Shown: positions 1-64,000 of the stretch, one piece after another
Position numbering within the stretch: the stretch's first letter is position 1
Layout of the letters: each line of letters starts with the position of its first letter
Assembly: GCA_012735215.1 (NCBI GenBank)
Contig: JAAYHX010000016.1
Coordinates: 1 to 64,000 of the forward strand
Direction of reading: 5' to 3'
Length of the DNA stretch: 64,000 bases
DNA from: Tissierellia bacterium
Lineage (GTDB): Bacteria > Bacillota > Clostridia > Tissierellales > Tepidimicrobiaceae
Made by a program: the position numbers and the translations under genes
Notes under the pieces: model-generated
Databases searched by the model: none
Told to the model about the DNA's origin: nothing
The model's input: the letters and a program-made list of their open reading frames with translations, nothing else

Positions 1-432
1 AACAAAGATACATATTCAGAAGAGAAAACAGAAGATATTAAAATTGTTGAAGGCTTGGTAATAGAATTTGGAAAGCAGCTTAAAAAGGTTCCTCTTCTTG
101 GACCAAAAGATATTTTAATAAAAAACATAGAGGAAAACTATAGTGAATTTGTATCCGCTCAACTATTGAATAAGTGGAAAGATAACCCACAAACTGCTCC
201 AGGAAGGTTTACTTCAAGTCCATGGCCAGATAGAATTGAAGTATCATACATAGGCAAGACTTCAGAAAATCAATATGAGGTTAAGGGAGTGATAATAGAA
301 GTAACTAGTACAGATTTATCCGCTGAGGATGTTGATTCAAAAATACCAATAGTTTTAAAAATAATAAATAACAGGGGAAAATGGGTTATAGATGATATTA
401 TTATACATGACTCTGAACTATCAGATAAATAG
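1..432 (+). CDS. C-terminal part of an unrecognised, probably exported protein (partial)
   Basis: The reading frame is open from base 1 to the TAG ending at 432, so the true start lies upstream of the window. A TTG at 55 is only an internal codon. About 143 residues are visible. The last 80 or so alternate beta-strand-like stretches (IEVSYIGKT, YEVKGVIIEV, GKWVIDDIII), a pattern common in NTF2-like or small extracytoplasmic domains of Firmicutes lipoproteins. No signal peptide or catalytic motif can be judged because the N-terminus is missing. A strong hairpin terminator follows 40 bases later, so this is the last gene of its transcript. I do not recognise the family. Confidence 0.6.
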   Translation, partial: NKDTYSEEKTEDIKIVEGLVIEFGKQLKKVPLLGPKDILIKNIEENYSEFVSAQLLNKWKDNPQTAPGRFTSSPWPDRIEVSYIGKTSENQYEVKGVIIEVTSTDLSAEDVDSKIPIVLKIINNRGKWVIDDIIIHDSELSDK

Positions 433-472
433 ATAATGTCCAAGGTTATAATCATTATTACCTCGTATTTTC

Positions 473-504
473 AAACACTACTTATAATAAGTAGTGTTTT
501 TTAT
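473..504 (+). terminator. Rho-independent terminator
   Basis: The arms AAACACTAC (473-481) and GTAGTGTTT (491-499) form a perfect 9-bp stem followed by a T-rich tail. It ends the truncated upstream gene. Confidence 0.85.
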
Positions 505-525
505 TAAAATAGTATAGACTCTTTG

Positions 526-556
526 TTGACATTGACGTAACGTAAAGGTGTATATT
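526..556 (+). promoter_or_regulatory. MerR-type promoter with 19-bp spacer and operator dyad
   Basis: A TTGACA box (526-531) and a TATATT box (551-556) are separated by 19 bp instead of 17. The spacer holds an imperfect dyad TTGACGT-A-ACGTAAA (532-546, one mismatch between arms). Overlong spacers with a central dyad are the classic architecture of promoters activated by DNA distortion by MerR-family regulators. The adjacent gene encodes such a regulator, so autoregulation is inferred. Confidence 0.75.
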
Positions 557-578
557 AATATTGTCAGGAGATGAGGAT

Positions 579-1349
579 ATGGAATATACAGTTAAACAAT
601 TAGCTGAAATTGCAGGAGTAACTCCACGCACATTGAGATATTATGATGAAATTGGTATTCTTAAGCCGGCTAATACTAACTCATCAGGATACAGAATCTA
701 TGGGCCAAAGGAAGTTGATAGGCTGCAGCAAATATTATTATATAGGGAATTGGGAGTTAATTTAAATATAATAAAGGAAATACTAGACTCTCCTGAGTTT
801 GATGAAATAGAAGCTCTCAAAGAACATCGCAACAAGCTTGTTGAAAAAAGGGAGCAATTGAACCAATTAATTGAAAATGTAGATAAGACTTTACTGTCAA
901 AAGAGAGGTGTATAAAAATGGATGATAGAGAAAAGTTTGAAGGATTTAAGAGAAAACTAATTAAAGAAAATGAAGAAATGTATGGGGAAGAGATACGTCA
1001 AAAGTATGGCAGTAAAGGTGTAGATATGTCAAACAAGAAGTTGATGAATATGACTGAAGAAGAATATGAACAGCTTAATAAACTACAAGAGGAGTTCATA
1101 GATACACTACAAAGGGCCTATGAAACAGGTGATGCAAAAGGAGAGCTAGCACAAAGAGCTGCAGAACTACATAGTAAATGGCTGTGCTTTTTCTGGAAAG
1201 AATATTCTAAAGAGGCTCATATTGGAGTATGCCAGATGTATATAGATGATGAAAGATTTAGAGATTATTATGATAAGTTTAAGCCTGGAACAGTAGAGTT
1301 CTTAAGAGATGCAGTATTGGCTTATACCGGATTAGACCAAGAACAATAG
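579..1349 (+). CDS. MerR-family regulator with TipAS-type ligand-binding domain
   Basis: The 256-aa product starts at ATG 579, eight bases after AGGAG (566-570). A TTG at 561 in the same frame would place the ribosome site inside the gene, so it was rejected. Residues 1-70 are a MerR winged helix-turn-helix (YTVKQLAEIAGVTPRTLRYYDE), followed by a coiled-coil dimerisation helix at about 75-115. The rest matches the TipAS antibiotic-recognition domain in length and character (acidic helices, a central Trp-rich segment LHSKWLCFFWKEYS, and a C-terminal YDKFKPGTVEFLRDAV). Regulators of this type bind peptide antibiotics or other hydrophobic compounds and activate their own promoter. The upstream 19-bp-spacer promoter fits that role. 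Confidence 0.85.
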   Translation: MEYTVKQLAEIAGVTPRTLRYYDEIGILKPANTNSSGYRIYGPKEVDRLQQILLYRELGVNLNIIKEILDSPEFDEIEALKEHRNKLVEKREQLNQLIENVDKTLLSKERCIKMDDREKFEGFKRKLIKENEEMYGEEIRQKYGSKGVDMSNKKLMNMTEEEYEQLNKLQEEFIDTLQRAYETGDAKGELAQRAAELHSKWLCFFWKEYSKEAHIGVCQMYIDDERFRDYYDKFKPGTVEFLRDAVLAYTGLDQEQ

Positions 1350-1365
1350 GTGCAAATTAGGCTGA

Positions 1366-1411
1366 AGGGAGTTGCAACAAGTTTATCTTGTAAGTAGCTC
1401 TCTTTTTTATG
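1366..1411 (+). terminator. Hairpin terminator after merR-like gene
   Basis: GGGAGTTGC pairs with GTAGCTCTC (with wobbles), and an inner AACAAG/CTTGT extends the stem. A run of six T follows. Confidence 0.65.
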
Positions 1412-1463
1412 GTAGTTATATTTATATAATTGAAGCTCCTAAAGGGTATAAATAATAATAGCG

Positions 1464-1491
1464 ATTTGAACAAAGGTTTAGAGGTTCAAAT
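1464..1491. repeat. Inverted repeat just upstream of the nitroreductase ribosome site
   Basis: Perfect 8-bp arms ATTTGAAC (1464-1471) and GTTCAAAT (1484-1491) flank a 12-bp spacer, ending about ten bases before the AGGAGG of the next gene. It could be an operator or a small leader hairpin. No T-run follows, so it is not a terminator. Confidence 0.5.
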
Positions 1492-1513
1492 ATAGTACTA
1501 GGAGGAATTAGTA

Positions 1514-2278
1514 ATGAATCAAATAAATGAAACTATTAAGCATCAGCTAGCCCATCGCACAATTAGGGAATATAAAGACGAGGAAATACCAGAAGAGATT
1601 TTCCAAACCCTAATAGAGGTTGCTAGGCGTACTGCTACTTCAACAGGTATGCAGGCTTCATCCATCATAAGGGTAACAGATCCCCATATAAAAAAACAAG
1701 TAGCAGAAGTATGCAATCAGGAATATGTGGCTCGTGCACCAGAATTATTAATCTTTATTGTAGATCAGCATAGGAATTGGAACATAGCCAAGGAAAAGGA
1801 TTGTTTTGAAGAAAGCATTAGGACCATGGATCAGTTCTTTGCCAGCTTCACGGATGCTTGTATTGCAGCTCAAAATGTGGTTAATGCAGCAGAATCTTTA
1901 GGGTTAGGTACAGTATATTTAGGAAGTATACTAAATGATCCTGAAAGAATATGTGAGATCTTAAAACTTCCTGAACTGACTTTTCCAGCTTTAGGCCTTG
2001 GGCTTGGGTATCCTAATCAAGATCCTCAGTTAAAACCAAGAATGGACATGAAGTACCGAGTTTTTGAGAATGAATATGTTTCCTTTGATAGTTATTTAGA
2101 TGAGCTAAAGAATTATGATGAAGAAATGAATACCTACTATGACCTGAGGATGGCAAATAGAAGAGTGGACACCTTTACTGATCAGGTGGTAAAAAGGCTT
2201 ATGAGTCCCCTACCTAAAAGGCAGAAGATATTAAATGCAATAAGAAAACAGGGATTTATCTTTATGCTTGAGGAGTAA
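1514..2278 (+). CDS. Nitroreductase-family NAD(P)H:flavin oxidoreductase (NfsA-like)
   Basis: The 254-aa protein has a strong ribosome site (AGGAGG, about 1500-1505). The N-terminus carries the HRTIREYKDEEIPEE motif typical of the FMN-binding nitroreductase fold. The central DACIAAQNVVNAAESLGLGTVYLG and the LGLGYP segment match the NfsA/FRP subgroup of oxygen-insensitive nitroreductases, which use NAD(P)H to reduce nitro compounds, quinones or flavins. The C-terminal extension (about residues 185-254), which wraps the partner subunit in this subgroup, is present. It follows the TipAS-type regulator but has its own leader with an inverted repeat and is flanked by terminators, so it looks monocistronic. 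The physiological substrate cannot be read from sequence. Confidence 0.85.
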   Translation: MNQINETIKHQLAHRTIREYKDEEIPEEIFQTLIEVARRTATSTGMQASSIIRVTDPHIKKQVAEVCNQEYVARAPELLIFIVDQHRNWNIAKEKDCFEESIRTMDQFFASFTDACIAAQNVVNAAESLGLGTVYLGSILNDPERICEILKLPELTFPALGLGLGYPNQDPQLKPRMDMKYRVFENEYVSFDSYLDELKNYDEEMNTYYDLRMANRRVDTFTDQVVKRLMSPLPKRQKILNAIRKQGFIFMLEE

Positions 2279-2279
2279 A

Positions 2280-2316
2280 CAGCTTCCTAGAACATTTTGT
2301 TCTAGGAAGCTGTTAT
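2280..2316 (+). terminator. Strong hairpin terminator
   Basis: A 15-bp perfect stem (arms CAGCTTCCTAGAACA and its complement, 2280-2312) has a small T loop and is followed by TTATTAT. Confidence 0.9.
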
Positions 2317-2350
2317 TATATGACTATGTTTCCCCATCCTTATAGAATGT

Positions 2351-2379
2351 TTGCTTTATTCGTAAATTGTGTTTATAAT
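2351..2379 (+). promoter_or_regulatory. SigA-type promoter for uppP
   Basis: TTGCTT (2351-2356), a 17-bp spacer and TATAAT (2374-2379) lie 70 bases before the uppP start. Confidence 0.7.
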
Positions 2380-2450
2380 TGTACTTGAGTCAAAAATGTA
2401 TTATTATATTAATATTAATTCAGGAAACTTATATTATAAGGAGGACAAGT

Positions 2451-3275
2451 ATGGATTTTATTCAAATTATAAAAGCAATCCTATTAGGAATCATAGAAGG
2501 TATTACAGAATGGCTTCCAATCAGCAGTACTGGACATATGATACTTGTAGATCAATTTTTACAACTAAATATGTCAGAGGAGTTTAAAGAGGTTTTTTTT
2601 GTGGTAGTACAGCTTGGTGCAATACTGGCTGTTGTACTTTTATATTTTAATAAGCTAAATCCCTTTTCACCAAGAAAGACCCTTAGACAGAAGAGGGAAA
2701 CGTGGGATATCTGGTTTAAGGTAGTTATTGCCACTATACCTGCAGGGATAATCGGTTTCTTATTTGATGATATACTTGATGAGCTATTCTATAATTATCA
2801 AACAGTCTCTATAATGCTAATAGTCTATGGAATATTGTTTATCATAGTAGAAAATAGGAATAGGAATAGGGTGCCTGTAGTTAGCAATTTCAAACAGCTT
2901 ACATACAAGACTGCTTTTATAGTTGGACTTTATCAAGTTCTAGCTCTAATCCCAGGTACGTCCAGGTCTGGAGCAACAATACTTGGAGCTATGCTAGTTG
3001 GTACATCAAGGAGTATTGCAGCTGAATTCACTTTCTTCCTAGCTATACCAGTAATGTTTGGAGCAAGTCTCCTCAAGTTAGTCAAGTTTGGATTAAACTT
3101 TACTGGTTTTGAGTTACTAGTTCTATTAGTTGGTACTTTTATATCCTTTATAGTTTCTATTATTGCTATTAAATTTCTTTTAAGATACATAAAGAGGAAT
3201 GATTTTAAAGCCTTTGGATACTATAGAATTGTTTTGGGAATAGTTGTTCTATTATACTTTTTACTAGTTGCCTAA
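2451..3275 (+). CDS. uppP: Undecaprenyl-diphosphatase (UppP/BacA)
   Basis: The 274-aa integral membrane phosphatase dephosphorylates undecaprenyl pyrophosphate so that the lipid carrier can be reused in cell-wall synthesis; it also gives bacitracin tolerance. The start is ATG 2451, placed after AAGGAGGA at 2438-2445. An upstream in-frame start at 2379 lacks a ribosome site and precedes the conserved N-terminus. Family hallmarks are visible: [15 protein letters not shown] with Glu16, Glu20 and His29, and PGTSRSGAT near residues 168-176 with Arg172. Several hydrophobic helices fill the remainder. Length is normal for the family. The gene stands alone behind its own promoter. Confidence 0.95.
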
Positions 3276-3409
3276 TAACTATAGCAATTGCTACTAATAC
3301 AGCAACAAATGTAATATATTGAAAAAATCATTTAACTCAAACTAAAGATGATTAGAAAGCACTATATTTTAAACAATTAGATGTACAAACTTATAAACGG
3401 AGGGAAAAA

Positions 3410-4537
3410 ATGAGTGTAATATTTGAGAATCTACTAAATTTTAATGGGCAAATGCTAGTTATGTGGATTATAGGCGGAGTACTAATTTACCTAGCCATTA
3501 AGAAGGATATGGAACCAACCCTATTGTTGCCAATAGGTTTTGGAACTATATTGGTAAATTTACCTCTTTCTGGTGCTGTAACCCAAGTCATAGATGGAGT
3601 AAAAGAAATAGGAATCATTGATATATTATTCAATGCAGGTATTTCTAATGAATTGTTCCCCTTATTGCTCTTCATTGGAATTGGAGCCATGATAGATTTT
3701 ACACCTTTAATGACAAATCCAAAGATGTTATTTTTTGGTGCAGCTGCCCAGTTTGGAATCTTTTTTACATTTAGCTTAGCTTCTTTCTTTGGCTTTGATA
3801 TTAAGGATGCAGCCTCTATTGCAATCATAGGAGCTGCAGATGGCCCAACATCCATATTTGTAGCAAACTACTTTAATTCCAAGTATATTGGGGCTATTGT
3901 AGTAGCAGCCTATTCCTATATGGCCTTAGTTCCTATAATCCAGCCTTTTGTCATCAAAAAAATTACTACTAGAAAAGAACGGCTTATACGAATGGAGTAT
4001 TCAAGCCATTCAGTTCCCAAAACTGCTAAGATATTATTCCCAATAGTAGTTACTATAATCGCAGGACTTGTGGCACCTCGCTCAGTCGCCCTGATTGGAT
4101 TTTTAATGTTTGGAAATCTAATCAGAGAGTGTGGAGTTTTAAATTCCCTATCTGAAACTGCACAGAAAGAACTTGCTAACTTAATTACTATTTTCCTAGG
4201 AATAACCATAGCAACAAAGATGCAAGCAGAATACTTCTTAACTAGAGAAACCTTAATGATTTTGCTGCTTGGATTAGTTGCATTTATATTCGACACTGTT
4301 GGAGGAGTTTTATTTGCCAAGATATTAAACCTATTCATAAAAAACAAGATCAATCCAATGGTAGGTGCAGCTGGAATCTCTGCTTTTCCTATGTCAGCTA
4401 GGGTTATACACAAGATGGGCCTTAAGGAAGATCCACATAATTTCTTGTTGATGCATGCTGTAGGGGCTAATGTAGCTGGTCAAATAGGATCAGTAATTGC
4501 TGGAGGTATGATTATCAACCTAGTAAGCAACTTGTAG
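3410..4537 (+). CDS. Sodium-translocating decarboxylase beta subunit (OadB/GcdB/MmdB family)
   Basis: The 375-aa polytopic protein belongs to the beta subunit family of biotin-dependent Na+ pump decarboxylases, where it decarboxylates carboxybiotin and exports Na+. The hallmark GAADGPTSIFVANYF with the coupling Asp is present, as are the NAGISNELFPLLLFIGIGAMIDF and C-terminal HAVGANVAGQIGSVIAGG segments. The ribosome site is GGAGGG just before 3410. No carboxyltransferase (alpha) or biotin-carrier gene is present nearby. The only partner is the 43-aa membrane peptide encoded 41 bases downstream. The carboxyl substrate (oxaloacetate, glutaconyl-CoA or methylmalonyl-CoA) therefore cannot be assigned. 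Confidence 0.9.
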   Translation: MSVIFENLLNFNGQMLVMWIIGGVLIYLAIKKDMEPTLLLPIGFGTILVNLPLSGAVTQVIDGVKEIGIIDILFNAGISNELFPLLLFIGIGAMIDFTPLMTNPKMLFFGAAAQFGIFFTFSLASFFGFDIKDAASIAIIGAADGPTSIFVANYFNSKYIGAIVVAAYSYMALVPIIQPFVIKKITTRKERLIRMEYSSHSVPKTAKILFPIVVTIIAGLVAPRSVALIGFLMFGNLIRECGVLNSLSETAQKELANLITIFLGITIATKMQAEYFLTRETLMILLLGLVAFIFDTVGGVLFAKILNLFIKNKINPMVGAAGISAFPMSARVIHKMGLKEDPHNFLLMHAVGANVAGQIGSVIAGGMIINLVSNL

Positions 4538-4578
4538 ATTTGAACATAAAGAGTTATCTGTTTAGAGGAGAGATGATA

Positions 4579-4710
4579 ATGAGTATAGATGTAAATGCAT
4601 TATTAAGGACCTTGCCAATAGACCTATATGGTATGGCTGGCATATTTGTAGTTATGGGATTTATATATATCTGCATAAATCTTATGAACAGGGTATTTGC
4701 TAATAAGTAG
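4579..4710 (+). CDS. 43-aa single-pass membrane peptide, possible decarboxylase gamma/OadG-like subunit
   Basis: A short ORF begins at ATG 4579 behind AGAGGAG (4564-4570) and ends at TAG 4710, immediately before the terminator. The peptide has a polar N-terminus of about 19 residues (SIDVNALLRTLPIDLYG) and one predicted membrane helix (about residues 20-37, MAGIFVVMGFIYICIN), then a short basic tail. Gamma subunits of Na+ decarboxylases are small single-span proteins that assemble with beta. Position, shape and shared transcript support such a role, but the sequence is too short for firm homology. Confidence 0.6.
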   Translation: MSIDVNALLRTLPIDLYGMAGIFVVMGFIYICINLMNRVFANK

Positions 4711-4715
4711 TTATA

Positions 4716-4756
4716 AAAAAAGTGTTCCTCACCAAAGATGGAGGAACACTTTTTTA
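4716..4756. terminator. Bidirectional terminator
   Basis: AAAGTGTTCCTC (arm at about 4719-4730) pairs with GAGGAACACTTT (4741-4752). A-runs and T-runs flank it on both sides, serving the rightward decarboxylase pair and the leftward chemoreceptor gene. Confidence 0.9.
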
Positions 4757-4770
4757 TATTATAATCTTAC

Positions 4771-6831
4771 TTATATTTTAAAATGGGATAAGTCTCTATT
4801 TAATTCTTCTGCAATTCTTGCCAGCTCTTCACTAGCACTTGAAACTTCTGCCATGGCAGCTGTTTGCTCTTCTACTGAAGCTGAAGCTTCTTCACTGCTA
4901 GCCGCATTTTCTTCTGAAATAGCTGATAGGCTTTCTAAAATGTGGAGTATCTTTTCTTTTTCTTCAGCCATTTCATTACTTGATCTATTTACTATGTCTA
5001 TTAATTCATCCATTTCTTCTAAAGCATCAGCTATTCCATCAAATTTCTTGCTTGTTTGAGTTACACTGGTACTTTGTAAATCAATTATCTTTTTCACTTC
5101 GTTCATAGTCTTAACAGCGATAGAGGTTTTATTGGTCAAATCCTTAATTATTGAGCTGATTTCTTCCGTAAATTCTGTAGATTGTTCTGCTAATTTCCTT
5201 ATTTCATCTGCTACAACGGCAAATCCTTTTCCAGACTCACCAGCCCTAGCAGCTTCTATGGCAGCGTTTAAAGCAAGTAGGTTGGTTTGATCAGCAATAT
5301 TTTTAATCATCTCACTGGCTGCAGCTATTTTTGCTACGCTTTGATTAGTGTTGTTTATTGCTTCTTCAATTTCCCCAGTTGACTTAATATTGATTTCCGT
5401 TTTCTCCACTAAGTCTCTGATCAGTTCAGAACCTTCTTCTTTAAGCTGGTTAACCTTAACTGTAGAGTTGTTTAATTGTTCTATGTGATTTAAGTTTTCA
5501 ACAACTGCTTCTCCCAGCTTTGTAGCAGCGTGGAAACCTTGCTCTGTATCCTGTGCCTGCTCACTTGCGCCATTTGCTATGCCTTCTATAGCTTTAGCTA
5601 TTTCATTAGCCGCTGTTGCTGTTTGCTCAGTGGTTGCTGTTAATTCTTCTGAATGGGCAGCAACAGTTTCTGCCTTCTCTAAGATGCTTTCTATCATGCT
5701 TCTTACTGAACTCTGCATTATATTTACTGCATTGGATATTTCTCCAAATTCATCATTTTTATCTAACAAGTCCTTAGGTACATCTCTGCTGAAGTCTCCT
5801 GAAGCCATAAATCTCATTTGCTCTCTTAATTTGCTAATGGTCTTTACTGCATTGTTTGATGTTATATATAGTATAGCCCCAAGAAGTCCAACAGCAATTA
5901 AACCGATAATAATAGTTTGTATTATATTGTTTCTAACAGTTGCTTTAACATTTGCCATTGAAAAACCAATGTTTACTGCCCCAATAACTTCGCCGTCTAT
6001 AACAACCGGGTAGACCAAATCGTATACATCAACATTTGCACCTTCATAGAAGTGCTCTGATGCATAAGGCTTTCCTTCAACAACTGCAGAGATAGCTCCT
6101 TTATCCTCAGATAAATCTAAACCAATCCTATCAGTATTACTGTGTGCAGCAGCTTTTAAATCCTTATCTATAAATAGGGCATATACCACTTCTTCATTTT
6201 CAGCTAAATTTTCTATCAGTTTTTGATATTTAAATTGGTCGGTCAGTTCGTTAACCTTATCAGCATTTAAACCTGCTTGTACAAAAGTACCATCTGCAAA
6301 CTTTACAGCCCCATATTTCTTATAGGCACCAGATACCGCATCTACTCTAATGTCCTCCATTAACTCTGTTTGATTGCTATGTAATAAACCATACAAGGGA
6401 TGGCTTTCATCAGGCTGCCAGCCTAAGTTTTCGGGAACATTAGAGTATAATATAACTCCTTGGGCATCAAAGTAATTTAGTTCATCTATTTGTAAATTGT
6501 TTGCAATTTTAGTTATTGATTCATTATTAATTTCACCAAGGTTTTTAACCGAGTCAGCTGCTTTTCTAATATCATCTTCAATAATGTGATTGATAGTTTC
6601 TAAGGATTTAGTGTTGTCATTTAGTCTTTGAGCAAACTGTTCAAGTAAAAATTGACCATTTCTTCTCATTTCATCAAATAGGCTGTTTCTAGTCATAATG
6701 CTAGAAAAAGTACAAATAATAGCTACAGCTAAGACGACTAGTATAATGGGCATTATGGTTAATTTTGTTTTAATTGATGCTTTTTTCGAGTTTACACTCG
6801 CTTGTTTAACTTCTGTTTTTTTGGTTTCCAT
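4771..6831 (-). CDS. Methyl-accepting chemotaxis protein with extracellular Cache-type sensor
   Basis: The 686-aa transmembrane receptor signals to the CheA/CheW complex. A basic cytoplasmic N-tail precedes TM1 (about residues 24-46). A large extracellular region (about 47-300), with the alternating strand pattern of a Cache/dCache sensor, ends in [24 protein letters not shown]2 is at about 303-324, HAMP at about 325-380, and the long coiled-coil signalling domain follows. Its hairpin tip [19 protein letters not shown] is clear. The ligand is unknown. It is expressed leftward from a SigD-type promoter about 190 bases upstream, as expected for motility and chemotaxis genes. Confidence 0.93.
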
Positions 6832-7013
6832 TAAGATTCCTCCCTTAAGAAATGATACTTCTTGTTGCTTGGTAAATATATTATTGATTATATATTTTTA
6901 CAAGCCACTAAAGAGGCTTGATCTTATTATTATTTATTTTACATGTAAACTTAACAGAAATCAATTAAGCGAACCTAAGTCTATATTCTTATGGATTTTA
7001 TCATCTTTACTAT

Positions 7014-7041
7014 ATATCGGCCAATATATGTTAATTATTTA
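7014..7041 (-). promoter_or_regulatory. SigD (sigma-28) type promoter for the chemoreceptor gene
   Basis: On the minus strand TAAA (7041-7038) is followed, after 16 bp, by GCCGATAT (7021-7014). This is very close to the Bacillus SigD consensus TAAA-N14-16-CCGATAT. It lies 183 bp upstream of a chemoreceptor, a typical SigD target. A small inverted repeat (CAAGCC...GGCTTG, 6900-6919) lies in the leader. Nothing else is seen in the 347-base gap 6832-7178 except the palindrome at 7112. Confidence 0.75.
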
Positions 7042-7111
7042 GCAAAATATACAAATATCTTGTAAAAGTAAATATAAAAAGATATAATAAAGCCGATTAT
7101 AGAGTTTTCCG

Positions 7112-7131
7112 TACTTTTGTAGACAAAAGTA
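7112..7131. promoter_or_regulatory. 20-bp perfect palindrome, possible operator of the MFS gene
   Basis: TACTTTTGT-AG-ACAAAAGTA is perfectly symmetrical and lies 47 bases before the MFS start, between a possible -10 region and the ribosome site. Length and symmetry suggest a repressor site. No matching regulator gene is adjacent. Confidence 0.5.
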
Positions 7132-7178
7132 GAAAATAAATACATGAGCAGTTATACATAGACTAGGAGGGAGTAATA

Positions 7179-8462
7179 ATGAAAGATAGGAAGTATATCT
7201 GGTCTCTAATTACAGTGTACATGTGTTATTTTACTCATGGTATACAGGCAATTATTTTGGCACAAAACCAAGTTAACTTTTATACCCAGTGGGGCTACAC
7301 AGATCCTGTAGCAGGAGCACAAGCTGTCTCCCTTGCAATTACTGCCACGGGTTTTGGTAAGTTTTTGACCGTATGGCTAGGTGGAATGGTATCTGATAAA
7401 ATAGGACGTAAGAAGATGGCAGTAGGTGGAGGAATACTCTATATCCTATGCTTTGCAGGTCTGTTAGTTTCAACTAATTTTATGGTAGCTTGTGTTTGTG
7501 CATTTTTAGCAGGTGTTGCCACGTCAGGGTTTTGGGATGCCTCCCTTTATCCGGCTGCCCAGGAAGCAGCTCCCAAGTATGCTGGGGCAGCCCTAATTGG
7601 TATTAAAGCCTTTGTTTCTATTTCAGGAATCATATATCCACTATTAGTAGTTTACTTTGCAGATGCAGGAATGTGGAAGGTGAATATTTGGATTCCATTG
7701 ATTTTATCTATCATATGTACAATACTTGCCATGATTTCACCCTTTGTATATGACGATCAAATGAAAGAGCAGGTAAAGACTGACGATGGAGAAACTATTA
7801 GTGCTGCTGAAGCTGAAATAGAGGCTCTAAAGGCAACAATGCTTGTAAGGCCAAACAAATTAGTAAACTTTTTTACTGTATTCTATGCCTTCTTATGTAT
7901 GTTTATCATGTACGGAGCTCAACAGTATACTAAAGCCTTTGGAATGTTGAATGCAGGATTAACAGAGATTCAAGCGGCAGGATTGACCTCCATATACACA
8001 GTTGGTTCAATTATAGCTGTGGTATTCTGGGCATTTATGATGGGAAAACTCAGATGGTCCCCATTAAAGGTTATTCTTATAGACTCTGTATTTACTGCTT
8101 TTGCCTTAGCCATTGTATTGATAGTGAAGAATACCATCGTTATCCATATAGGCATAGCTTTGCTAGGCTTTTTTGCAGCAGGTGGTGCCCTACAGACGGG
8201 CCTAAGGGTTCGACAAGAGCTAGTTCCTGGACCTAAGGGGAAAAACACAGGTATTTACTATACTTGGATGGGGTTTGCAAGTACATTTTTACCCTATCTT
8301 GTATCCAATATGACTAAAAGGATTGGTCAAGAGTCCGCAATTTATACAATGATGCTCCTAATGCTAGTTGCCGCTTTTGTTGCTACAGCCATGATGGTTT
8401 ACTTAGCTGTGCAATATAAAAAGATCTTTGGAGTCAATCCTTTAACAAGACAGGAAGCTTAA
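7179..8462 (+). CDS. Major facilitator superfamily transporter
   Basis: The 427-aa protein has about 12 membrane helices. The MFS signature between helices 2 and 3 is clear (GGMVSDKIGRKKMAVGGG), as is a GxLADxxG-like repeat in the second half. A central cytoplasmic loop of about 35 acidic residues (MKEQVKTDDGETISAAEAEIEAL) separates the two six-helix halves. The start ATG follows AGGAGGGAG. Related Clostridia proteins are annotated as organic-anion or sugar-acid transporters, but the substrate cannot be told here. It converges on the amidohydrolase gene and shares a bidirectional terminator with it, so it is a separate transcript. Confidence 0.85.
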   Translation: MKDRKYIWSLITVYMCYFTHGIQAIILAQNQVNFYTQWGYTDPVAGAQAVSLAITATGFGKFLTVWLGGMVSDKIGRKKMAVGGGILYILCFAGLLVSTNFMVACVCAFLAGVATSGFWDASLYPAAQEAAPKYAGAALIGIKAFVSISGIIYPLLVVYFADAGMWKVNIWIPLILSIICTILAMISPFVYDDQMKEQVKTDDGETISAAEAEIEALKATMLVRPNKLVNFFTVFYAFLCMFIMYGAQQYTKAFGMLNAGLTEIQAAGLTSIYTVGSIIAVVFWAFMMGKLRWSPLKVILIDSVFTAFALAIVLIVKNTIVIHIGIALLGFFAAGGALQTGLRVRQELVPGPKGKNTGIYYTWMGFASTFLPYLVSNMTKRIGQESAIYTMMLLMLVAAFVATAMMVYLAVQYKKIFGVNPLTRQEA

Positions 8463-8466
8463 AGAA

Positions 8467-8506
8467 AACAACAGGCTGTTCATGAGAACAACCTGTTGTT
8501 AATTTT
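8467..8506. terminator. Bidirectional terminator
   Basis: AACAACAGG (8467-8475) pairs with CCTGTTGTT (8492-8500), with inner GTTC/GAAC pairing and T-rich DNA on the right side. It lies between the convergent MFS and amidohydrolase genes. Confidence 0.8.
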
Positions 8507-10112
8507 ATTTTTCATATACAAATTCTCCATTTACCATAATTCTTTCAACTTGGATTTCCTTTATTTCATTTGGTTCCACAGAGAATATATCTCTATCTAG
8601 TACAATTAGGTCTGCTACATAACCAGCTTTTAACCTACCTTTATAGTTTTCTTTACACTCATTAAATGCACTTCCAATAGTATAAGCATCAATTACATCT
8701 TCCAATTCCATTCTTTCATCGGGAACAAAACCTCCATCAGGACTTCCATTTAACCTCTGCCTAGTTACAGCACAGTAGATGTTGGGGAATGGATTGCAAT
8801 CTTCTACTGGGCTGTCGGTGCCGAAGCTTATAGGAGCTCCTAACTTGTATAGAGTGTTGAAAGCGTAGGAGGTACTTGCCAGTTCACTTCCTACACGATC
8901 CTCTACAATTTGGATATCGTAGTCTAGGAATATAGGCTGATACATTACAGGGATATTTAGTTTAGCAATTCGATTTAACTGATTCATATTAGATATTTGG
9001 CAGTGCACAATACCATGACGCAAGTTATTCCCTCTGTTTTGTCCATTTCTTATTGTATTCTCATAAGCATTGATAACACTTTCAACAGCGCCATCACCAA
9101 TAGCATGAGTCACGACCCTTATTCCATGATCTGTAGCCAAATCAACTATATTTTGCAGTTGTTCATCACTTAATGCTGCCACTCCTTTGGTTCCCGGGGC
9201 ATCTTTATAGTCATTTAACATTAAAGCAGTTCTTGCTCCTAAGGAACCATCCTTGAAAAGCTTTAAAGCCCCCTTTGATAAAAACTTTTCATCGTAGATT
9301 CCACTGATATGTTCCCTTTCAAGGTAGTCTTTGAAGTCTTCTATATTTTGATAGTTAAACTGATGGCTGTACCTCAGTCTAGTCTTCTTGCTTTCATATA
9401 TCCTGTGTATGATTCCATACATACATTGAGACTCTCTATCCATGATGTCGCATGATTGGACAGAGGTTATACCTAAACTTAAAGCATAATCACAGGCTTT
9501 CAAAAATTCCCTTTCTCTTTGCAGATCATCTTTTGCTGGTATAATACTTTGAATAAGGCGGATGGCATTTTCAGTAAAAATTCCATTTGGCTTTCCATCT
9601 TCACCTAGCTCAATAGTTCCTCCATCTACATAGGTGTTTTCATCTACTCTCAATATTTCTAATGCTTTGGTATTTCCTACAGCAACATGTCCACATACCC
9701 TGTCGAATACAATTGGGATTTCAGTTGATATTTTGTCCAGATCAAACCTAGTAAGAAGTCTCCTCTCCCCAGAAGTAAAGTAGTCCTGATTCCATCCACG
9801 TCCATGTAATGCTATTAGCTTATGATTGGCATTTAAGAAATCTCTACCAATTTGAATGATATCATCAATAGACTTAGCTGGGGTCAAATTACATGTATTC
9901 ATTAAAGCTCCAATACCTGATATATGCAAATGGCTGTCGTTAAATCCTGGAAGGACAGTTTTTCCTTCCAGGTCTATGGCAGTATCAACCCTATAGTGTG
10001 CCAATTCTTCATTGGAGCCTACTAGTTTTATAATTCCATCTTCTATTAAAAGAGCTTCTTGAAAATTATTTTTTTCAACATATATTTTTCCGTTTTTTAA
10101 TATAGTTCTCAT
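8505..10112 (-). CDS. Amidohydrolase family 3 metal-dependent hydrolase (YtcJ-like)
   Basis: The 535-aa protein belongs to the amidohydrolase superfamily. It has the usual small beta-sandwich formed by both termini around a metal-binding barrel. Visible motifs are LPGFNDSHLHI (metal His-x-His, about residues 54-64), GDGAV with a nearby THAIGDGA His, HCQ, and the C-terminal GTDSPVEDCNPFPNIYCAV with the catalytic Asp. YtcJ-type proteins hydrolyse amide, carbamate or N-acyl bonds, but most have no known substrate. It lies 12 bases behind the APC permease, so it is in the lysine-riboswitch transcript. That suggests a substrate taken up by or related to this permease. This last point is inference. 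Confidence 0.85.
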   Translation of the reverse strand: MRTILKNGKIYVEKNNFQEALLIEDGIIKLVGSNEELAHYRVDTAIDLEGKTVLPGFNDSHLHISGIGALMNTCNLTPAKSIDDIIQIGRDFLNANHKLIALHGRGWNQDYFTSGERRLLTRFDLDKISTEIPIVFDRVCGHVAVGNTKALEILRVDENTYVDGGTIELGEDGKPNGIFTENAIRLIQSIIPAKDDLQREREFLKACDYALSLGITSVQSCDIMDRESQCMYGIIHRIYESKKTRLRYSHQFNYQNIEDFKDYLEREHISGIYDEKFLSKGALKLFKDGSLGARTALMLNDYKDAPGTKGVAALSDEQLQNIVDLATDHGIRVVTHAIGDGAVESVINAYENTIRNGQNRGNNLRHGIVHCQISNMNQLNRIAKLNIPVMYQPIFLDYDIQIVEDRVGSELASTSYAFNTLYKLGAPISFGTDSPVEDCNPFPNIYCAVTRQRLNGSPDGGFVPDERMELEDVIDAYTIGSAFNECKENYKGRLKAGYVADLIVLDRDIFSVEPNEIKEIQVERIMVNGEFVYEK

Positions 10113-10124
10113 AATATCATCTCC

Positions 10125-11507
10125 TTACACTTCTTCCATATTTACATCCAATTCATTTATATATAAGCCGAGGTTCTTCCTTCTAAAGATGGAGTAAAAG
10201 ATTATTCCTATTGCAGGTATTGCAAGTCCTACAATTGAAGTTTTTGGGTCCCCAATAAAGGTATTGATCATAAGGCCTAAGAATACTAGAGTCGTTAATA
10301 TTACTGTAATAGGATATCCAATTGCCTTATAGGGTCTAGCTAAGCCGGGGAATTTCTTTCTGTACATTAGCACTGCAAATACTCCTAAGGTATTAAATAG
10401 CATTCCTGAGAAGACCACCAAAGAAGCTAGTTGATTTAAGTTTCTCAAAAGAACTAATGCTATTGAGATAATGCACTGAACTATTAAGGCAACATGAGGT
10501 ACCTTATATTTTGGATGTAAATTCCCAAAGCTCTTAAAGAAGTATCCTTCAACACTCATAGCATAGTACATTCTTGGAAATGCTAATATACACCCATTTA
10601 AAGATCCAAACATGGAAACCACCATAGCTGCTATAACTAAAATGTTGCCAGCTCTACCTAACAGTTTTTCTGCGGCATAGCTACCTAGGTAAAATTGATT
10701 ATGTGCTAATAGCTGTTCGATTTCTTCAATAGGTATGACTCTGAATATAGAATAATTGAACAGGGTATATATACCTGTAATTGACACTATGGATATTATA
10801 ATAGCAAGAGGTAGATTTTTTCTTGGATTCTTAATTTCTTCTGCTACTATATTTAGATTACTCCAGCCCTCATAAGCCCATAGGCTTGCAACTACTGCAA
10901 AGGCAACCATGTTTATCATAGATGTAAAATTAGCATTACCACTTCTAGGAGCTAAGCTTAAATCTGGAGATACATCTCCAAAGGTAAGTCCCAGTACCAT
11001 AATTATGCATATGGGAATTATTTTAGCGATCATGGATATGTTTTGAACTCTAGAGCCAAATTTGACACCAAAATAGTTTACAATTGTTAATCCCAAGATT
11101 AAAGCTATAGCTACTATCTTAATAGTCCATTCACCCATAGGAATTACAGCAGTCAATGCACTAGGTAAGGCTATTGCAATTGCAGCAATTGATCCTGGTC
11201 CTCCAATTAACCAGTTGGTAAAACCATTTAAGAATCCCAGTAGGGGAGAATATGCCTTGTTTAAGTAGACAGTTAAACCACCAGCCCTAGGATCTGATGC
11301 CCCTAATTCTGCGTAACATATTCCGCCAAGCAGTGAAATAACTCCGCCTAAGATCCAACTCAATAGGGATAAGCCTATGCTCATGCCTGTTCTCATCATT
11401 ACATAGGAACCAATATAGAAGATTCCTGAACCGATCACTATCCCACCTAATATACTAACTCCACCAAATAAGCTTATTTCCTTCTTGAAACCTGTATTTT
11501 CACTCAT
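10125..11507 (-). CDS. APC-superfamily amino-acid permease under lysine riboswitch control
   Basis: The 460-aa protein has about 12 membrane helices. Start ATG 11507 is preceded by AGGAGGT; an in-frame ATG seven codons earlier (11528) overlaps this ribosome site and was rejected. The first helix contains GGVSILGGIVIGSGIFYIG, the GSGIF-type unwound substrate-binding motif of the LAT/APC family. Later segments (SLWAYEGWSNLNIVAEEIKNP) match amino acid exchangers. A lysine riboswitch and its terminator occupy the leader, so lysine or a close analogue is the likely substrate or regulatory signal. The Bacillus YvsH lysine permease is a known parallel. The amidohydrolase gene follows in the same operon. 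Confidence 0.88.
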   Translation of the reverse strand: MSENTGFKKEISLFGGVSILGGIVIGSGIFYIGSYVMMRTGMSIGLSLLSWILGGVISLLGGICYAELGASDPRAGGLTVYLNKAYSPLLGFLNGFTNWLIGGPGSIAAIAIALPSALTAVIPMGEWTIKIVAIALILGLTIVNYFGVKFGSRVQNISMIAKIIPICIIMVLGLTFGDVSPDLSLAPRSGNANFTSMINMVAFAVVASLWAYEGWSNLNIVAEEIKNPRKNLPLAIIISIVSITGIYTLFNYSIFRVIPIEEIEQLLAHNQFYLGSYAAEKLLGRAGNILVIAAMVVSMFGSLNGCILAFPRMYYAMSVEGYFFKSFGNLHPKYKVPHVALIVQCIISIALVLLRNLNQLASLVVFSGMLFNTLGVFAVLMYRKKFPGLARPYKAIGYPITVILTTLVFLGLMINTFIGDPKTSIVGLAIPAIGIIFYSIFRRKNLGLYINELDVNMEEV

Positions 11508-11586
11508 GTCTTTACCTCCTATACTCACTATTAAAGTTTAATTGTTAAAGGCTATTTTCTAAGTAATTTGTGCGATATAATTATTA

Positions 11587-11621
11587 AAATAAAAAGCACC
11601 TGACAGGTAATGTCAGGTGCA
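11587..11621 (-). terminator. Terminator of the lysine riboswitch
   Basis: On the minus strand GCACCTGACA (11621-11612) and TGTCAGGTGC (11606-11597) form a perfect 10-bp stem followed by TTTTTATTTT. It sits between the lysine aptamer and the permease start, so it is the expression platform. Confidence 0.9.
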
Positions 11622-11670
11622 TACTTCCATTGTATTGCAAGACACCCCTATCCTCCTTTCATGCCCTAGT

Positions 11671-11848
11671 GTGAGATAGCGCAACATCAAGGCATGGGGC
11701 AACGCCTTGATGACAGTCCTACACCTATTCGATGTAGGCCCAGCATCAGACTTTGGTATCTGATACTTCGGCGGCAACTCCTTTCACTATACTTCATTGG
11801 CTTCCGGCCTTCATACAGCTACTCTTAGTAACCGCGCCTCTACCTCAC
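11671..11848 (-). promoter_or_regulatory. Lysine riboswitch (L box) aptamer
   Basis: Read on the minus strand, a closing P1 helix pairs GTGAGGTAG (11848-11840) with CTATCTCAC (11679-11671) around about 160 nt. Inside lie the characteristic L-box blocks: GTAGAGGCGCGG, ACTAAGAGTA, GAAAGGAGTTGCCGCCGAAG, a long TATCAGATACC/TCTGATG arm, GCTGGGCC and GGACTGTCATCAAGGC. These match the order of the Bacillus lysC leader. The downstream terminator hairpin indicates transcriptional control of the permease-amidohydrolase operon. In most characterised cases lysine binding turns expression off. The exact alternative pairing was not modelled. Confidence 0.93.
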
Positions 11849-11888
11849 CCTTCAAAAGAGGATGAGGATTTTTTATTAAATTTTTAAT

Positions 11889-11917
11889 ATCATAGCATCA
11901 GACCTAAATCTTGTCAA
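11889..11917 (-). promoter_or_regulatory. SigA-type promoter of the lysine-riboswitch operon
   Basis: On the minus strand TTGACA (11917-11912), a 17-bp spacer and TATGAT (11894-11889) lie about 40 bp before the aptamer. Confidence 0.85.
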
Positions 11918-12014
11918 CTATATTTTTTACAATTTTCTAAATTGATTTAGCTGTAAAAGCAATTAGACTCTTCTTAATATCAAGAGGATAAAGCATTTAA
12001 AACATTATGCCTTC

Positions 12015-12043
12015 TTGACTTTTTAGCGGATATAAAATATAAT
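12015..12043 (+). promoter_or_regulatory. SigA-type promoter for the 12.1-12.9 kb gene pair
   Basis: TTGACT (12015-12020), a 17-bp spacer and TATAAT (12038-12043). It is divergent from the lysine-riboswitch promoter. Confidence 0.8.
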
Positions 12044-12053
12044 TATTAACAAA

Positions 12054-12085
12054 TTAGTAATTTAGTAAATTAGTAAATCAGTAAA
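12054..12085 (+). repeat. Four tandem copies of an 8-bp unit in a 5' leader
   Basis: TTAGTAAT, TTAGTAAA, TTAGTAAA and TCAGTAAA follow each other without gaps between the promoter and the ribosome site of the next gene. Copy number could vary by slippage, or the array could bind a protein. Function unknown. Confidence 0.8.
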
Positions 12086-12105
12086 TATAAATAGGGAGGA
12101 TTACT

Positions 12106-12588
12106 ATGAAGATACCTACAAATTTAAAACACAAACCAGTCATTGTATCTGAAAACTATGAAAACATAGACGGTAGATATGCCTATAATTCAGATGCCAA
12201 AGGACTTTCTTTAGGTCTGGCCCAGTGGAATGATAGGGGTAAGGTGGAGATTTCTGCCAAGGTTTGGAGGCATTCTGGTGAAAAATGGTCTAGACAATCG
12301 GAAGAGCTGCCTCTTCATAGGGTTTTAGATCTAGCAATTCTTGTCTGCAGGGCTAAGCAGTATTTCCAGGAAAATGCTTATAGATATAGTAAATTATATG
12401 ATGAAGAGAATTCGCTCATAGATAGGGTAGGCTTACAAGGTGATGCAATGACTGTATCTGTATGTACAGAGAATGATAAGATAGATGAAGATATAAGGCT
12501 GTTTCAGAAGGCTTTAAGTGAAGATGATGAGCTAATCAGCGAACGCCTAAGAGTTTTATCAAGAATACTCAAGGAAATGGGGTACTAG
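12106..12588 (+). CDS. Conserved hypothetical protein, probably DUF6530-like
   Basis: The 160-aa soluble protein starts at ATG 12106 after GGGAGGA. It opens with a basic KIPTNLKHKPVIVSENYENIDGRYAYNSDAKGL region, followed by a beta segment (LSLGLAQWNDRGKVEISAKVWRHSGEKWSRQSEELPLHRVLDLA) and a helical C-terminal half. The pattern resembles the uncharacterised family called DUF6530 in anaerobic Firmicutes; the assignment is from memory and moderate. No catalytic motif stands out. It is followed after three bases by a GIY-YIG-like gene, and both share the promoter with the 8-bp repeat leader. Confidence 0.65.
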   Translation: MKIPTNLKHKPVIVSENYENIDGRYAYNSDAKGLSLGLAQWNDRGKVEISAKVWRHSGEKWSRQSEELPLHRVLDLAILVCRAKQYFQENAYRYSKLYDEENSLIDRVGLQGDAMTVSVCTENDKIDEDIRLFQKALSEDDELISERLRVLSRILKEMGY

Positions 12589-12591
12589 AAT

Positions 12592-12942
12592 ATGGACAGA
12601 AAAAGAGAACTCAAGGATATGTACAGGATGATGAAGCCTGAAATGGGGATATTTATCATCAAAAATAATTCTGACAATAAATGCTATATAGAGGCAAGTC
12701 ACAATCTTAGAGGGGCAATGAATAGCATAAAGTTTAAACTAAACTTTGGCAATCATCCTAATAAGGAATTACAAAAAGCATGGACTGAATATGGAGAAGA
12801 TTGTTTTACAATAGAAGTATTGGAGAAGTTAGAATATGACAAAGACGAATCTAAAACTGACTATAGTGAGGAACTGGAAATACTAAAAATAGAGTGGGAA
12901 GAAAATCTATCAAAGCAGGGTTTGGAGTTCTATGTGAAATAG
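12592..12942 (+). CDS. GIY-YIG-domain-like small protein
   Basis: The 116-aa protein begins three bases after the previous stop with only a weak ribosome site, suggesting translational coupling. Residues 18-90 follow the GIY-YIG fold: GIFIIKN replaces GIY, KCYIEAS replaces YIG, then an Asn-rich helix region, and HPNKELQKAWTEYGEDCFTIEVLEKL carries the usual nucleolytic-core ending. The short stand-alone form is common in Firmicutes with no known target. The second motif is degenerate (YIE instead of YIG), so nuclease activity is uncertain. Confidence 0.7.
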   Translation: MDRKRELKDMYRMMKPEMGIFIIKNNSDNKCYIEASHNLRGAMNSIKFKLNFGNHPNKELQKAWTEYGEDCFTIEVLEKLEYDKDESKTDYSEELEILKIEWEENLSKQGLEFYVK

Positions 12943-12962
12943 TCTATACAGATAAAATAGTA

Positions 12963-13017
12963 CTACCCCTATCCAAGGGTCTACTCAAGATAGCAACTTA
13001 GATAGGGGTAGAATTGT
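12963..13017 (+). terminator. Long-loop hairpin, probable terminator
   Basis: CTACCCCTATC (12963-12973) pairs perfectly with GATAGGGGTAG (13001-13011), with a 27-nt loop and a following AATTGTTAT. The T-run is weak. Confidence 0.6.
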
Positions 13018-13151
13018 TATCTTAACCAGTTAATCTTGTTTATGACACTTGGGTTTACAATAAAATTTGGGAATTAATTATTGACAATTATCTTGATACA
13101 TTGTGCTTAATTTATTATGAAGCCTAGTTGTGAAATATATAAGAAAGTAAC

Positions 13152-13182
13152 AAAACCCCCCGCATAGCAGGTGGTTTTTATT
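13152..13182 (+). terminator. Orphan hairpin terminator in the gap before tnaA
   Basis: AAAACCCCCCGC and GCAGGTGGTTTT pair with two mismatches around ATA, then TTATTACTTTTT. No ORF ends nearby. The 404-base gap 12943-13346 otherwise shows a TTGACA at 13081 with no good -10 at 17 bp, and AT-rich sequence before the next gene. Confidence 0.55.
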
Positions 13183-13346
13183 ACTTTTTACGAATGTTTG
13201 ATTAATAAAGGCATATGTATAATGTAATATAACATTGAGGTGTTTTTGAAATAATAAAAATCTTTAAAAAAATCAAAAAATGGAAGGAAAAGGGAAGAAA
13301 ATATAGAACTATATTAATATCTATTATTAAAAAGGGGGATAAATCT

Positions 13347-14729
13347 ATGAAGCATAAGTATTATGCTGAGCCTTTTAAAATCAAAATGGTAGAACCGATA
13401 AAAATTCTGACTCCAGAAGAAAGACTCAAAAGAATAGAGGAAGCCCACTATAATCTATTTTATTTAGACTCCCAGGATGTCTATATTGACCTATTAAGTG
13501 ACAGTGGAACAGGTGCCATGAGTACAGAACAATGGGCTGGAATGATGACAGGGGATGAAGCTTATTCTGGATCCAAAGGTTATAAAAGGCTGGTTGAGGT
13601 GGCCCAAAGCATATTTGGATACCAATATATCCAACCTGTCCATCAGGGAAGGGCTGCAGAAAAGGTAGTTATGCCAATTTTTTTGGGACCAGGCAAATAT
13701 GCTATTGCCAATATGCACTTTGACACTACTAGGGCCCATGTAGAAATTGCTGGAGCAAGGGCTATAGACTGTGTAGTACCTGAAGCCTTGGACACCGAGA
13801 CCTATAGTCCTTTTAAGGGAAACATGGATACTAAAAAATTGGTGGAATTAATAGAAGAATTAGGTGCAGAAAACATAGGACTTATTATAATGACTGTTAC
13901 AAACAATAGTGCAGGGGGACAGCCTGTATCTATGGAAAACATCAGGGAAACCTCAGAAATAGCCAAAAGATATAAGATACCATTATTAATAGATGCTGCT
14001 AGATATGCAGAAAACGCTTATTTCATAAAGACTAGAGAAAAGGGATATGAGGACAAATCAATCAGGGAAATAGTGCTTGAGATGTTTAGCTATGCTCAAA
14101 TATTTACTATGAGTTCCAAAAAGGATGCAATAGTAAATATGGGAGGACTAGTAGGAATCAAGGATGATGAAGCTCTATATGAAAAAGTAAAGGCCAACAC
14201 CATACCTTTTGAAGGATTCATATCCTACGGTGGATTGGCTGGAAGGGATTTAGAGGCCTTAGCCATAGGCTTAGAAGAGGGGATAGACATTAATTACTTA
14301 AGATATAGGATAGGTCAAATGGAGTATCTTGCCTCTAGGTTAGATGAAGCTAATATTCCTTATCAATATCCTGTAGGCGGCCATGCGGTATTCATAGATG
14401 CTAAAAAGCTACTTCCTCATATACCCTACTATCAGTTTCCAGGTCAAGCTTTGGCAGTAGAACTATATAAGGAGGCAGGCATAAGAACTTGTGATATAGG
14501 CTCCTTTATGATGGGTAATGATCCAGACACTGGAGAACAGATAGAATCACAATTTGAGTTCACCAGACTGGCTATACCAAGAAGGGTATATACTCAGTCT
14601 CATCTAGATGTAATTGCTGATGCCCTAATAGCTATCAGAGACAGAGCAGACTCCATTAATGGTTATGAGATTACTTGGGAACCTGAGATATTAAGACACT
14701 TTACAGCTAAATTAAAGCCTGTAGAATAA
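13347..14729 (+). CDS. tnaA: Tryptophanase (L-tryptophan indole-lyase)
   Basis: The 460-aa PLP enzyme splits tryptophan into indole, pyruvate and ammonia. It belongs to the tryptophanase/tyrosine phenol-lyase family: [22 protein letters not shown] (phosphate-binding region), [26 protein letters not shown] (Asp216) and [14 protein letters not shown] with the Schiff-base Lys at about 259. Substrate-determining positions favour tryptophan. The segment [20 protein letters not shown] has Ile where tyrosine phenol-lyase has its specific Arg, and the C-terminus ends [10 protein letters not shown] like E. coli TnaA. No TnaC-type leader peptide with the usual signature was found, and no permease is adjacent. 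Confidence 0.9.
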
Positions 14730-14741
14730 ATGATAACATTA

Positions 14742-14783
14742 AAAGGGATTAGGCTTGTATTACAAAGCCTAATCCCTTTCTTA
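14742..14783. terminator. Bidirectional terminator between tnaA and mnmA
   Basis: A 15-bp perfect stem (AAAGGGATTAGGCTT, 14742-14756, with its complement at 14765-14779). A-rich and T-rich flanks suit both convergent genes. Confidence 0.9.
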
Positions 14784-15896
14784 ATATGTTTCATTTAAAT
14801 ATGCATACTTCTTATCCAAGGGTTCAATGGACTTTATTATAGCTCCTCCTAAACAGACTTCATCTTTATAGAGCACTGCTACTTGGCCTGGGGTTACAGC
14901 CTTTACAGGCTGTTCATATTTAATGTAGATGTTTCCATCTTCTAGCATATGAACTTCCACAGGTATATCTGCCTGCCTATATCTAAATTTAGCAGTACAT
15001 TTCATTGGCATTTCAGGTGCCTTACCCAATATCCAGCTTGGAGATTCGCCGATTAAAGAGATAGAATATAGTGCAGGATGGTTTCGTCCTTGGGCTACAT
15101 AGAGTATATTTTTCTTTAGGTTCTTTCCTGCTACGAACCAAGGTTCTCCTGTTCCTATACCACCTATTCCAATTCCCTTCCTTTGTCCTAAAGTGTAGTG
15201 AATAAGTCCACTATGTCGGCCTAACTTGTTTCCATCCACATCAAGTATATCTCCTTCTTTAGCTAAAAGGTATTTGTCTATAAATGCATTAAAATCCCTT
15301 TCGCCTATGAAGCATATTCCTGTAGAATCCTTCTTTTTTGCAGTATACAAGTTGTTCCTTTCAGCAATTTCTCTAACTTCTCTTTTTTCTAGGTGACCGA
15401 TAGGAAATATTGTTTTAGACAAGGCTTCTTGTCCTATTCTCGAAAGAAAATAACTTTGATCTTTGTTTTTATCCTTTCCCTTTAATAAATAATAGCAACC
15501 ATCTCTTTCTTTTACTTGAGCATAGTGTCCCATGGCTATATAGTCAGCATCAAGCTTAAAGGCATAGTGCAGAAAGGCATTGAACTTTATTTCCTGATTG
15601 CACATTACATCAGGATTTGGAGTTCTACCTTTTTTATATTCATCTAAAAAGTAGCTAAATACTTTGTCCCAGTATTCTCTTTCAAAATTTACAGTATAGA
15701 ATGGAATTCCCAGCTGATTTGCTACTCTTCTAGCATCCTCTGCATCCTCAGTAGCAGTACATACTCCAAATTCATCCTTTTCATCCCAGTTTTTCATGAA
15801 TATTGCTATTACATCATATCCTGCTTCCTTAAGGAGCAAGGCAGATACAGATGAGTCCACTCCCCCGCTCATTCCTAAAATTACTCTTTTGCTCAT
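14781..15896 (-). CDS. mnmA: tRNA-specific 2-thiouridylase MnmA
   Basis: The 371-aa enzyme installs 2-thiouridine at the wobble position 34 of Lys, Glu and Gln tRNAs. It has the PP-loop ATPase signature near the N-terminus ([16 protein letters not shown]), the catalytic cysteines in VMCNQEIKF and [10 protein letters not shown], and the central barrel motif [14 protein letters not shown]. Length is standard. It pairs functionally with mnmH at 25.2 kb, which can exchange the same sulfur for selenium. The gene is monocistronic here. Confidence 0.95.
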
Positions 15897-16033
15897 AAAA
15901 TCATCCTTTATTTAAAATCTTGCTTTATATATAAAATATATTATACTATAGTATTCTCTTTTTTTACAGGGGTTATTACGGGCAAAATTACCTTTAAAAG
16001 AAGGACTTTTTATAATATAATAGAATATATTTT

Positions 16034-16077
16034 AAGGTTACAGAACCAACGTCAGAATGTTGTTCTGTGCCTTTTTA
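16034..16077 (+). terminator. Hairpin with T-run upstream of the AEC permease gene
   Basis: AAGG-ACAGAAC-AAC pairs with GTT-GTTCTGT-CCTT with small bulges, followed by TTTTTATTT. It may be a leader attenuator, as TATAAT-like DNA (around 16012) lies just upstream. No known riboswitch was recognised. Confidence 0.55.
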
Positions 16078-16140
16078 TTTGAAAGTAGATTATATTTGCA
16101 TTGATAGATTTAATTCAAATATGTAGTCGGAGGTGTTCTA

Positions 16141-17064
16141 GTGGAGGTTTTTACAGTATTTAAGAGCATTGCTTCCCTATTTTTGATCATGATAGTAGGG
16201 GTGGTTGGGAGAAAGAGAAACATAATAACAGCTGAAATTAATAGAGGAATGATTGATATTCTCTTACAGATATTGCTTCCTTTCATGATTCTTTCCTCCT
16301 TTTCTTTTTCCTATGATGACAGGATAAAGGCAAATGTAGTAAAATCTTTTTATTTAAGTATAATTGTATATTTGCTTCTTATAGTGATTTCACTTATACT
16401 TACTAAACCAGTAAAGGGTGAAAAAAGAACTATACTTCATTTTGCCAATGTGTTTACTAATACTGGCTATCTTGGATTTCCAGTGTTGAATGTAATATAT
16501 GGACCAGAAGGAGTCATATATGGTTCCATATTTAACATGTTCTTCGCCTTATTTTTATGGACTTATGGGATAATAATATTTAAAGGGAAGATGACAAAAG
16601 AGGAATTGAGAAGGGAATTATTCAAAGTTATGATAAGCCCATCAGTAGTAGCAGTATATATTGGAATAGTTATGATGATCTTTAATTTAAGTTTTCCAGA
16701 AGTAGTTGCTGATAGCATTAACACAGTAGGGAGTATGAATGGTCCTATGTCTATGATAATAGTGGGAGCCATATTTGCTAATATAAACATTAAAAACCAT
16801 CTTAAAGACTGGACCTTATACTATGGAATACTGATGAAAATGGTATTAATCCCTGGCATACTATGCTTGTTTACTTATTTTACAGGAGATAGGTCAATTG
16901 TTACTAATTCAATAATAATACTAGCTTCAATGCCAGCTGCAGCTATGACTCCAATACTTGCAGAGAATTTTGACCTACAGAAGGATTATGCCGCTGTGAT
17001 AATGGTGGTAACTACCCTGCTTTCATTGATTACAATACCAATCTTGTTAAGAATACTAATGTAA
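16141..17064 (+). CDS. AEC-family (auxin efflux carrier/malate permease) transporter
   Basis: The 307-aa membrane protein has two five-helix repeats typical of the AEC family. It starts at GTG 16141 behind GGAGGTG. Conserved elements are the N-terminal FLIMIVGVVGRKRNII, the first-repeat LPFMILSSF, and the FTNTGYLGFPVLNVIYGPEGV segment with Asn and Gly residues in the unwound helix. The second-repeat LASMPAAAMTPILAENF holds the crossing motif. Family members move malate, other organic acids or hydrophobic amino acid derivatives. Substrate unknown. A T-tailed hairpin lies between the possible promoter and the gene. Confidence 0.87.
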   Translation: MEVFTVFKSIASLFLIMIVGVVGRKRNIITAEINRGMIDILLQILLPFMILSSFSFSYDDRIKANVVKSFYLSIIVYLLLIVISLILTKPVKGEKRTILHFANVFTNTGYLGFPVLNVIYGPEGVIYGSIFNMFFALFLWTYGIIIFKGKMTKEELRRELFKVMISPSVVAVYIGIVMMIFNLSFPEVVADSINTVGSMNGPMSMIIVGAIFANINIKNHLKDWTLYYGILMKMVLIPGILCLFTYFTGDRSIVTNSIIILASMPAAAMTPILAENFDLQKDYAAVIMVVTTLLSLITIPILLRILM

Positions 17065-17161
17065 CTACAAGGGGCGTACTTGTCAATTCAAATGTTTTTA
17101 AATATAATAGTATTGTGTTTTTTATACATAGGATAAATATTAATTAGAAAGGGTAATGCAA

Positions 17162-17548
17162 ATGGATTGCAGTGCAATTTTAAAATTAGGTGAAACAGTT
17201 TCAAAAGAGTATATAGTAGAGGAAACTGATTCAGCTAATCATTTGGGCAATGAAGGTATAACTGTGTTATCTACACCTGCTATGATTAAGTATATGGAAC
17301 TGACAGCTGCAGGTATTGTTTTTGAACGAGTATCAAAAAAATATAGACCTGTAGGGACTAGAATCAATATAAAACACATAAACCCTGCCCCTGTAGGTGA
17401 AAAGATAACTGTAGAGGCTGTTGTAAACAGAATAGATGGTCCAAAGGTGACCTTTGATGTGAAAGTTTTAAATAAGGAGTCCTCTGTAGGATATGGAGAA
17501 TGTACTTTTCATGTAGTTGGTTTGGACAAGTTTAGGAGTAGATTTTAG
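17162..17548 (+). CDS. Hotdog-fold thioesterase, FlK-like
   Basis: The 128-aa protein starts most likely at ATG 17162, eight bases after AGAAAGGG; ATG 17156 is too close to the ribosome site. The sequence fits the fluoroacetyl-CoA-thioesterase-like hotdog family: STPAMIKYMELTA near residues 37-49 with the catalytic-site Glu, PVGTRINIKHINPAPVGEKITVEA strands, and the closing GYGECTFHVVGLDKF. In most anaerobes these remove small or toxic acyl groups from CoA. The specific acyl-CoA is unknown. A hairpin terminator follows. Confidence 0.8.
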   Translation: MDCSAILKLGETVSKEYIVEETDSANHLGNEGITVLSTPAMIKYMELTAAGIVFERVSKKYRPVGTRINIKHINPAPVGEKITVEAVVNRIDGPKVTFDVKVLNKESSVGYGECTFHVVGLDKFRSRF

Positions 17549-17622
17549 GCTAAATCTTTAACAAAACTTGCTTTGCTTTTAATGAGTAAATGGAGCGAAT
17601 ATATGATTTAGCTATAACTAGC

Positions 17623-17675
17623 ACTCTTTTCTGGTGAAAGTCCCAATGAGATGAAAATCAGAAAAGAGTATTTTT
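17623..17675 (+). terminator. Hairpin terminator
   Basis: ACTCTTTTCTG (17623-17633) and CAGAAAAGAGT (17659-17669) form an 11-bp perfect stem with a 25-nt loop, followed by ATTTTTAT. The rest of the gap 17549-17840 is AT-rich without a recognised feature. Confidence 0.75.
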
Positions 17676-17840
17676 ATGCTGCCATTTTAAGAATTACTTA
17701 AGATTTATATATAAAATTAATTAAGAATTATAATGTATTCTAAATTTAGGGTAAAAAAAGTTTAATCATAGGTTAATTGCTTTTTAATTCACTTTTAATC
17801 TTTAGCAGTAATAATATATTTACAACAAAGGGGGGATTAT

Positions 17841-18458
17841 ATGAAGAAGGTATATGTTGTACTAACAAGGACTAATACCTTAATATCAAGGTTAATTAGA
17901 TACTTCACCAAGGATCGATATACTCATGCTGCCATATCACTGGATTTAGACCTTAGACACATGTATAGCTTTGGAAGAAGATGGACTTATAATCCTTTTA
18001 TAGGTGGATTTAAACATGAATTTTTAGATCAGGGGGCATACAAGTTTTCTAAGCAATTACCTGGAGTAATTGTTGAGTTGAATGTGACAGAAGAGCAATA
18101 TATGAAAATAGAAAGTATATTAAACCAATTTATTAATAACCCAAAATATTATAAGTATAATTACTTAGGACTAATAAATAACATCATACATAAAGATACC
18201 TATTTTGCTAACAGGTTTTTGTGTTCAGAATTTGTTTACTATGTTCTTAATGAATGCCATGTAGTGAACTTTAATAAGCCGAGAAGCCTGGTAAGACCTC
18301 AAGACTTTCTAAATTTGGATGGAAGGATAATATATGAAGGAGATTTGAGAGAATTGGAGAATGTAGCAACTAATGCCATTCCCTCACCAAACCTATATTT
18401 TGGAATTATAGATGGAAAACTTGCTAAAAAGCTTGTTAATAAACTTGCTAGATTATAG
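17841..18458 (+). CDS. YiiX-like permuted papain-fold (NlpC/P60 superfamily) protein
   Basis: The 205-aa protein has the catalytic layout of the YiiX/YebB group: an N-terminal His in KDRYTHAAISLD (about residue 30) and a Cys in RFLCSEFVYYVLNE (about residue 130). It lacks a signal peptide or membrane helix. Members are thought to be amidases or lipid-binding hydrolases, and few have known function. The start follows AAAGGGGGG. The terminator hairpin overlaps its last codons. The ten-gene small-protein cluster begins about 170 bases later on the same strand. Confidence 0.75.
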   Translation: MKKVYVVLTRTNTLISRLIRYFTKDRYTHAAISLDLDLRHMYSFGRRWTYNPFIGGFKHEFLDQGAYKFSKQLPGVIVELNVTEEQYMKIESILNQFINNPKYYKYNYLGLINNIIHKDTYFANRFLCSEFVYYVLNECHVVNFNKPRSLVRPQDFLNLDGRIIYEGDLRELENVATNAIPSPNLYFGIIDGKLAKKLVNKLARL

Positions 18459-18472
18459 CAAGTTTTTTTATT
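18442..18472 (+). terminator. Terminator overlapping the end of the YiiX-like gene
   Basis: AACTTGCTA and TAGCAAGTT (arms within 18442-18464) are followed by seven T. Confidence 0.85.
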
Positions 18473-18629
18473 GCCCAAAAACCTAAGAACAGGAGGGCAA
18501 ATTGTATTCTCAAGGGTCATCTTTTACATAAATCCAACAATTATATGGAATCTAGAAAAATAATCAATAATAGTAGCATAAGTGGTGTACATGCATATTA
18601 TGTATTAGGACAAGAGGAGGTGAAATTAA

Positions 18630-18785
18630 GTGGCAGACAGAATATATGCTTCTATAGTTAACCAAAAAACTGTAACTCAAATTCAACTTCAAGTACTAAC
18701 AATTATAGCAGCTCAAGTAGCTGATGTAATTGAAGCTCAACTAGGAGTAACTTTACAATTTGATGATGATTTAATTGATGTCTAA
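18630..18785 (+). CDS. 51-aa small protein, first copy of a tandem pair
   Basis: The GTG start at 18630 follows AGGAGGTG (18615-18622). The 51-aa product begins ADRIYASIVNQK and ends QFDDDLIDV. Its middle is a Gln-rich amphipathic stretch (TVTQIQLQVLTIIAAQ) and its C-terminus is acidic. It is about 80 percent identical to the next protein by direct comparison. No signal peptide or motif of known function is present. The alternation of Gln/Thr and aliphatic residues suggests strand-forming, self-assembling protein. It vaguely recalls CotX/CotV repeat domains of Bacillus spore crust, but this is only thematic. Family unknown. Confidence 0.7.
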   Translation: MADRIYASIVNQKTVTQIQLQVLTIIAAQVADVIEAQLGVTLQFDDDLIDV

Positions 18786-18821
18786 TAACAAATAGTGAGC
18801 ACCAAAATGGAGGTGAAATAT

Positions 18822-18977
18822 ATGGCAGATAGAATTTTTGCATCAGTTATCAATCAAAAGACTGTAACACAAGTTCAACTACAAGTATTAACAATTATAG
18901 CAGCACAAATAGCAAGCGTAATTGAAGCTCAATTAGGAATTACAGCACAGTTTGATGATGATTTGATTGATTTATAG
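18822..18977 (+). CDS. 51-aa small protein, second copy of the tandem pair
   Basis: ATG 18822 follows GGAGGTG; an upstream in-frame ATG at 18795 would include the ribosome site. The 51-aa protein mirrors its neighbour (ADRIFASVINQK... QFDDDLIDL), differing at about ten mostly conservative positions. Nucleotide divergence at third positions is high while the protein is conserved, which shows selection and confirms both as genes. A GGGGGG/CCCCCC hairpin follows. Function unknown. Confidence 0.75.
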   Translation: MADRIFASVINQKTVTQVQLQVLTIIAAQIASVIEAQLGITAQFDDDLIDL

Positions 18978-18987
18978 AAGTAAAAAC

Positions 18988-19018
18988 AAGGGGGGTCTCC
19001 CCCCTTTAGATAGATTTT
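18988..19018 (+). terminator. GC-rich hairpin after the tandem pair
   Basis: AAGGGGGG and CCCCCCTT pair around TCT (18988-19006). The T-rich tail (ATTTTTA) is a few bases away, so termination may be partial. Confidence 0.5.
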
Positions 19019-19059
19019 TATCCTGGTGAAATAAAATTAAACAGAGAGGGGAGAGATAG

Positions 19060-19281
19060 GTGAAGATTGGATTCAATAAAGATGGGCTGACATTAAATTC
19101 TAAGAAGTTTCATCCATTAAATTTTAAAACAAAAAATATTTCATTAGAATCAGACATACCAGCTAACGGTGTTGATGCTTTAGAAGTATTATCTGCATTC
19201 CAACAAGGACCAAAACTAAAGAATGTTAGCAGAGAGGATGGAATAAAGGTATTAATATCTATGCTAGAAAAGATTAAATAA
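19060..19281 (+). CDS. 73-aa small protein of unknown function
   Basis: The GTG start at 19060 follows GAGGGGAGAG. The product is basic at the N-terminus (KIGFNKDGLTLNSKKFHPLNF) and ends in an amphipathic helix (REDGIKVLISMLEKI). It is soluble, without cysteine, and not recognised. It follows the tandem pair by 80 bases and is itself followed by a strong terminator, closing the first sub-operon of the cluster. Confidence 0.65.
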   Translation: MKIGFNKDGLTLNSKKFHPLNFKTKNISLESDIPANGVDALEVLSAFQQGPKLKNVSREDGIKVLISMLEKIK

Positions 19282-19289
19282 GATAAGTT

Positions 19290-19327
19290 AGCTACCTCAA
19301 AAGGATTATATTTTGAGGTAGCTTTTT
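19290..19327 (+). terminator. Strong terminator inside the small-gene cluster
   Basis: A 13-bp perfect stem, AGCTACCTCAAAA (19290-19302) with its complement (19311-19323), is followed by TTTT. It divides the cluster into two transcripts. Confidence 0.85.
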
Positions 19328-19340
19328 ATATGAACCATAA

Positions 19341-19359
19341 ATCTTATGTTACATAAGAT
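19341..19359. promoter_or_regulatory. 19-bp perfect palindrome upstream of the second small-gene transcript
   Basis: ATCTTATGT-T-ACATAAGAT is fully symmetrical and lies 35 bases before the next start codon, where the promoter must be. It is likely an operator, or part of a promoter recognised by a sporulation sigma factor (it contains CATA). Regulator unknown. Confidence 0.5.
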
Positions 19360-19393
19360 ATTAGTAGAAAAAGTAAGATAGGGGGCATTATTT

Positions 19394-19561
19394 ATGTCAA
19401 AGCAAGCAGAGAATTCACTATCTATAAAAAAAGATAAGGGTACATTTATGGGAGCCAAGGTTGCTAATCAGATAAATACCAATCAGCAATCAAACATGTG
19501 TCTTACTCAGTTGAGTGTTGTTACCCAAAATTCATCAACAGTTAACATCAGCTTAGCATAA
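19394..19561 (+). CDS. 55-aa Asn/Gln/Ser-rich small protein
   Basis: ATG 19394 follows AGATAGGGGG. The N-terminus is polar and charged (SKQAENSLSIKKDKG). The C-terminal half is rich in Asn, Gln, Ser and Thr (ANQINTNQQSNM, VVTQNSSTVNISLA). The segment ANQxNxxx...LTQLSVV resembles SNQANxxx...LxQFNIV and IQLNAVFV in two later proteins of the cluster, suggesting a shared domain. The TAA overlaps the next ribosome site, so the genes are co-translated. Unknown family. Confidence 0.65.
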   Translation: MSKQAENSLSIKKDKGTFMGAKVANQINTNQQSNMCLTQLSVVTQNSSTVNISLA

Positions 19562-19574
19562 GGAGGGGTTAGTA

Positions 19575-19883
19575 ATGGTGACAGATAAGAAGCAGGGCAA
19601 TGAATGGATTAAGCTTAAGCTGAACAAGAAAGATGAAAGTATACCAAGAGAAATTAGAATTGACTATGATGGCCATGTATATATGGATGGTGAACTATAT
19701 GATGAAGAAAAATCAAAATATAGCAATTTAAGTATAGACGTAGAGCAGCATAATAGAATGAGTTCTGGAGAGGAAACAAGACGGATAATTGAGCTGAGCA
19801 AGGAAGCTAAGAAAGGAGAAACCATTACAGTAAAGGATGAAAGGGGTCCAGACAGAAGGGAAACTACCACTGTTAAATTTTAA
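19575..19883 (+). CDS. 102-aa highly charged small protein
   Basis: The gene starts 13 bases after the previous stop behind AAGGAGGGG. The soluble product is rich in Lys, Glu, Asp and Arg. It has a short strand-turn-strand core (IPREIRIDYDGHVYMDGELYDE) and a C-terminal helix plus strands ending ETTTVKF. There are no cysteines or membrane segments. Not recognised. It sits in a run of genes with near-zero spacing, so it is probably made in step with its neighbours. Confidence 0.65.
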   Translation: MVTDKKQGNEWIKLKLNKKDESIPREIRIDYDGHVYMDGELYDEEKSKYSNLSIDVEQHNRMSSGEETRRIIELSKEAKKGETITVKDERGPDRRETTTVKF

Positions 19884-19896
19884 AGGGGGTATTTGT

Positions 19897-20115
19897 TTGG
19901 AACATAAAAATATGGAAAAGCATGATCAAATAAATAGTGATTATTATGTTAATAGATTTATTACAAAGGAGACAGAGTTAACTATAAACATAAAAAAGAT
20001 GAAGAATCCTGCTTATTTATTAGAGCAATTATATCTATTGAAACAGAAGGATGAATTGAGCGATGATGAAAAAAACGAAGAAGTAAGGAAGATAATGTCT
20101 GATTATATGAGGTGA
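19897..20115 (+). CDS. 72-aa charged small protein, TTG start
   Basis: A TTG at 19897 is preferred because AAAGGGGG ends eight bases upstream; an earlier in-frame start (19837) lies inside the preceding gene. The protein begins EHKNMEKHDQINSDYYVN and ends in a helical acidic segment (QKDELSDDEKNEEVRKIMSDYM). A middle part (AYLLEQLYLLKQ) is leucine-rich and may mediate pairing. Its final bases overlap the ribosome site of the next gene. Unknown function. Confidence 0.6.
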   Translation: MEHKNMEKHDQINSDYYVNRFITKETELTINIKKMKNPAYLLEQLYLLKQKDELSDDEKNEEVRKIMSDYMR

Positions 20116-20120
20116 TTCAT

Positions 20121-20393
20121 TTGGATGGAAAAATCAAACACTCACTATCAGTTAACCTGTCCAACCAAGCTAATACTTTTAAATGTATAAAGGCAAATCT
20201 AGGCCAATTTAACATAGTAGCAATCTTAGGATTGGAATATTTATATGAGAAAGACCCAATTAATAAAATCCCTATTTCCATTGATGTAGATAGAGACTGG
20301 AACCTTTCAATAGAAGGATTAGATAAGAACATAATAGATGAAGAGAATATATGTATATATACGGACAAAAAAGTGACTAAGAGTGATGAGTAA
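20121..20393 (+). CDS. 90-aa small protein with SNQAN...FNIV motif
   Basis: TTG 20121 is chosen because AGGTGA (20110-20115) is well placed. A GTG at 20112 overlaps that site but cannot be excluded. Residues 8-35 (LSVNLSNQANTF, NLGQFNIVAIL) align with the following protein (FMINASNQANLS, SPIQLNAVFVLV) and loosely with the 55-aa protein upstream. An acidic beta-rich second half (ISIDVDRDWNLSIEGLD) also has a counterpart downstream. The two are likely paralogues. Function unknown. Confidence 0.65.
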   Translation: MDGKIKHSLSVNLSNQANTFKCIKANLGQFNIVAILGLEYLYEKDPINKIPISIDVDRDWNLSIEGLDKNIIDEENICIYTDKKVTKSDE

Positions 20394-20421
20394 ATAAGAA
20401 TCTTCTCTGGAGGCGATAGTA

Positions 20422-20736
20422 TTGGAAGATAAAAATCAAAACCAATTTGTAGAAGAGGTTTTAGATAGTGATGATACTAGAATATATAATTTCATGATAA
20501 ACGCTTCAAATCAAGCAAATCTGTCAAGAAGCAACAACCTTTCTCCCATTCAATTAAATGCTGTATTTGTGCTAGTAAACCCTTATTATATGGAACAATT
20601 TAATATTGAAGACTTGGATTTGAATTTAAAAGTAGATGAGGAAGGGGTTATAAGAATTAATAATAAGAACTACGAGATGCTAGAAATTGAACCAGGAATT
20701 AAGATCTTTGGAGTATCCAAATTGAAGGAGTGTTGA
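20422..20736 (+). CDS. 104-aa paralogue of the preceding small protein
   Basis: TTG 20422 follows CTGGAGG. The 104-aa product carries an acidic N-tail (EDKNQNQFVEEVLDSDD), then the paired motif NASNQANLSRSNNLSPIQLN and strands ending GVIRINNKNYEMLEIEPGIKIF. The same order of motif, hydrophobic strand and Asp-rich strand is seen in the upstream neighbour. Its stop TGA lies three bases before the next GTG start, implying coupling. Not assigned to a family. Confidence 0.65.
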   Translation: MEDKNQNQFVEEVLDSDDTRIYNFMINASNQANLSRSNNLSPIQLNAVFVLVNPYYMEQFNIEDLDLNLKVDEEGVIRINNKNYEMLEIEPGIKIFGVSKLKEC

Positions 20737-20738
20737 CT

Positions 20739-20960
20739 GTGAAAAAAGAAAGATTTAATAGAAGAAAGCTATATGAAGTTCTTACTCCAGAAGAAAAGGT
20801 CTTATATGAAAAGGTGCTAAATGATATAGCAAAAAATGAAGAATTTTACGCAACTAGTACTGCTGAAGAGATAACAGCCCATCTGGTGGATGAGTGTGGC
20901 TTTGATAAAGAGGCTATTTATAAATTATTCAAGAAAATTACTAGGATTTACGGGGAGTGA
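20739..20960 (+). CDS. 73-aa helical small protein
   Basis: GTG 20739 is preceded by AAGGAG at 20725-20730; an in-frame GTG at 20730 overlaps that site. The product is all-helical and charged (NRRKLYEVLTPEEKVLYEKVLNDIA, then TAEEITAHLVDECGFDKEAIYKLFKKITRIYGE). Its EEITAHLVDECGFDKEAIYKLF looks like a small winged-helix or four-helix unit, but no family is recognised. The stop overlaps the ribosome site of the last cluster gene. Confidence 0.65.
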   Translation: MKKERFNRRKLYEVLTPEEKVLYEKVLNDIAKNEEFYATSTAEEITAHLVDECGFDKEAIYKLFKKITRIYGE

Positions 20961-20965
20961 TAGGA

Positions 20966-21274
20966 TTGGACTACTATTTCAACCGAATAACAGAATCAAC
21001 TGATGATAGATATTTGGATGAATCAACAAAAGAAGAGGAATTGATAAATGAAGAATCTGAAATGGGGGATGGGGAGGATATTAATGAAAGTGATGAAAGA
21101 GATGAAGTTGAACAAAAGGAAGAAAGCATGGATGAAGAAGTTGAAGAAGACATTGAAAAGAAAGAATTGGAAGATAAAAAAATAGGAGGAGATGGGAAAG
21201 GTACAGCTCTTGAACTTTCAGTAAATATATTAGATCAATTGTTAAAGATATATAAAAGTAAAAAAGGGAATTAA
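20966..21274 (+). CDS. 102-aa very acidic low-complexity protein, last gene of the cluster
   Basis: TTG 20966 follows GGGGAG with good spacing; GTG 20957 is an alternative. After a short head (DYYFNRITEST), about 60 residues are almost wholly Glu, Asp, Ser and Lys (for example EEELINEESEMGDGEDINES). A conserved-looking C-terminal helix follows (GTALELSVNILDQLLKIYKSKK). The acidic linker plus terminal helix suggests a flexible tether or an adaptor. A strong terminator follows. No known family. Confidence 0.65.
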   Translation: MDYYFNRITESTDDRYLDESTKEEELINEESEMGDGEDINESDERDEVEQKEESMDEEVEEDIEKKELEDKKIGGDGKGTALELSVNILDQLLKIYKSKKGN

Positions 21275-21280
21275 ACACTT

Positions 21281-21327
21281 AAAAGCTCTTTTCTAACTAA
21301 ATACATAGTTGAAAAGAGCTTTTGTTT
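21281..21327 (+). terminator. Terminator ending the small-gene cluster
   Basis: AAAAGCTCTTTTC (21281-21293) pairs perfectly with GAAAAGAGCTTTT (21311-21323), then GTTTTAT. Confidence 0.9.
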
Positions 21328-21374
21328 TATCATTACATTGTAAAAATATTTATATTATGCCTACTTTATGTTAA

Positions 21375-21395
21375 AATAAAGTTGACAACTTTATT
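21375..21395. promoter_or_regulatory. 21-bp perfect palindrome overlapping the mntP leader, probable operator
   Basis: Arms AATAAAGTTG and CAACTTTATT flank a single central A and end directly at the ribosome site of mntP. The size and symmetry fit a dimeric regulator. It does not match the MntR or Fur consensus as I know them. Confidence 0.6.
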
Positions 21396-21409
21396 GAGGG
21401 AGAAATGAA

Positions 21410-21973
21410 ATGAAATTTTTTGAACTAATTGTTATATCTTTTGGAGTTGCCATGGATGCTTTTGCAGTTTCAATATGTAGAGGTTTATCTATGAGTAAAA
21501 TGAATTATAAAAATGCTTTTATAACTGGTGGTTTCTTTGGAGGATTCCAGGCATTTATGCCATTTTTAGGCTACATATTGGGTATCCAATTTAGTGATTA
21601 CATAGTATCATTTGACCATTGGGTTGCTTTTGTTTTGCTGACTGTTATTGGTATAAATATGATTAAGGAATCACAGGATAACTGCTGTCCTATTGACGAA
21701 GATGCCTTCAATTTAAAGAATTTGTTGGTTTTATCTATTGCTACTAGTATTGATGCCCTGGCTATAGGAGTAACTTTTGCATTATTGAAGGTAAATATTT
21801 CTTTTGCTGTCATGACAATAGGAATAATAACATTTATTACATCTTTTATTGGTGTAAAACTTGGACATGATTTAGGCTCCAAGTGCAAATCCAAGGCTGA
21901 AATATTGGGTGGTTTTATACTAATAGCTGTAGGAACAAAGATATTACTAGAACATTTGGGAATTATCGGATAA
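21410..21973 (+). CDS. mntP: Manganese efflux pump MntP
   Basis: The 187-aa membrane protein has six predicted helices in two inverted repeats. The paired acidic motifs of MntP are present: [11 protein letters not shown] in helix 1 and [13 protein letters not shown] in helix 4. These Asp residues are required for Mn2+ export in characterised members. The start follows GAGGGAG. No yybP-ykoY riboswitch is seen in the 135-base gap upstream, but a perfect palindrome sits over the ribosome-site region, suggesting repressor control. A short hairpin terminator separates it from the convergent DnaJ-like gene. Confidence 0.92.
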
Positions 21974-21978
21974 AGTAA

Positions 21979-22005
21979 AAGCCCTTTAAAAAAGGGCTTA
22001 ATTCA
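21979..22005. terminator. Bidirectional terminator
   Basis: AAGCCCTTT (21979-21987) and AAAGGGCTT (21991-21999) pair between convergent mntP and the DnaJ-like gene. Confidence 0.75.
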
Positions 22006-22795
22006 TTTTATTATATCTTTCCATGTTATTGTCGCTTAAAAACTCATAGGCACTATTTATTTTTTGAAACATTTCCGTTGCATTGGGGGATTGATTTAAG
22101 TCTGGATGGTACTCTTTTGCTTTTTTCCTATAGGCTAATTTTATTTGATACTTATCAGCATTGTAAGGAACACCTAATATATCGCAACTTTCTTCGTATT
22201 TCTTCTTAAATTCCAATGTGGGATTGTTGTAGGTATACTTCTCATATCCGGTATAATTTCCATACCCACTGTAACTATAGTCTCCATAATTGCTCTGACT
22301 ATTTTGGTATTCTTGCCACATTCTAAATCTTTCTTCCCACTGTCTCCAAATTTCTTCCTGCTTTCTTTGCTGTTCTCTTTTTCGCCTTGCTTCTTGTTCT
22401 CGTCGGTATTTATTTCCGTATTCTGAAAATGAGGCATATTTGCTGTTAGTACCGTAGATCAAATAATTAGCTCTATCAAAAAGGTATTCCGTTACCATGT
22501 ATTGAATGTATTTCAAAAAGGATACAAATTTAGTGCCTAGGATTGGGAATATCATTAAAAAAAGCAGAGGAAATAATATAATTGGGTTTAACAGAAAATA
22601 TAGACCAAAAGGCCCTGCAAACATAAAAAATAGTAAGCAGCCTCCCATGCCTACAAGAGCGGCAAAACCTCCAGCAATGGCTCTAGTCACATTAACAGAA
22701 AAAGAGACAATAGCTATGATTATATCAAATACAGTAGAAATAATATTCGTAATAGCATACAATAGTTTACCTGCAATCTTTTTAATACCCTTCAT
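21998..22795 (-). CDS. Membrane-anchored J-domain protein
   Basis: The 265-aa protein has two or three hydrophobic segments in its first 110 residues. A basic, Gln/Arg-rich linker (YRREQEARRKREQQRKQEEIWRQWEER style) and a Tyr/Gly/Ser-rich spacer follow. A C-terminal J domain (about 200-265) carries the essential HPD tripeptide in AKEYHPDLNQ. J domains stimulate DnaK ATPase, so this probably recruits DnaK to the membrane. C-terminal placement of the J domain is the reverse of DnaJ, so it is not the general chaperone. Its partner is unknown. Confidence 0.85.
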   Translation of the reverse strand: MKGIKKIAGKLLYAITNIISTVFDIIIAIVSFSVNVTRAIAGGFAALVGMGGCLLFFMFAGPFGLYFLLNPIILFPLLFLMIFPILGTKFVSFLKYIQYMVTEYLFDRANYLIYGTNSKYASFSEYGNKYRREQEARRKREQQRKQEEIWRQWEERFRMWQEYQNSQSNYGDYSYSGYGNYTGYEKYTYNNPTLEFKKKYEESCDILGVPYNADKYQIKLAYRKKAKEYHPDLNQSPNATEMFQKINSAYEFLSDNNMERYNKMN

Positions 22796-23078
22796 TCACA
22801 ACTTAACTCCTTCTAGTATTTTTCACAATAGTTAAATTATATCATATTATTATAGCAGGAAGTGTAGTATATTAATAGACAAAACTTTTTTCATTACCAT
22901 TCATTCACATTATTCTATACCCCTATTTAAAATTGTGAAAAAATAGACAAATAAAAATAAAAGTTATTGTAGTTATACAAATTTTACAATGTGTATTGCC
23001 TTTGTTACATATTCATTTTATTGAATATGTAAAACTAGCCTTTCTTTATATATACTAGAATTAAGGGGGTTGATAGTT

Positions 23079-24458
23079 GTGAGTATTGCCTATGTTACCG
23101 GTAGAAAGCTTTTTGAAAAAACAACGGATATTTTGTTAAAATATATAAACAAGGATAAGGAAGAGAACTTGTTAAAGTTAGTTGATTGGGCCCAAAACTT
23201 TATGGGAGATATATTTCAAGAAAAATACTATGATGAAACAAGAAAGCTGATTAAGGATAAAGATAACAAGTGGATAAAATACATGGAGAAGATGATCGAG
23301 GAGATACATCCTAATGTATTAAAAACCCACATATTGAATCTGGGCTATGAAGCTTCACTCTATGGTCTTAAAAGGATTCATAAGATGAGAGAAATTCATA
23401 ACTGCAATGTACCCTGGGCAATCTTGATGGATCCAACTTCTGCTTGTAATCTAAAATGTACAGGTTGTTGGGCGGCAGAATATGGTCATAACCTAAGTCT
23501 TACCTTTGAAGAAATGGATGATATAATAAGACAAGGGAAAGAGCTGGGAACACATTTCTTCATATTTGCTGGAGGGGAGCCTCTAGTAAGAAAAGATGAT
23601 ATAATAAAACTTTGCGAAAAGCATAATGATTGTGCTTTTCATGCTTTTACAAATGGAACCTTAATAGATAAAAAATTGTGTGAAGACATGCAAAGGGTTG
23701 GGAATTTTTCTGTAGCCATAAGCATAGAAGGTTTCCAGAAATCAAATGATAGCAGAAGGGGAGAAGGTACATTTTGTAGAGTTATGGAGTCTATGGACTT
23801 ATTGAGGGAACATGGACTTTTGTATGGCACTTCAATTTGCTATACAAGCAAAAACTACAAAGATGTAACATCAGATGAATTCTACGATATGTTAATAGAA
23901 AAGGGAGTTAGATTTTCTTGGTACTTCCACTACATGCCAATAGGTAATGATGCTTCTGTTGAATTGCTGCCAGACAAGGATCAGAGGGAGTATGTAATGA
24001 GGAGAATAAGAGAAACTAGAGCCTTAGAAGGTGGTAAACCAATCTTCCTAATTGATTTTCAAAATGATGGACCTGCTGTAAAAGGCTGTATTGCAGGTGG
24101 AAAGAACTATCTTCACATCAATGCAAATGGAGATGTGGAACCCTGCGTATTTATACATTATTCAACTGCCAATATAAGGGAAGTAAGTTTGATAGAAGCT
24201 TTAAAGCAGCCTTTGTTTATGGCATTCAGGAAAAACCAACCTTTCAACGAGAACCACCTAAGACCCTGTCCAATGTTAGAGAATCCAGAATTTATTGAGT
24301 TGATGGTTAAGGAAACTAAGGCTAAGTCTACAGATCTAAAATCTCCAGAAAGGGTGGAAGACCTTGTTGCAAAAACCAAACCCTATGCGGAACAGTGGAG
24401 GGATAGAGCAGAAGAATTGTGGAATGAAATTAACCAAAAGGAAAAAGTTACTGTTTAG
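23079..24458 (+). CDS. Radical SAM protein with SPASM-like C-terminus
   Basis: The 459-aa enzyme starts at GTG 23079, nine bases after AAGGGGG; the earlier TTG 23070 is too close. An N-terminal helical region of about 110 residues precedes the CxxxCxxC iron-sulfur motif (DPTSACNLKCTGC, Cys123, 127, 130). GGEPLVR for SAM binding and a C-terminal segment GCIAGGKNYLHINANGDVEPCVF with further Cys residues (SPASM/twitch style) follow. The helical N-terminus and the ending motifs resemble a widespread clostridial radical SAM group of unknown substrate. Neighbours give no clue. A terminator follows. Confidence 0.85.
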   Translation: MSIAYVTGRKLFEKTTDILLKYINKDKEENLLKLVDWAQNFMGDIFQEKYYDETRKLIKDKDNKWIKYMEKMIEEIHPNVLKTHILNLGYEASLYGLKRIHKMREIHNCNVPWAILMDPTSACNLKCTGCWAAEYGHNLSLTFEEMDDIIRQGKELGTHFFIFAGGEPLVRKDDIIKLCEKHNDCAFHAFTNGTLIDKKLCEDMQRVGNFSVAISIEGFQKSNDSRRGEGTFCRVMESMDLLREHGLLYGTSICYTSKNYKDVTSDEFYDMLIEKGVRFSWYFHYMPIGNDASVELLPDKDQREYVMRRIRETRALEGGKPIFLIDFQNDGPAVKGCIAGGKNYLHINANGDVEPCVFIHYSTANIREVSLIEALKQPLFMAFRKNQPFNENHLRPCPMLENPEFIELMVKETKAKSTDLKSPERVEDLVAKTKPYAEQWRDRAEELWNEINQKEKVTV

Positions 24459-24481
24459 AAGAGGCAAATATATAATATTTG

Positions 24482-24515
24482 GAAAAGCAGATATGATGAT
24501 CTGCTTTTCTTTTAT
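24482..24515 (+). terminator. Hairpin terminator
   Basis: GAAAAGCAGAT (24482-24492) pairs with ATCTGCTTTTC (24499-24509), then TTTTATG. Confidence 0.85.
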
Positions 24516-24661
24516 GTTTTTAGTAAGAACATGGTATTATTAAACAGTTTTTATATGTTTTGAGCTAGAAAATAAAAATTTTTTTATTTAAGTACTATTA
24601 AAAGTATTAAAATATGATAAACTTAAATAGTAATATTTCATAGATTTAGGAGGGAAACATT

Positions 24662-25180
24662 TTGGACTTTAAATCAAAGATAAGAGTAATTGAAGATTTC
24701 CCGGAGAAAGGAATAAGCTTTAAGGATATAACCACTTTGATAAAAGATGGGGAGGCCTTTAAAGAGGCTGTAAAGATGATTGTAGAAGATCTAAAAGATA
24801 AGCAAGTAGACTATGTAGCTGGACCAGAAGCAAGAGGGTTTTTGTTTGGGTCAGCTGTAGCCTATGCTTTAGGAGTGGGCTTTATACCAGTTAGAAAGCC
24901 AGGGAAATTACCTGCTGAAACAGTAAGCTATGATTATGAGTTAGAATATGGGAAAAACACGCTGGAGATACATAAGGACTCTATAGAAAAAGGTAAAAAG
25001 ATAGCTATTGTAGATGACCTACTAGCTACTGGTGGAACTATGTTATCTGCAGCTAAATTGATTGAATCAATTGGTGGGGAAGTTGTAGCCATGGAGTTTC
25101 TAATTGAGCTGGAGAATTTAGGTGGAAGGGAAAAATTAAAAGACTACTATGTAAATTCTTTAGTCAAGTACGATAGATAA
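24662..25180 (+). CDS. apt: Adenine phosphoribosyltransferase
   Basis: The 172-aa enzyme makes AMP from adenine and PRPP in purine salvage. TTG 24662 is the start, behind AGGAGGGAAAC. The sequence shows the conserved family opening ([20 protein letters not shown]), [19 protein letters not shown], the [25 protein letters not shown] flexible loop and the PRPP-binding motif [14 protein letters not shown]. Length is standard. A very strong bidirectional terminator separates it from mnmH. Confidence 0.95.
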
Positions 25181-25220
25181 TCTAAAAGGATGGCTTTTAA
25201 TGCCATCCTTTTAGATTATC
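25175..25220. terminator. Long bidirectional terminator overlapping both stop regions
   Basis: A 19-bp perfect stem (GATAATCTAAAAGGATGGC, 25175-25193, with its complement 25202-25220) overlaps the ends of apt and mnmH. Confidence 0.85.
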
Positions 25221-26237
25221 CTTTGACCATTTAATTATTTGGCAAGCTGCTTCTTCAGGATTATTACTATTGAAAGTTGCTGCGAAATCAATATTCTCTC
25301 TTTTGTATAGGGGATCATAATACTTGATCATAAGCTCCCGAACTACATCTTCATATTCAAACTTTCTTATCATATCAGCATATCTTTCAATATTTTTGAT
25401 TCCTAAAGTTGATTTTAGGAAATTTAATGACTTGATTAACTCCTCATTGTTAGCATTAACATAATCATTAATTATATTATTGACTCTTATATCAAGATCT
25501 GATTCTACCTTTATGTGAGTTCCTTCCCACATCTTTTGAAATATGCATTTTGGAATGATATTTCTTCCAATTCTTCTGCTTTCCCCTTCTACAAATACTA
25601 TACTAGACTTGCTTTTACTTAAGGATTCATAAATTAGACTTTCAAACATTTTTTGAGTATTTTGCTTCCCTAGACCAATGCTTCCAAAAAAAGATCCTCT
25701 ATGATTTGCACAGCCCTCTAAATCCAGTACATCCATACTCTTTTGATTAAGGATTTTTAGTATTTGAGTCTTGCCAGTACCTGTATTCCCGTGAATGACA
25801 ACAAAATTTACCTTCTTCACTATTTCTGGCAAGGCTTTAATTACATATTTTCTATACCTTTTATAACCTCCGTTAAGTTTAAAGGCCCTTATACCTAGAG
25901 AGTCTAATAGGGACACAAGTACTTTACTTCTTAAGCCTCCTCTATAACAGAAAAATATAAGATTATCATATTGATTGCTCAGATCTATAATTTTGCTGTA
26001 AAGGTCAGGAAGCTTCTTGGATACTATTTCTATCCCTAATTTTTTTGCTTTATCTGCACTTTCATTTACATAAACTGTTCCAACCCTAGTCCTTTCTTCA
26101 TCATCTAAAAGAGGAAGGTTGATTGAACCTGGAATAGTTTCAGCCTTGTGCTCACTTGGACTTCTTACATCTATTAATTGGTAAGTCCCTTTTATTTCAT
26201 TGTTGATTAGTTGTTCATATTCAATTATTTTATGCAT
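25197..26237 (-). CDS. mnmH: tRNA 2-selenouridine synthase MnmH (SelU)
   Basis: The 346-aa enzyme replaces sulfur by selenium at the wobble uridine of tRNAs already thiolated by MnmA, using selenophosphate. A rhodanese domain (about 1-130) has the active Cys97 in FFCYRGGLRS. A P-loop ATPase/GTPase-like domain (HGNTGTGKT, about 149-157) then contains LEGCANHRGSFFGSIG, diagnostic for the family. Length is normal. Its presence shows that the cell makes selenophosphate. A small gene with an in-frame TGA lies directly upstream on the same strand, separated by a terminator. Confidence 0.93.
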   Translation of the reverse strand: MHKIIEYEQLINNEIKGTYQLIDVRSPSEHKAETIPGSINLPLLDDEERTRVGTVYVNESADKAKKLGIEIVSKKLPDLYSKIIDLSNQYDNLIFFCYRGGLRSKVLVSLLDSLGIRAFKLNGGYKRYRKYVIKALPEIVKKVNFVVIHGNTGTGKTQILKILNQKSMDVLDLEGCANHRGSFFGSIGLGKQNTQKMFESLIYESLSKSKSSIVFVEGESRRIGRNIIPKCIFQKMWEGTHIKVESDLDIRVNNIINDYVNANNEELIKSLNFLKSTLGIKNIERYADMIRKFEYEDVVRELMIKYYDPLYKRENIDFAATFNSNNPEEAACQIIKWSKDNLKGWH

Positions 26238-26315
26238 GTAGGTCCCTTCTTTATTTTAGGGTGTAGTTTACAAATTAATTATAAATATATTGGCCAAAAA
26301 GTCAACTGAGCATAA

Positions 26316-26348
26316 AAACAAAGGCTCTAGTAAAATAAGCCTTTGTTT
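26316..26348 (-). terminator. Terminator downstream of the TGA-interrupted small gene
   Basis: AAACAAAGGCT and AGCCTTTGTTT (arms 26348-26338 and 26326-26316 on the minus strand) are followed by TTTTATG on the minus strand. Confidence 0.75.
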
Positions 26349-26386
26349 CTAATCAGATTTATATACAAATATTACTGGATATTAAT

Positions 26387-26599
26387 CTAAATATTTTGCC
26401 AAGAGCCGTCATCAGTACATACTAGTTTTGTACCATCTTCCTTAGTTATAACAGAGCCAACGGCATGCCTGATTCCTGCATATACTCAAAATGAATCTTT
26501 ATCAGCACTTCCAACAGGTCCCCTTGAAACAGACTTTATGTTGTTTGGTGCCGAAATCTTGTTTATAAATATCCTATCCCTTTTGTTATGATTTTTCAT
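26387..26599 (-). pseudogene. 70-codon small gene with in-frame TGA: degraded gene or selenoprotein candidate
   Basis: On the minus strand ATG 26599 follows AAAGGAAG. The frame reads through 37 codons to a TGA at 26488-26486 (codon 38, context DSF-TGA-VYAGIRHAVG). It continues with 32 more sensible codons (SVITKEDGTKLVCTDDGSW) to TAG at 26387. A terminator follows 38 bases later, so the whole unit looks like one gene. TGA is one change from TGG, so loss of a Trp codon or a sequencing error is simplest. The neighbouring gene encodes selenouridine synthase, so selenocysteine is worth testing. A weak stem (TATGC/GCATG) lies just after the TGA, but no convincing SECIS was seen. Function unknown. 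Confidence 0.6.
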
Positions 26600-26698
26600 G
26601 GCATTCTTCCTTTCATCTTTATTATGATTATCTATTATTAATTTGAATTTAATTGGGCTAGGATATTCCAGGGATACTTTGCCTTTATTATTAGTTTA

Positions 26699-28255
26699 TT
26701 AAAAATCATCCTTAATTAACTTTTCAATAGTATTAACATCATTAGAGAATCTTAAGGATTTAATTGCAGGTCCTTCTATTATGTCCCCTTTATAGGTAAA
26801 CCTTGAACCATGACATGGACAGTCCCAAGATTTTTCAGCCTGATTCCAATTCAATTCACATCCCATATGAGGACATGTAGTGTTAACTAAATGATACTGT
26901 CCTTCTTGGTCTCGGTAGATGCCTATTCTTTCTCCTTCAATTTTAACTACTTTTGCTTCATTGGGCTTTACTTCAATATTGTCTGGCAATGAGGACAGTT
27001 TACCTTCCAATATATTTTCAGCTACTTTTAGATTCTCTAAAATGAAGTTTTTGGCAGATGGAATAATATTTTTCCGTGAGGGATTGTAGACATCTAGCCA
27101 CTTGCTTTTTCCTTCTAGGATTAAATCCCTAATGATCATGGCTGCAACCATGCTGTTTGTCATGCCCCATTTCTGGAATCCAGTTGCTACATACATATTT
27201 GTTGTATCAGATGTAAAATGTCCAATATAAGGGATACCATCAGGAGTAGTGTAATCCTGTGTGGACCACCTATAGGGGACATCCTCTACAGTAAATATAT
27301 CCTGGGCAAAATTTATAAGCTCTTCATAGTGTTTTTCTGTATCTTCACTTTGTCCTGTAGTGTGATTGGAGCCTACTACCAATATGAGCTCTCCTTTATC
27401 TGTATTTTGGCTTCTTAAGGATCTGGCAGGATCTTCTGCGTTTATATACATGCCACCAGGATATTTTTCTTTGGCTTGTATTCCAACTATATAGGATCTT
27501 TTCGGGTAGAGTCTGGAAAAGTAGAGGCCTTTTTTGTTGTAAAAGGGGTATTGGGTTGTAAGTATAACTTTTTCAGCTCTAACTTTTTTTCCTTGCTCCG
27601 TTATGATAATATACTTATCATCTTCTTCAATATTTATTGCTCTAGTATTTTCGAATATGAGTACCTTGTTATCATGGATGATTTTAGCTAGGCTCAATAC
27701 ATATTTTCGTGGGTGGAACTGGGCTTGATTATCAAATCTTACAGCCGCATGTATAGGTATGGCAAATGGTATTTCTTCCACATAGGATGCCTTTATTCCC
27801 AACTCTGATGCTGCTTTTACTTCATCTTCAATTTGTTTGATATATTTTTCCTGTTCCGTATATACAAAGGCGGATTGTAGTATATAATCACATTCAATGT
27901 GATGTTCATCTATGATCTTTTTAAATTCACTTATGGCTTTTTCGTTAGCTTCTGCATACTGCCTTGCCAATTCATCTCCTAGCTGCCTTCTTATCTTATT
28001 GTAGATGAGTCCGTGTTGTGAGGTAATCTTTGCTGTTGTATGAGCAGTGGCTCCCTGACAGATTCTACCAGCGTCAATAACTGCAATTTTAAAATCTTCT
28101 TTCTGGAGCAGATAAGCACAGGATATGCCAGCAAGTCCTCCACCAATAATTGCTATATCTACATCAAGATCTTCATTTAATGTTGGATAATTGGTATCAT
28201 GAGTAGATGTTAGCCAATAGGATAAAGGTTTGTTTTTTAAATTATTATCAGACAT
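26699..28255 (-). CDS. FAD-dependent amine-oxidase-type oxidoreductase with C-terminal Rieske domain
   Basis: The 518-aa protein starts at ATG 28255 behind AAAGGAGG. The N-terminal FAD fold shows VDIAIIGGGLAGISCAYLL and the DAO-family features GATAHTTAKITSQHGLIY and TGFQKWGMTNSM. Residues about 425-510 form a Rieske [2Fe-2S] domain with CPHMGC and CPCHGSRF ligands and the closing GPAIKSLRF. This architecture (DadA-like plus Rieske) is widespread in Firmicutes, and its substrate is generally unknown. It is in the same direction as the TGA-interrupted gene but separated by about 100 bases. Confidence 0.9.
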   Translation of the reverse strand: MSDNNLKNKPLSYWLTSTHDTNYPTLNEDLDVDIAIIGGGLAGISCAYLLQKEDFKIAVIDAGRICQGATAHTTAKITSQHGLIYNKIRRQLGDELARQYAEANEKAISEFKKIIDEHHIECDYILQSAFVYTEQEKYIKQIEDEVKAASELGIKASYVEEIPFAIPIHAAVRFDNQAQFHPRKYVLSLAKIIHDNKVLIFENTRAINIEEDDKYIIITEQGKKVRAEKVILTTQYPFYNKKGLYFSRLYPKRSYIVGIQAKEKYPGGMYINAEDPARSLRSQNTDKGELILVVGSNHTTGQSEDTEKHYEELINFAQDIFTVEDVPYRWSTQDYTTPDGIPYIGHFTSDTTNMYVATGFQKWGMTNSMVAAMIIRDLILEGKSKWLDVYNPSRKNIIPSAKNFILENLKVAENILEGKLSSLPDNIEVKPNEAKVVKIEGERIGIYRDQEGQYHLVNTTCPHMGCELNWNQAEKSWDCPCHGSRFTYKGDIIEGPAIKSLRFSNDVNTIEKLIKDDF

Positions 28256-28400
28256 TGATTTCCTCCTTTGAAAGCTTATGATGCTAGGGTTATTTTAACT
28301 CTTAAATTTCATATTATTCCTGATTGGCCAATAACATAAAAATAATTTTAGAAGGAAGAATATAAATGAAGGAATAATACGTAGGAAAAGGAGGGCTAAT

Positions 28401-28670
28401 TTGGATTTCAACAATGTAATAGAAAGGAGATTTGTTGACAGAGGAAACCACAATCTTGTGTTGGAAATTTCAGCAGACGAGTACAAGCGGGACTATGATG
28501 AATTAAATGACGATTATGCTATGAACTTATTGGAAAGCTATCTGCAGTTTAGAGGGGATGATGGGAGACCTGAAGATGCAAAAATTGACTATGATCCAAG
28601 ATTTAATATTGTAAGGATTTCTGCCAAAGTCAATTATCTAGATAATGATCATACTAGGTTTATCTTTTAA
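28401..28670 (+). CDS. 89-aa conserved-looking hypothetical protein
   Basis: TTG 28401 follows AAAGGAGGG. The acidic, soluble product starts DFNNVIERRFVDRGNHNLVLEISADEYKRDYDELNDDYAMNLLE and ends NIVRISAKVNYLDNDHTRFIF. Alternating strands and one helix suggest a small alpha/beta fold. No motif is recognised. It is a single gene divergent from the FAD/Rieske gene and ends at a bidirectional terminator shared with tRNA-Val. Confidence 0.7.
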   Translation: MDFNNVIERRFVDRGNHNLVLEISADEYKRDYDELNDDYAMNLLESYLQFRGDDGRPEDAKIDYDPRFNIVRISAKVNYLDNDHTRFIF

Positions 28671-28676
28671 AAAAAC

Positions 28677-28705
28677 AAAGCATCTACATTACATAGATGC
28701 TTTAT
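28677..28705. terminator. Bidirectional terminator
   Basis: AAAGCATCTA (28677-28686) and TAGATGCTTT (28694-28703) pair. On the minus strand GTTTTTTT follows, so it also ends the tRNA-Val transcript. Confidence 0.8.
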
Positions 28706-28707
28706 AA

Positions 28708-28784
28708 TGGTGGGCGATATTGGAGTCGAACCAATGACCTCCACGATGTCAACGTGGCACTCTAACCAACTGAGCTAATCGCCC
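28708..28784 (-). tRNA. tRNA-Val (anticodon GAC)
   Basis: Read on the minus strand, the 77-nt gene starts GGGCGATTAGCTCAGTTGG. The acceptor arm GGGCGAT pairs with ATCGCCC. The anticodon stem CCACG/CGTGG encloses TTGACAT with anticodon GAC, and the T arm holds GGTTCGACTCC. The 3' CCA is encoded (28710-28708). Its promoter and terminator are visible on either side. Confidence 0.97.
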
Positions 28785-28797
28785 CTATTACCTAAAT

Positions 28798-28826
28798 ATG
28801 ATAGCATAAATTTATGAACTTTTCAA
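28798..28826 (-). promoter_or_regulatory. Promoter of tRNA-Val
   Basis: On the minus strand TTGAAA (28826-28821), a 17-bp spacer and TATCAT (28803-28798) lie 14 bases before the mature tRNA. Confidence 0.8.
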
Positions 28827-28939
28827 TTGGAATAATATATATTTAGTTAAAAAAGTCTAACCAATGAATTGAAAAACATAATTAGGGTACATATAAATAT
28901 TACTGTTAGATATATTTTGTGTAAAGAGAGGGGTATTTT

Positions 28940-29428
28940 ATGAAAGAATACGATAAGAAGGATTTGAGTAAGACAGCTATAGATATGTTAGCAAGAAGAG
29001 GAGTAACCATTAAAGATATTGGGGAATTAGTATATAGACTACAAAAGAGCTATTATGCAGACTTGACTTTAGATACTTGTATTGAGAATGTGAAAGCAGT
29101 ACTCACTAAAAGGGAAATAATCCATGCAATTTTAACTGGTATAGCACTAGATGAGTTAGCTGAAAAAAAGCTTTTGCCTGAGCCCCTACAAAGCATAGTG
29201 GAATCAGATGAAGGGCTATATGGAATAGATGAAATAATACCTTTATCCATAGTAAATGTATATGGAACTATTGGGCTTACCAATTATGGATACTTGGATA
29301 AGGAGAAAAAAGGAATAATTAAAAAGTTGGATAGCCACAAGGGAAAAGCCGTGAATACTTTTCTAGATGATCTGGTTGCTGCCCTAGCAGCAGCTGCTGC
29401 TAGTAGGATTGCCCATACTAGAGAGTAG
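28940..29428 (+). CDS. Phosphatidylglycerophosphatase A family protein (YutG-like)
   Basis: The 162-aa protein matches the PgpA family as found in Bacillus YutG. It opens with an N-terminal helical region (LSKTAIDMLARRGVTIKDIGELVYRLQ). The family core HAILTGIALDELAEKKLLPEPLQSIVESDEGLYGIDEIIPLSIVNVYGTIGLTNYGYLDK follows, and then a C-terminal helix LDDLVAALAAAAA. Classical PgpA proteins make phosphatidylglycerol at the membrane; the soluble-looking YutG-type proteins may have another substrate. The start follows AGAGAGGGG. The gene stands alone before the psuK promoter. Confidence 0.8.
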   Translation: MKEYDKKDLSKTAIDMLARRGVTIKDIGELVYRLQKSYYADLTLDTCIENVKAVLTKREIIHAILTGIALDELAEKKLLPEPLQSIVESDEGLYGIDEIIPLSIVNVYGTIGLTNYGYLDKEKKGIIKKLDSHKGKAVNTFLDDLVAALAAAAASRIAHTRE

Positions 29429-29483
29429 TCTTGGGAAAACAAGTAGTCAAATATATTTTTATAAAATTTTCTTTTTTTATTTA

Positions 29484-29512
29484 TTGACAATCCTATTAAC
29501 ATGTAATAGAAT
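29484..29512 (+). promoter_or_regulatory. SigA-type promoter of psuK-psuG
   Basis: TTGACA (29484-29489), a 17-bp spacer and TAGAAT (29507-29512), 40 bases before psuK. Confidence 0.8.
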
Positions 29513-29553
29513 ATAAGCAAATATTAAGTATATAAACAAAAGTTGGGGTGGAT

Positions 29554-30648
29554 ATGACTAATAGAGAACAGGAGATTTTAGATTTAATTAATAAGAACCC
29601 TATGATAAGTCAAAATGAAATTGCAGAAACCTTAGGCATAACTAGGTCTTCAGTAGCAGTTCATATTAGCAATTTAATAAAAAAGGGTTATATCCTAGGT
29701 AGAGGGTATATTGTTCGCTCAAATTCTTATGTAGCAGTTGTCGGAGGAGCTAATATTGATATTCAAGGTATTCCATATGACAAGCTGATATACAGGGATT
29801 CAAATCCTGGAAAAGTTAAGTTTTCCCTAGGAGGGGTAGGAAGAAACATAGGAGAGAACCTGGCAAGGTTAGGAGTACCTGTAAAATTAATATCTGTCTT
29901 AGGTAATGATGTACTAGGCAAAAAGATAATTGATGAATCTAAATCAGTTGGCATAGACATGAAGGACTCTCTTATACTGGAAGGAGAATCTACTTCTACC
30001 TATTTATCTATTCTAGATGAAGATAGGGATATGATTCTGTCCATTTCTCATATGGATCTACTTGATAGGATGACAGTGGATTTCATTAAAGATAAGAGCC
30101 ATATTATAGAAAATGCCTTAGCTCTAGTGATTGACACAAATATACCAAGAGATGTAATAGAATACTTGGTTACTACTTATAGAGATAAGATTTTCTTTCT
30201 AGATACAGTATCCAGTACAAAAGCCTTGAAGGTAAAGGATTTAATTGGCCATTTTCACACTATAAAACCCAATAAGATAGAAGCGGAAATCCTTTCAGGT
30301 ATAAAAATAGACAGTGAAGATGACTTAAAAAGAGCCGGAGAATACTTTTTGAACCAAGGAGTAAAAAGAGTTTTTATCAGCTTAGGAAGTGATGGAGTAT
30401 TCTATCATGATGGCACAACTACAGGCAGGGTAAAAGGTCCAAGTATTGAAGTTGTAAATGCAACAGGTGCTGGAGATGCTTTTATGGCCGCCTTAGTATA
30501 TTCATATCTAAAGGATAAAGGTATAAAGGAAAGTGCAAAGATGGGCATTGCTGCTTCAATGATTGCTCTTTCCCATGAGAATACCATAAGTCCAAATATG
30601 TCTGTTAATAATATTGAATTTTATATGGAGGAAGTGAACATATGTTAA
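29554..30648 (+). CDS. psuK: Pseudouridine kinase with N-terminal winged-helix domain
   Basis: The 364-aa protein starts at ATG 29554 (GTG 29548 is an in-frame alternative). The first 60 residues are a winged helix (NREQEILDLINKNPMISQNEIAETLGITRSSVAVHISNL style). A PfkB-family sugar kinase follows, with VAVVGGANIDIQG, FSLGGVGRNIGENLARLG and the catalytic NATGAGDAFMAALVYSY. The next gene, overlapping by 7 bp, is psuG, so the kinase phosphorylates pseudouridine for cleavage by PsuG. The DNA-binding domain suggests it also senses or regulates its operon, as in related HTH-kinase fusions. Confidence 0.88.
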   Translation: MTNREQEILDLINKNPMISQNEIAETLGITRSSVAVHISNLIKKGYILGRGYIVRSNSYVAVVGGANIDIQGIPYDKLIYRDSNPGKVKFSLGGVGRNIGENLARLGVPVKLISVLGNDVLGKKIIDESKSVGIDMKDSLILEGESTSTYLSILDEDRDMILSISHMDLLDRMTVDFIKDKSHIIENALALVIDTNIPRDVIEYLVTTYRDKIFFLDTVSSTKALKVKDLIGHFHTIKPNKIEAEILSGIKIDSEDDLKRAGEYFLNQGVKRVFISLGSDGVFYHDGTTTGRVKGPSIEVVNATGAGDAFMAALVYSYLKDKGIKESAKMGIAASMIALSHENTISPNMSVNNIEFYMEEVNIC

Positions 30649-31565
30649 AGAAGTATATTGATATTAAACCAGAAGTGTTGGAGGCCTTACACAAGGGAGA
30701 AGCTATAGTAGCTTTAGAGTCAACAATAATATCCCATGGTATGCCTTACCCCGAAAATGTAACAACAGCCCAGAAGGTAGAAGAAATTATCAGGAATGAG
30801 GGTGCTGTTCCAGCTACTATTGCAATAATAGACGGAAGAATTAAAGTTGGATTAGATGAGAAGCAATTAGAACATCTTGCAACATCCAAAAACATAGTAA
30901 AGACTTCAAGAAGGGATATACCTTTTGTTATATCCAGAAAATTGGATGGTGGTACAACTGTTGCTGCAACTATGATAATAGCAGCTTTAGCTGGAATTAA
31001 AGTATTTGCTACAGGAGGCATTGGAGGAGTTCATAGAAATGCTCAGGAAACTTTTGACATATCTGCAGACTTGCAGGAATTAGCAACTACCAATGTAGCA
31101 GTTGTATGTGCTGGACCTAAATCCATATTAGATCTTGGATTAACATTGGAATATCTAGAAACCAATGGGGTTCCTGTAGTAGGCTTTAAAACTGATGAAC
31201 TACCAGCATTCTACAGCAGGAAATCAGGCTTTAAGGTTGACTATAGGGTAGATACAGCTGAAGAGTTGGCGGAAGCAATAAATATTAAATGGGGCTTAGG
31301 ATTAAATGGCGGTTTGGTAATAGCTAATCCAATACCAGAAGAATATGAAATAGACCATGAGTTTATAAGCAAAGCAATAAATGATGCAGTAGAAGAAGCT
31401 GAAAGCCAGGGAGTAAAAGGTAAGGAAATGACTCCTTTCCTACTATCTAAAGTAAAGGAAATAACTAAGGGAGATAGCTTAACAGCAAATATTCATTTAG
31501 TTTATAACAATGCTAAAGTTGCTAGCCAATTGGCTATAGAACTGGCAAAGCTATATAGAGATTAA
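30642..31565 (+). CDS. psuG: Pseudouridine-5'-phosphate glycosidase
   Basis: The 307-aa enzyme splits pseudouridine 5'-phosphate into uracil and ribose 5-phosphate. It is the second step of pseudouridine recycling after PsuK. Characteristic segments are ALESTIISHGMPYPEN, the TSRRDIPFV loop, VFATGGIGGVHRNAQETFDISADLQEL with the metal and Lys-site region, and NGGLVIANPIPEEYEI. Length is normal. The ATG lies inside the end of psuK, so the two are translationally coupled and share one promoter and terminator. Confidence 0.95.
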   Translation: MLKKYIDIKPEVLEALHKGEAIVALESTIISHGMPYPENVTTAQKVEEIIRNEGAVPATIAIIDGRIKVGLDEKQLEHLATSKNIVKTSRRDIPFVISRKLDGGTTVAATMIIAALAGIKVFATGGIGGVHRNAQETFDISADLQELATTNVAVVCAGPKSILDLGLTLEYLETNGVPVVGFKTDELPAFYSRKSGFKVDYRVDTAEELAEAINIKWGLGLNGGLVIANPIPEEYEIDHEFISKAINDAVEEAESQGVKGKEMTPFLLSKVKEITKGDSLTANIHLVYNNAKVASQLAIELAKLYRD

Positions 31566-31569
31566 TGAA

Positions 31570-31608
31570 AAAAGCCTTTCCGATGGTAGCATCGGAAGGG
31601 CTTTTACT
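31570..31608 (+). terminator. Terminator of psuK-psuG
   Basis: A 16-bp stem (left arm from 31570, right arm ending 31605, one wobble) with loop GTAG, followed by a short T-rich tail. Confidence 0.85.
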
Positions 31609-31785
31609 TAATATTAGCAAAAGAAAGGATTCGGATTCCATCTCCTTACAAATGTTTTAGCCTGTGGTTTGGTGTTTCTAATATATGACAAAACAGAAAG
31701 ATTATCATTTATTTTATACCTGAATAGTTTACGCCCAAATGTAAGATAATAGGAGTAAATACAATAAACATGGGTGGTGAAGCAC

Positions 31786-32283
31786 ATGAACGATAGGATG
31801 ACAGTTGAGGAATTAAAAGAAAAAATATGGGAGTTTCTGAAAGAACATAAGGAAGGTTCTTTAGCAACCTGTTTGAATAATGTTCCAAGAAGCAGCCCGG
31901 TTCAGTATGTAGTAGGAGACAACTTGAGATTATATATAGTATCAGCTGGTGGCGAAAAATTTAAAGCCATACATCAGAATCCCAATGTTTGCCTGCTAGT
32001 AAATACCAACTATATTAACTATAGACAGATAAAAGGGGTACAAATTTTCGGCAAAGCTACAACCAGTATAGACAACCAGGAACTATTTGATGAGGCAAAA
32101 AGATACCATCCAGATCCATATCAGCTGGAACATGAACAAAGGGAGCTTAAAATAATCAAGATTGAACCAGAAGAGATAGTATATTTAGATTCCTTAGGAG
32201 ATGGGGATAGGACTAAGCAGATACTTAATTTAAGAGAAAATCGGCTTATATTAAAAGAAGATGAAAGGCTTATATATAGATAA
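31786..32283 (+). CDS. Pyridoxamine 5'-phosphate oxidase-like flavin-binding protein
   Basis: The 165-aa protein starts at ATG 31786 after GGGTGGTGA; GTG 31774 is an alternative. It has the split-barrel pattern of the PPOX/FMN-binding family: an N-terminal helix (VEELKEKIWEFLKEHKEGSLATC), then GSLATCLNNVPRSSPVQYVVGDNLRLYIVSAGGEKFKAI and NPNVCLLVNTNY strands, and a conserved VQIFGKAT. Family members bind FMN, heme or F420, and many have no known activity. No pyridoxal genes are nearby, so vitamin B6 synthesis should not be assumed. Confidence 0.8.
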   Translation: MNDRMTVEELKEKIWEFLKEHKEGSLATCLNNVPRSSPVQYVVGDNLRLYIVSAGGEKFKAIHQNPNVCLLVNTNYINYRQIKGVQIFGKATTSIDNQELFDEAKRYHPDPYQLEHEQRELKIIKIEPEEIVYLDSLGDGDRTKQILNLRENRLILKEDERLIYR

Positions 32284-32308
32284 AAGTGGCAAAGCCACTT
32301 TTATCTAT
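32279..32308. terminator. Bidirectional terminator
   Basis: AGATAAAAGTGGC and its complement surround AAA (32279-32306), between two convergent genes. Confidence 0.85.
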
Positions 32309-32319
32309 TTTAAGGTATT

Positions 32320-33204
32320 TTATAGGAAAGTCTGTACCTTGTATTCTTCCATTTTTTCTTGAATCCAACTTTGATATACAGTTGGTAATTTTTCTTCAAG
32401 TAGGATTTCTTTTATTTCATCCTTGCTTTCTTCATAATTAGCTTCTTTTGCTTCAGTTCTTTCTTCTACTTTTATTATATGGTATCCATAGTTGGTTTTA
32501 ACAGGTTGGCTAATTTCTCCTACTTTTAGTGCAAATGCTACTTCTTCAAATTCATTTACCATTTCTCCTTTTGAGAAGAAACCTAAATCGCCACCTTTTT
32601 CTTTAGTACCAGTATCAGTAGAGTACTTCTTAGCTAATTCTTCGAAGTCCTCGCCATCATCTAGTTTCTTTCTTACTTCCTTAGCTGTCTCTTCATCCTC
32701 TACCAATATATGACGTGCTTTTACTTGTTCTTCCTGCTTAAAGGAATCCTTGTTTTCTTCAAAGTAATTTTTCATATCATCCTCAGTGATTTCTACTTTG
32801 GATTCTAATAGTTTACTTACGTATAAATTCATTTCGATGTCTTCTTTTAAAACTTCTTCTGTTAAGCCATAGTATTCTAAAGCACTATTAAAGGCTTCTT
32901 TACCTCCAAAGTTCTCAATGGTTTTATTCAACTCTTCCTGTACTTCGTCCTTGGAGACTTTAATCTTTTGTTTTTTAGCTTCTAGTTGGATAATCTTTTT
33001 TATTACTAATGAATTTAATACCTGTTCGCCATTAGACTCTACTAAGGCTTCATATAGTTGATCCTTGGTTATTTTTTCACTTCCTACAACTGCAACTGTA
33101 TTTCCACCGGAATTCATATTCAGCAACACAGAAATCAAAGTTGTAGCCACAACCACAATAACAATAATTAGTGCTATTATTCTTTTATTAAATTTCAAAG
33201 CCAC
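32320..33204 (-). CDS. Membrane-anchored parvulin-type peptidyl-prolyl isomerase (PrsA/SurA-like)
   Basis: The 294-aa protein has an N-terminal membrane anchor (about residues 9-28, IIALIIVIVVVATTLISVLL). No lipobox Cys is present, so unlike Bacillus PrsA it is not a lipoprotein. A SurA-N-like helical chaperone region (about 45-150) precedes a parvulin domain (about 160-255) with VKARHILVEDEETAKEV, GGDLGFFSKGEM and TNYGYHIIKVE. It acts outside the membrane on secreted proteins. A second, cytoplasmic parvulin gene lies 750 bases away. Confidence 0.88.
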   Translation of the reverse strand: MALKFNKRIIALIIVIVVVATTLISVLLNMNSGGNTVAVVGSEKITKDQLYEALVESNGEQVLNSLVIKKIIQLEAKKQKIKVSKDEVQEELNKTIENFGGKEAFNSALEYYGLTEEVLKEDIEMNLYVSKLLESKVEITEDDMKNYFEENKDSFKQEEQVKARHILVEDEETAKEVRKKLDDGEDFEELAKKYSTDTGTKEKGGDLGFFSKGEMVNEFEEVAFALKVGEISQPVKTNYGYHIIKVEERTEAKEANYEESKDEIKEILLEEKLPTVYQSWIQEKMEEYKVQTFL

Positions 33205-33396
33205 TATTTAACCACCTTTCTAATAATCTTCCATAAAATTATAACACATTGGATAAGTTTTATTAAGCCTATTTGAGTATTTTTATAATTTCACATAATT
33301 AATATGCAAACCATTACCTTATTTTTATATATTACTTGTATTTTTGCCCTAGTTTGTGTAAATTAAAAGTATACAAATATTTTGGGAGTTGTTATT

Positions 33397-33879
33397 ATGA
33401 AAGCAGGCTACAGGTTTAAAAAAGTTAAGATGGAATGTAATAAGCACATAGCTTTAATTGCCCACGATAATAAGAAGGACAATCTCTTGGGATGGGTAAT
33501 GGAAAATAAGGACAAGTTAAGCAAACACTTCTTATATGGCACAGGGACAACGGCTACTTTGATAAGCGAAAAAGCTGGTTTACCTGTAAGGCCTTTCAAA
33601 TCAGGACCTCTAGGTGGTGATCAACAGATAGGAGCCCGTATAGCAGAAGGGAAAATAGATTTTATGATTTTCTTTTGGGATCCACTAGAAGCCCAGCCTC
33701 ATGATCCTGATGTAAAGGCTCTTCTACGTATTGGAGTACTCTATGATATACCTATTGCTACTAATTACTCAACTGCAGATTTTCTATTAGCTTCACCATT
33801 AATGGAAAAGGAATATTACAGAAAGGTAGTAGACTCAGACGATAGGGTAAGGGAAAGAAAAGATCAGTTTGGTGAGTAA
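33397..33879 (+). CDS. mgsA: Methylglyoxal synthase
   Basis: The 160-aa enzyme converts dihydroxyacetone phosphate to methylglyoxal and phosphate, relieving sugar-phosphate overload. The start is ATG 33397 behind GGGAG; the upstream GTG would lie inside the ribosome site. Signature residues are seen in IALIAHDNKKDNLLGWV, TGTTATLI, SGPLGGDQQIGARIAEGKIDF (catalytic Asp) and DPLEAQPHDPDVKALLRI (catalytic His). Length is slightly longer than E. coli MgsA at the N-terminus. DHAP is also an end product of the inositol pathway encoded just downstream. Confidence 0.95.
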   Translation: MKAGYRFKKVKMECNKHIALIAHDNKKDNLLGWVMENKDKLSKHFLYGTGTTATLISEKAGLPVRPFKSGPLGGDQQIGARIAEGKIDFMIFFWDPLEAQPHDPDVKALLRIGVLYDIPIATNYSTADFLLASPLMEKEYYRKVVDSDDRVRERKDQFGE

Positions 33880-33958
33880 GTGCTAACATATAGTGTTTGA
33901 CAATTAAAGAACAATATGATAACTTCAAATAGACTAAAGAATAAAGGAGAATAAGATT

Positions 33959-34708
33959 ATGGATGATAAGAAAGTTTTAGCCACTGTAAATGGCAAGGAT
34001 ATTACTGAGCAAGAGGCACACGACTTTTTGAATAAGCTATCTCCACAAGTAGCTATTCAATTTAGAACTCCAGATGGATTAAAGAATCTAGTTAACGAGC
34101 TTATTAACCAGGAGCTTTTCTACTTGGAGGCTATTGAAGATCAATTGGATAAGGAAGAAGATTTCATCAATCGCCTTGAAAATATTAAGAAACAAGTACT
34201 GATACAATATACCGTTGAAAAGTTGTTTTCAGATATAGAAGTAAGGGATGATGAAATAAAGAATTATTATGCTGACCATGAAGAGGACTTTAAGACACCT
34301 GAAAAGGTAAGCGCAAGCCATATACTTGTGGACAGTGAAGATGAGGCAAAGGATATACTTGATCAGTTAAACAAGGGAATGCCCTTTGAAGAAGCAGCAA
34401 GAAAATATTCAAACTGTCCTTCAATAGAAAATGGAGGAAATTTAGGAGAATTCACAAGAGGTCAGATGGTAAAAGAATTTGAAGATGCTGTTTTCTCCAT
34501 GGATGAAAATCAGGTAAGTGAACCGGTTAAGACACAATTTGGATATCATATAATAAAGCTTATCAGCAGGAAAGAGCCTGGCCATACTCCATTAGCAGAT
34601 GTAGAGGATCAGATTAAAAGCCACTTAATATCCTTAAAGCAACGAGAAAAGTTTGCTGATAGGACTAATGAACTAAAAGGAAAATACGAAGTAAAGATGT
34701 ATTTATAA
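33959..34708 (+). CDS. Cytoplasmic parvulin-type peptidyl-prolyl isomerase
   Basis: The 249-aa protein has no signal or membrane segment (MDDKKVLATVNGKDITEQEA). An N-terminal SurA-like helical region (about 1-110) precedes a parvulin domain (VSASHILVDSEDEAKDIL, NGGNLGEFTRGQMV, QFGYHIIKLI). It is a paralogue of the membrane-anchored PPIase at 32.3 kb (similar spacing of motifs), but for cytoplasmic folding. ATG follows AAAGGAGA. A compact terminator overlaps its stop codon. Confidence 0.88.
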   Translation: MDDKKVLATVNGKDITEQEAHDFLNKLSPQVAIQFRTPDGLKNLVNELINQELFYLEAIEDQLDKEEDFINRLENIKKQVLIQYTVEKLFSDIEVRDDEIKNYYADHEEDFKTPEKVSASHILVDSEDEAKDILDQLNKGMPFEEAARKYSNCPSIENGGNLGEFTRGQMVKEFEDAVFSMDENQVSEPVKTQFGYHIIKLISRKEPGHTPLADVEDQIKSHLISLKQREKFADRTNELKGKYEVKMYL

Positions 34709-34732
34709 AAGCCCGAAAGGGCTTTTATTCTG
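34707..34732 (+). terminator. Hairpin terminator
   Basis: AAAAGCCC (34707-34714) and GGGCTTTT (34719-34726) with loop GAAA, then ATTCT. Confidence 0.8.
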
Positions 34733-34776
34733 TTTAAAATAATATGCTGACAATTTAGAATATACAAACGAAAATA

Positions 34777-34806
34777 TTGACAAAGGAAACTGCAATAAAT
34801 TATAAT
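34777..34806 (+). promoter_or_regulatory. Promoter of the first inositol transcript
   Basis: TTGACA (34777-34782), an 18-bp spacer and TATAAT (34801-34806). An AAACGTTT operator lies directly after the -10, near the expected start site. Confidence 0.85.
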
Positions 34807-34808
34807 AA

Positions 34809-34822
34809 AAAAAACGTTTGCA
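34809..34822. promoter_or_regulatory. LacI-type operator O1
   Basis: Minus strand GCAAACGTTTT; the symmetrical core AAACGTTT is at 34812-34819, just downstream of the -10 box. One of four such sites in the inositol locus. Confidence 0.75.
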
Positions 34823-34875
34823 AAACACTTTACACAGATAAGAAAATTAATTAGATAAATATAACTAAATTTTAA

Positions 34876-34889
34876 GGCAAACGTTTTAA
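34876..34889. promoter_or_regulatory. LacI-type operator O2
   Basis: GGCAAACGTTTTAA, core 34879-34886, 67 bp downstream of O1 and 45 bp before the iolG1 start. A looped or tandem repression site is likely. Confidence 0.75.
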
Positions 34890-34930
34890 CATCAGAAAGT
34901 GTTAATATAATAACAAAGGGGGGGATGCTT

Positions 34931-35950
34931 GTGGAAAAAATAAAGTTAGGAATCATAGGCCTTGGTAGGCTAGGTAGGAAACATGCTGAGAATATACACT
35001 ATAGAATTCCTAAGGCTGAATTAACTGGAATATGCAGTACAGTTGAAGAAGAGTTAGATACTATAAAGAATGAGATGAATCCAAAGTATGTGACTAAAGA
35101 TTATCAGGAGCTAATTGGAATTGAGGAGCTAGATGGAGTAGTTATTGCATCTAATTCAGCCCTTCACTGCGAAATGATATGTGAAGCTGCTAAAGCTGGA
35201 GTGAAAAATATATTTTGTGAAAAGCCTCTTGGAATGTCTCTTGAGGAAATTGACTTGATAAAAAACACATTAGAAGAGCACAAGGTTAACATCTTTCAAA
35301 TTGGTTTTAATCGTAGATTTGATAAATCCGTAATTGAGTTGAAGAAGAAAATAGATGAAGGATATATAGGCAAGCCCATTCTAATCAGAATGGTTAACAG
35401 AGACCCAAAAACCATGGAAGAATTCTTAGTAAAATTTAGTCCAACCAGTGGCGGTCTTGTATTTGATATGTTAATCCATGATTATGATTTAGCAAGATGG
35501 CTTATAGGAGCTGATGCAGAAACAGTATATGGCATGGGAGGAGTATTTGCTTTTGAAGGCTTAAAAGAAGTAGGAGATATAGATAACTGTATCATTACTA
35601 TGAGCTTTGACAATGGAGCAATGGGCTTTATGGAAACATCTAGAAACTCCACCTATGGCTATCATGTAGAAATAGAAGTATTTGGTACAGATGGTTGCTT
35701 AAGAATGGGATCCCTTCCCAATAAGGATAGAGTGATTTCCTTAAACAAGAATGGAGCAAATATTGAATGTGTAGAATGGTTTTATGATTTTTGGGAACCA
35801 ACCTTTGAAGCGGAATTAAGACATTTTGTGGACTGTATAGAGAATAACAAAAAACCAATAGCAGATCTTATGGATGGGTACAAAGCAGTTCAATGGGCCT
35901 TTGCTGCAAAGGAAGCAGTGGCTAACAGAACTGTAATCAAGCTTAAGTAG
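34931..35950 (+). CDS. iolG: Gfo/Idh/MocA-family inositol dehydrogenase (first copy)
   Basis: The 339-aa NAD-dependent oxidoreductase starts at GTG 34931, seven bases after GGGGGG; ATG 34925 is too close to that run. The N-terminal Rossmann motif KLGIIGLGRLGRKHAENI, the EKPLG dinucleotide/active-site motif (about residue 95) and the QIGFNRRFD segment with catalytic His/Asp further on (DMLIHDYDLARWL) match inositol or scyllo-inositol dehydrogenases. It heads the locus, immediately before the LacI regulator, under operators O1 and O2. A second IolG lies at 45.7 kb. Which copy handles myo-inositol is not decidable from sequence. Confidence 0.82.
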   Translation: MEKIKLGIIGLGRLGRKHAENIHYRIPKAELTGICSTVEEELDTIKNEMNPKYVTKDYQELIGIEELDGVVIASNSALHCEMICEAAKAGVKNIFCEKPLGMSLEEIDLIKNTLEEHKVNIFQIGFNRRFDKSVIELKKKIDEGYIGKPILIRMVNRDPKTMEEFLVKFSPTSGGLVFDMLIHDYDLARWLIGADAETVYGMGGVFAFEGLKEVGDIDNCIITMSFDNGAMGFMETSRNSTYGYHVEIEVFGTDGCLRMGSLPNKDRVISLNKNGANIECVEWFYDFWEPTFEAELRHFVDCIENNKKPIADLMDGYKAVQWAFAAKEAVANRTVIKLK

Positions 35951-35979
35951 TTTATTATATTAAATAAAAGAGGGATATA

Positions 35980-36975
35980 ATGAGTGTAACCATTAAGGAT
36001 ATTGCTAAGTCCTTAGGAGTATCATACTCTACAGTATCTAGAGCATTAAATAACAAGCCAGGAGTTAGCAAAAAAACCAGAGAGAGAATAATAGAACAGG
36101 CTAAGAAGATGGGATATCAACCTAATGATATGGCAAGGGGACTTGTAAAGAAAAGAACAAAGACAATTGGAGTTGTAATCCCTGACATTGCTAACTCATT
36201 TTTTGGAGAAGTTACTCAGGGCATAATAGATACTGCCAATGAAAATGGATACACCATCCTACTTTGTATTTCCAATTGGGATTTTGACATAGAAAAGAAA
36301 CACTTAAAGACCTTATTGGAGAAAAGAGTTGATGGTATAATCTTAAAGCCAGCTAAAGATGATGTAGATGAGAAGTACTTTTCCAAGATAAATGTTCCTT
36401 TCATCCTATTGGAAGGCTGGCAGGGGGACAAGTCCTGTAGCTATGTGAAGGTTGACAATGAAAAGGGAGGATACATGGCAACTAAGTATCTGATAGAAAG
36501 AGGTTATCAGAACATAGCTTATGCAGGGGGTAAAAAGGAAGCCCATAGTAACCTAGAAAGGGTGGAAGGATATATAAAAGCCTTAAAGGAACATGGCAGG
36601 AAGGTTGAAAGAGAGTTAATAAGGCATAATGACTTTACAGTTAGCGGGGGTTATAAATTAGCAGAGGAGTTACTAAACAGTCATAACAAAGTTGATGCCA
36701 TCTTTGCAGGAAATGACGTTATAGCTTTAGGTATACTGCATTATGCTGCCACTCATGGATACAAGGTGCCAGATCAACTAGGGGTAATTGGGTTTGACGA
36801 TATATTTTATGCTGAATTTCACCAAATTCAACTGACAACAATACGTCAACCAAAGTATCTGTTGGGGAAAAATACATTAGAATTGCTACTGCAGGAAATA
36901 AGGGATGATGAAGATAGAGTAAATAAGGCTATGATACTTGAACCTAAACTGATAGTGAGGAAGACTACTAGGTAA
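35980..36975 (+). CDS. LacI-family regulator, proposed repressor of the inositol locus
   Basis: The 331-aa protein has a LacI helix-turn-helix (VTIKDIAKSLGVSYSTVSRALNNKPGVSKKTRERI) and hinge helix, then a periplasmic-binding-like sensor with IGVVIPDIANSFFGEV, ERVDGIILKPA-like and ERVEGYIKALKEHG segments. It lies 29 bases after iolG1, between it and the transporter. Four palindromic AAACGTTT sites, typical of LacI/GalR proteins, lie at both promoters of the locus. The inducer is presumably an inositol or pathway intermediate. In Bacillus this role is played by a DeoR-type IolR, so the regulator type differs. Confidence 0.85.
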   Translation: MSVTIKDIAKSLGVSYSTVSRALNNKPGVSKKTRERIIEQAKKMGYQPNDMARGLVKKRTKTIGVVIPDIANSFFGEVTQGIIDTANENGYTILLCISNWDFDIEKKHLKTLLEKRVDGIILKPAKDDVDEKYFSKINVPFILLEGWQGDKSCSYVKVDNEKGGYMATKYLIERGYQNIAYAGGKKEAHSNLERVEGYIKALKEHGRKVERELIRHNDFTVSGGYKLAEELLNSHNKVDAIFAGNDVIALGILHYAATHGYKVPDQLGVIGFDDIFYAEFHQIQLTTIRQPKYLLGKNTLELLLQEIRDDEDRVNKAMILEPKLIVRKTTR

Positions 36976-37059
36976 TATAATCTATCCCCTTTAGTGAAGG
37001 GAAGATAGGAAATTGCAAGGCGAATTTTCTGATAATTTTCAAAATATAGATAGATTTTA

Positions 37060-37088
37060 TTGACAAACGTTTTCTTTAAAATTATAAT
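37060..37088 (+). promoter_or_regulatory. Promoter of the transporter-iol operon with operator O3
   Basis: A perfect TTGACA (37060-37065), a 17-bp spacer and TATAAT (37083-37088). Operator O3 (ACAAACGTTTTC, core 37065-37072) overlaps the -35 and spacer. The 410-base gap 36976-37386 also holds operator O4 and a weak AAAGCT/AGCTTT hairpin (37136-37169). Confidence 0.88.
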
Positions 37089-37301
37089 TTAAAATAATAC
37101 GACCTATCTTGGACATCATAAGTGTTTTCTGACATAAAGCTACTCAACTACTATGATCAAAGCAGCTTTTCTTCTTAATATGCAGCAAATTTCATGTGAT
37201 TTTCAAAAAAAGAAAGGAGGTAGTTATAAAGATAAAATTTTGGGAATATATATAAAAATAAAAACATTACAAAACTATTTAGTTATTTTTTTACTCAGGC
37301 A

Positions 37302-37315
37302 CACAAACGTTTGCA
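37302..37315. promoter_or_regulatory. LacI-type operator O4
   Basis: CACAAACGTTTGCA, core 37305-37312, about 240 bp downstream of O3 and 72 bp before the binding-protein gene. It is the most symmetrical of the four sites. Confidence 0.75.
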
Positions 37316-37386
37316 TTTTACAGAAAAGTCAGAAACATAACAAAGTCCCAACTGCTATGTAATCATTTAATAAAAGGGGGAAAATT

Positions 37387-38328
37387 ATGAAAAAATTATT
37401 AGTATTTCTATTGGTGGCTATGTTAGCTATTACTGGGTGTTCACAGGACAGCTCAACGGGAAGTGATGATGGAGAAATTACTATCGGATATGCTATTAAT
37501 AACATGAATGATACTTTCCAAACATACATTTTTGATGCAGCCAAAGCAAAAGCAGAAGAATATGGATATAAGATAGAAATTCAAGATTCACAGGAAGACG
37601 TTGTAAGACAGCAAGACCAAGTTAAGGCTATGATAGAACAAGGAGTAGACGCTCTAATAGTAGTACCTGTTGATACATCAGCTATGGAACCTATTACTAA
37701 TGCAGCTGTAGAAGCTGGAATTCCATTAGTATATGTTAACAGAAATCCATTTGGAGAAGGGGAAGTACCTGACGGAGTATACTATGTTGGTTCTCAAGAG
37801 ATCATCGCAGGTGAACTTCAAGCTGAATATCTAGTAGAAATAATGGGAGAAGAAGGCGGAGTAGCTATATTAATGGGAATATTGAGTAATGAAGGAGCAG
37901 TTAAGAGAACTGAAGGAAATGAGAACATTCTTAGCAAGTATCCAGGAATAGAAATACTAGCAAAGGAATCAGGAAACTGGCAAAAGGATCAAGGAATGAA
38001 CATAACTGAAAACTGGATTACAGCATATGGAGACAAATTAAAGGCAATTCTTTCCAACAATGATGAAATGGCAATAGGTGCCATAAATGCTCTAGAAGCT
38101 GCTGGTAGAGATGATGTAATTGTTATGGGCGTAGATGCTATACCAGATGCAGTTCAACTAGTATCTGAAGGCAAATTAGCAGCTACAGTACTTCAAGATG
38201 CTAATGGACAAGGCGAAGGAGCAGTAAATGTAGTTCATAAAGTTCTTCAAGGAGAAACACCAGAGAAGGTCACTTGGATAGAATTTAAATTAGTGACTAA
38301 GGACAATGTAGAAGAATACATGAAATAA
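37387..38328 (+). CDS. Sugar/inositol ABC transporter substrate-binding lipoprotein
   Basis: The 313-aa protein has a lipoprotein signal (MKKLLVFLLVAMLAITGC, lipid-attached Cys18) and a Ser/Asp-rich linker. A type-I (ribose-like) periplasmic binding domain follows: IGYAINNMNDTFQTYIFDAAKAKAEEYG, DALIVVPVDTSAM, ILSNNDEMAIGAINALEAAG and VIVMGVDAIPDAV. It captures the sugar or polyol outside the membrane for the ATPase and permease encoded next. Position inside the iol locus argues for inositol. A strong hairpin follows the gene. Confidence 0.88.
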   Translation: MKKLLVFLLVAMLAITGCSQDSSTGSDDGEITIGYAINNMNDTFQTYIFDAAKAKAEEYGYKIEIQDSQEDVVRQQDQVKAMIEQGVDALIVVPVDTSAMEPITNAAVEAGIPLVYVNRNPFGEGEVPDGVYYVGSQEIIAGELQAEYLVEIMGEEGGVAILMGILSNEGAVKRTEGNENILSKYPGIEILAKESGNWQKDQGMNITENWITAYGDKLKAILSNNDEMAIGAINALEAAGRDDVIVMGVDAIPDAVQLVSEGKLAATVLQDANGQGEGAVNVVHKVLQGETPEKVTWIEFKLVTKDNVEEYMK

Positions 38329-38352
38329 TTCCACTGTATCCATAATACCTTT

Positions 38353-38388
38353 CTACATGGGATAAGATGTACATCTTATCCTATGTAG
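38353..38388 (+). other. Intercistronic stem-loop between binding protein and ATPase genes
   Basis: Arms of 18 nt (CTACATGGGATAAGATGT, 38353-38370, and the facing arm 38371-38388) pair with one G-U and essentially no loop. There is no T-run, so it is more likely an mRNA-stabilising or attenuating element than a terminator. Confidence 0.75.
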
Positions 38389-38407
38389 ATTAAAGTGAGG
38401 GATGAAG

Positions 38408-39925
38408 ATGGCAGAGATAAATTATATATTAGAAATGAAGAATATTACAAAAGAATTTCCAGGGGTAAAGGCCCTTAAAGGAGTAACCCTGCAGATAAAA
38501 CCTGGAGAAGTACATGGTTTAGTTGGAGAAAATGGTGCAGGTAAATCTACACTGATGAAGTGTCTAAATGGGATATATCCACAAACTTCAGGTGATATAT
38601 ACTTTAATGGAAAGCTAGTTAAAAACTATAATACTAGAGATGCAATAAATATAGGTATTTCAATGATTCATCAAGAGCTTAGTCCCATAGAGCATAGATC
38701 TATAATGGAAAATATTTGGTTAGGTAGAGAGCCTCTTAAGGCTTTTGGGTTAGTTGACCATAAAAAGATGTTCAACCAAACTAAGGAACTCTTAGATAGA
38801 TTGGAATTAGATGTTGAACCAGATACCCATATGGTAGAATTGACTGTTGCAAAGATGCAGATGGTGGAAATAGCAAAAGCCATCTCCTACGATGCCAAGC
38901 TAATAATAATGGACGAGCCTACTTCTGCATTAACCAATAAAGAAGTTGAACAGCTATTCAAAATAATAAAGAGATTAAAAGAAGAAGGCAAAGCTATAAT
39001 ATACATTTCTCATAAACTTGAGGAGATATTTACAATCTGTGATAGAGTAACTGTTCTTCGTGATGGGGAGTATATAGGGACAAAAGATAAAAAAGATTTA
39101 GATGTACCTACCCTAATTAAGATGATGGTAGGAAGAGATATACAAGACATGTATCCTAAGGAGGCCTGTGATATTGGAGAGGTACTGATTGAGGTAGAAA
39201 ACCTATCCAGCCAACATGCCTTTCAAAATGTATCCTTTAATGTAAGAAAAGGAGAAATATTTGGTATTGCTGGACTTGTAGGATCAGGAAGAACTGAACT
39301 GGTAGAGACCTTATTTGGTTTAAGGAATAAGTCAGGTGGGCGAGTTACAATTCACGGCAAGGAAGTAGATATTAAAACCCCTGAGGATGCTATTAAAGCA
39401 AAGATGGGCTTGGTTACAGAAGATAGGCGACTGAACGGAATAATACCAGTTCTCTCTGTAGCAGATAACATGATCATTGCAAACCTTTCTAAGTATAGGA
39501 AATCCTTTGGATTATTTAACCATAGCAAAGCCGAAAGTGATGTAAATGAGTATGTAGAAAACATCCGTATAGTGACACCATCCATTGAACAAAAGATTAT
39601 GAACTTAAGTGGAGGTAATCAGCAAAAGGTTCTTATATCAAGATGGCTTTTGACAGAGCCTGAAATACTCATTATGGATGAACCCACAAGGGGAATTGAT
39701 GTTGGGGCAAAAGCCGAGATATATAAGCTGATGGGAGATATAGTTAAGCAAGGCAAATGTGTAATTATGGTATCTTCAGAGCTTCCAGAAGTAATGGGCA
39801 TGAGTGATAGGATAATGGTTATGCATGGAGGCAAGGTGTCTGCTATTCTGGACAACTCCAAGGATCTGACCCAAGAGGAAATCATATCATATGCAACTGG
39901 ACAAACAGTATTAGAACAGTCTTAA
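38408..39925 (+). CDS. Sugar ABC transporter ATP-binding protein (RbsA/MglA type)
   Basis: The 505-aa protein has two ABC domains. The start is ATG 38408 (ATG 38402 is an in-frame alternative, too near GTGAGGG). The first domain has GLVGENGAGKSTLMK and the second GIAGLVGSGRTELVE. LSGGNQQKV is the signature of the second domain, with Walker B IMDEPTSAL and IMDEPTRGIDVG. This double-domain form belongs to the ribose/galactose/inositol carbohydrate uptake transporter-2 family. It powers the permease encoded next. Confidence 0.92.
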   Translation: MAEINYILEMKNITKEFPGVKALKGVTLQIKPGEVHGLVGENGAGKSTLMKCLNGIYPQTSGDIYFNGKLVKNYNTRDAINIGISMIHQELSPIEHRSIMENIWLGREPLKAFGLVDHKKMFNQTKELLDRLELDVEPDTHMVELTVAKMQMVEIAKAISYDAKLIIMDEPTSALTNKEVEQLFKIIKRLKEEGKAIIYISHKLEEIFTICDRVTVLRDGEYIGTKDKKDLDVPTLIKMMVGRDIQDMYPKEACDIGEVLIEVENLSSQHAFQNVSFNVRKGEIFGIAGLVGSGRTELVETLFGLRNKSGGRVTIHGKEVDIKTPEDAIKAKMGLVTEDRRLNGIIPVLSVADNMIIANLSKYRKSFGLFNHSKAESDVNEYVENIRIVTPSIEQKIMNLSGGNQQKVLISRWLLTEPEILIMDEPTRGIDVGAKAEIYKLMGDIVKQGKCVIMVSSELPEVMGMSDRIMVMHGGKVSAILDNSKDLTQEEIISYATGQTVLEQS

Positions 39926-39944
39926 AGTAAGGAGTTGGTTAAAA

Positions 39945-40961
39945 ATGAGTGAAAAGACAAAGGTGTTAACTGAAAAAGCAAATTTAGCTAAAGATTCAAA
40001 GTTAAGGAAACTCATAAGAAAGTACAACATAGCTATTGTTTTAATCTTCATGGTAATAATCATGTCTATATTAAGGCCTAATTTCCTTTCTCCTTCAAAT
40101 CTATTTAACGTATTAACTCAAAGTTCAATATATGGAATCATGTCTCTAGGTCTTACCCTAATAATCATATCTAAAGGAATAGACCTGTCTGCTGGTTCCC
40201 TAGTAGCTCTTTCAGGAATAGTTGCTGCTAGTTTAGGCCAATCAGCTACTGCTGCCACAAAATATTTCCCGAATTTAGGAGAGTTGCCAGTAATAGTTCC
40301 CATACTTGCAGCTTTATTAGTAGGTGGTATTTTAGGCCTTATAAATGGTAGTGTTATCGCTTACACTGCAATTCCTCCCTTTATAGCAACCTTGGGAATG
40401 ACTACAATAGCAAGAGGTTTTACTCTAATGTATACCGAAGGGAAACCGGTCAGCACCCTAACAAGTGACTTCATGGCAATAGGGGGAAAGATTGGAGTAC
40501 TGCCAGTTCCTGTACTAATATATGGAATTATGGCATTAATTACTTGGATTTTACTAAATCATACTCGCTTTGGAAAGAACGTATATGCAATAGGTGGAAA
40601 TGTGCATGCAGCTGAAGTTTCTGGAGTGAACATAAAGAAAAATCTAGTGAGAATATATGCCTACGCAGGAATTATGTATGGGGTGGCAGCATTGGTATTT
40701 GCAGGCCGTGTAGGAAGTGTTCACCCTGGAGCTGCAACAGGTTATGAGTTGACAGCAATAGCAGCTACCACAATTGGAGGTACCAGCCATGCGGGAGGTA
40801 TTGGTACTGTAGGTGGAGCTATAATTGGTGCTTTAATACTTGGAGTTCTTAGAAATGGATTGACCTTATTAGGGGTTCATGCTTATTGGCAACAGGTTGT
40901 TGAAGGGGTAATTATAATTGTAGCTGTTGTTCTAGACATGAGGAAGAACAGGAAGAAATAA
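39945..40961 (+). CDS. Sugar ABC transporter permease (RbsC type)
   Basis: The 338-aa membrane protein has about ten helices. Conserved RbsC-family segments are GLTLIIISKGIDLSAGSLVALSGIVAA, IPPFIATLGMTTIARG, YAIGGNVHAAEVSGVNIKKNLVRIYAYAG and AIAATTIGGTSHAGGIGTVGGAIIGALILGVLRNGL. It forms the pore of the CUT2 importer with the preceding genes. It starts 19 bases after the ATPase with AAGGAG, and iolC follows after 24 bases, so uptake and catabolism are one operon. Confidence 0.92.
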   Translation: MSEKTKVLTEKANLAKDSKLRKLIRKYNIAIVLIFMVIIMSILRPNFLSPSNLFNVLTQSSIYGIMSLGLTLIIISKGIDLSAGSLVALSGIVAASLGQSATAATKYFPNLGELPVIVPILAALLVGGILGLINGSVIAYTAIPPFIATLGMTTIARGFTLMYTEGKPVSTLTSDFMAIGGKIGVLPVPVLIYGIMALITWILLNHTRFGKNVYAIGGNVHAAEVSGVNIKKNLVRIYAYAGIMYGVAALVFAGRVGSVHPGAATGYELTAIAATTIGGTSHAGGIGTVGGAIIGALILGVLRNGLTLLGVHAYWQQVVEGVIIIVAVVLDMRKNRKK

Positions 40962-40985
40962 CTTTATTTTACTGAGGTGATAAAT

Positions 40986-41978
40986 ATGAACAGTTTAAGA
41001 TTTGACCCGAATAAGGAAATGGACTTTGTAGCTATAGGACGAGCTGCCGTTGACTTAAACCCTAATGAGATAAACAGACCCATGGAGGAGTCCTTAACCT
41101 TTACTAAGTATGTAGGAGGTTCTCCAGCTAATATAACTGTAGCCTTATCAGTACTTGGGATGAAAACAGGGTTTATAGGTAGGGTAGCCAATGATCCTTT
41201 AGGAAGATATGTTGAACAGTATCTAAGGAGTAAAAATATTGATACTTCTCAAATTGTATTTGATGACTCAGGAGCTAAAACTGGCTTGGCTTTCTTGGAA
41301 ATCAAGTCTCCTAGTGAAAGCAGCATAACCATGTATAGAGACAATGTAGCAGATTTAAAACTAGAAGTTGATGATATTGATGAAGAATATATTAAGAATT
41401 CAAAGACACTATTAATATCGGGAACAGCCTTGGCTTCTAGTCCATCAAGAGAAGCAGTATTTGCTGCTTTAGAATATGCTAGAAAGCACAACACTGTGGT
41501 TTTCTTTGATTTAGACTATAGACCTTATACATGGAAGTCTGAAAAGGAAACTTCTGTGTATTATAACCTAGCTGCCGAAAAGTGTGATGTGATTATTGGC
41601 ACAAGAGAAGAATTTGATATGATGGAGGTCCTTACTGCAAAAGGCAATAAGGATGATTATGTTACTGCTAAAAGATGGTTTGACTATAATGCAAAAATAG
41701 TAGTAATCAAACATGGAAAAGAAGGCTCCATTGCATATACAAAAGAGGGAGAGGCAATCAAGGGAGCGGTATTCCCTGTTACTCCACTTAAATCCTTTGG
41801 AGCAGGAGACTCTTATGCAGGAGCATTTATATATGGACTCATGAATGGTTTAAGCATTGCTGAATCCATGAAATTGGGAGCAGCTTCAGCTGCAATAGTT
41901 GTATCCAGCCACAGCTGTTCAGATGCAATGCCTACTTTAAGAGAAATTAAAGAGTTTATTGAAAACTATAATAGATAA
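40986..41978 (+). CDS. iolC: 5-dehydro-2-deoxygluconokinase IolC
   Basis: The 330-aa PfkB-family kinase starts at ATG 40986 six bases after GAGGTG; GTG 40977 is part of that site. The opening FVAIGRAAVDLNPNEI and FTKYVGGSPANITVALSVLG are characteristic of IolC, and the catalytic FGAGDSYAGAFIYGL is present. It phosphorylates 2-deoxy-5-keto-gluconate to the 6-phosphate, the substrate of IolJ encoded 14 bases later. Single-domain form, unlike the IolC-aldolase fusion of some proteobacteria. Confidence 0.92.
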   Translation: MNSLRFDPNKEMDFVAIGRAAVDLNPNEINRPMEESLTFTKYVGGSPANITVALSVLGMKTGFIGRVANDPLGRYVEQYLRSKNIDTSQIVFDDSGAKTGLAFLEIKSPSESSITMYRDNVADLKLEVDDIDEEYIKNSKTLLISGTALASSPSREAVFAALEYARKHNTVVFFDLDYRPYTWKSEKETSVYYNLAAEKCDVIIGTREEFDMMEVLTAKGNKDDYVTAKRWFDYNAKIVVIKHGKEGSIAYTKEGEAIKGAVFPVTPLKSFGAGDSYAGAFIYGLMNGLSIAESMKLGAASAAIVVSSHSCSDAMPTLREIKEFIENYNR

Positions 41979-41992
41979 TTTGAGGTGTTAAC

Positions 41993-42823
41993 ATGTTAGT
42001 CAATATGAATGGGATACTAAAGGATGCTGTGGAAAACAATAGAATAGTTGCTGCATTCAACGTATTTGGATATGAGGATGCAAAGGCAGTTATAGATGCT
42101 GCAACCGAATGCAATGCACCGGTAATACTGATGACTAACAGAGATGCAGTTGAATATATGGATGTAAGATACTTTGGAAGACTATTTAGTGAAATGGCAA
42201 GAGATGCAGAAGTACCAGTGTGTATTCATCTAGATCATGCCAAGGACTTTGATATAATTGTCAAAGCTATAATGGCAGGCTATACTTCAGTAATGTATGA
42301 TGGCTCACAGCTTCCCATAGAGGAGAATATCAAGAATACAAAGGAAGTTGTAAAGATAGCTAAACCCTTAGGAGTTTCAGTAGAGGCTGAAATTGGTTCT
42401 GTAGCTTATAGCGATAAAAACATGAATATCAAAAGCATTTATACGGAACCAGAAGAAGCTGAATACTTTGCAAAAGAAACAAGGGTAGATGCTTTGGCAG
42501 TAGCCATTGGCACCCTACACCGAATGCAAAAACAGGAAGCAAACATCCAGTATGATAGGTTGGAAAAAATAATTAAGCTAATTGATATGCCAATAGTAAT
42601 ACATGGTTCTACTGGTGTTAAGGACGAAGATCTGATTAGACTTCGCAACTACAAGGTTGGTAAGGTAAATATAGGTACTGCCTTGAGAATGGCCTTTTTT
42701 GAGGCGTTGAAACAAGAAATGGAATTTAATCCAGAGGTTTTTGATAGGACAAAACTATTCAAGAAACCAATGGAAGAAGTTAAAAAGGTGTCTATTAAAA
42801 AGATGGAACTGTTAGGTTGGTAA
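41993..42823 (+). CDS. iolJ: Class II aldolase IolJ (6-phospho-5-dehydro-2-deoxy-D-gluconate aldolase)
   Basis: The 276-aa protein belongs to the class II fructose-bisphosphate aldolase family: VAAFNVFGYEDAKAVIDAA, CIHLDHAKDF with zinc His, and SVEAEIGSV. AIGTLH and IVIHGSTGVKDEDLIRLRNYKVGKVNIGTALR supply the zinc and phosphate site. Its place between iolC and iolD assigns it to the pathway aldolase that yields DHAP and malonate semialdehyde, not glycolysis. Start ATG 41993 follows GAGGTG. Confidence 0.9.
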   Translation: MLVNMNGILKDAVENNRIVAAFNVFGYEDAKAVIDAATECNAPVILMTNRDAVEYMDVRYFGRLFSEMARDAEVPVCIHLDHAKDFDIIVKAIMAGYTSVMYDGSQLPIEENIKNTKEVVKIAKPLGVSVEAEIGSVAYSDKNMNIKSIYTEPEEAEYFAKETRVDALAVAIGTLHRMQKQEANIQYDRLEKIIKLIDMPIVIHGSTGVKDEDLIRLRNYKVGKVNIGTALRMAFFEALKQEMEFNPEVFDRTKLFKKPMEEVKKVSIKKMELLGW

Positions 42824-42847
42824 GTTTCATGTAAATGGAGGGATTCT

Positions 42848-44782
42848 ATGAAAACTATAAGGCTTACAACAGCTCAAGCCTTGGTAAAGTTTTTAGACAA
42901 CCAATATATTGAATTCGATGGAAAGGAACAAAAATTTGTAAAAGGTATTTTTGCCGTCTTCGGACATGGCAATGTCTTGGGAATTGGTCAAGCCTTGGAG
43001 GAGTGTGGAGGAGACCTAATATTCCACCAGGGCAGAAATGAACAGGGGATGGCCCATGTGGCTATAGGCTTTGCTAAGCAGAAACACAGAAAGCAGATCT
43101 ATGCTTGTACTTCATCTATTGGTCCAGGAGCAGCAAACATGGTTACAGCAGCTGCTACTGCAACAGCAAACAATATTCCTGTATTGATTTTGCCCGGGGA
43201 TGTGTATGCTACTAGACAGCCAGATCCTGTTCTACAGCAGATAGAACATCCCCATGACTTAAGCGTAACCACCAATGATGCATTTAAAGCTGTTAGCAGA
43301 TACTGGGATCGTATAAACAGACCTGAACAGCTTATGACTGCAATGATAAATGCAATGAGGGCATTGACGGATCCTGCTAATACTGGAGCAGTAACCATAT
43401 GCTTACCTCAGGATGTACAAGGAGAATCCTATGATTATCCGGAATACTTCTTTAAGAAAAGAGTTCATAAAATAGAAAGAAGACCACCAAGCCAAGATAC
43501 AATATTGGAAGCAGCTGAGCTTATAATGAAGAGCAAAAAACCTCTGCTCATATGTGGTGGTGGAGTGAGATATTCTGAAGCTAGTGATAGCTTTATAAGC
43601 TTTGCTGAAGAGTTCAATATACCCTTTGGAGAAACCCAAGCAGGAAAATCTGCCATTGAATGGGATCATCCATTGAATCTAGGAGGAATTGGAGTAACTG
43701 GAAACCTATCAGCAAATTTAATAGCTAAGGATGCTGATTTGGTAATAGGGGTAGGTACTAGATATACAGACTTTACTACTTCATCCAAGTATCTATTCCA
43801 AAATGAAAATGTGAAGTTTATAAGTATTAATGTTTCAGAATTCCATGCCAACAAGCTTGATTCACTGCCTGTTGTAGCAGATGCCAAGTTGGCCTTAGAT
43901 GCCCTAAAGGAAGTATTAAAGGAGAAGAATTATAAATCTGGATATACTGATGAAATAAAGGATGCTAAAGAAAAATGGGCTAAGGAGTTAGACAGACTCT
44001 TTTCAATTGAATATACAGGGGAAGGTTTCAAACCAGAGATAGCAGGTCATATTGACCATGTGCTACCAGAATTCCATCAGGATACTGGTTCTGTTCTAAC
44101 CCAGACAAGGGTACTTGGAGAGCTAGACAAGCTCTTACCAGAGGATGCAATTGTTGTGGGATCATCGGGCAGCTTACCAGGAGATCTTCAAAGAGTATGG
44201 AGACCAAAGGTTAGGAATACCTACCACATGGAATATGGCTATTCCTGTATGGGTTACGAAATAGCCGCATCTTTAGGTGCTAAACTAGCTTGCCCAGATA
44301 AGGAAGTATATGCCATGGTAGGAGACGGAAGCTTTTTGATGCTGCACTCAGAGATGATAACCAGCTTACAGGAAAACAAGAAGATAAACATCTTGCTCTT
44401 TGATAATATGTCCTTTGGATGTATAAACAATTTACAAATGTCTAATGGTATGGGTAGTTTTGGAACCGAATTCAGATATAGAAACGAAGAGTCAAATAAA
44501 CTGGATGGAAAGCTTATGAGAATTGACTATGCAAAAATAGCAGAAGGATATGGAGCCAAAGCCTATAGGGTAACAACAGTAGAGGAGTTAAGAGCTGCAA
44601 TAGAGGATTCTAAGAAACAGGATGTTACAACTCTTATAGATATTAAAGTTCTTCCTAAGACCATGACTGATGGATATGAATCCTGGTGGAGAGTAGGAGT
44701 AGCCTCCCAGTCTGAAAAGGAAGCAATTAAGGAAGCTTATAGGGACATGGAAGAACATGTGAAAAAAGCTCGCAAATATTAG
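42848..44782 (+). CDS. iolD: 3D-(3,5/4)-trihydroxycyclohexane-1,2-dione hydrolase IolD
   Basis: The 644-aa thiamine-diphosphate enzyme opens the ring of the diketone made by IolE. The N-terminal TPP domain shows [19 protein letters not shown] and [20 protein letters not shown] with the catalytic Glu. The C-terminal domain has the ThDP/Mg motif [16 protein letters not shown]...[12 protein letters not shown]. Length and order match IolD. It is 24 bases after iolJ and 18 before iolE. Confidence 0.94.
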
Positions 44783-44800
44783 AGGGAAAGAGGTGTACCT

Positions 44801-45700
44801 GTGTTAGACAGAGAAACGATAAAGTTAGCTATAGCACCTATTGCTTGGACTAATGATGATATGCCTGAATTAGGGGCAGAGAATACATTTGAACAATGTA
44901 TAAGTGAAATGGCATTGGCTGGATTTACTGGCTCTGAAGTAGGCAATAAATATCCAAGAGATATAAAAGTATTAAAAAAGGCATTGGGGTTAAGAGGGCT
45001 TCAAATTTGCAATGCATGGTTTAGCACATATTTTACCACAAAGGATGAAAATACTGTAATAGAAGACTTCATTAAGCATAGAGATTTTCTTCATGAAATG
45101 GGAGCTAGGGTAATTGGATGCTCTGAACAGGGCCATAGCATTCAGGGGCTTGAACTTCCCATATTTGAAAAAAAGCCTAAATTTACAGAACAAGAATGGG
45201 ATAGACTCATTGAGGGCTACAATAAACTAGCAGAATTGGCAGAAGAAAAAGGTATGAAAGTATCACTACACCACCATATGGGAACAGGAATTCAAACACC
45301 TGAAGAAATAGATAGGTTTATGGACAAGACAGCAGCCAATGTATATTTGCTATTTGACACAGGACATATATACTTTTCTGAAGGAACACAAGAGGCTGTA
45401 GATAATTTAATAGACAAGTATATAGATAGAATAGTCCATATCCATTTGAAGGATGTAAGAAAGGAAGTATTGGAAAAGGCAAAAACTGAAAAATGGTCAT
45501 TCCTAAAAAGCGTAAGAGAAGGAGTATTTACAGTACCAGGAGATGGGAGTATAAGCTTTGATCATGTCTTTGAAGTAATTGAAAAAAGCGGATATGAAGG
45601 ATGGCTAGTAGTAGAAGCAGAACAAGATCCTGCTTTGGCTAATCCTTTCGAGTATGCCCTGAAAGCAAGAAATTTTATAAGGGAAAAAACAGGCCTATAG
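44801..45700 (+). CDS. iolE: myo-Inosose-2 dehydratase IolE
   Basis: The 299-aa protein is a sugar-phosphate isomerase/epimerase-type TIM barrel. It starts at GTG 44801 behind AGAGGTG. Features are [20 protein letters not shown], the usual IolE opening; [51 protein letters not shown]; and [33 protein letters not shown] with metal-ligand His, Asp and Glu. It removes water from 2-keto-myo-inositol to form the IolD substrate. Confidence 0.94.
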
Positions 45701-45731
45701 ATACTTTATTAATTGAAATGGAGGATTATTT

Positions 45732-46739
45732 ATGGGAAGCAGATTAAAAGTAGGGATAATTGGTGCGGGAAGAATAGGAAATGTTCACGCACTAAGCATA
45801 AAGAACTTAATTCCTGAGGTAGAAATAAAGGCTGTTTCAGATGTAAGGTATGAAGCTGCAAAAGAAATGAGCAGTAAACATGGAATACCCTATGCCTATG
45901 AAGATTACCACGAAATATTGCAAGATCCAGAAATAGACGCAGTTTTGATTTGTTCTTCAACAGATACCCATGCCCAGATTGCCATAGAAGCAGCAGAAGC
46001 CAAAAAACACATATTCTGTGAAAAGCCTGTAGATTTAACTGTTGAACGTGTTAAGGAAGTAATGGAGGCAGTAGAAAGAAACAATGTTAAAATACAGATT
46101 GGTTTCAACAGGAGATTTGACCACAACTTCAAAAAAGTCAAGGAGCTTATTGATAATGGTCAGTTAGGAGATGTACATGTTGTTAAAATAACCTCAAGGG
46201 ATCCAGAGCCCCCTAATATTGATTATGTAAAAGCTTCTGGAGGCTTATTCCTTGATATGACCATCCATGATTTTGATATGGCAAGGTTTTTAACTGGAAG
46301 CGAAGTCAAGGAAGTATATGCTATAGCTGATTGTAAGATAGATCCATTAATTGGTCAGGAAGGGGATGTGGATACTGCAGTTATTACGCTAAAATTTGAA
46401 AATGGTATAATAGGCGTCATTGATAATAGCAGGAAGGCCGCCTACGGATATGATCAGAGAGTGGAGGTATTTGGTTCTAAAGGGATGGTAAGAACTGAAA
46501 ACGATACTCCTTCAACAGCCGTCTGGTCTGTTGCAGAAGGCACAATTACAGAAAAACCTAAATACTTTTTCTTAGAAAGATATATGGATTCCTTTGCAGA
46601 AGAGATGAAAGTCTTTATGGATGTTATATTAAAGGATAAAAATCCCCCAGTGAGTGTCATAGATGGACTTAAATCTCTTGAAATAGGATTGGCTGCAAAG
46701 AAATCTCATAAATTAGGAATGCCAGTGTCTTTGGAGTAA
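45732..46739 (+). CDS. iolG: Inositol 2-dehydrogenase IolG (second copy)
   Basis: The 335-aa Gfo/Idh/MocA protein has KVGIIGAGRIGNVHALSI (NAD binding), HIFCEKPVDL and KIQIGFNRRFDHNFKKV, and the FLDMTIHDFDMARFLTG catalytic region with Lys/Asp/His in their usual positions. It resembles classical myo-inositol dehydrogenases more closely than the first copy (for example IGFNRRFDHNF). It lies in the catabolic run between iolE and iolB. Two copies suggest oxidation of two inositol isomers. Confidence 0.9.
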   Translation: MGSRLKVGIIGAGRIGNVHALSIKNLIPEVEIKAVSDVRYEAAKEMSSKHGIPYAYEDYHEILQDPEIDAVLICSSTDTHAQIAIEAAEAKKHIFCEKPVDLTVERVKEVMEAVERNNVKIQIGFNRRFDHNFKKVKELIDNGQLGDVHVVKITSRDPEPPNIDYVKASGGLFLDMTIHDFDMARFLTGSEVKEVYAIADCKIDPLIGQEGDVDTAVITLKFENGIIGVIDNSRKAAYGYDQRVEVFGSKGMVRTENDTPSTAVWSVAEGTITEKPKYFFLERYMDSFAEEMKVFMDVILKDKNPPVSVIDGLKSLEIGLAAKKSHKLGMPVSLE

Positions 46740-46772
46740 TGAACAGTTTAATTACAATGTAGGAGGGTTTAT

Positions 46773-47567
46773 ATGTTATATAGGTTAGACAATTATGATT
46801 ATGGCTACAATGTCTTAACTGAAATGGATGGAAAACACAAGGAAATGATGATGGACATTGGAATCTATAAGTTTAGAAAAGATGAAAAGATCAAGCTTAA
46901 GGAACCATCCAAAGAAATGGCCTTGCTATTACTAGAAGGTACAGTCATCATGAAGTGGAATGGAATTAAACATAAGATGGAAAGACATTCTTTATTTGAT
47001 GACGAGCCTTGGTGTTTGCATCTACCAAGGAATCTAGAAGTGGAAGTGGAGGCATTGGAGGAATCAGAGGTGCTTATACAAAAGACTGACAACGATAGGG
47101 CCTTTGAACCAAAGCTTTATACACCGGAAGATTGCAAGACTGAAATATTTGGCGAAGAGGTATTGGGGGAAAGTTCAAGGAGATTAGTACGCACTATCTT
47201 CGATTATAAAATAGCACCTTATTCCAACATGGTAATTGGAGAGGTTATTAATCTTCCAGGCAGATGGTCAAGCTATCCACCACACCATCATCCACAGCCA
47301 GAGGTATACCTATATAGGTTTACAAAGCCTCAGGGATTTGGAGCTGCCTTTGTGGGAGATGAAGTATACAAGGTTGTAGATAACAGCTTTTTAGCAATAC
47401 CTGGAGGCTATGTGCATCCTCAAGTAACTGCTCCAGGTTATGGAATGTACTATTGTTGGATGATAAGACATTTAGACGGAAATCCATGGACAGACAGGGT
47501 CATGGATGAAGACCATAGCTGGCTTTTGGATCCAAAAGCAGAAGTATGGTCAGGAATACAAGTTTAG
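46773..47567 (+). CDS. iolB: 5-deoxy-glucuronate isomerase IolB
   Basis: The 264-aa double-cupin protein has YPPHHHPQPEVYLYRFTKPQGFGAAFVGDE and IPGGYVHPQVTAPGYGMYYCWMIRHL. These are the metal-binding and conserved motifs of the KduI/IolB family. It converts 5-deoxy-glucuronate to 2-deoxy-5-keto-gluconate for IolC. The start follows AGGAGGG. It is the penultimate gene of the operon and completes the set IolG, E, D, B, C, J. Confidence 0.93.
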   Translation: MLYRLDNYDYGYNVLTEMDGKHKEMMMDIGIYKFRKDEKIKLKEPSKEMALLLLEGTVIMKWNGIKHKMERHSLFDDEPWCLHLPRNLEVEVEALEESEVLIQKTDNDRAFEPKLYTPEDCKTEIFGEEVLGESSRRLVRTIFDYKIAPYSNMVIGEVINLPGRWSSYPPHHHPQPEVYLYRFTKPQGFGAAFVGDEVYKVVDNSFLAIPGGYVHPQVTAPGYGMYYCWMIRHLDGNPWTDRVMDEDHSWLLDPKAEVWSGIQV

Positions 47568-47587
47568 TCTATATAAGGGGTGATAAT

Positions 47588-48973
47588 ATGACCATGAATG
47601 CAAAAGATTATATTAGTCAATTAATTGAAAGAGCAAGAAAGGCCCAGGAAGTAATTGAAGAATATGATCAAGAAAGAGTAGACCACCTAGTAACTGCTAT
47701 TGTATGGAACATAGTGAAGCCTGGTACCGTAGAAAAAATAGCTGAAATGGCCGTTGAAGAAACCCAGTTGGGAAATTATGAATCAAAATATGCAAAACTA
47801 ATGACTAAGCTAAAAGGTGCTCTTAGAGACATGAAAGGCAAGAAAAGCATAGGAGTAATAGAAAGGGATGAGGAAAAAGGGATAATAAAGATTGCTAAAC
47901 CTGTAGGAGTAGTGGGGGCAGTCTTACCTACTACAAACCCAGAAGCTACACCGGTTCTTAATGCAATAATGGCAATTAAGACCAGAAATGCTATAGTTAT
48001 GTCTCCCCACCCAAGAGCTAAGAAAACAAACACCTATATAGTTAATATAATGAGAGAGGTACTAAAGAAGTACAATGCGCCAGAGGACTTAATTATTGGC
48101 ATTGAAAATCCAACCTTGGATATAACTCAAGAGCTGATGAAGCAGTGTGACCTAGTCTTAGCTACTGGTGGTGCTGGAATGGTAAAAGCTGCATACTCAT
48201 CAGGGACTCCAGCCTATGGTGTAGGAGTAGGTAATGCAGTAGTCATAGTCGATGAAACAGCTGACATTAAGGACACTGCAAATAAGGTAATGAGAAGTAA
48301 AACTTTTGATTATGCTACAAGCTGTTCTGCTGAGAACTCTCTAGTCATACAGGAAGGTATATATGATAGCTTGATAGAAGCTTTAAAGGAAGAGGGAGGA
48401 TACCTTCTCAACAAAGAGGAAAAGGAAAAACTCCAATCTGCAATGTGGATAGATGGAGTATTAAACAGGGATATTATAGCTCAACCAGCAATGAAGATAG
48501 CAGAAGTTGCAGGCCTTGATATACCTGAGAATTCTAAATTCCTAATGGTAGAGGAAAATGGAATAGGACCTGACTATCCATTTTCAGGAGAGAAGCTATC
48601 TGTTGTACTAACCCTTTATAAGTACAAGGATTTTGAAGAAGCTATAGATATGGTAAATGCAATAACTAATTATCAGGGTAAAGGACACTCCTGTGGTATT
48701 CATTCAACCAATGATCAGCGAATTCTAGAATATGCTTTAAAGACTAAAACCAGTAGAGTTATGGTCAGACAACCTCAATGTCTTGCTAACAGTGGGGCAT
48801 GGACTAATGGTATGCCAATGACCTTAAGCTTAGGATGTGGAACTTGGGGTGGAAATATATCTAGCGAAAATATCACTTGGAAACACTTACTAAATGTCAC
48901 CTGGGTATCTTATCCAATTCCAAGCAACCAGCCTACAGATGAAGAGTTATTTGGCGATGTAATGAATGAATAA
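47588..48973 (+). CDS. CoA-acylating-type aldehyde dehydrogenase (SauS/EutE-like) ending the inositol operon
   Basis: The 461-aa protein starts at ATG 47588 after AAGGGGTGA; an earlier in-frame start overlaps iolB. It belongs to the acylating aldehyde dehydrogenase group (EutE, PduP, SauS). PVGVVGAVLPTTNPEATP precedes the catalytic Cys in FDYATSCSAENSLVI, followed by SGEKLSVVLTLYKY and SLGCGTWGGN. These resemble sulfoacetaldehyde dehydrogenase SauS more than IolA/MmsA. IolA is missing from the locus, so this enzyme may take malonate semialdehyde. It could give malonyl-CoA or a C2 acyl-CoA, or serve another aldehyde. Function is inferred from position. Confidence 0.85.
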   Translation: MTMNAKDYISQLIERARKAQEVIEEYDQERVDHLVTAIVWNIVKPGTVEKIAEMAVEETQLGNYESKYAKLMTKLKGALRDMKGKKSIGVIERDEEKGIIKIAKPVGVVGAVLPTTNPEATPVLNAIMAIKTRNAIVMSPHPRAKKTNTYIVNIMREVLKKYNAPEDLIIGIENPTLDITQELMKQCDLVLATGGAGMVKAAYSSGTPAYGVGVGNAVVIVDETADIKDTANKVMRSKTFDYATSCSAENSLVIQEGIYDSLIEALKEEGGYLLNKEEKEKLQSAMWIDGVLNRDIIAQPAMKIAEVAGLDIPENSKFLMVEENGIGPDYPFSGEKLSVVLTLYKYKDFEEAIDMVNAITNYQGKGHSCGIHSTNDQRILEYALKTKTSRVMVRQPQCLANSGAWTNGMPMTLSLGCGTWGGNISSENITWKHLLNVTWVSYPIPSNQPTDEELFGDVMNE

Positions 48974-48974
48974 A

Positions 48975-49004
48975 AAATAGGCACCAGTTTTGGTGCCTAT
49001 TTAT
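48975..49004. terminator. Bidirectional terminator between the iol operon and rpsD
   Basis: AAATAGGCACCA (48975-48986) and TGGTGCCTATTT (48991-49002) with loop GTTT. Confidence 0.9.
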
Positions 49005-49597
49005 ATGCTTGAATAAAATTCGACTACTAATTGATCTTCTATTTCAATTGGTATTTCTTCTCTTTCAGGAAGTCTGACTAGCTTTCCTGAGAAGCTAGAT
49101 TCATCTTTTTCTATATAAGGAAGATTGTTAGTAAGATTTGTTACATAGTTTTCTCTAAATAGATCAATTTTTTGTGACTTTTCTCTTAATGAAATTACAT
49201 CTCCAACTTTTGTCCTATAAGAAGGTATATTTACTTTTTTTCCATTTACATTAATATGCCCATGAACAACCATTTGCCTTGCCTGACTAATAGAAGAAGC
49301 AAATCCCAATCTGTAAACTATATTATCTAATCTGGTTTCAAGTATTTTTACAAGGGCATTACCAGTTAATTCCTTTGATTTCTTTGCTTCTTCCACATAT
49401 TTTTTGAATTGTTTTTCCATTACACCGTAATAAGCTCTCAATCTTTGTTTTTCTAATAGTTGTTTACCATAGTTGGAAAGCTTTTTATCAGCCCTTGAAG
49501 AGCCTGGCTTTGCTCTGTTCATGGCCTTTGGATGTCCGTAGACATTTAATCCTAACCTTCTACATTCCTTAAATCTTGGTTTCATCATTTTTGCCAA
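49001..49597 (-). CDS. rpsD: 30S ribosomal protein S4, isolated cysteine-poor form
   Basis: The 198-aa protein starts at TTG 49597 behind GGAGATGA. The S4 N-domain ([58 protein letters not shown]) and the S4 RNA-binding domain ([37 protein letters not shown]) are intact. Only one Cys is present, so it is the zinc-independent form. It is not in the usual S13-S11-S4-rpoA operon, which suggests an extra S4 copy elsewhere. It has its own promoter. Confidence 0.93.
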
Positions 49598-49646
49598 ATT
49601 ATCATCTCCATACCAAATATTTGCCGCGATAATTTAAGCCAAAATA

Positions 49647-49675
49647 ATTATAGCATAAAAAAAGGAAATTGTAAA
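49647..49675 (-). promoter_or_regulatory. Promoter of the isolated rpsD gene
   Basis: On the minus strand TTTACA (49675-49670), a 17-bp spacer and TATAAT (49652-49647), 50 bases before the start codon. Confidence 0.85.
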
Positions 49676-49812
49676 TGAAAATCATTATCAAAACCATTGA
49701 TTATAATGCAAATAGCAGCAAAAGACTGTTGAATATTTGTTATTTTAAGAAAAATAAGGGAATAAATTTTATACAAGGTAAAAGGACGGTTTAATAATAT
49801 GGAGGTGGTTTT

Positions 49813-50784
49813 GTGTCTTCAATATTGAAGAATTATTTTATTAAGCAGAAGATGATGCGAACAGTAATCATATCCCTGCTTCCCTTGATTTTAGCTTCCA
49901 TATATTTTTTTGGTTGGAGATCCCTGCTTCTTCTTTTGATTGTAACCTTAGGGGGAGTTATTACTGAAGGACTATACGAGAAAAAGCAAGGTAAGAAGAT
50001 ATCAGAAGCAATATTTGTAACCTGTATACTCTATGTTTTGACCTTGCCTCCTGGGACGCCTTTCTGGATTGCTGTAGTGGGAATAGTATTTGGAGTATTC
50101 TTTGCTAAGGAAGTATTTGGTGGCTTTGGGAAAAATCTATTTAATCCAGCATTGGTTGCCAGGGCTTTTATTTATATTAGCTTCCCTGAACCATTAACCA
50201 TCAGGTGGTATCAGCCAGCAGTAGGATTTCCTGGTGGTTTTACAAAGTATTTAACTGAAAGCATAGATGCAGTTGCCCAATCAACTCCAATGTTAAAGTT
50301 TCGTGAAGCAGGAGTTACAGAACCTATTTCAAATTTGCTTTTAGGCAAGGTATCTGGTTCCTTGGGAGAAACTTGTGCTGTTTTAATCATAATTGCAGGA
50401 ATTTATTTGATTTATAAGAAGGTGGCCTCCTGGCATATTATGGCGGCAGTTTTTGTAGGATTTATGGTTGCCAATACAGGCCTTTATCTGTTAGGCAGTC
50501 CTTCCATACCAGATCCACTATTTGGATTACTTTCAGGCGGCTTTCTTTTTGGAATGGTATTTATGGCTACAGATCCTATTTCAGCACCTAAAACTAAGGA
50601 AGGCAAGTGGATATATGGAATACTTATAGGTATAGTAACAGTCATAATTCGAGGTTATGCATTGTTTGCAGGAGGCATGATGTTTGCAATACTAATTGGC
50701 AATACCTTTGCACCTTTAATAGATGAGGGAGTTAAATATTATAAAACAAGCAGAAAGAACAAGAGAAAAGAGGTGACAGCATGA
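49813..50784 (+). CDS. rnfD: RnfD/NqrB-type subunit of an ion-pumping redox complex
   Basis: The 323-aa membrane protein matches RnfD/NqrB. It has about ten helices, the segment NLFNPALVARAFIYISFP and the DAVAQSTPMLKF segment where RnfD/NqrB carries a Thr-linked FMN. DPISAPKTKEGKWIYGILIGIVTVIIRGYALFAGGMMFAILIGN forms the conserved C-terminal part. Length is closer to RnfD than to the longer NqrB. It starts at GTG 49813 behind GGAGGTGG and heads a five-gene operon with 4-bp overlaps. Confidence 0.85.
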   Translation: MSSILKNYFIKQKMMRTVIISLLPLILASIYFFGWRSLLLLLIVTLGGVITEGLYEKKQGKKISEAIFVTCILYVLTLPPGTPFWIAVVGIVFGVFFAKEVFGGFGKNLFNPALVARAFIYISFPEPLTIRWYQPAVGFPGGFTKYLTESIDAVAQSTPMLKFREAGVTEPISNLLLGKVSGSLGETCAVLIIIAGIYLIYKKVASWHIMAAVFVGFMVANTGLYLLGSPSIPDPLFGLLSGGFLFGMVFMATDPISAPKTKEGKWIYGILIGIVTVIIRGYALFAGGMMFAILIGNTFAPLIDEGVKYYKTSRKNKRKEVTA

Positions 50785-51392
50785 AGGATTTTAAGAGGAA
50801 ATACATTTTACCCATATTGTTTACTATAATAGTTACTGCTGTAACCACCTTTTTATTGGCTGGCATAAACTATTTAACAACAGATGCCATAGCCCTGAAT
50901 GAAGAAACTACCTTAAGAAGCACCATTCTCTATGTATTTAACATAGATTATCCTTCTGGAGATGCTAAAAAAATAGAAGAGATTTTTACCCAACATGTAA
51001 AGTCTAAGGAAGTAGGAGATAAGACAATTTACTACATAGAAGATAGAAATGAAATATCTGCCTATGCCTTTCCAGTAGATGGAGTTGCCCTATGGGGAAG
51101 TGTTCATGCCTATGTGGCTATATCGTCAGATTATAATGAGATACTGGGAATAGATTTTGTATCCCAAAGTGAAACTCCAGGCTTGGGAGGGAGAATTTCT
51201 GAAGCTTGGTTTAAGGAGCAGTTTAGAGGCTTGAAATTGGGAGATATACAAGACGGGGAATACATAGTATATAGGCCAGCTCCTGGTGGGAATGTGGATG
51301 GAATATCCGGTGCAACTCTTACTTCTAATGCCATAAGAGAGCTATTAAATAAGGGCATATATGAGTTCATATCAGAACAAAGGGGGCTATGA
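50781..51392 (+). CDS. rnfG: RnfG/NqrC-type flavoprotein subunit
   Basis: The 203-aa protein has one N-terminal membrane helix (ILPILFTIIVTAVTTFLLAGINYL) and a soluble FMN-binding domain. The covalent flavin motif SGATLTSNAI near the C-terminus, with Thr as acceptor, is preceded by PGLGGRISEAWFKEQFRG. FMN attachment needs the enzyme ApbE, which is not in the window. The start overlaps the rnfD stop by 4 bp. Confidence 0.88.
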   Translation: MKDFKRKYILPILFTIIVTAVTTFLLAGINYLTTDAIALNEETTLRSTILYVFNIDYPSGDAKKIEEIFTQHVKSKEVGDKTIYYIEDRNEISAYAFPVDGVALWGSVHAYVAISSDYNEILGIDFVSQSETPGLGGRISEAWFKEQFRGLKLGDIQDGEYIVYRPAPGGNVDGISGATLTSNAIRELLNKGIYEFISEQRGL

Positions 51393-52027
51393 TAGTGGAT
51401 AAGAAAAGGGTAAAGCAAATATTTAAATCTGGAATTTGGGACGACAATCCAGTTTTCAGACAGGTAATTGGCATTTGTTCATCTCTAGCAGTAACAAACC
51501 TATTGATGAGCTCTCTAATAATGGGCTTAGCCTTGACATTTGTTACAGCTTTTTCTGAACTTACCATATCCATAATACGAAAGTTCACCCCAAAACATAT
51601 ACGGATGGTGGTACAGGTACTTATTATTTCTGCCTTTGTAATAATAGTGGATATTTTTCTCAAAGCCTATTATCCTGAGATGAGCAAAGCCTTAGGGCCC
51701 TATGTAGGCCTTATAATTACAAACTGCATCATTATGGGAAGGTGTGAAGCCTTTGCACAAAGCAATCCACCTATAAGTTCCTTTTTAGATGGAATTGCTT
51801 CTGGTTTGGGATATACTATGGTTCTGCTTATGATAGCTTTTATTAGAGAACTGATGGGATTTGGAAGTATATTTGGTATCCAGTTATTAGGAAATTGGTG
51901 GACAAGATGGACCATCATGGTAATGCCTCCATCAGCCTTCTTCATAATGGGAGTTATATTCTGGTGGGCAAGAAGCAAGACAGAGAAGAAAGAGGAAAAA
52001 AAGGAAGGGGGTAAGGTTACAGCATGA
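51389..52027 (+). CDS. rnfE: RnfE/NqrD-type membrane subunit
   Basis: The 212-aa membrane protein starts at ATG 51389 or GTG 51395 (better ribosome-site spacing from AGGGGG). It has NPVFRQVIGICSSLAVTNLLMSSLIMGLAL, the Rnf/Nqr D/E-family motif CEAFAQSNPPISSFLDGIASGLGYTMVLL, and six predicted helices. A pair of Cys residues in membrane segments (GICSSLAV and NCIIMGRCEAF) matches those that bind an iron centre between NqrD and NqrE. It overlaps its neighbours by 4 bp. Confidence 0.88.
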   Translation: MIVDKKRVKQIFKSGIWDDNPVFRQVIGICSSLAVTNLLMSSLIMGLALTFVTAFSELTISIIRKFTPKHIRMVVQVLIISAFVIIVDIFLKAYYPEMSKALGPYVGLIITNCIIMGRCEAFAQSNPPISSFLDGIASGLGYTMVLLMIAFIRELMGFGSIFGIQLLGNWWTRWTIMVMPPSAFFIMGVIFWWARSKTEKKEEKKEGGKVTA

Positions 52028-52614
52028 TTGAAATAAGCCCATGGGTCATATTCTTTGCTTCCATATTTACAAATAATATGATCTTCTCTAATTTCTTAGG
52101 TATGTGTTCTTTTATTTCAGTTTCTAATGAAATTCCCACATCCCTTGGCTTAGGTCAGGCAGTTACTTTTGTTTTAACTTTTACAACTATGCTCAATTAC
52201 TTAATCTATCATTATATACTAGTACCATTAGGCCTGGAATACTTAAGGTTTATCATATTCATAATCACTATTGCTGCCTTTGTGCAGCTAATAGAAATGC
52301 TAGTGGAGAGATATTTTACAAATCTATACTATACTTTGGGCATATTTTTACCCTTAATTACTGTTAACTGCGTTATACTAGCTGTTTCATTATTTATGGT
52401 CATAAGAAACTATACATTTTTGCAGTCTGTTGGATTTGCAATAGGATCAGGTATTGGTTGGACATTAGCTATAGCTGCAATGGCTGGAGCAAAACAGAGA
52501 ATCAAGAACAATAAGCTGCCAAAAGGATTGGAAGGGGCAGGTATAACACTTATTATTACAGGTTTAATGGCTCTAGCTTTCGTTGGGTTTTCTGGAATAG
52601 TCCAGATACAGTAG
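52024..52614 (+). CDS. rnfA: RnfA/NqrE-type membrane subunit
   Basis: The 196-aa protein is the partner of the preceding subunit. It has six helices with FTNNMIFSNFLGMCSFISVSN and LITVNCVILAVSLFMV, which hold the paired Cys residues, and a conserved end (SGIGWTLAIAAMAGAKQRI, GITLIITGLMALAFVGFSGI). Together with RnfE it forms the antiparallel membrane core. Length is standard. A GGGGGG run follows for the next gene's ribosome site. Confidence 0.9.
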   Translation: MIEISPWVIFFASIFTNNMIFSNFLGMCSFISVSNEIPTSLGLGQAVTFVLTFTTMLNYLIYHYILVPLGLEYLRFIIFIITIAAFVQLIEMLVERYFTNLYYTLGIFLPLITVNCVILAVSLFMVIRNYTFLQSVGFAIGSGIGWTLAIAAMAGAKQRIKNNKLPKGLEGAGITLIITGLMALAFVGFSGIVQIQ

Positions 52615-52624
52615 GGGGGATAAG

Positions 52625-53722
52625 ATGACCACAATTATTATAACAACTACAATGGTAACTGTTTTTACAGGCATATTAGCATTGCTGTTAACAATAGCTA
52701 ACAATACAATTGCCAACTATGGAGAGGTAGAAGTAGTGATAAATGATGACAAGGAATATTTGGTGCAAGGAGGAAATTCTTTGCTTTCAACCCTAGTTGA
52801 TCAGAAAATATTTATACCTTCTGCCTGTGGAGGAAGAGGAACTTGTGGATATTGTAAGGTAAAAGTATTGGAAGGGGGAGGACCAGTTCTACCAACGGAG
52901 CTACCTTGGTTAACAGAAGATGAAATTAGAAACCACATGAGGCTATCCTGTCAGTGCAAAGTAAAGGAAAAAATGAAAATTGAAATACCAGAGGAGCTGT
53001 TCAATGTTAGGGAATATGAGGCTACAGTAGAACTACTAGAGGATATGACTCCAGAGATAAAGAAGTTGAGATTAAGGTTGAAAGAAGGAGAAGAAATTGA
53101 TTTTAAACCTGGTCAGTATATCCAGGTGAAGATTCCCACCTATGATGGCAACGATGAAGAAGTATACAGGGCCTATTCCATAGGAAATCCTCCTAGTGTT
53201 AAGAACTATATAGATCTGTATATTGGCTACACAGGTGGTATTGCAACTACTTACATTCATAAGTTTCTAAAAATAGGGGATACAGTCCATATTAATGGAC
53301 CCTATGGAGATTTTTACTACCATGACCAGTCGGACAGAGAAATGATAATGGTTGCTGTAGGCAGTGGCATTGCTCCAATCCTTTCTATTCTAGGCTATAT
53401 GAAGGATAACAATATACGGAGAAAGGCTACCTTTTACTTTGGGGCCAAAACACCCCAGGACTTGTTTGAGTTAGACCTAATTAGGGGATTGGAGAAGGAG
53501 CTGTATGACTTTAAGTTTATACCTACCCTATCGAGGGTGAAGGAGGAACACAATTGGACTGGAGAAAGGGGCAGGGTTAATATTGCCTTGGAAAAGTATG
53601 TGGAAAATGGGGTCAATAAAGAAGCCTATCTATGTGGAAGCCCTGGAATGATAGATTCAGTTGTAGAAGTACTTACCAAGAAAGGATTTACAGAGGATAC
53701 TATCTTCTATGACAAGTTCTAG
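52625..53722 (+). CDS. nqrF: NqrF-type NADH oxidoreductase subunit
   Basis: The 365-aa protein has an N-terminal membrane helix ([20 protein letters not shown]) and a [2Fe-2S] ferredoxin domain with [19 protein letters not shown] and a later Cys. A ferredoxin reductase module carries FAD ([21 protein letters not shown]) and NAD ([28 protein letters not shown]) motifs. This is NqrF of the Na+-pumping NADH:quinone reductase. It follows Rnf-type genes, but no RnfB/RnfC or NqrA gene is present in this operon, which is unusual. A hairpin terminator follows. Confidence 0.9.
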
Positions 53723-53732
53723 CCCCTTTATT

Positions 53733-53758
53733 GGGACACTGGAAAAGTGTCCCTTTTA
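53733..53758 (+). terminator. Terminator of the redox-complex operon
   Basis: GGGACACT (53733-53740) and AGTGTCCC (53746-53753) with loop GGAAA, then TTTT. Confidence 0.85.
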
Positions 53759-53833
53759 CTAATTAAATTTTTGTACTGGAGTATAATATATGGTATACTT
53801 ATGAAATCAAGATTATTGAATAGAGGTGTAAAA

Positions 53834-54667
53834 GTGATAAGACTTGGAGAGATGCAGAGATTAAAAGTAAAGAGAAAGACCTCTGTAGGAGCCTATTTAG
53901 AAGATAAGTATGGACAGGAGGTTCTTTTGCCCAGTAAAGAAGTATCTGAGAACATGAAAGTAGGAGATATGATAGATGTTTTTATCTATAGGGATTCTGA
54001 TGATAGGTTGATTGCTACTACAAAGAGGCCCAAGATAGTACTAGGAGAAATTGGACTATTGAAGGTTGTTGACATAACTAAGATTGGGGCATTTCTAGAC
54101 TGGGGTTTAGAAAAGGATTTGTTCTTGCCATTTAAGGAGCAGACAATGAAATTGAGGAAGGGCAATAAATATTTGGTAGGCTTGTATATAGATAAAAGTG
54201 AGAGACTCTGTGCCACTATGAGAATTAAAAGGTTTTTAAGAACTGATTCTCCCTATAAGCAAAATGATTGGGTAAAAGGGACCATATACAGTATAGATGA
54301 TAAGATAGGAGCTTTTGTTGCTGTTGACAATAAATATGAAGGCTTGATCCCTAAAAAGGAAATGGTAGGCTTATACATACCCGGGGATCAATTAGATTTG
54401 AGGGTAATTAAGGTAAAAGATGATGGTAAATTGGATTTAAGCCCCAAGGACAAGATATATATCCAAATAGATAGGGATGCTGAATATATTTTAAGCAAGA
54501 TTAAGGCTAATGGGGGAGTCCTTCCATTAAATGATGATAGTTCGCCAGAGCTTATAAGAAAGGAATTAAATATGAGCAAATCTGCTTTTAAAAGGGCAGT
54601 AGGAAAACTATTAAAGGAAGGAAAAATCAAATTTGGAGATAAAGGAATAAAATTATCTGGAAACTAA
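53834..54667 (+). CDS. CvfB-family S1 RNA-binding protein
   Basis: The 277-aa protein starts at GTG 53834 after AGAGGTG; a longer in-frame ORF start lies upstream without a site. Three S1-like repeats are visible (KRKTSVGAYLED, IGLLKVVDITKIGAFLDWGLEKDLFLPF and WVKGTIYSIDDKIGAFVAVDNKYEGLIPKKEM). A C-terminal winged helix follows (LPLNDDSSPELIRKELNMSKSAFKRAVGKLLKEGKI). This matches CvfB/YitL, a conserved RNA-binding regulator of virulence and translation. A long hairpin overlaps its stop codon. Confidence 0.88.
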   Translation: MIRLGEMQRLKVKRKTSVGAYLEDKYGQEVLLPSKEVSENMKVGDMIDVFIYRDSDDRLIATTKRPKIVLGEIGLLKVVDITKIGAFLDWGLEKDLFLPFKEQTMKLRKGNKYLVGLYIDKSERLCATMRIKRFLRTDSPYKQNDWVKGTIYSIDDKIGAFVAVDNKYEGLIPKKEMVGLYIPGDQLDLRVIKVKDDGKLDLSPKDKIYIQIDRDAEYILSKIKANGGVLPLNDDSSPELIRKELNMSKSAFKRAVGKLLKEGKIKFGDKGIKLSGN

Positions 54668-54718
54668 TCACCCCTACTGAATATATTTAGTTATAAATAT
54701 ATTCTTAGGGGTGATTAG
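54664..54718 (+). other. Long hairpin that includes the ribosome site of the next gene
   Basis: CTAATCACCCCTA (54664-54676) pairs with TAGGGGTGATTAG (54706-54718), and an inner GAATATATTT pairs with its complement, for more than 20 bp. The right arm contains AGGGGTGA, the ribosome site of the ATG at 54719. No T-run follows, so it is not a terminator. Folding would hide the site. Confidence 0.75.
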
Positions 54719-54886
54719 ATGAAACATATTACCATAATGGAATATGGAGATGGTTCTACTCTTGAGGATAAGGTTAATGAATGGATAGCTAGCAATGAGA
54801 GTTCCATATTAGAGATTATAGATATTGAATACATTCAAAATGGAAGCATATGTCTGGCTACCATCACCTATGAAGAAAGAGATTGA
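54719..54886 (+). CDS. 55-aa Cse60-like sporulation-type small protein
   Basis: ATG 54719 lies directly after the ribosome site in the upstream hairpin. The 55-aa product (KHITIMEYGDGSTLEDKVN, then EIIDIEYIQNGSICLATITYEERD) has the strand-helix-strand layout of Cse60, a small SigE-controlled protein of Bacillus sporulation. The similarity is modest. It ends 11 bases before a strong terminator. Translation is probably limited by the hairpin. Confidence 0.65.
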   Translation: MKHITIMEYGDGSTLEDKVNEWIASNESSILEIIDIEYIQNGSICLATITYEERD

Positions 54887-54896
54887 TCAACCACTT

Positions 54897-54920
54897 AAAG
54901 GCCCGAGGGCCTTTTTTCAA
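54897..54920 (+). terminator. Hairpin terminator
   Basis: AAAGGCCC (54897-54904) and GGGCCTTT (54907-54914), followed by TTT. Confidence 0.9.
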
Positions 54921-55007
54921 TAAATTTATTTCCATGTCTAGAAACGTGATGTATAAAACTGATGATATAATAGAAATGAATTAATACTAGGAGAGGTGTA
55001 CATTTTC

Positions 55008-56396
55008 ATGAAAATAGAGAGGGACAAAAATGAGCTAATCCTAAGAGGAGACATGTATAAGGCTATTATTAGTATATCCCTACCTCTTGTTATTAACAAC
55101 TTTATACATACCCTTTATAACCTTGCAGATGCTATGTGGGTTAGTAGGTTAGGGCATATCGAATTTGCAGCCACTTCTTTTGTTTTTCCCGTGACAATGT
55201 TTTTTGATGCCTTGGGCAGAGGGATATCAATAGCAGGATCTTCTATCTTATCCCAATTAGTTGGGGCTTCCGACTATAAAGATGCAAACAAGTACGCCAG
55301 TCAGCTTATGGCTATATCATTGATAATTTCGATATCTATAGCTTTAGCTGGATATATTACCAGTCCCTATATAATAAGCTGGATGGGTGGAACTGGCAAG
55401 CTGGCATTGTATAGCAATACATATTTAAGAATCTGTTTTTTAGGGTTCCCCTTTATATTCATATCTTACGCCTTTAGCTCAATATTGAATTCCCAAGGAA
55501 ATACGGTGACTACAACAAAACTAAGTGCAATAAGTGCAATTGTAAATGTAGTATTGGATCCCTTTTTCATATTCGCCTTAAATTTAGGAGTTGCAGGAGC
55601 AGCTATTGCCACAGTACTATCCCAATCAATATTAGTATTAGGTGGCATATACGCAATTAACAAATATTCTAATAGTATAAAATTGGATTTTAAAGGATTT
55701 GGGTTTGATAAGCATAAACTGAGGAAAATATGGAATATTGCTTTACCTGCCAGCATTGGCCAATCAGGTGCCTCTCTAGGATTTATGGTTTTGAATGGAT
55801 TTATTGCCTCCTATGGCACAGCTACTTTAGCTGGCTTTGGAATGGGTAATAGAATTACAGATTTAATAATGCAACCAAATATGGGTATTGGTATGGGGCT
55901 TACTACCATTGTAGGTCAAAATATGGGTGCTGACCAAGTGGATAGAGTATATGAAGCTTTTAGAAAGGCAACTAGGCTGGCTATTGTTATTGGTGTTATG
56001 GGTTTAATTATATTACTGTTTTGGAACCAACCCTTGGCAGCATTATTCTTAGGAGGAGAAGATGATGTGGAAGTCTTAAGGGAAGGGATAACTTATCTTA
56101 AATTCATATCCTTCAGCATGCCTTTTATGGGAATTTATAATGTATTCCACGGATTGTTCCAGGGTTCAGGCCATACAAAGTACTCCATGTCAATGGGAAT
56201 CGGACGACTTTGGGCAATAAGGCTGCCTATGATTTCAATTTTCAAAAACTTTACCAACTTAGGCTCTATAGGCATATGGTTATCAATGAGTCTCAGCAAT
56301 TTCTTAATATGCTTATATGGATATATGATCTATAAGTCTAAGAAATGGGTAGAAAAAGTGATAGGATCTGATATAAAAGATAGGCCACTTGCTTGA
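55008..56396 (+). CDS. MATE-family multidrug/metabolite efflux protein
   Basis: The 462-aa membrane protein has twelve helices. It starts at ATG 55008, about ten bases after AGGAGAGGTG; a GTG at 54996 is in frame but inside the site. Landmarks are ISLPLVINNFIHTLYNLADAMWVSRLG, SSILNSQGNTVTTTKLSAISAIVNVVLDPFFIFALNLGVAGAAIATVLSQ and the second-half GMGNRITDLIMQPNMGIGMGLTTIVGQNMG. It exports drugs or metabolites by Na+ or H+ antiport. Substrate unknown. Confidence 0.92.
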   Translation: MKIERDKNELILRGDMYKAIISISLPLVINNFIHTLYNLADAMWVSRLGHIEFAATSFVFPVTMFFDALGRGISIAGSSILSQLVGASDYKDANKYASQLMAISLIISISIALAGYITSPYIISWMGGTGKLALYSNTYLRICFLGFPFIFISYAFSSILNSQGNTVTTTKLSAISAIVNVVLDPFFIFALNLGVAGAAIATVLSQSILVLGGIYAINKYSNSIKLDFKGFGFDKHKLRKIWNIALPASIGQSGASLGFMVLNGFIASYGTATLAGFGMGNRITDLIMQPNMGIGMGLTTIVGQNMGADQVDRVYEAFRKATRLAIVIGVMGLIILLFWNQPLAALFLGGEDDVEVLREGITYLKFISFSMPFMGIYNVFHGLFQGSGHTKYSMSMGIGRLWAIRLPMISIFKNFTNLGSIGIWLSMSLSNFLICLYGYMIYKSKKWVEKVIGSDIKDRPLA

Positions 56397-56480
56397 TTTT
56401 CATCCGGACCCTCAAAGCTATACTAATTTCTATTTGTATATGGTAAAATGATAAAAAGCCTATAAAAGGAGGCAAGTAAT

Positions 56481-58226
56481 ATGAAGCTAACTATAAGAAT
56501 TAGAAGTATAATAAATAGCCTTAAGCAAAGCTTTGAAAGATTTCCATTAACCATATTAACTTCAACAGCTGTGGTTGTTTTCTTAATAATACTTAACGAA
56601 TTAGGAAGTCAATTAACCCCAGATGGTAGAGATAGACTAATAAAGGTGACTATGACCCTTGCACTGGGCATACCCTTATCAGCCTGTATAAAGTTCATTT
56701 TTGAAAAGATGAAAGATGTTAAAGCATCTACTGTTATAATAGGATATTCCCTTGGAGTAGCCCTATTAGTCTTATATTCTTTTATATTTCTAAAGGACTT
56801 AAATTGGATAAGTATAACAAGGTACATAGGTATTTCACTATTTCTATACTTGGCCTTTTTTTACATCCCATGGTTCAAGAAAAATGAGGGATATGAGTAT
56901 TATATCATTGATATATTATTTAACTTTATTATCACCGCAGTATATTCCATTGTGCTTTTCTTGGGAATAGTAATCATCCTGTTCACTATTGTCCAGCTAT
57001 TCAATGTAGATATTCCAGACAAATTTGTACTTTATTCTTTTTTAATTATAGCAGGCATATTTGCACCCTCCTTGTTTTTGGCTAAAATTCCTGAACTAAA
57101 GGATGAATCCTATAAGATAGAATATCCGAAATCCTTGAAGATCTTGCTTCTATATATAGTGATACCATTGATTTCAGTCTATTCAATAATACTATATGTA
57201 TATTTTATTAAGATTATAGTCACAAGGAATTGGCCTCAAGGATTGGTATCCCATTTAGTGCTATGGTATTCTCTAGTCAGCGTGGCAGTTATATTTCTCA
57301 TAACTCCAATACTAAAGGACAATAGGCTAGCTAATGGATTTAAGTTCTTCTTTCCAAAGGCCATTCTGCCTATCTTAGCGATGATGTTTATATCCATGGG
57401 AATTAGAATAAATGCCTATGGAATAACGGAGAATAGGTATTTTGCCTTTGTTTTAGGCATTTGGGTTTTAGGGATAATGATATACTATTCCGCTAAAAAG
57501 AGGTTAATAAACGTAGTTATACCCATATCCTTATCAATAGTTGCATTAATATCTGTATTTGGACCTATAAGCAGTTTTTCAGTATCAAAGTTTAGTCAAA
57601 ACAATAGGCTTAAGGGCCTTTTAGAAAGAAATGAAATGCTAATAGATGGAGCTGTTTCTAAAAAGGAAGATATACCTAGGGAGGATAAAGAGGAAATAAG
57701 TGCCATACTAATGTATTTTGAAAGCAAGCATTCCCTAGAGGATGTTAAATATATCCCAGAAGGATTTAAAATCCAGGATATGAAGTCGGTTTTTGGATTC
57801 CCACATACAGCCAAGGACATATATGATGATAAATATTTTTCCTATCAAATGAACTACACAGACAGAAGAGCTTTAGATATTAAAGGCTACGACTATCATA
57901 TCCACAGTATTAGTTTAATGAATGAGCCTGTTGAGTTAGAGGGGTTAAGGGTTAGTTTAGATAATAGAATTATTAGGATTCAAGAAGATGGGGCTTTATT
58001 ATATGAAAGGGATTTAGAAGCTTATATAGATGAGTTGCTGGCAAAACAAGTTCAATTAGGCAAGCATGATTTTCTTTTGTATCCGGAAGATTCCATATTT
58101 GTAGATGAAGGTGACACAGTAGGAGTTAAGATATTGATAACAAGTTTTTCTGGTCGAGTGGATGAATTTAATGATGATAGAATAATAGATCATATAGAAT
58201 TTGAAATCTTAATTGATATTAAGTAA
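56481..58226 (+). CDS. DUF4153-family membrane protein
   Basis: The 581-aa protein has about ten to twelve hydrophobic helices in its first 370 residues, then a soluble C-terminal part of about 200 residues (from SKFSQNNRLKGLLERNEML). The N-terminal SFERFPLTILTSTAVVVFLI fits the DUF4153 opening, and the RNWPQGLVSHLVLWYSLVSVAVIFL segment lies in the conserved middle. The soluble domain alternates strands and ends ILIDIK, and may be extracytoplasmic. Function unknown. A start follows AAAGGAGGC. It is the last gene before lrgA (26 bases), possibly co-transcribed. Confidence 0.75.
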   Translation: MKLTIRIRSIINSLKQSFERFPLTILTSTAVVVFLIILNELGSQLTPDGRDRLIKVTMTLALGIPLSACIKFIFEKMKDVKASTVIIGYSLGVALLVLYSFIFLKDLNWISITRYIGISLFLYLAFFYIPWFKKNEGYEYYIIDILFNFIITAVYSIVLFLGIVIILFTIVQLFNVDIPDKFVLYSFLIIAGIFAPSLFLAKIPELKDESYKIEYPKSLKILLLYIVIPLISVYSIILYVYFIKIIVTRNWPQGLVSHLVLWYSLVSVAVIFLITPILKDNRLANGFKFFFPKAILPILAMMFISMGIRINAYGITENRYFAFVLGIWVLGIMIYYSAKKRLINVVIPISLSIVALISVFGPISSFSVSKFSQNNRLKGLLERNEMLIDGAVSKKEDIPREDKEEISAILMYFESKHSLEDVKYIPEGFKIQDMKSVFGFPHTAKDIYDDKYFSYQMNYTDRRALDIKGYDYHIHSISLMNEPVELEGLRVSLDNRIIRIQEDGALLYERDLEAYIDELLAKQVQLGKHDFLLYPEDSIFVDEGDTVGVKILITSFSGRVDEFNDDRIIDHIEFEILIDIK

Positions 58227-58252
58227 GAGCAGAAGCTGCAGGGGGTGATTAG

Positions 58253-58636
58253 TTGAAGGGTCTAAAACAACTTTGTATTGTGCTAGTGCTCTTGTCCTTA
58301 GGAGAGATCTTAAACCTGAGATTTAATATACCTATCCCTGGTACTATACTGGGGATGGTTATTTTATTGTTCCTAATGATGATTAGTGTCATAAAGCTAA
58401 AAACTATAGAGCATATTTCTTCAATTCTTTTAGATAATTTGGCTTTATTCTTTGTTCCTGCTAATGTGGGCATAATTGTATTGTATGATCAAATAAAAAC
58501 AGTATGGGTAAGATTGATTATTGTGCTTATACTTTCAACAATTATAGTAATGTCTGTAACTGGATTGACGGTACAGTTTCTAGATAGGGCTATCAGCAAG
58601 CAGAAAAAGGGGGAAAAGTATGAGAGAGTACTTTAA
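58253..58636 (+). CDS. lrgA: LrgA/CidA-family holin-like protein
   Basis: The 127-aa membrane protein starts at TTG 58253 behind GGGGGTGAT. It has four helices and the LrgA/CidA pattern: LCIVLVLLSLGEILNLRFNIPIPGTILGMVILLFLMM, FFVPANVGIIVLYDQIK and the charged C-tail. This family modulates murein hydrolase activity or exports small metabolites with LrgB. The lrgB start overlaps it by about 16 bases, but lrgB is frameshifted. Confidence 0.85.
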   Translation: MKGLKQLCIVLVLLSLGEILNLRFNIPIPGTILGMVILLFLMMISVIKLKTIEHISSILLDNLALFFVPANVGIIVLYDQIKTVWVRLIIVLILSTIIVMSVTGLTVQFLDRAISKQKKGEKYERVL

Positions 58637-59314
58637 TACACCTATTTTGGAGTAACTATAACCCTAGTAACTTTTCTAATAGGCAGGTATATAAATAAGA
58701 AAACCAGAAAAGCTATTCTTAACCCTATACTTTTATCAGCCCTGATGATCATCATTTTTTTGAGATATTTTAACATAGAATATGAAACCTATAATCAAGG
58801 GGGAAGGATTATCAGCTTTTTTATTGCTCCAGCTACTGTTGTATTAGCAGTTCCCCTGTATAAGAATATTAGACTGCTGAGGAAGAAATGGTTTCCCATA
58901 TTAGTTGGTATTGCAGTGGGAAGCTTAACAGGCCTTGTGTCTATTTTTATACTGTGTAAGCTTTTAGGCCTAGATGATATCATTATGATTTCAATGCTGC
59001 CCAAGTCAACAACTGCAGCAATTTCAATGGAAATATCCAAAGAGATAGGTGGTCTACCATCTTTATCCGTAGCTTTTACAGCCCTAGCAGGTGTTAGCGG
59101 GAATATATTGAGCCAATATGTATTTAAGGCATTTAAGATATACGATAAGGTATCCAAAGGGGTTGCTTTAGGAACGGCCTCCCTTGCATTAGGTACTGCA
59201 AAAGCTATGGAGATGGGGGAGACGGAAGGTGCTTTATCTTCCCTTTCCATATCACTGGCTGGCATAATTAGCGTGTTTTTAATTCCCTGGTTTATGAACT
59301 TATTGAGCATATAA
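58620..59314 (+). pseudogene. lrgB: LrgB-family gene with a single-base frameshift near its start
   Basis: The expected gene begins at ATG 58620 after GGGGG. It reads MREYFNTPIL then Glu and TAA (58653-58655). In the next frame, from 58649, a full LrgB sequence continues to 59314: GVTITLVTFLIGRY, then LPKSTTAAISMEISKEIGGLPSLS and a normal C-terminus. Restoring one T in the TTTT run at 58645-58648 gives MREYFNTPIFGVTIT, the family's usual start, with normal length (about 231 aa). Either the gene is truly broken, the run varies, or there is a sequencing error. Apart from that run the protein is intact. Confidence 0.8.
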
Positions 59315-59316
59315 GA

Positions 59317-59958
59317 CTAATGATACATATAGTGGCTAATTATAAAAAGCATCCATATGTGGGCAGGATAAAAGATGTAGAAAAATTTCTTTATATTGGT
59401 CCCCCTTTGACCATTGTACATGAGTATAAAGGGGAGAGAGAAAACTTGCATCCACTGTACATCTGGAATCAGCAACAAGGATGTTATAACATAGGCTATG
59501 GACATTTTCTTCTTATCCTGTTTTAAATAATAGAAAATTAATATTTGAGTAGTAGCAAGGAAGGAACCTTCTGCAATCAATGCAAGTAGGATAAAAATAA
59601 TAATCAAAAGTTTATTTCTTTCATCCTTTTCTATTTCTTTGATGAGGGACAGATTAACTGCTAGAGTAAAGAATATGTTATTTGTTATAAAGGCTTCTTC
59701 CCTAAAGGGAATCAAAAGGATTATACTGCCTACAAACATGACGAGAGCTGCTATGTATAACCTCTTAATATATTTATTCCTATCTCTAGTGTGGTCATAT
59801 CCTTCTGTTGCTAAAAAGAAAAACATAGGAGCCACAATTCTTCCAATCCACCGAAAGTAGGCTGGTGAACTTGGAATGAAGTAACCAATATGATCTATAA
59901 CCATCAATAGGGTTCCGATTACCTTTAAAGCAAAGCCGCTGAATATCTTTAAACTCAT
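59317..59958 (-). CDS. TraX-family membrane protein
   Basis: The 213-aa protein starts at ATG 59958, behind AGGAGGAAAG; an upstream in-frame start (60006) has no site. It has seven or so helices and the TraX family opening LKVIGTLLMVIDHIGYFIPSSPAYFRWIGRIVAPMFFFLATEGYDHTRDRNKYIKRL. TraX in plasmids acetylates pilin. Chromosomal Firmicute homologues lack such a target and have no known role. It converges on lrgB with only two bases between, and no hairpin. Confidence 0.8.
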   Translation of the reverse strand: MSLKIFSGFALKVIGTLLMVIDHIGYFIPSSPAYFRWIGRIVAPMFFFLATEGYDHTRDRNKYIKRLYIAALVMFVGSIILLIPFREEAFITNNIFFTLAVNLSLIKEIEKDERNKLLIIIFILLALIAEGSFLATTQILIFYYLKQDKKKMSIAYVITSLLLIPDVQWMQVFSLPFILMYNGQRGTNIKKFFYIFYPAHIWMLFIISHYMYH

Positions 59959-60085
59959 ATCTTTCCTCCTAGTTAGATTATTATTTATTATATCAGAGAA
60001 TATCAATTTTCAAAATATACAAGCTGCCATATTTTACCTAGTATGTATTTGCCCTGTGAACAGATACTACATACGAGGTGATAAG

Positions 60086-60268
60086 ATGAGCAAAGGTGAT
60101 AAGGATAGGAAGATTGATAAAAACTTCTTTAAGGAAATGAACTATGAAATAGCTGGAGAACTGGGAATTTTAGACAATGATGATATGAAAAAGAACAAGA
60201 AAATTAAAGATGTAAAGAGAAGTAAAATAGATGATGAGGATGCAGAATATATTATAAACCCTAGCTAG
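60086..60268 (+). CDS. 60-aa SASP-like small protein
   Basis: ATG 60086 follows GAGGTGATA. The 60-aa product is charged (KGDKDRKIDKNFFKEMNYEIAGELGILDN). The segment YEIAGELGI matches the conserved start of alpha/beta small acid-soluble spore proteins, where GPR protease cuts (E-I-A-x-E). The second conserved half of true SASPs (the Gly-Gly region) is absent, and the C-terminus is instead Lys/Asp-rich. It could be a divergent or short spore protein. The terminator overlaps its stop codon. Confidence 0.6.
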   Translation: MSKGDKDRKIDKNFFKEMNYEIAGELGILDNDDMKKNKKIKDVKRSKIDDEDAEYIINPS

Positions 60269-60282
60269 AGCTAGGGTTTTAG
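60256..60282 (+). terminator. Terminator overlapping the SASP-like gene end
   Basis: AAACCCTAGCT (60256-60266) and AGCTAGGGTTT (60269-60279) with loop AG, then TAG. Confidence 0.8.
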
Positions 60283-60411
60283 TTTGAATAATTATTGCAG
60301 AGGTCCTATAAAAGGGTATATAATTCAGTAAAAGAACATATTTTGGTAAAGTAAAGATTAAGTATATATTCTCTTGTATGAGAACAGGAGGGTAAAAGAA
60401 AGAGGGATAGG

Positions 60412-61398
60412 ATGAGAAAAATAAGCATGTTTATACTTTTATTGTCAACAATTATAGTCTTAGCGGCTGGATGTGCAAATAATAATGATAAACCTGAAAC
60501 CAGTATTGGCGGCAATTACATAGAGGAGGCATATAATTTAGAGGTAGAGAGTGGGGAAATTCATGGAAGTCTTATGATGCCAAAGGATGGAGACAGTTCA
60601 ACGGTGGCCCTTATAATAGCCGGATCTGGGCCAACAGATAGAAATGGAAATAATCCTTCTGCTGGTGAGAATAACAGCTTGAAAATGATAGCTGAAGTAT
60701 TGGCAAGTGGAGGCATTTCTTCAGTAAGATTTGATAAAAGGGGAATAGGAGAAAGTGCCTACTTGGTAGAAAAAGAAGAGGACCTTTTATTTGAGGACTA
60801 TGTTGATGATGTAGTAGGATGGATTGAGAAATTGAAGGAAGATGCTAGATTTCAAAAGCTTGTAGTCGTAGGTCATAGTGAAGGAGCTTTAATTGGAGCA
60901 GTAGCAGTTAATAAAACTAATGTAGATGGTTTTATTTCTATAGCAGGGGCAGGGTATTCCGCTTATGAAGTGCTGGAAAGGCAGTTAAGGGCCCAATCAG
61001 AAGAAGTATATGATATTTGTAAGCCTATAATGGATGAACTGATGAAAGGCAACCTTGTGGATAATGTACCTGAAGGCTTGTATTTTCTATTTAGACCTAG
61101 TGTTCAGCCCTATCTTATTTCCTGGTTTAAATATGATCCTCTAGTGGAGATGTCTAAAATAGAAGAGCCCGTACTTGTAATACAGGGAGATACTGACCTT
61201 CAGATAGCTGTTGAAGATGCAGAGCGATTACATAAGTCAAATCCAAATAGCAAACTGCTTATTGTGAAAGGCATGAATCATGTTCTAAAGGATGCTTCAG
61301 AAGATAGGGAAGAGAATATAGCCACTTATAGCGATCCAGATTTACCCTTAAATAAACAGTTTGCTGAAGAGCTAATCAAGTTTATAAATGAATTATAA
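60412..61398 (+). CDS. Alpha/beta hydrolase lipoprotein
   Basis: The 328-aa protein has a lipoprotein signal ([18 protein letters not shown], Cys21). An alpha/beta hydrolase domain follows: [18 protein letters not shown], the oxyanion-hole region, FDKRGIGES, and nucleophile [16 protein letters not shown]. Asp/His positions in [17 protein letters not shown] and KGMNHVLKD complete the triad. It acts outside the membrane on unknown esters or peptides. The last bases overlap the upstream part of the next ribosome site, so it is coupled to msrA. Confidence 0.85.
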
Positions 61399-61414
61399 TA
61401 AAGGAGATGATAAG

Positions 61415-61894
61415 ATGGCAAAGGAGATTGTATTTGCAGGAGGCTGCTTCTGGGGCGTAGAGGAGTATTTTTCAAGAGTTAATGGAGTTTTAGAAACTAA
61501 AGTTGGATATGTCAATGGCCATACTGAAAATCCTACTTATGAACAAGTTTGCACTAATATTACCGGTCATGCAGAAGCTTGCTATGTAAAATATGATGAA
61601 AAAGTAGTTTCCTTGGAAGAACTTTTAAATAGGTTTTGGAGGATAATCAATCCTACCCTGTTAAATAGACAGGGGCCGGATATCGGCAGCCAGTATAGAA
61701 CAGGTATTTACTACATGGATGAGGAGGACCTGCCAACTATAATGAAGACTTTTAAGGAGCAGGAGGAAAAGTACCATGATCCTATAGTTACAGAAGTAGA
61801 GCCCCTTAGAGTCTTTTATGAAGCTGAGGAATATCATCAAAAATACCTAAAGAAAAATCCTGGTGGATATTGCCATATAGATTTAAATGCATAA
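61415..61894 (+). CDS. msrA: Peptide methionine sulfoxide reductase A
   Basis: The 159-aa enzyme reduces the S-epimer of methionine sulfoxide in proteins. The start is ATG 61415 after AAGGAGAT; an upstream in-frame start lies within the previous gene. The active-site motif is [13 protein letters not shown]. The segments [24 protein letters not shown] and [19 protein letters not shown] are conserved, and the C-terminus ends [11 protein letters not shown] with a resolving-type Cys. The neighbouring lipoprotein gene and msrA share a transcript. Confidence 0.94.
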
Positions 61895-61899
61895 AGAGA

Positions 61900-61931
61900 A
61901 GGATTGGCTTTTGTGCCAATCCTATCTTTTT
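61900..61931 (+). terminator. Hairpin terminator
   Basis: AGGATTGGC (61900-61908) and GCCAATCCT (61915-61923), then ATCTTTTTT. Confidence 0.85.
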
Positions 61932-61949
61932 TGCAAAAATTACTAGTAT

Positions 61950-61977
61950 TTGACAATTAATAAACAATATCTATAAA
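61950..61977 (+). promoter_or_regulatory. Promoter of the double-cubane protein operon
   Basis: TTGACA (61950-61955), a 16-bp spacer and TATAAA (61972-61977), about 105 bases before the start codon. Confidence 0.6.
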
Positions 61978-62081
61978 TAGATTATATATATTAATAATTC
62001 TTATAATTATTTTTTATTGAATTTGTAAATGATATAATGCTTTTGGTACTGTAAATTACAAAAAGCAAGGAGGATTTGGCT

Positions 62082-63371
62082 ATGGGAGATTATAGAGAAT
62101 TGTGGAGCAATCTGGGAATGGACTTAGATAAGCACGACATACTATGTGAGGCTTTACCTGAAGCCTTTGGCTCAATATATTTAACACAGGAGAATAGACC
62201 TGAAAACATGAATTATTTTAACTATGCTCTTGCAGAAGTTCACGGAGCTAGAATTGAAGAGATCAATGAAGCAAAGGCTAATGGAAAGAAAGTTGTAGGA
62301 ACCTTCTGCGTGTTCGTTCCAGACGAGGTTATACTTGCTGCAGGTGCAGTTGGGGTTGGACTTTGCTCAGGAAGTCAATTCTGGATTGAGGATGGAGAAA
62401 AAGTTTTACCAAGAAACTTATGTCCATTGATTAAGGCCTTTGTAGGAGCTAAGGTAAGCCGTACATGCCCATATTTCCAATCCAGTGACATGATAGTTGG
62501 AGAAACAACTTGCGATGGTAAGAAAAAAGCCTATGAGATAGTTGAAGAATATATGCCAGTTCATGTAATGGAGCTTCCTCAAATGAAGAGGGAGAAAAAC
62601 TATGAGCAGTGGAAGGACGAGATAAAGCTATTCATCAGTAGAATGGAAGAATTGACTGGCAACAAGGTAACAGTTGAAAATTTAAAGAAGGCTATCGACT
62701 TAGTAAATAGAAAGAGAAGAGCACTAAAGAGATTATACGATTTGAGAAAAAATACTCCATCTCCAATTAGCGGATTAGATGCTCTATTAGTAACCCAAGT
62801 TGCTTTCTTAGATGATATTGAAAGGTTTATTGAGAATACCAATGCTCTTTGCGATGAGTTAGAGGAAAGAGTAAAGAACTTAGAACCAACTGGAAAGAAG
62901 AGAATAATGATAACAGGAACTCCAATGGCAGTTCCAAACTGGAAGCTTCATTCAATAGTAGAGGGGTTAGATGCGGAAATAGTAGTAGAAGAAACATGTA
63001 CAGGAACTAGATACTTTGAAGGAGAAGTTTCAACTGAAGGAGATACAATTGATGATCTATTAAAGAATTTGGCAGATAGATATATGAATATAAACTGTGC
63101 ATGCTTCACACCAAATAATGATAGAACAGAAGACATCATTAAGTATGCTGAAGAATACAATGTAGATGGAGTAATTTACTATAATCTATCCTTCTGCCAT
63201 ACCTATGCAATAGAATACAAGAAGGTTGAAAATGCCTTAGCAGAAAAGAGCATACCACTATTAAACATTGAAACTGACTATTCAGAAGAGGATTCAGGAC
63301 AAATCAAGACAAGAGTTGAGGCATTCTTGGAGATGATTGGTAGTGGAGAAAAACTACATACTGTTTCCTAA
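62082..63371 (+). CDS. Double-cubane-cluster / 2-hydroxyacyl-CoA dehydratase-like protein
   Basis: The 429-aa protein starts at ATG 62082, eight bases after AAGGAGG. It belongs to the HgdB/YjiM family: VVGTFCVFVPDEVILAAGAVGVGLCSGSQFW, LPRNLCPLIKAFVGAKVSRTCPYFQSSDMIVGETTCDGKKKAYE. Cysteines in these segments hold the [Fe8S9] double-cubane cluster known from the Carboxydothermus DCCP or a [4Fe-4S] cluster of dehydratases. A single large subunit with a following activator is the DCCP layout, unlike two-subunit dehydratases. The double-cubane type is known to reduce small molecules at low potential. Substrate unknown. Confidence 0.88.
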   Translation: MGDYRELWSNLGMDLDKHDILCEALPEAFGSIYLTQENRPENMNYFNYALAEVHGARIEEINEAKANGKKVVGTFCVFVPDEVILAAGAVGVGLCSGSQFWIEDGEKVLPRNLCPLIKAFVGAKVSRTCPYFQSSDMIVGETTCDGKKKAYEIVEEYMPVHVMELPQMKREKNYEQWKDEIKLFISRMEELTGNKVTVENLKKAIDLVNRKRRALKRLYDLRKNTPSPISGLDALLVTQVAFLDDIERFIENTNALCDELEERVKNLEPTGKKRIMITGTPMAVPNWKLHSIVEGLDAEIVVEETCTGTRYFEGEVSTEGDTIDDLLKNLADRYMNINCACFTPNNDRTEDIIKYAEEYNVDGVIYYNLSFCHTYAIEYKKVENALAEKSIPLLNIETDYSEEDSGQIKTRVEAFLEMIGSGEKLHTVS

Positions 63372-63564
63372 TCACAGCCAAGGATTAAAATTAGAGAAAC
63401 TGTTAAAGGCTAACAATATTAAATATGTAATATCTCCAACGCCAAGAAAGCTTTCAACCTGTTGTGGAATATCAATTATGTATAATAAAGAAGATGAGGA
63501 CAGGATAAAAAACATTATCAACACCTATTCAATAGAAGTATTGGGACTATATACATTAGAGTAA
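63343..63564 (+). CDS. DUF3343 (putative Se/S carrier-like) protein
   Basis: The 73-aa protein starts at GTG 63343 (TTG 63337 is an alternative), overlapping the preceding gene by 29 bases. It fits DUF3343: NYILFPNHSQGLKLEKLLKANNIKYVISPTPRKLSTCCGISIMYN. The Cys-Cys motif (TCCGISI) and the small ferredoxin-like fold are shared with proteins proposed to carry sulfur or selenium. It stands between a double-cubane protein and its activator in the same transcript. Its role in that system is unknown. Confidence 0.85.
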   Translation: MEKNYILFPNHSQGLKLEKLLKANNIKYVISPTPRKLSTCCGISIMYNKEDEDRIKNIINTYSIEVLGLYTLE

Positions 63565-63579
63565 GATTGGAGGAATAAA

Positions 63580-64000
63580 ATGTATTATGTAGGAATAGAT
63601 ATAGGCTCTACTGCTTCAAAGGTATCGGTCTTTGATGATCAGGAACTCATATTTAATATTGTTATGCCTACTGGGTGGAACAGTGTGGATACTTCTAATA
63701 AGATTAAGGAAGAGCTGGATAAAAATAAGATAGATTTAGAAAATGCAAAAGTGGTTGCTACCGGCTATGGACGAATATCTGTACCATATGCGGACAAGAC
63801 CATAACAGAGATTACCTGCCATGGGAAAGGAGCCTACTATCTAGCTGGCAAGGATATGATGACAGTTGTAGATATAGGTGGTCAGGATACTAAGATAATA
63901 AATATAGAAAATGGCCGAGTAACCAACTTTTTGATGAATGACAAATGTGCAGCGGGTACTGGTAGATTTCTTGAACTGATGGCAAATACTCTTGGGGTCA
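63580..64000 (+). CDS. Activator ATPase of the HgdC/BadF-BadG type (partial)
   Basis: The gene starts at ATG 63580 behind GGAGGA and runs off the window. The visible 140 residues show the ASKHA ATPase fold: YYVGIDIGSTASKVSVFD (phosphate 1), VVATGYGRISVPYADKTITEITCHGKGAYYL and VVDIGGQDTKIINIENGRV (phosphate 2). NDKCAAGTGRFLE contains the Cys that binds the inter-subunit [4Fe-4S] cluster. Such activators transfer low-potential electrons to the double-cubane protein with ATP hydrolysis. The C-terminal part is missing only because of the window edge. Confidence 0.93.
   Translation, partial: MYYVGIDIGSTASKVSVFDDQELIFNIVMPTGWNSVDTSNKIKEELDKNKIDLENAKVVATGYGRISVPYADKTITEITCHGKGAYYLAGKDMMTVVDIGGQDTKIINIENGRVTNFLMNDKCAAGTGRFLELMANTLGV

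Follow-up and report, generated by a model that had tools for sequence, protein, structure and literature searches.

Layout of the ten-gene cluster

The window, which is the whole stretch of 64,000 nucleotides of Tissierellia bacterium DNA that was analysed, contains ten small co-directional open reading frames (g1-g10) on the + strand at 18630-21274. An earlier note on this DNA had described ten consecutive genes of 51-104 aa on one strand, a tandem pair followed by a 73-aa gene and seven tightly spaced genes, and this description is borne out. The tandem pair consists of g1 (18630-18785, +) and g2 (18822-18977, +), which encode 51-aa NQK-motif proteins and are identical at 121 of 153 bases. 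The next gene, g3 (19060-19281, +), encodes 73 aa with the motif GFxKDGLxxNSKKxxPLN, and its orthologues occupy the equivalent position. The spacing is wider ahead of g4, and from g4 to g10 neighbouring genes lie 2-28 bases apart with the starts used here, some start codons being a choice between two candidates. The motif NQINTNQQSNMxLSAYSVVTQ characterises g4 (19394-19561, +; 55 aa), and g5 (19575-19883, +; 102 aa) has a hairpin-like stretch of 24-25 residues in common with g7 and g8. A TTG start is used by g6 (19897-20115, +; 72 aa), for which orthologues were found, by the paralogues g7 (20121-20393, +; 90 aa, LSNQANT motif) and g8 (20422-20736, +; 104 aa, NASNQANL motif), and by g10 (20966-21274, +; 102 aa), which is 35% Asp+Glu and finishes in a short C-terminal stretch of LxxLxxIY type; g9 (20739-20960, +; 73 aa) starts with GTG. 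Each of the ten proteins has 0-2 cysteines.

Two terminators bounding two transcripts had also been proposed. Hairpins are indeed present on the + strand after g3 (19290-19323; an intrinsic terminator with a T run, z -5.55) and after g10 (21280-21324; z -6.75, not among the terminators of the pattern scan). A G+C hairpin after g2 (18988-19006, +) is weak as a terminator (z -1.8) and is absent from the + strand terminators of that scan. The units are thus g1-g3, which may be divided into g1-g2 and g3, and g4-g10.

A sigma-K-type promoter site of g4-g10, AC-N16-CATAAGATA, lies at 19334-19360 (+). In the published consensus of sigma-K, AC stands at -35 and the -10 element is common to sigma-E (PMC3789822), with a spacing of 15 +/- 1 between a 5-base and a 10-base element (PMC517825). 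Upstream of g1 lies the element TGTACATGCATATTATGTA (18586-18604, +), a near-palindrome over a CATAnnnTG -10-like box; in the window there is no AC at -35 distance from it, and g1 has only the -10-like box. With up to 2 edits allowed, the element is present in 10 of 17 loci, each time ahead of g1 and at no other place in the locus, and the only exact copy in its own genome is the one described here.

Conservation and link to sporulation

The cluster was found in 20 genomes from nine families and at least two classes: in 15 of 249 genomes of the order sample, in 3 further genomes among 391 drawn from the class and in 2 further ones among 398 drawn from the phylum. A named carrier strain is [Clostridium] ultunense DSM 10521 (locus L020). 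The earlier note had set lack of a conserved order as a possible refutation of its reading, and gene order proved to be kept across the 20 genomes, apart from three loci truncated at the end of a contig, one with an internal deletion, one missing the last genes and two with broken genes. The pN/pS ratios of eight gene families (3-4 locus pairs each; g10 left out) were 0.10-0.46, and these families are under purifying selection. Since distant genomes have orthologues of g1-g9 in the same succession and the pN/pS values are in this range, the cluster is more than a chance arrangement. For g10 the place and the acidic make-up are conserved, and the sequence only weakly. The g1-type gene is present in 1-4 copies per locus in other loci, g2 is 53-88% identical to the 15 other rows of the order alignment, and g9 orthologues in other families have a putative zinc ribbon at the N-terminus.

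Some weaker hits were dropped. G029 gave E 0.005 at first and was unmatched in a later search, and was read as a chance hit; G188 gave E 7.8e-4 at a locus (L053) without any other cluster gene; G361, in which SpoIVA is absent, gave E 0.006 for a membrane-protein ORF, likewise without other cluster genes (L073); and a second place in the window's own genome (C8, E 0.25) had no profile hit in L030.

SpoIVA was present in 18 of 18 cluster genomes examined, 15 from the order and 3 from the class sample, which is the distribution expected of a set specific to spore formers. Within the order, SpoIVA occurs in 91 of 249 genomes and all 15 cluster genomes are among those 91 (Fisher 1.3e-7, kinship ignored). 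Because 76 of the 91 have no accepted g8 hit, the cluster is accessory.

The arrangement typical of the sigma-K regulon, with AC at -35 and a CATAnnnTA-like -10 about 16-17 bases away, was found at g4 in most loci. In a set of 14 loci (without L021, which is near-identical to L020, and L019 and L022, which are cut by contig ends), the relaxed pattern AC-N16/17-CATAnnnTA/G, whose last base was relaxed after the alignment had been inspected, precedes g4 in 12 of the 14, against a mean of 0.08 and at most 1 in shuffles, and the strict form in 8 of 14 (0.05 in shuffles). Before g1 the full site is found in 6 of 14 loci in relaxed form and in 3 of 14 in strict form (0.12 in shuffles). No such site was seen at g4 in L083 and L084, the most distant loci, from the phylum sample, or in L052 and L072. 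When 17 whole loci were scanned, 51 sigma-K-type sites were obtained, 24 of them with an ORF and ribosome site 15-120 bases downstream and 27 without; of the 24, 23 precede g1, g4 or a CsxA-like neighbour.

This neighbour, an exosporium-type gene with a sigma-K-type site, adjoins the cluster in L051, L070 and L071, as does a BNR-like gene recognised by a sub-threshold Pfam match. The neighbour is called CsxA-like for the domains that surround its own domain in L085 and L086 (DUF4183 and DUF11) and not from a comparison with CsxA. In the window's own genome nothing CsxA-like was detected at E <= 0.001, and the structure therefore cannot depend on a CsxA-like protein everywhere. We regard the link of the cluster to sporulation as good.

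Relations among the proteins and comparison with known systems

From profile comparison, g7 and g8 are paralogues, with an hhalign probability of 95-96% (0 of 60 column shuffles reach 96%). The similarity of g1 to g4 is weak, with a probability of 23% over 27 columns, which is reached by 0 of 60 shuffles; the same holds for g8-g5 (22%) and g7-g5 (19%), each over 24-25 columns. The scores of g7-g4 (reached by 7 of 60 shuffles), g8-g4 (32 of 60), g1-g8 (7 of 60) and g1-g7 (8 of 60) lie within the column shuffles, and a single NQ-motif superfamily of g1, g4, g7 and g8 is not supported. AlphaFold gave a low-confidence, beta-rich model for g8 (mean pLDDT 57.6) and a low-confidence model for g5 (mean pLDDT 57.4), both too poor to reveal a fold.

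Assignment of the proteins to known families by profile search had likewise been set as a possible refutation. In agreement with the earlier statement that no family is recognisable, g1-g10 gave nothing over cut-off in Pfam (best E 0.0083) or NCBIfam (best E 0.0039). Against PHROGs g2-g10 had no match at E <= 0.01, and against PADLOC only sub-threshold matches, among them a weak one of g5 to PtuB (E 0.00039, 18 bits). PtuB is an HNH nuclease. The one histidine of g5 that is conserved throughout the first alignment of the order, with nine sequences, is lost in L070 and L071, so a nuclease site is unlikely and the PtuB identity was rejected. PDB profile searches with g5, g1, g7 and g9 gave nothing credible; Mago nashi for g5 (E 0.6) and the matches of g9 (best E 0.04, a designed protein by name) were read as chance. 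The same searches with the CsxA-like neighbours also gave nothing credible.

CotX and CotV of Bacillus are short, Gln-rich, hydrophobic spore-surface proteins and in this resemble the cluster. PF07552 (Coat_X), however, found no match at E <= 10 in 16 members of the g1 family and none over cut-off in 41 relatives, the B. subtilis control being positive. R-bodies, whose small, self-assembling proteins come in clusters and include paralogues, offer another likeness; RebB (PF11747) had no match in Pfam scans of g1-g10 and the 16 g1-family members, and none in a scan of the window's own genome, in which the controls were likewise without match anywhere. CsxA is, like the proposed products, a Clostridia spore-surface protein, and a gene like it adjoins the cluster as described above, but it is one protein of 33 kDa with 25 cysteines, in contrast to ten small proteins poor in cysteine. 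The known exosporium lattice proteins are cysteine-rich, which the cluster proteins are not, and on this feature the cluster is not recognisable as a CsxA member. The F-ENA (DUF4183) appendages (PMC11952670) have small subunits of about 10 kDa and occur on spores of Bacilli and Clostridia, a further likeness; they differ in that g1-g10 contain no DUF4183 (PF13799) match, although this model does detect members in genomes of the order. Membership in CotX/CotV or F-ENA is thus not recognisable by PF07552 or DUF4183. Among the titles and abstract beginnings listed in searches of open-access literature none describes the cluster, which may nevertheless have been published, and no cluster protein could be mapped from passages of a Moorella spore paper (PMC8745062).

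A possible role on the outside of the spore

The conserved order, the spore-making gene in the hosts and the switch of late-sporulation type together suggest that the cluster products probably help to build the outside of the spore. We consider it likely that they form a late-sporulation mother-cell set, under a sigma-K-type promoter, of cysteine-poor structural proteins placed outside the forespore, in the coat, the exosporium or an appendage. Of the earlier suggestion of an assembled structure, on the spore surface or of another kind, the connection to the spore has gained ground from SpoIVA, the g4 sites and the CsxA-like neighbours, while surface and assembly stay at the level of suggestion.

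It appears unlikely that the products, though linked to sporulation, make no surface layer and act inside the mother cell or the spore, for instance as a storage body or in a complex for germination or maturation. In favour of this, promoter and co-occurrence evidence bears on timing and lineage only, no cluster protein matches a coat family, and a CwlD-like amidase (sub-cut-off) is encoded close to the g1 end in L070, with another recognised by eye in L052. The CsxA-like neighbour with the same type of site in three loci, the patchy spread within spore formers and the varying copy number of the shortest subunit speak against it. A structural or defence module of mobile or phage origin could account for the weak PtuB match and for the few of the window's four neighbour genes seen near other copies (only the DnaJ-domain gene, in L022, L024 and L026, and the 17841 gene, in L026), but we hold this to be very improbable, given the loss of the g5 histidine, the PHROGs matches of g2-g10 at E > 0.01 throughout, the SpoIVA distribution, the sigma-K-type sites and the lack of g5 relatives in plasmids and in viral contigs (112 candidate stretches, 0 confirmed). 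An ordinary vegetative promoter, with CATA-type sites as AT-rich chance, would fit the 38 sigma-70-like sites listed over 5.4 kb, where shuffles give 28.2 (sd 5.4), and the 27 sites with no ORF behind, but is scarcely credible beside the 12 loci with a site at one place before g4 and the near-exclusive association of ORF-linked sites with the cluster or its CsxA-like neighbour.

For the spore-outside reading we infer timing in vivo, surface location, assembly, mechanism and the roles of individual proteins along the following lines. The set g4-g10 would be switched on from the sigma-K-type promoter ahead of g4, and g1 from a similar one in part of the loci. The g1/g2 proteins, in 1 to 4 copies, may be abundant repeating subunits, which g4, perhaps distantly related to g1, would start or cap. 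The paralogues g7 and g8, together with g5, which has the hairpin-like stretch in common with them, could form a mixed adaptor, with g3, g6 and g9 as assembly partners, and g10 may be an acidic, probably disordered tether with a short C-terminal end, joining the structure to other parts of the spore surface. It is tempting to speculate, and we do so only tentatively, that this is a new kind of spore-surface sheath or appendage, in which dedicated adaptors and several small proteins, some of them paralogous (g1/g2 with g4; g7/g8 with g5), co-assemble without disulfides, and which is distinct from the cysteine-rich lattices of CsxA and CotY/ExsY and from the ENA pili.

Spore surfaces govern sticking, spread, resistance and germination, and to our knowledge their parts list is poorly known beyond some model species and pathogens. 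Ten genes that belong to no named family, retain their order in nine families and in most loci follow sigma-K-type sites provide a concrete candidate set for the spore surface.

The gene cluster and its proteins

The ten small co-directional ORFs (g1-g10) which an earlier note placed at window positions 18630-21274 are present on the + strand as it described, in contig C5 of an assembly of 1.89 Mb that is 99% complete. The genes g1 and g2 stand in tandem and agree at 121 of 153 bases, and the intergenic gaps from g4 to g10 measure 2-28 bases with the start codons that we chose. Strong hairpins with large z-scores lie 3' of g3 and of g10, in agreement with the two bounding terminators of that note, and the most natural transcription units are thus g1-g3 and g4-g10. 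The same note recognised no family, and indeed Pfam and NCBIfam assign no family above their cut-offs to any of the ten; a PHROGs scan of g2-g10 gave nothing at E ≤ 0.01.

Some of the proteins are related to each other. The g7 and g8 proteins are homologous (hhalign 94.6-96%), and both share with g5 a hairpin-like stretch of 24-25 residues of the form IPxxIxIDxxGxVxIxG, for which the comparison of g5 with g7 and g8 gives 19-22%, a value reached by 0 of 60 column shuffles each. A similarity of comparable size (23% over 27 columns, 0 of 60 shuffles) joins g1 and g4; among the pairs compared, no link between the g1/g4 set and the g5/g7/g8 set rose above shuffles. For g8 and g5, AlphaFold gave models with mean pLDDT of 57.6 and 57.4, in which no more than a leaning towards beta structure is seen. 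A putative zinc ribbon (CxxC...CxxxH) is found N-terminally in the g9 orthologues of five loci (L051, L052, L070, L083 and L084) and is absent from g9 of the window. The pN/pS values of eight gene families (g10 not included; three to four locus pairs each) are 0.10-0.46.

Distribution and gene order

A search with the g8 sequence at E ≤ 0.01 matched 11 of 41 relatives, including the own genome; one match (G029) was a chance one, leaving 10. Within the order Tissierellales the g8 profile matched 16 genomes out of 249, or 15 genomes of five families once the chance match in G188 is removed. In a draw of 391 genomes from the class Clostridia five matched, namely the own genome, a chance match discarded (G361) and three new genomes of two further families, and in 398 from the phylum Bacillota three matched; besides the own genome these are the new genomes G704 and G978, which lie outside the class and represent two further families. 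The cluster is hence found in 20 genomes of nine families, with one locus inspected in each. Conservation of the order in related genomes had been left as a check by the earlier note; it is constant throughout the 20 as (g1)n, g3, [g1]n, g4, g5, g6, g7, g8, g9, with one to four g1 copies per locus, one or two of which sit between g3 and g4 in the more distant loci. The exceptions are three loci cut by contig ends (G226, G005, G015), two metagenome assemblies (G002, L023, with g5 broken and g3 truncated; G012, L025, with g8 lacking its usual start), G481 (L072), where the g1 copies are strongly diverged and g9 has no match, and G227 (L054), which is without g5-g7 and has g4 and g8 truncated and adjoining each other (3640-3922), possibly through a deletion or an assembly fault.

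In other loci g10 is recognisable from place and make-up only. Larger acidic proteins (201-343 aa) occupy its place in L052 (5540-6571), L070 (3825-4727) and L071 (4401-5006); by eye, those of L052 and L070 have g10-like ends, and those of L070 and L071 contain repeated MNRIxCxNxPYxP-like motifs. The g1 copies number two in [Clostridium] ultunense DSM 10521 (L020, 4200-4545) and one in Clostridium sp. Cult1 (L021, 4393-4545), the DNA being otherwise 98-99.9% identical, so that copy number shifts on a short time scale. Beside the cluster in the window, a DnaJ-domain protein with a hydrophobic N-terminal part is encoded on the opposite strand (21998-22795). Three other loci (L022, L024 and L026) likewise have this DnaJ gene in the neighbourhood of the cluster, and one of them, L026, the 17841 gene of the window too; the other two of the four window neighbours were not found in the stretches examined around other copies.

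Sporulation and promoter sites

SpoIVA (model TIGR02836) is present in 91 of the 249 genomes of the order, and in all 15 that have the cluster (Fisher p 1.3e-7, kinship ignored), as well as in all three class-draw cluster genomes; the count covers the cluster genomes from order and class. As no g8 match at E ≤ 0.001 was accepted in the other 76 genomes of the order with SpoIVA, the cluster is accessory to sporulation. Outer spore layers are often so too. In G481 spoIVA is apparently split (C7:20158-27900), model positions 2-405 and 399-492 matching separate pieces on the same strand, about 6 kb apart, as if an element had inserted.

A sigma-K-type site, AC-N16/17-CATAnnnT[A/G], begins 56 to 74 bases 5' of the g4 start codon in 12 of 14 loci, whereas 300 sets of Markov shuffles of the same upstream sequences averaged 0.08 loci and never exceeded 1. 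The strict form with final A occurs in 8 of 14 (0.05 in shuffles). At g1 the relaxed site is found in 6 and the strict in 3 of 14 loci, and the -10 part in 12; the window's own g1 has the -10 part only. Across 17 whole loci (448 kb of strand) there are 51 relaxed sites, of which 27 lack and 24 have an ORF of at least 40 codons with a ribosome site 15-120 bases downstream; of these ORF-linked sites, 20 precede g1 or g4, three an exosporium-type (CsxA-like) neighbour and one an unrelated gene. No full site stands at g4 in L052, L072 or L084, and in L083 none at either g1 or g4. C. difficile sigma-E and sigma-K promoters are described as sharing the -10 and differing at -35, ATA versus AC (PMC3789822); spacing in B. 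subtilis sigma-K promoters is treated in PMC517825. From the promoter type, late expression in the mother cell would follow.

Over the -10-like box of g1 lies a near-palindrome, TGTACATGCATAnTATGTA / TGTACATGCATATTATGTA (window 18586-18604). With up to two edits allowed, 10 of 17 loci have it 5' of g1, two of these being from near-identical strains, and it occurs nowhere else in those loci; the own genome has one exact copy. It may be an operator.

CsxA-like neighbours and a possible role

Beyond the cluster end in L051, L070 and L071 (two families) lie genes for proteins of 214-281 aa and 447-512 aa; comparison of L051 with L070 shows homology for each (E 1e-9 and 5e-22, respectively), and in these two loci the larger has sub-threshold BNR-repeat matches. 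Of the 41 relatives, 27 have a member of the 214-aa family: 26 of the 32 SpoIVA genomes and one of the nine that lack SpoIVA (Fisher 2.4e-4), a genome 80% complete. The domain of this family is also part of proteins of about 1040 aa from two genomes of the order (L085 2496-5615; L086 2996-6136), where it is combined with three DUF4183 stretches and DUF11. F-Anchor-3 has been described with a similar arrangement, in which the remaining domain is named CsxA-like (PMC11952670), and because of this domain company we call the family CsxA-like. An ORF of 2602 aa (L087 509-8314) contains eleven stretches of DUF11 and, C-terminally, a CsxA-like domain. At E ≤ 0.001 the family is absent from the own genome, and no member lies within the 11 kb examined around the cluster in L083 and L084.

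For R-bodies, a search without positive control found no support for membership. Tests of membership in CotX/CotV and in F-ENA placed the cluster in neither, and it differs from CsxA in cysteine content, with 0-2 cysteines per protein. That the products reside at the spore surface is suggested by the CsxA-like genes nearby, by the accessory distribution and by the absence of enzyme families. Judged from copy number, paralogy and composition, g1, g2 and g4 would be repeating units, g5, g7 and g8 an adaptor and g10 a tether. Our confidence is slightly reduced by the two most distant loci (L083, L084), which have no site at g4 and belong to genomes outside the SpoIVA count; still, we find it likely that this is a late mother-cell gene set for a cysteine-poor spore-surface structure. 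If the surface location is right, the cluster works like a spore-envelope assembly module.
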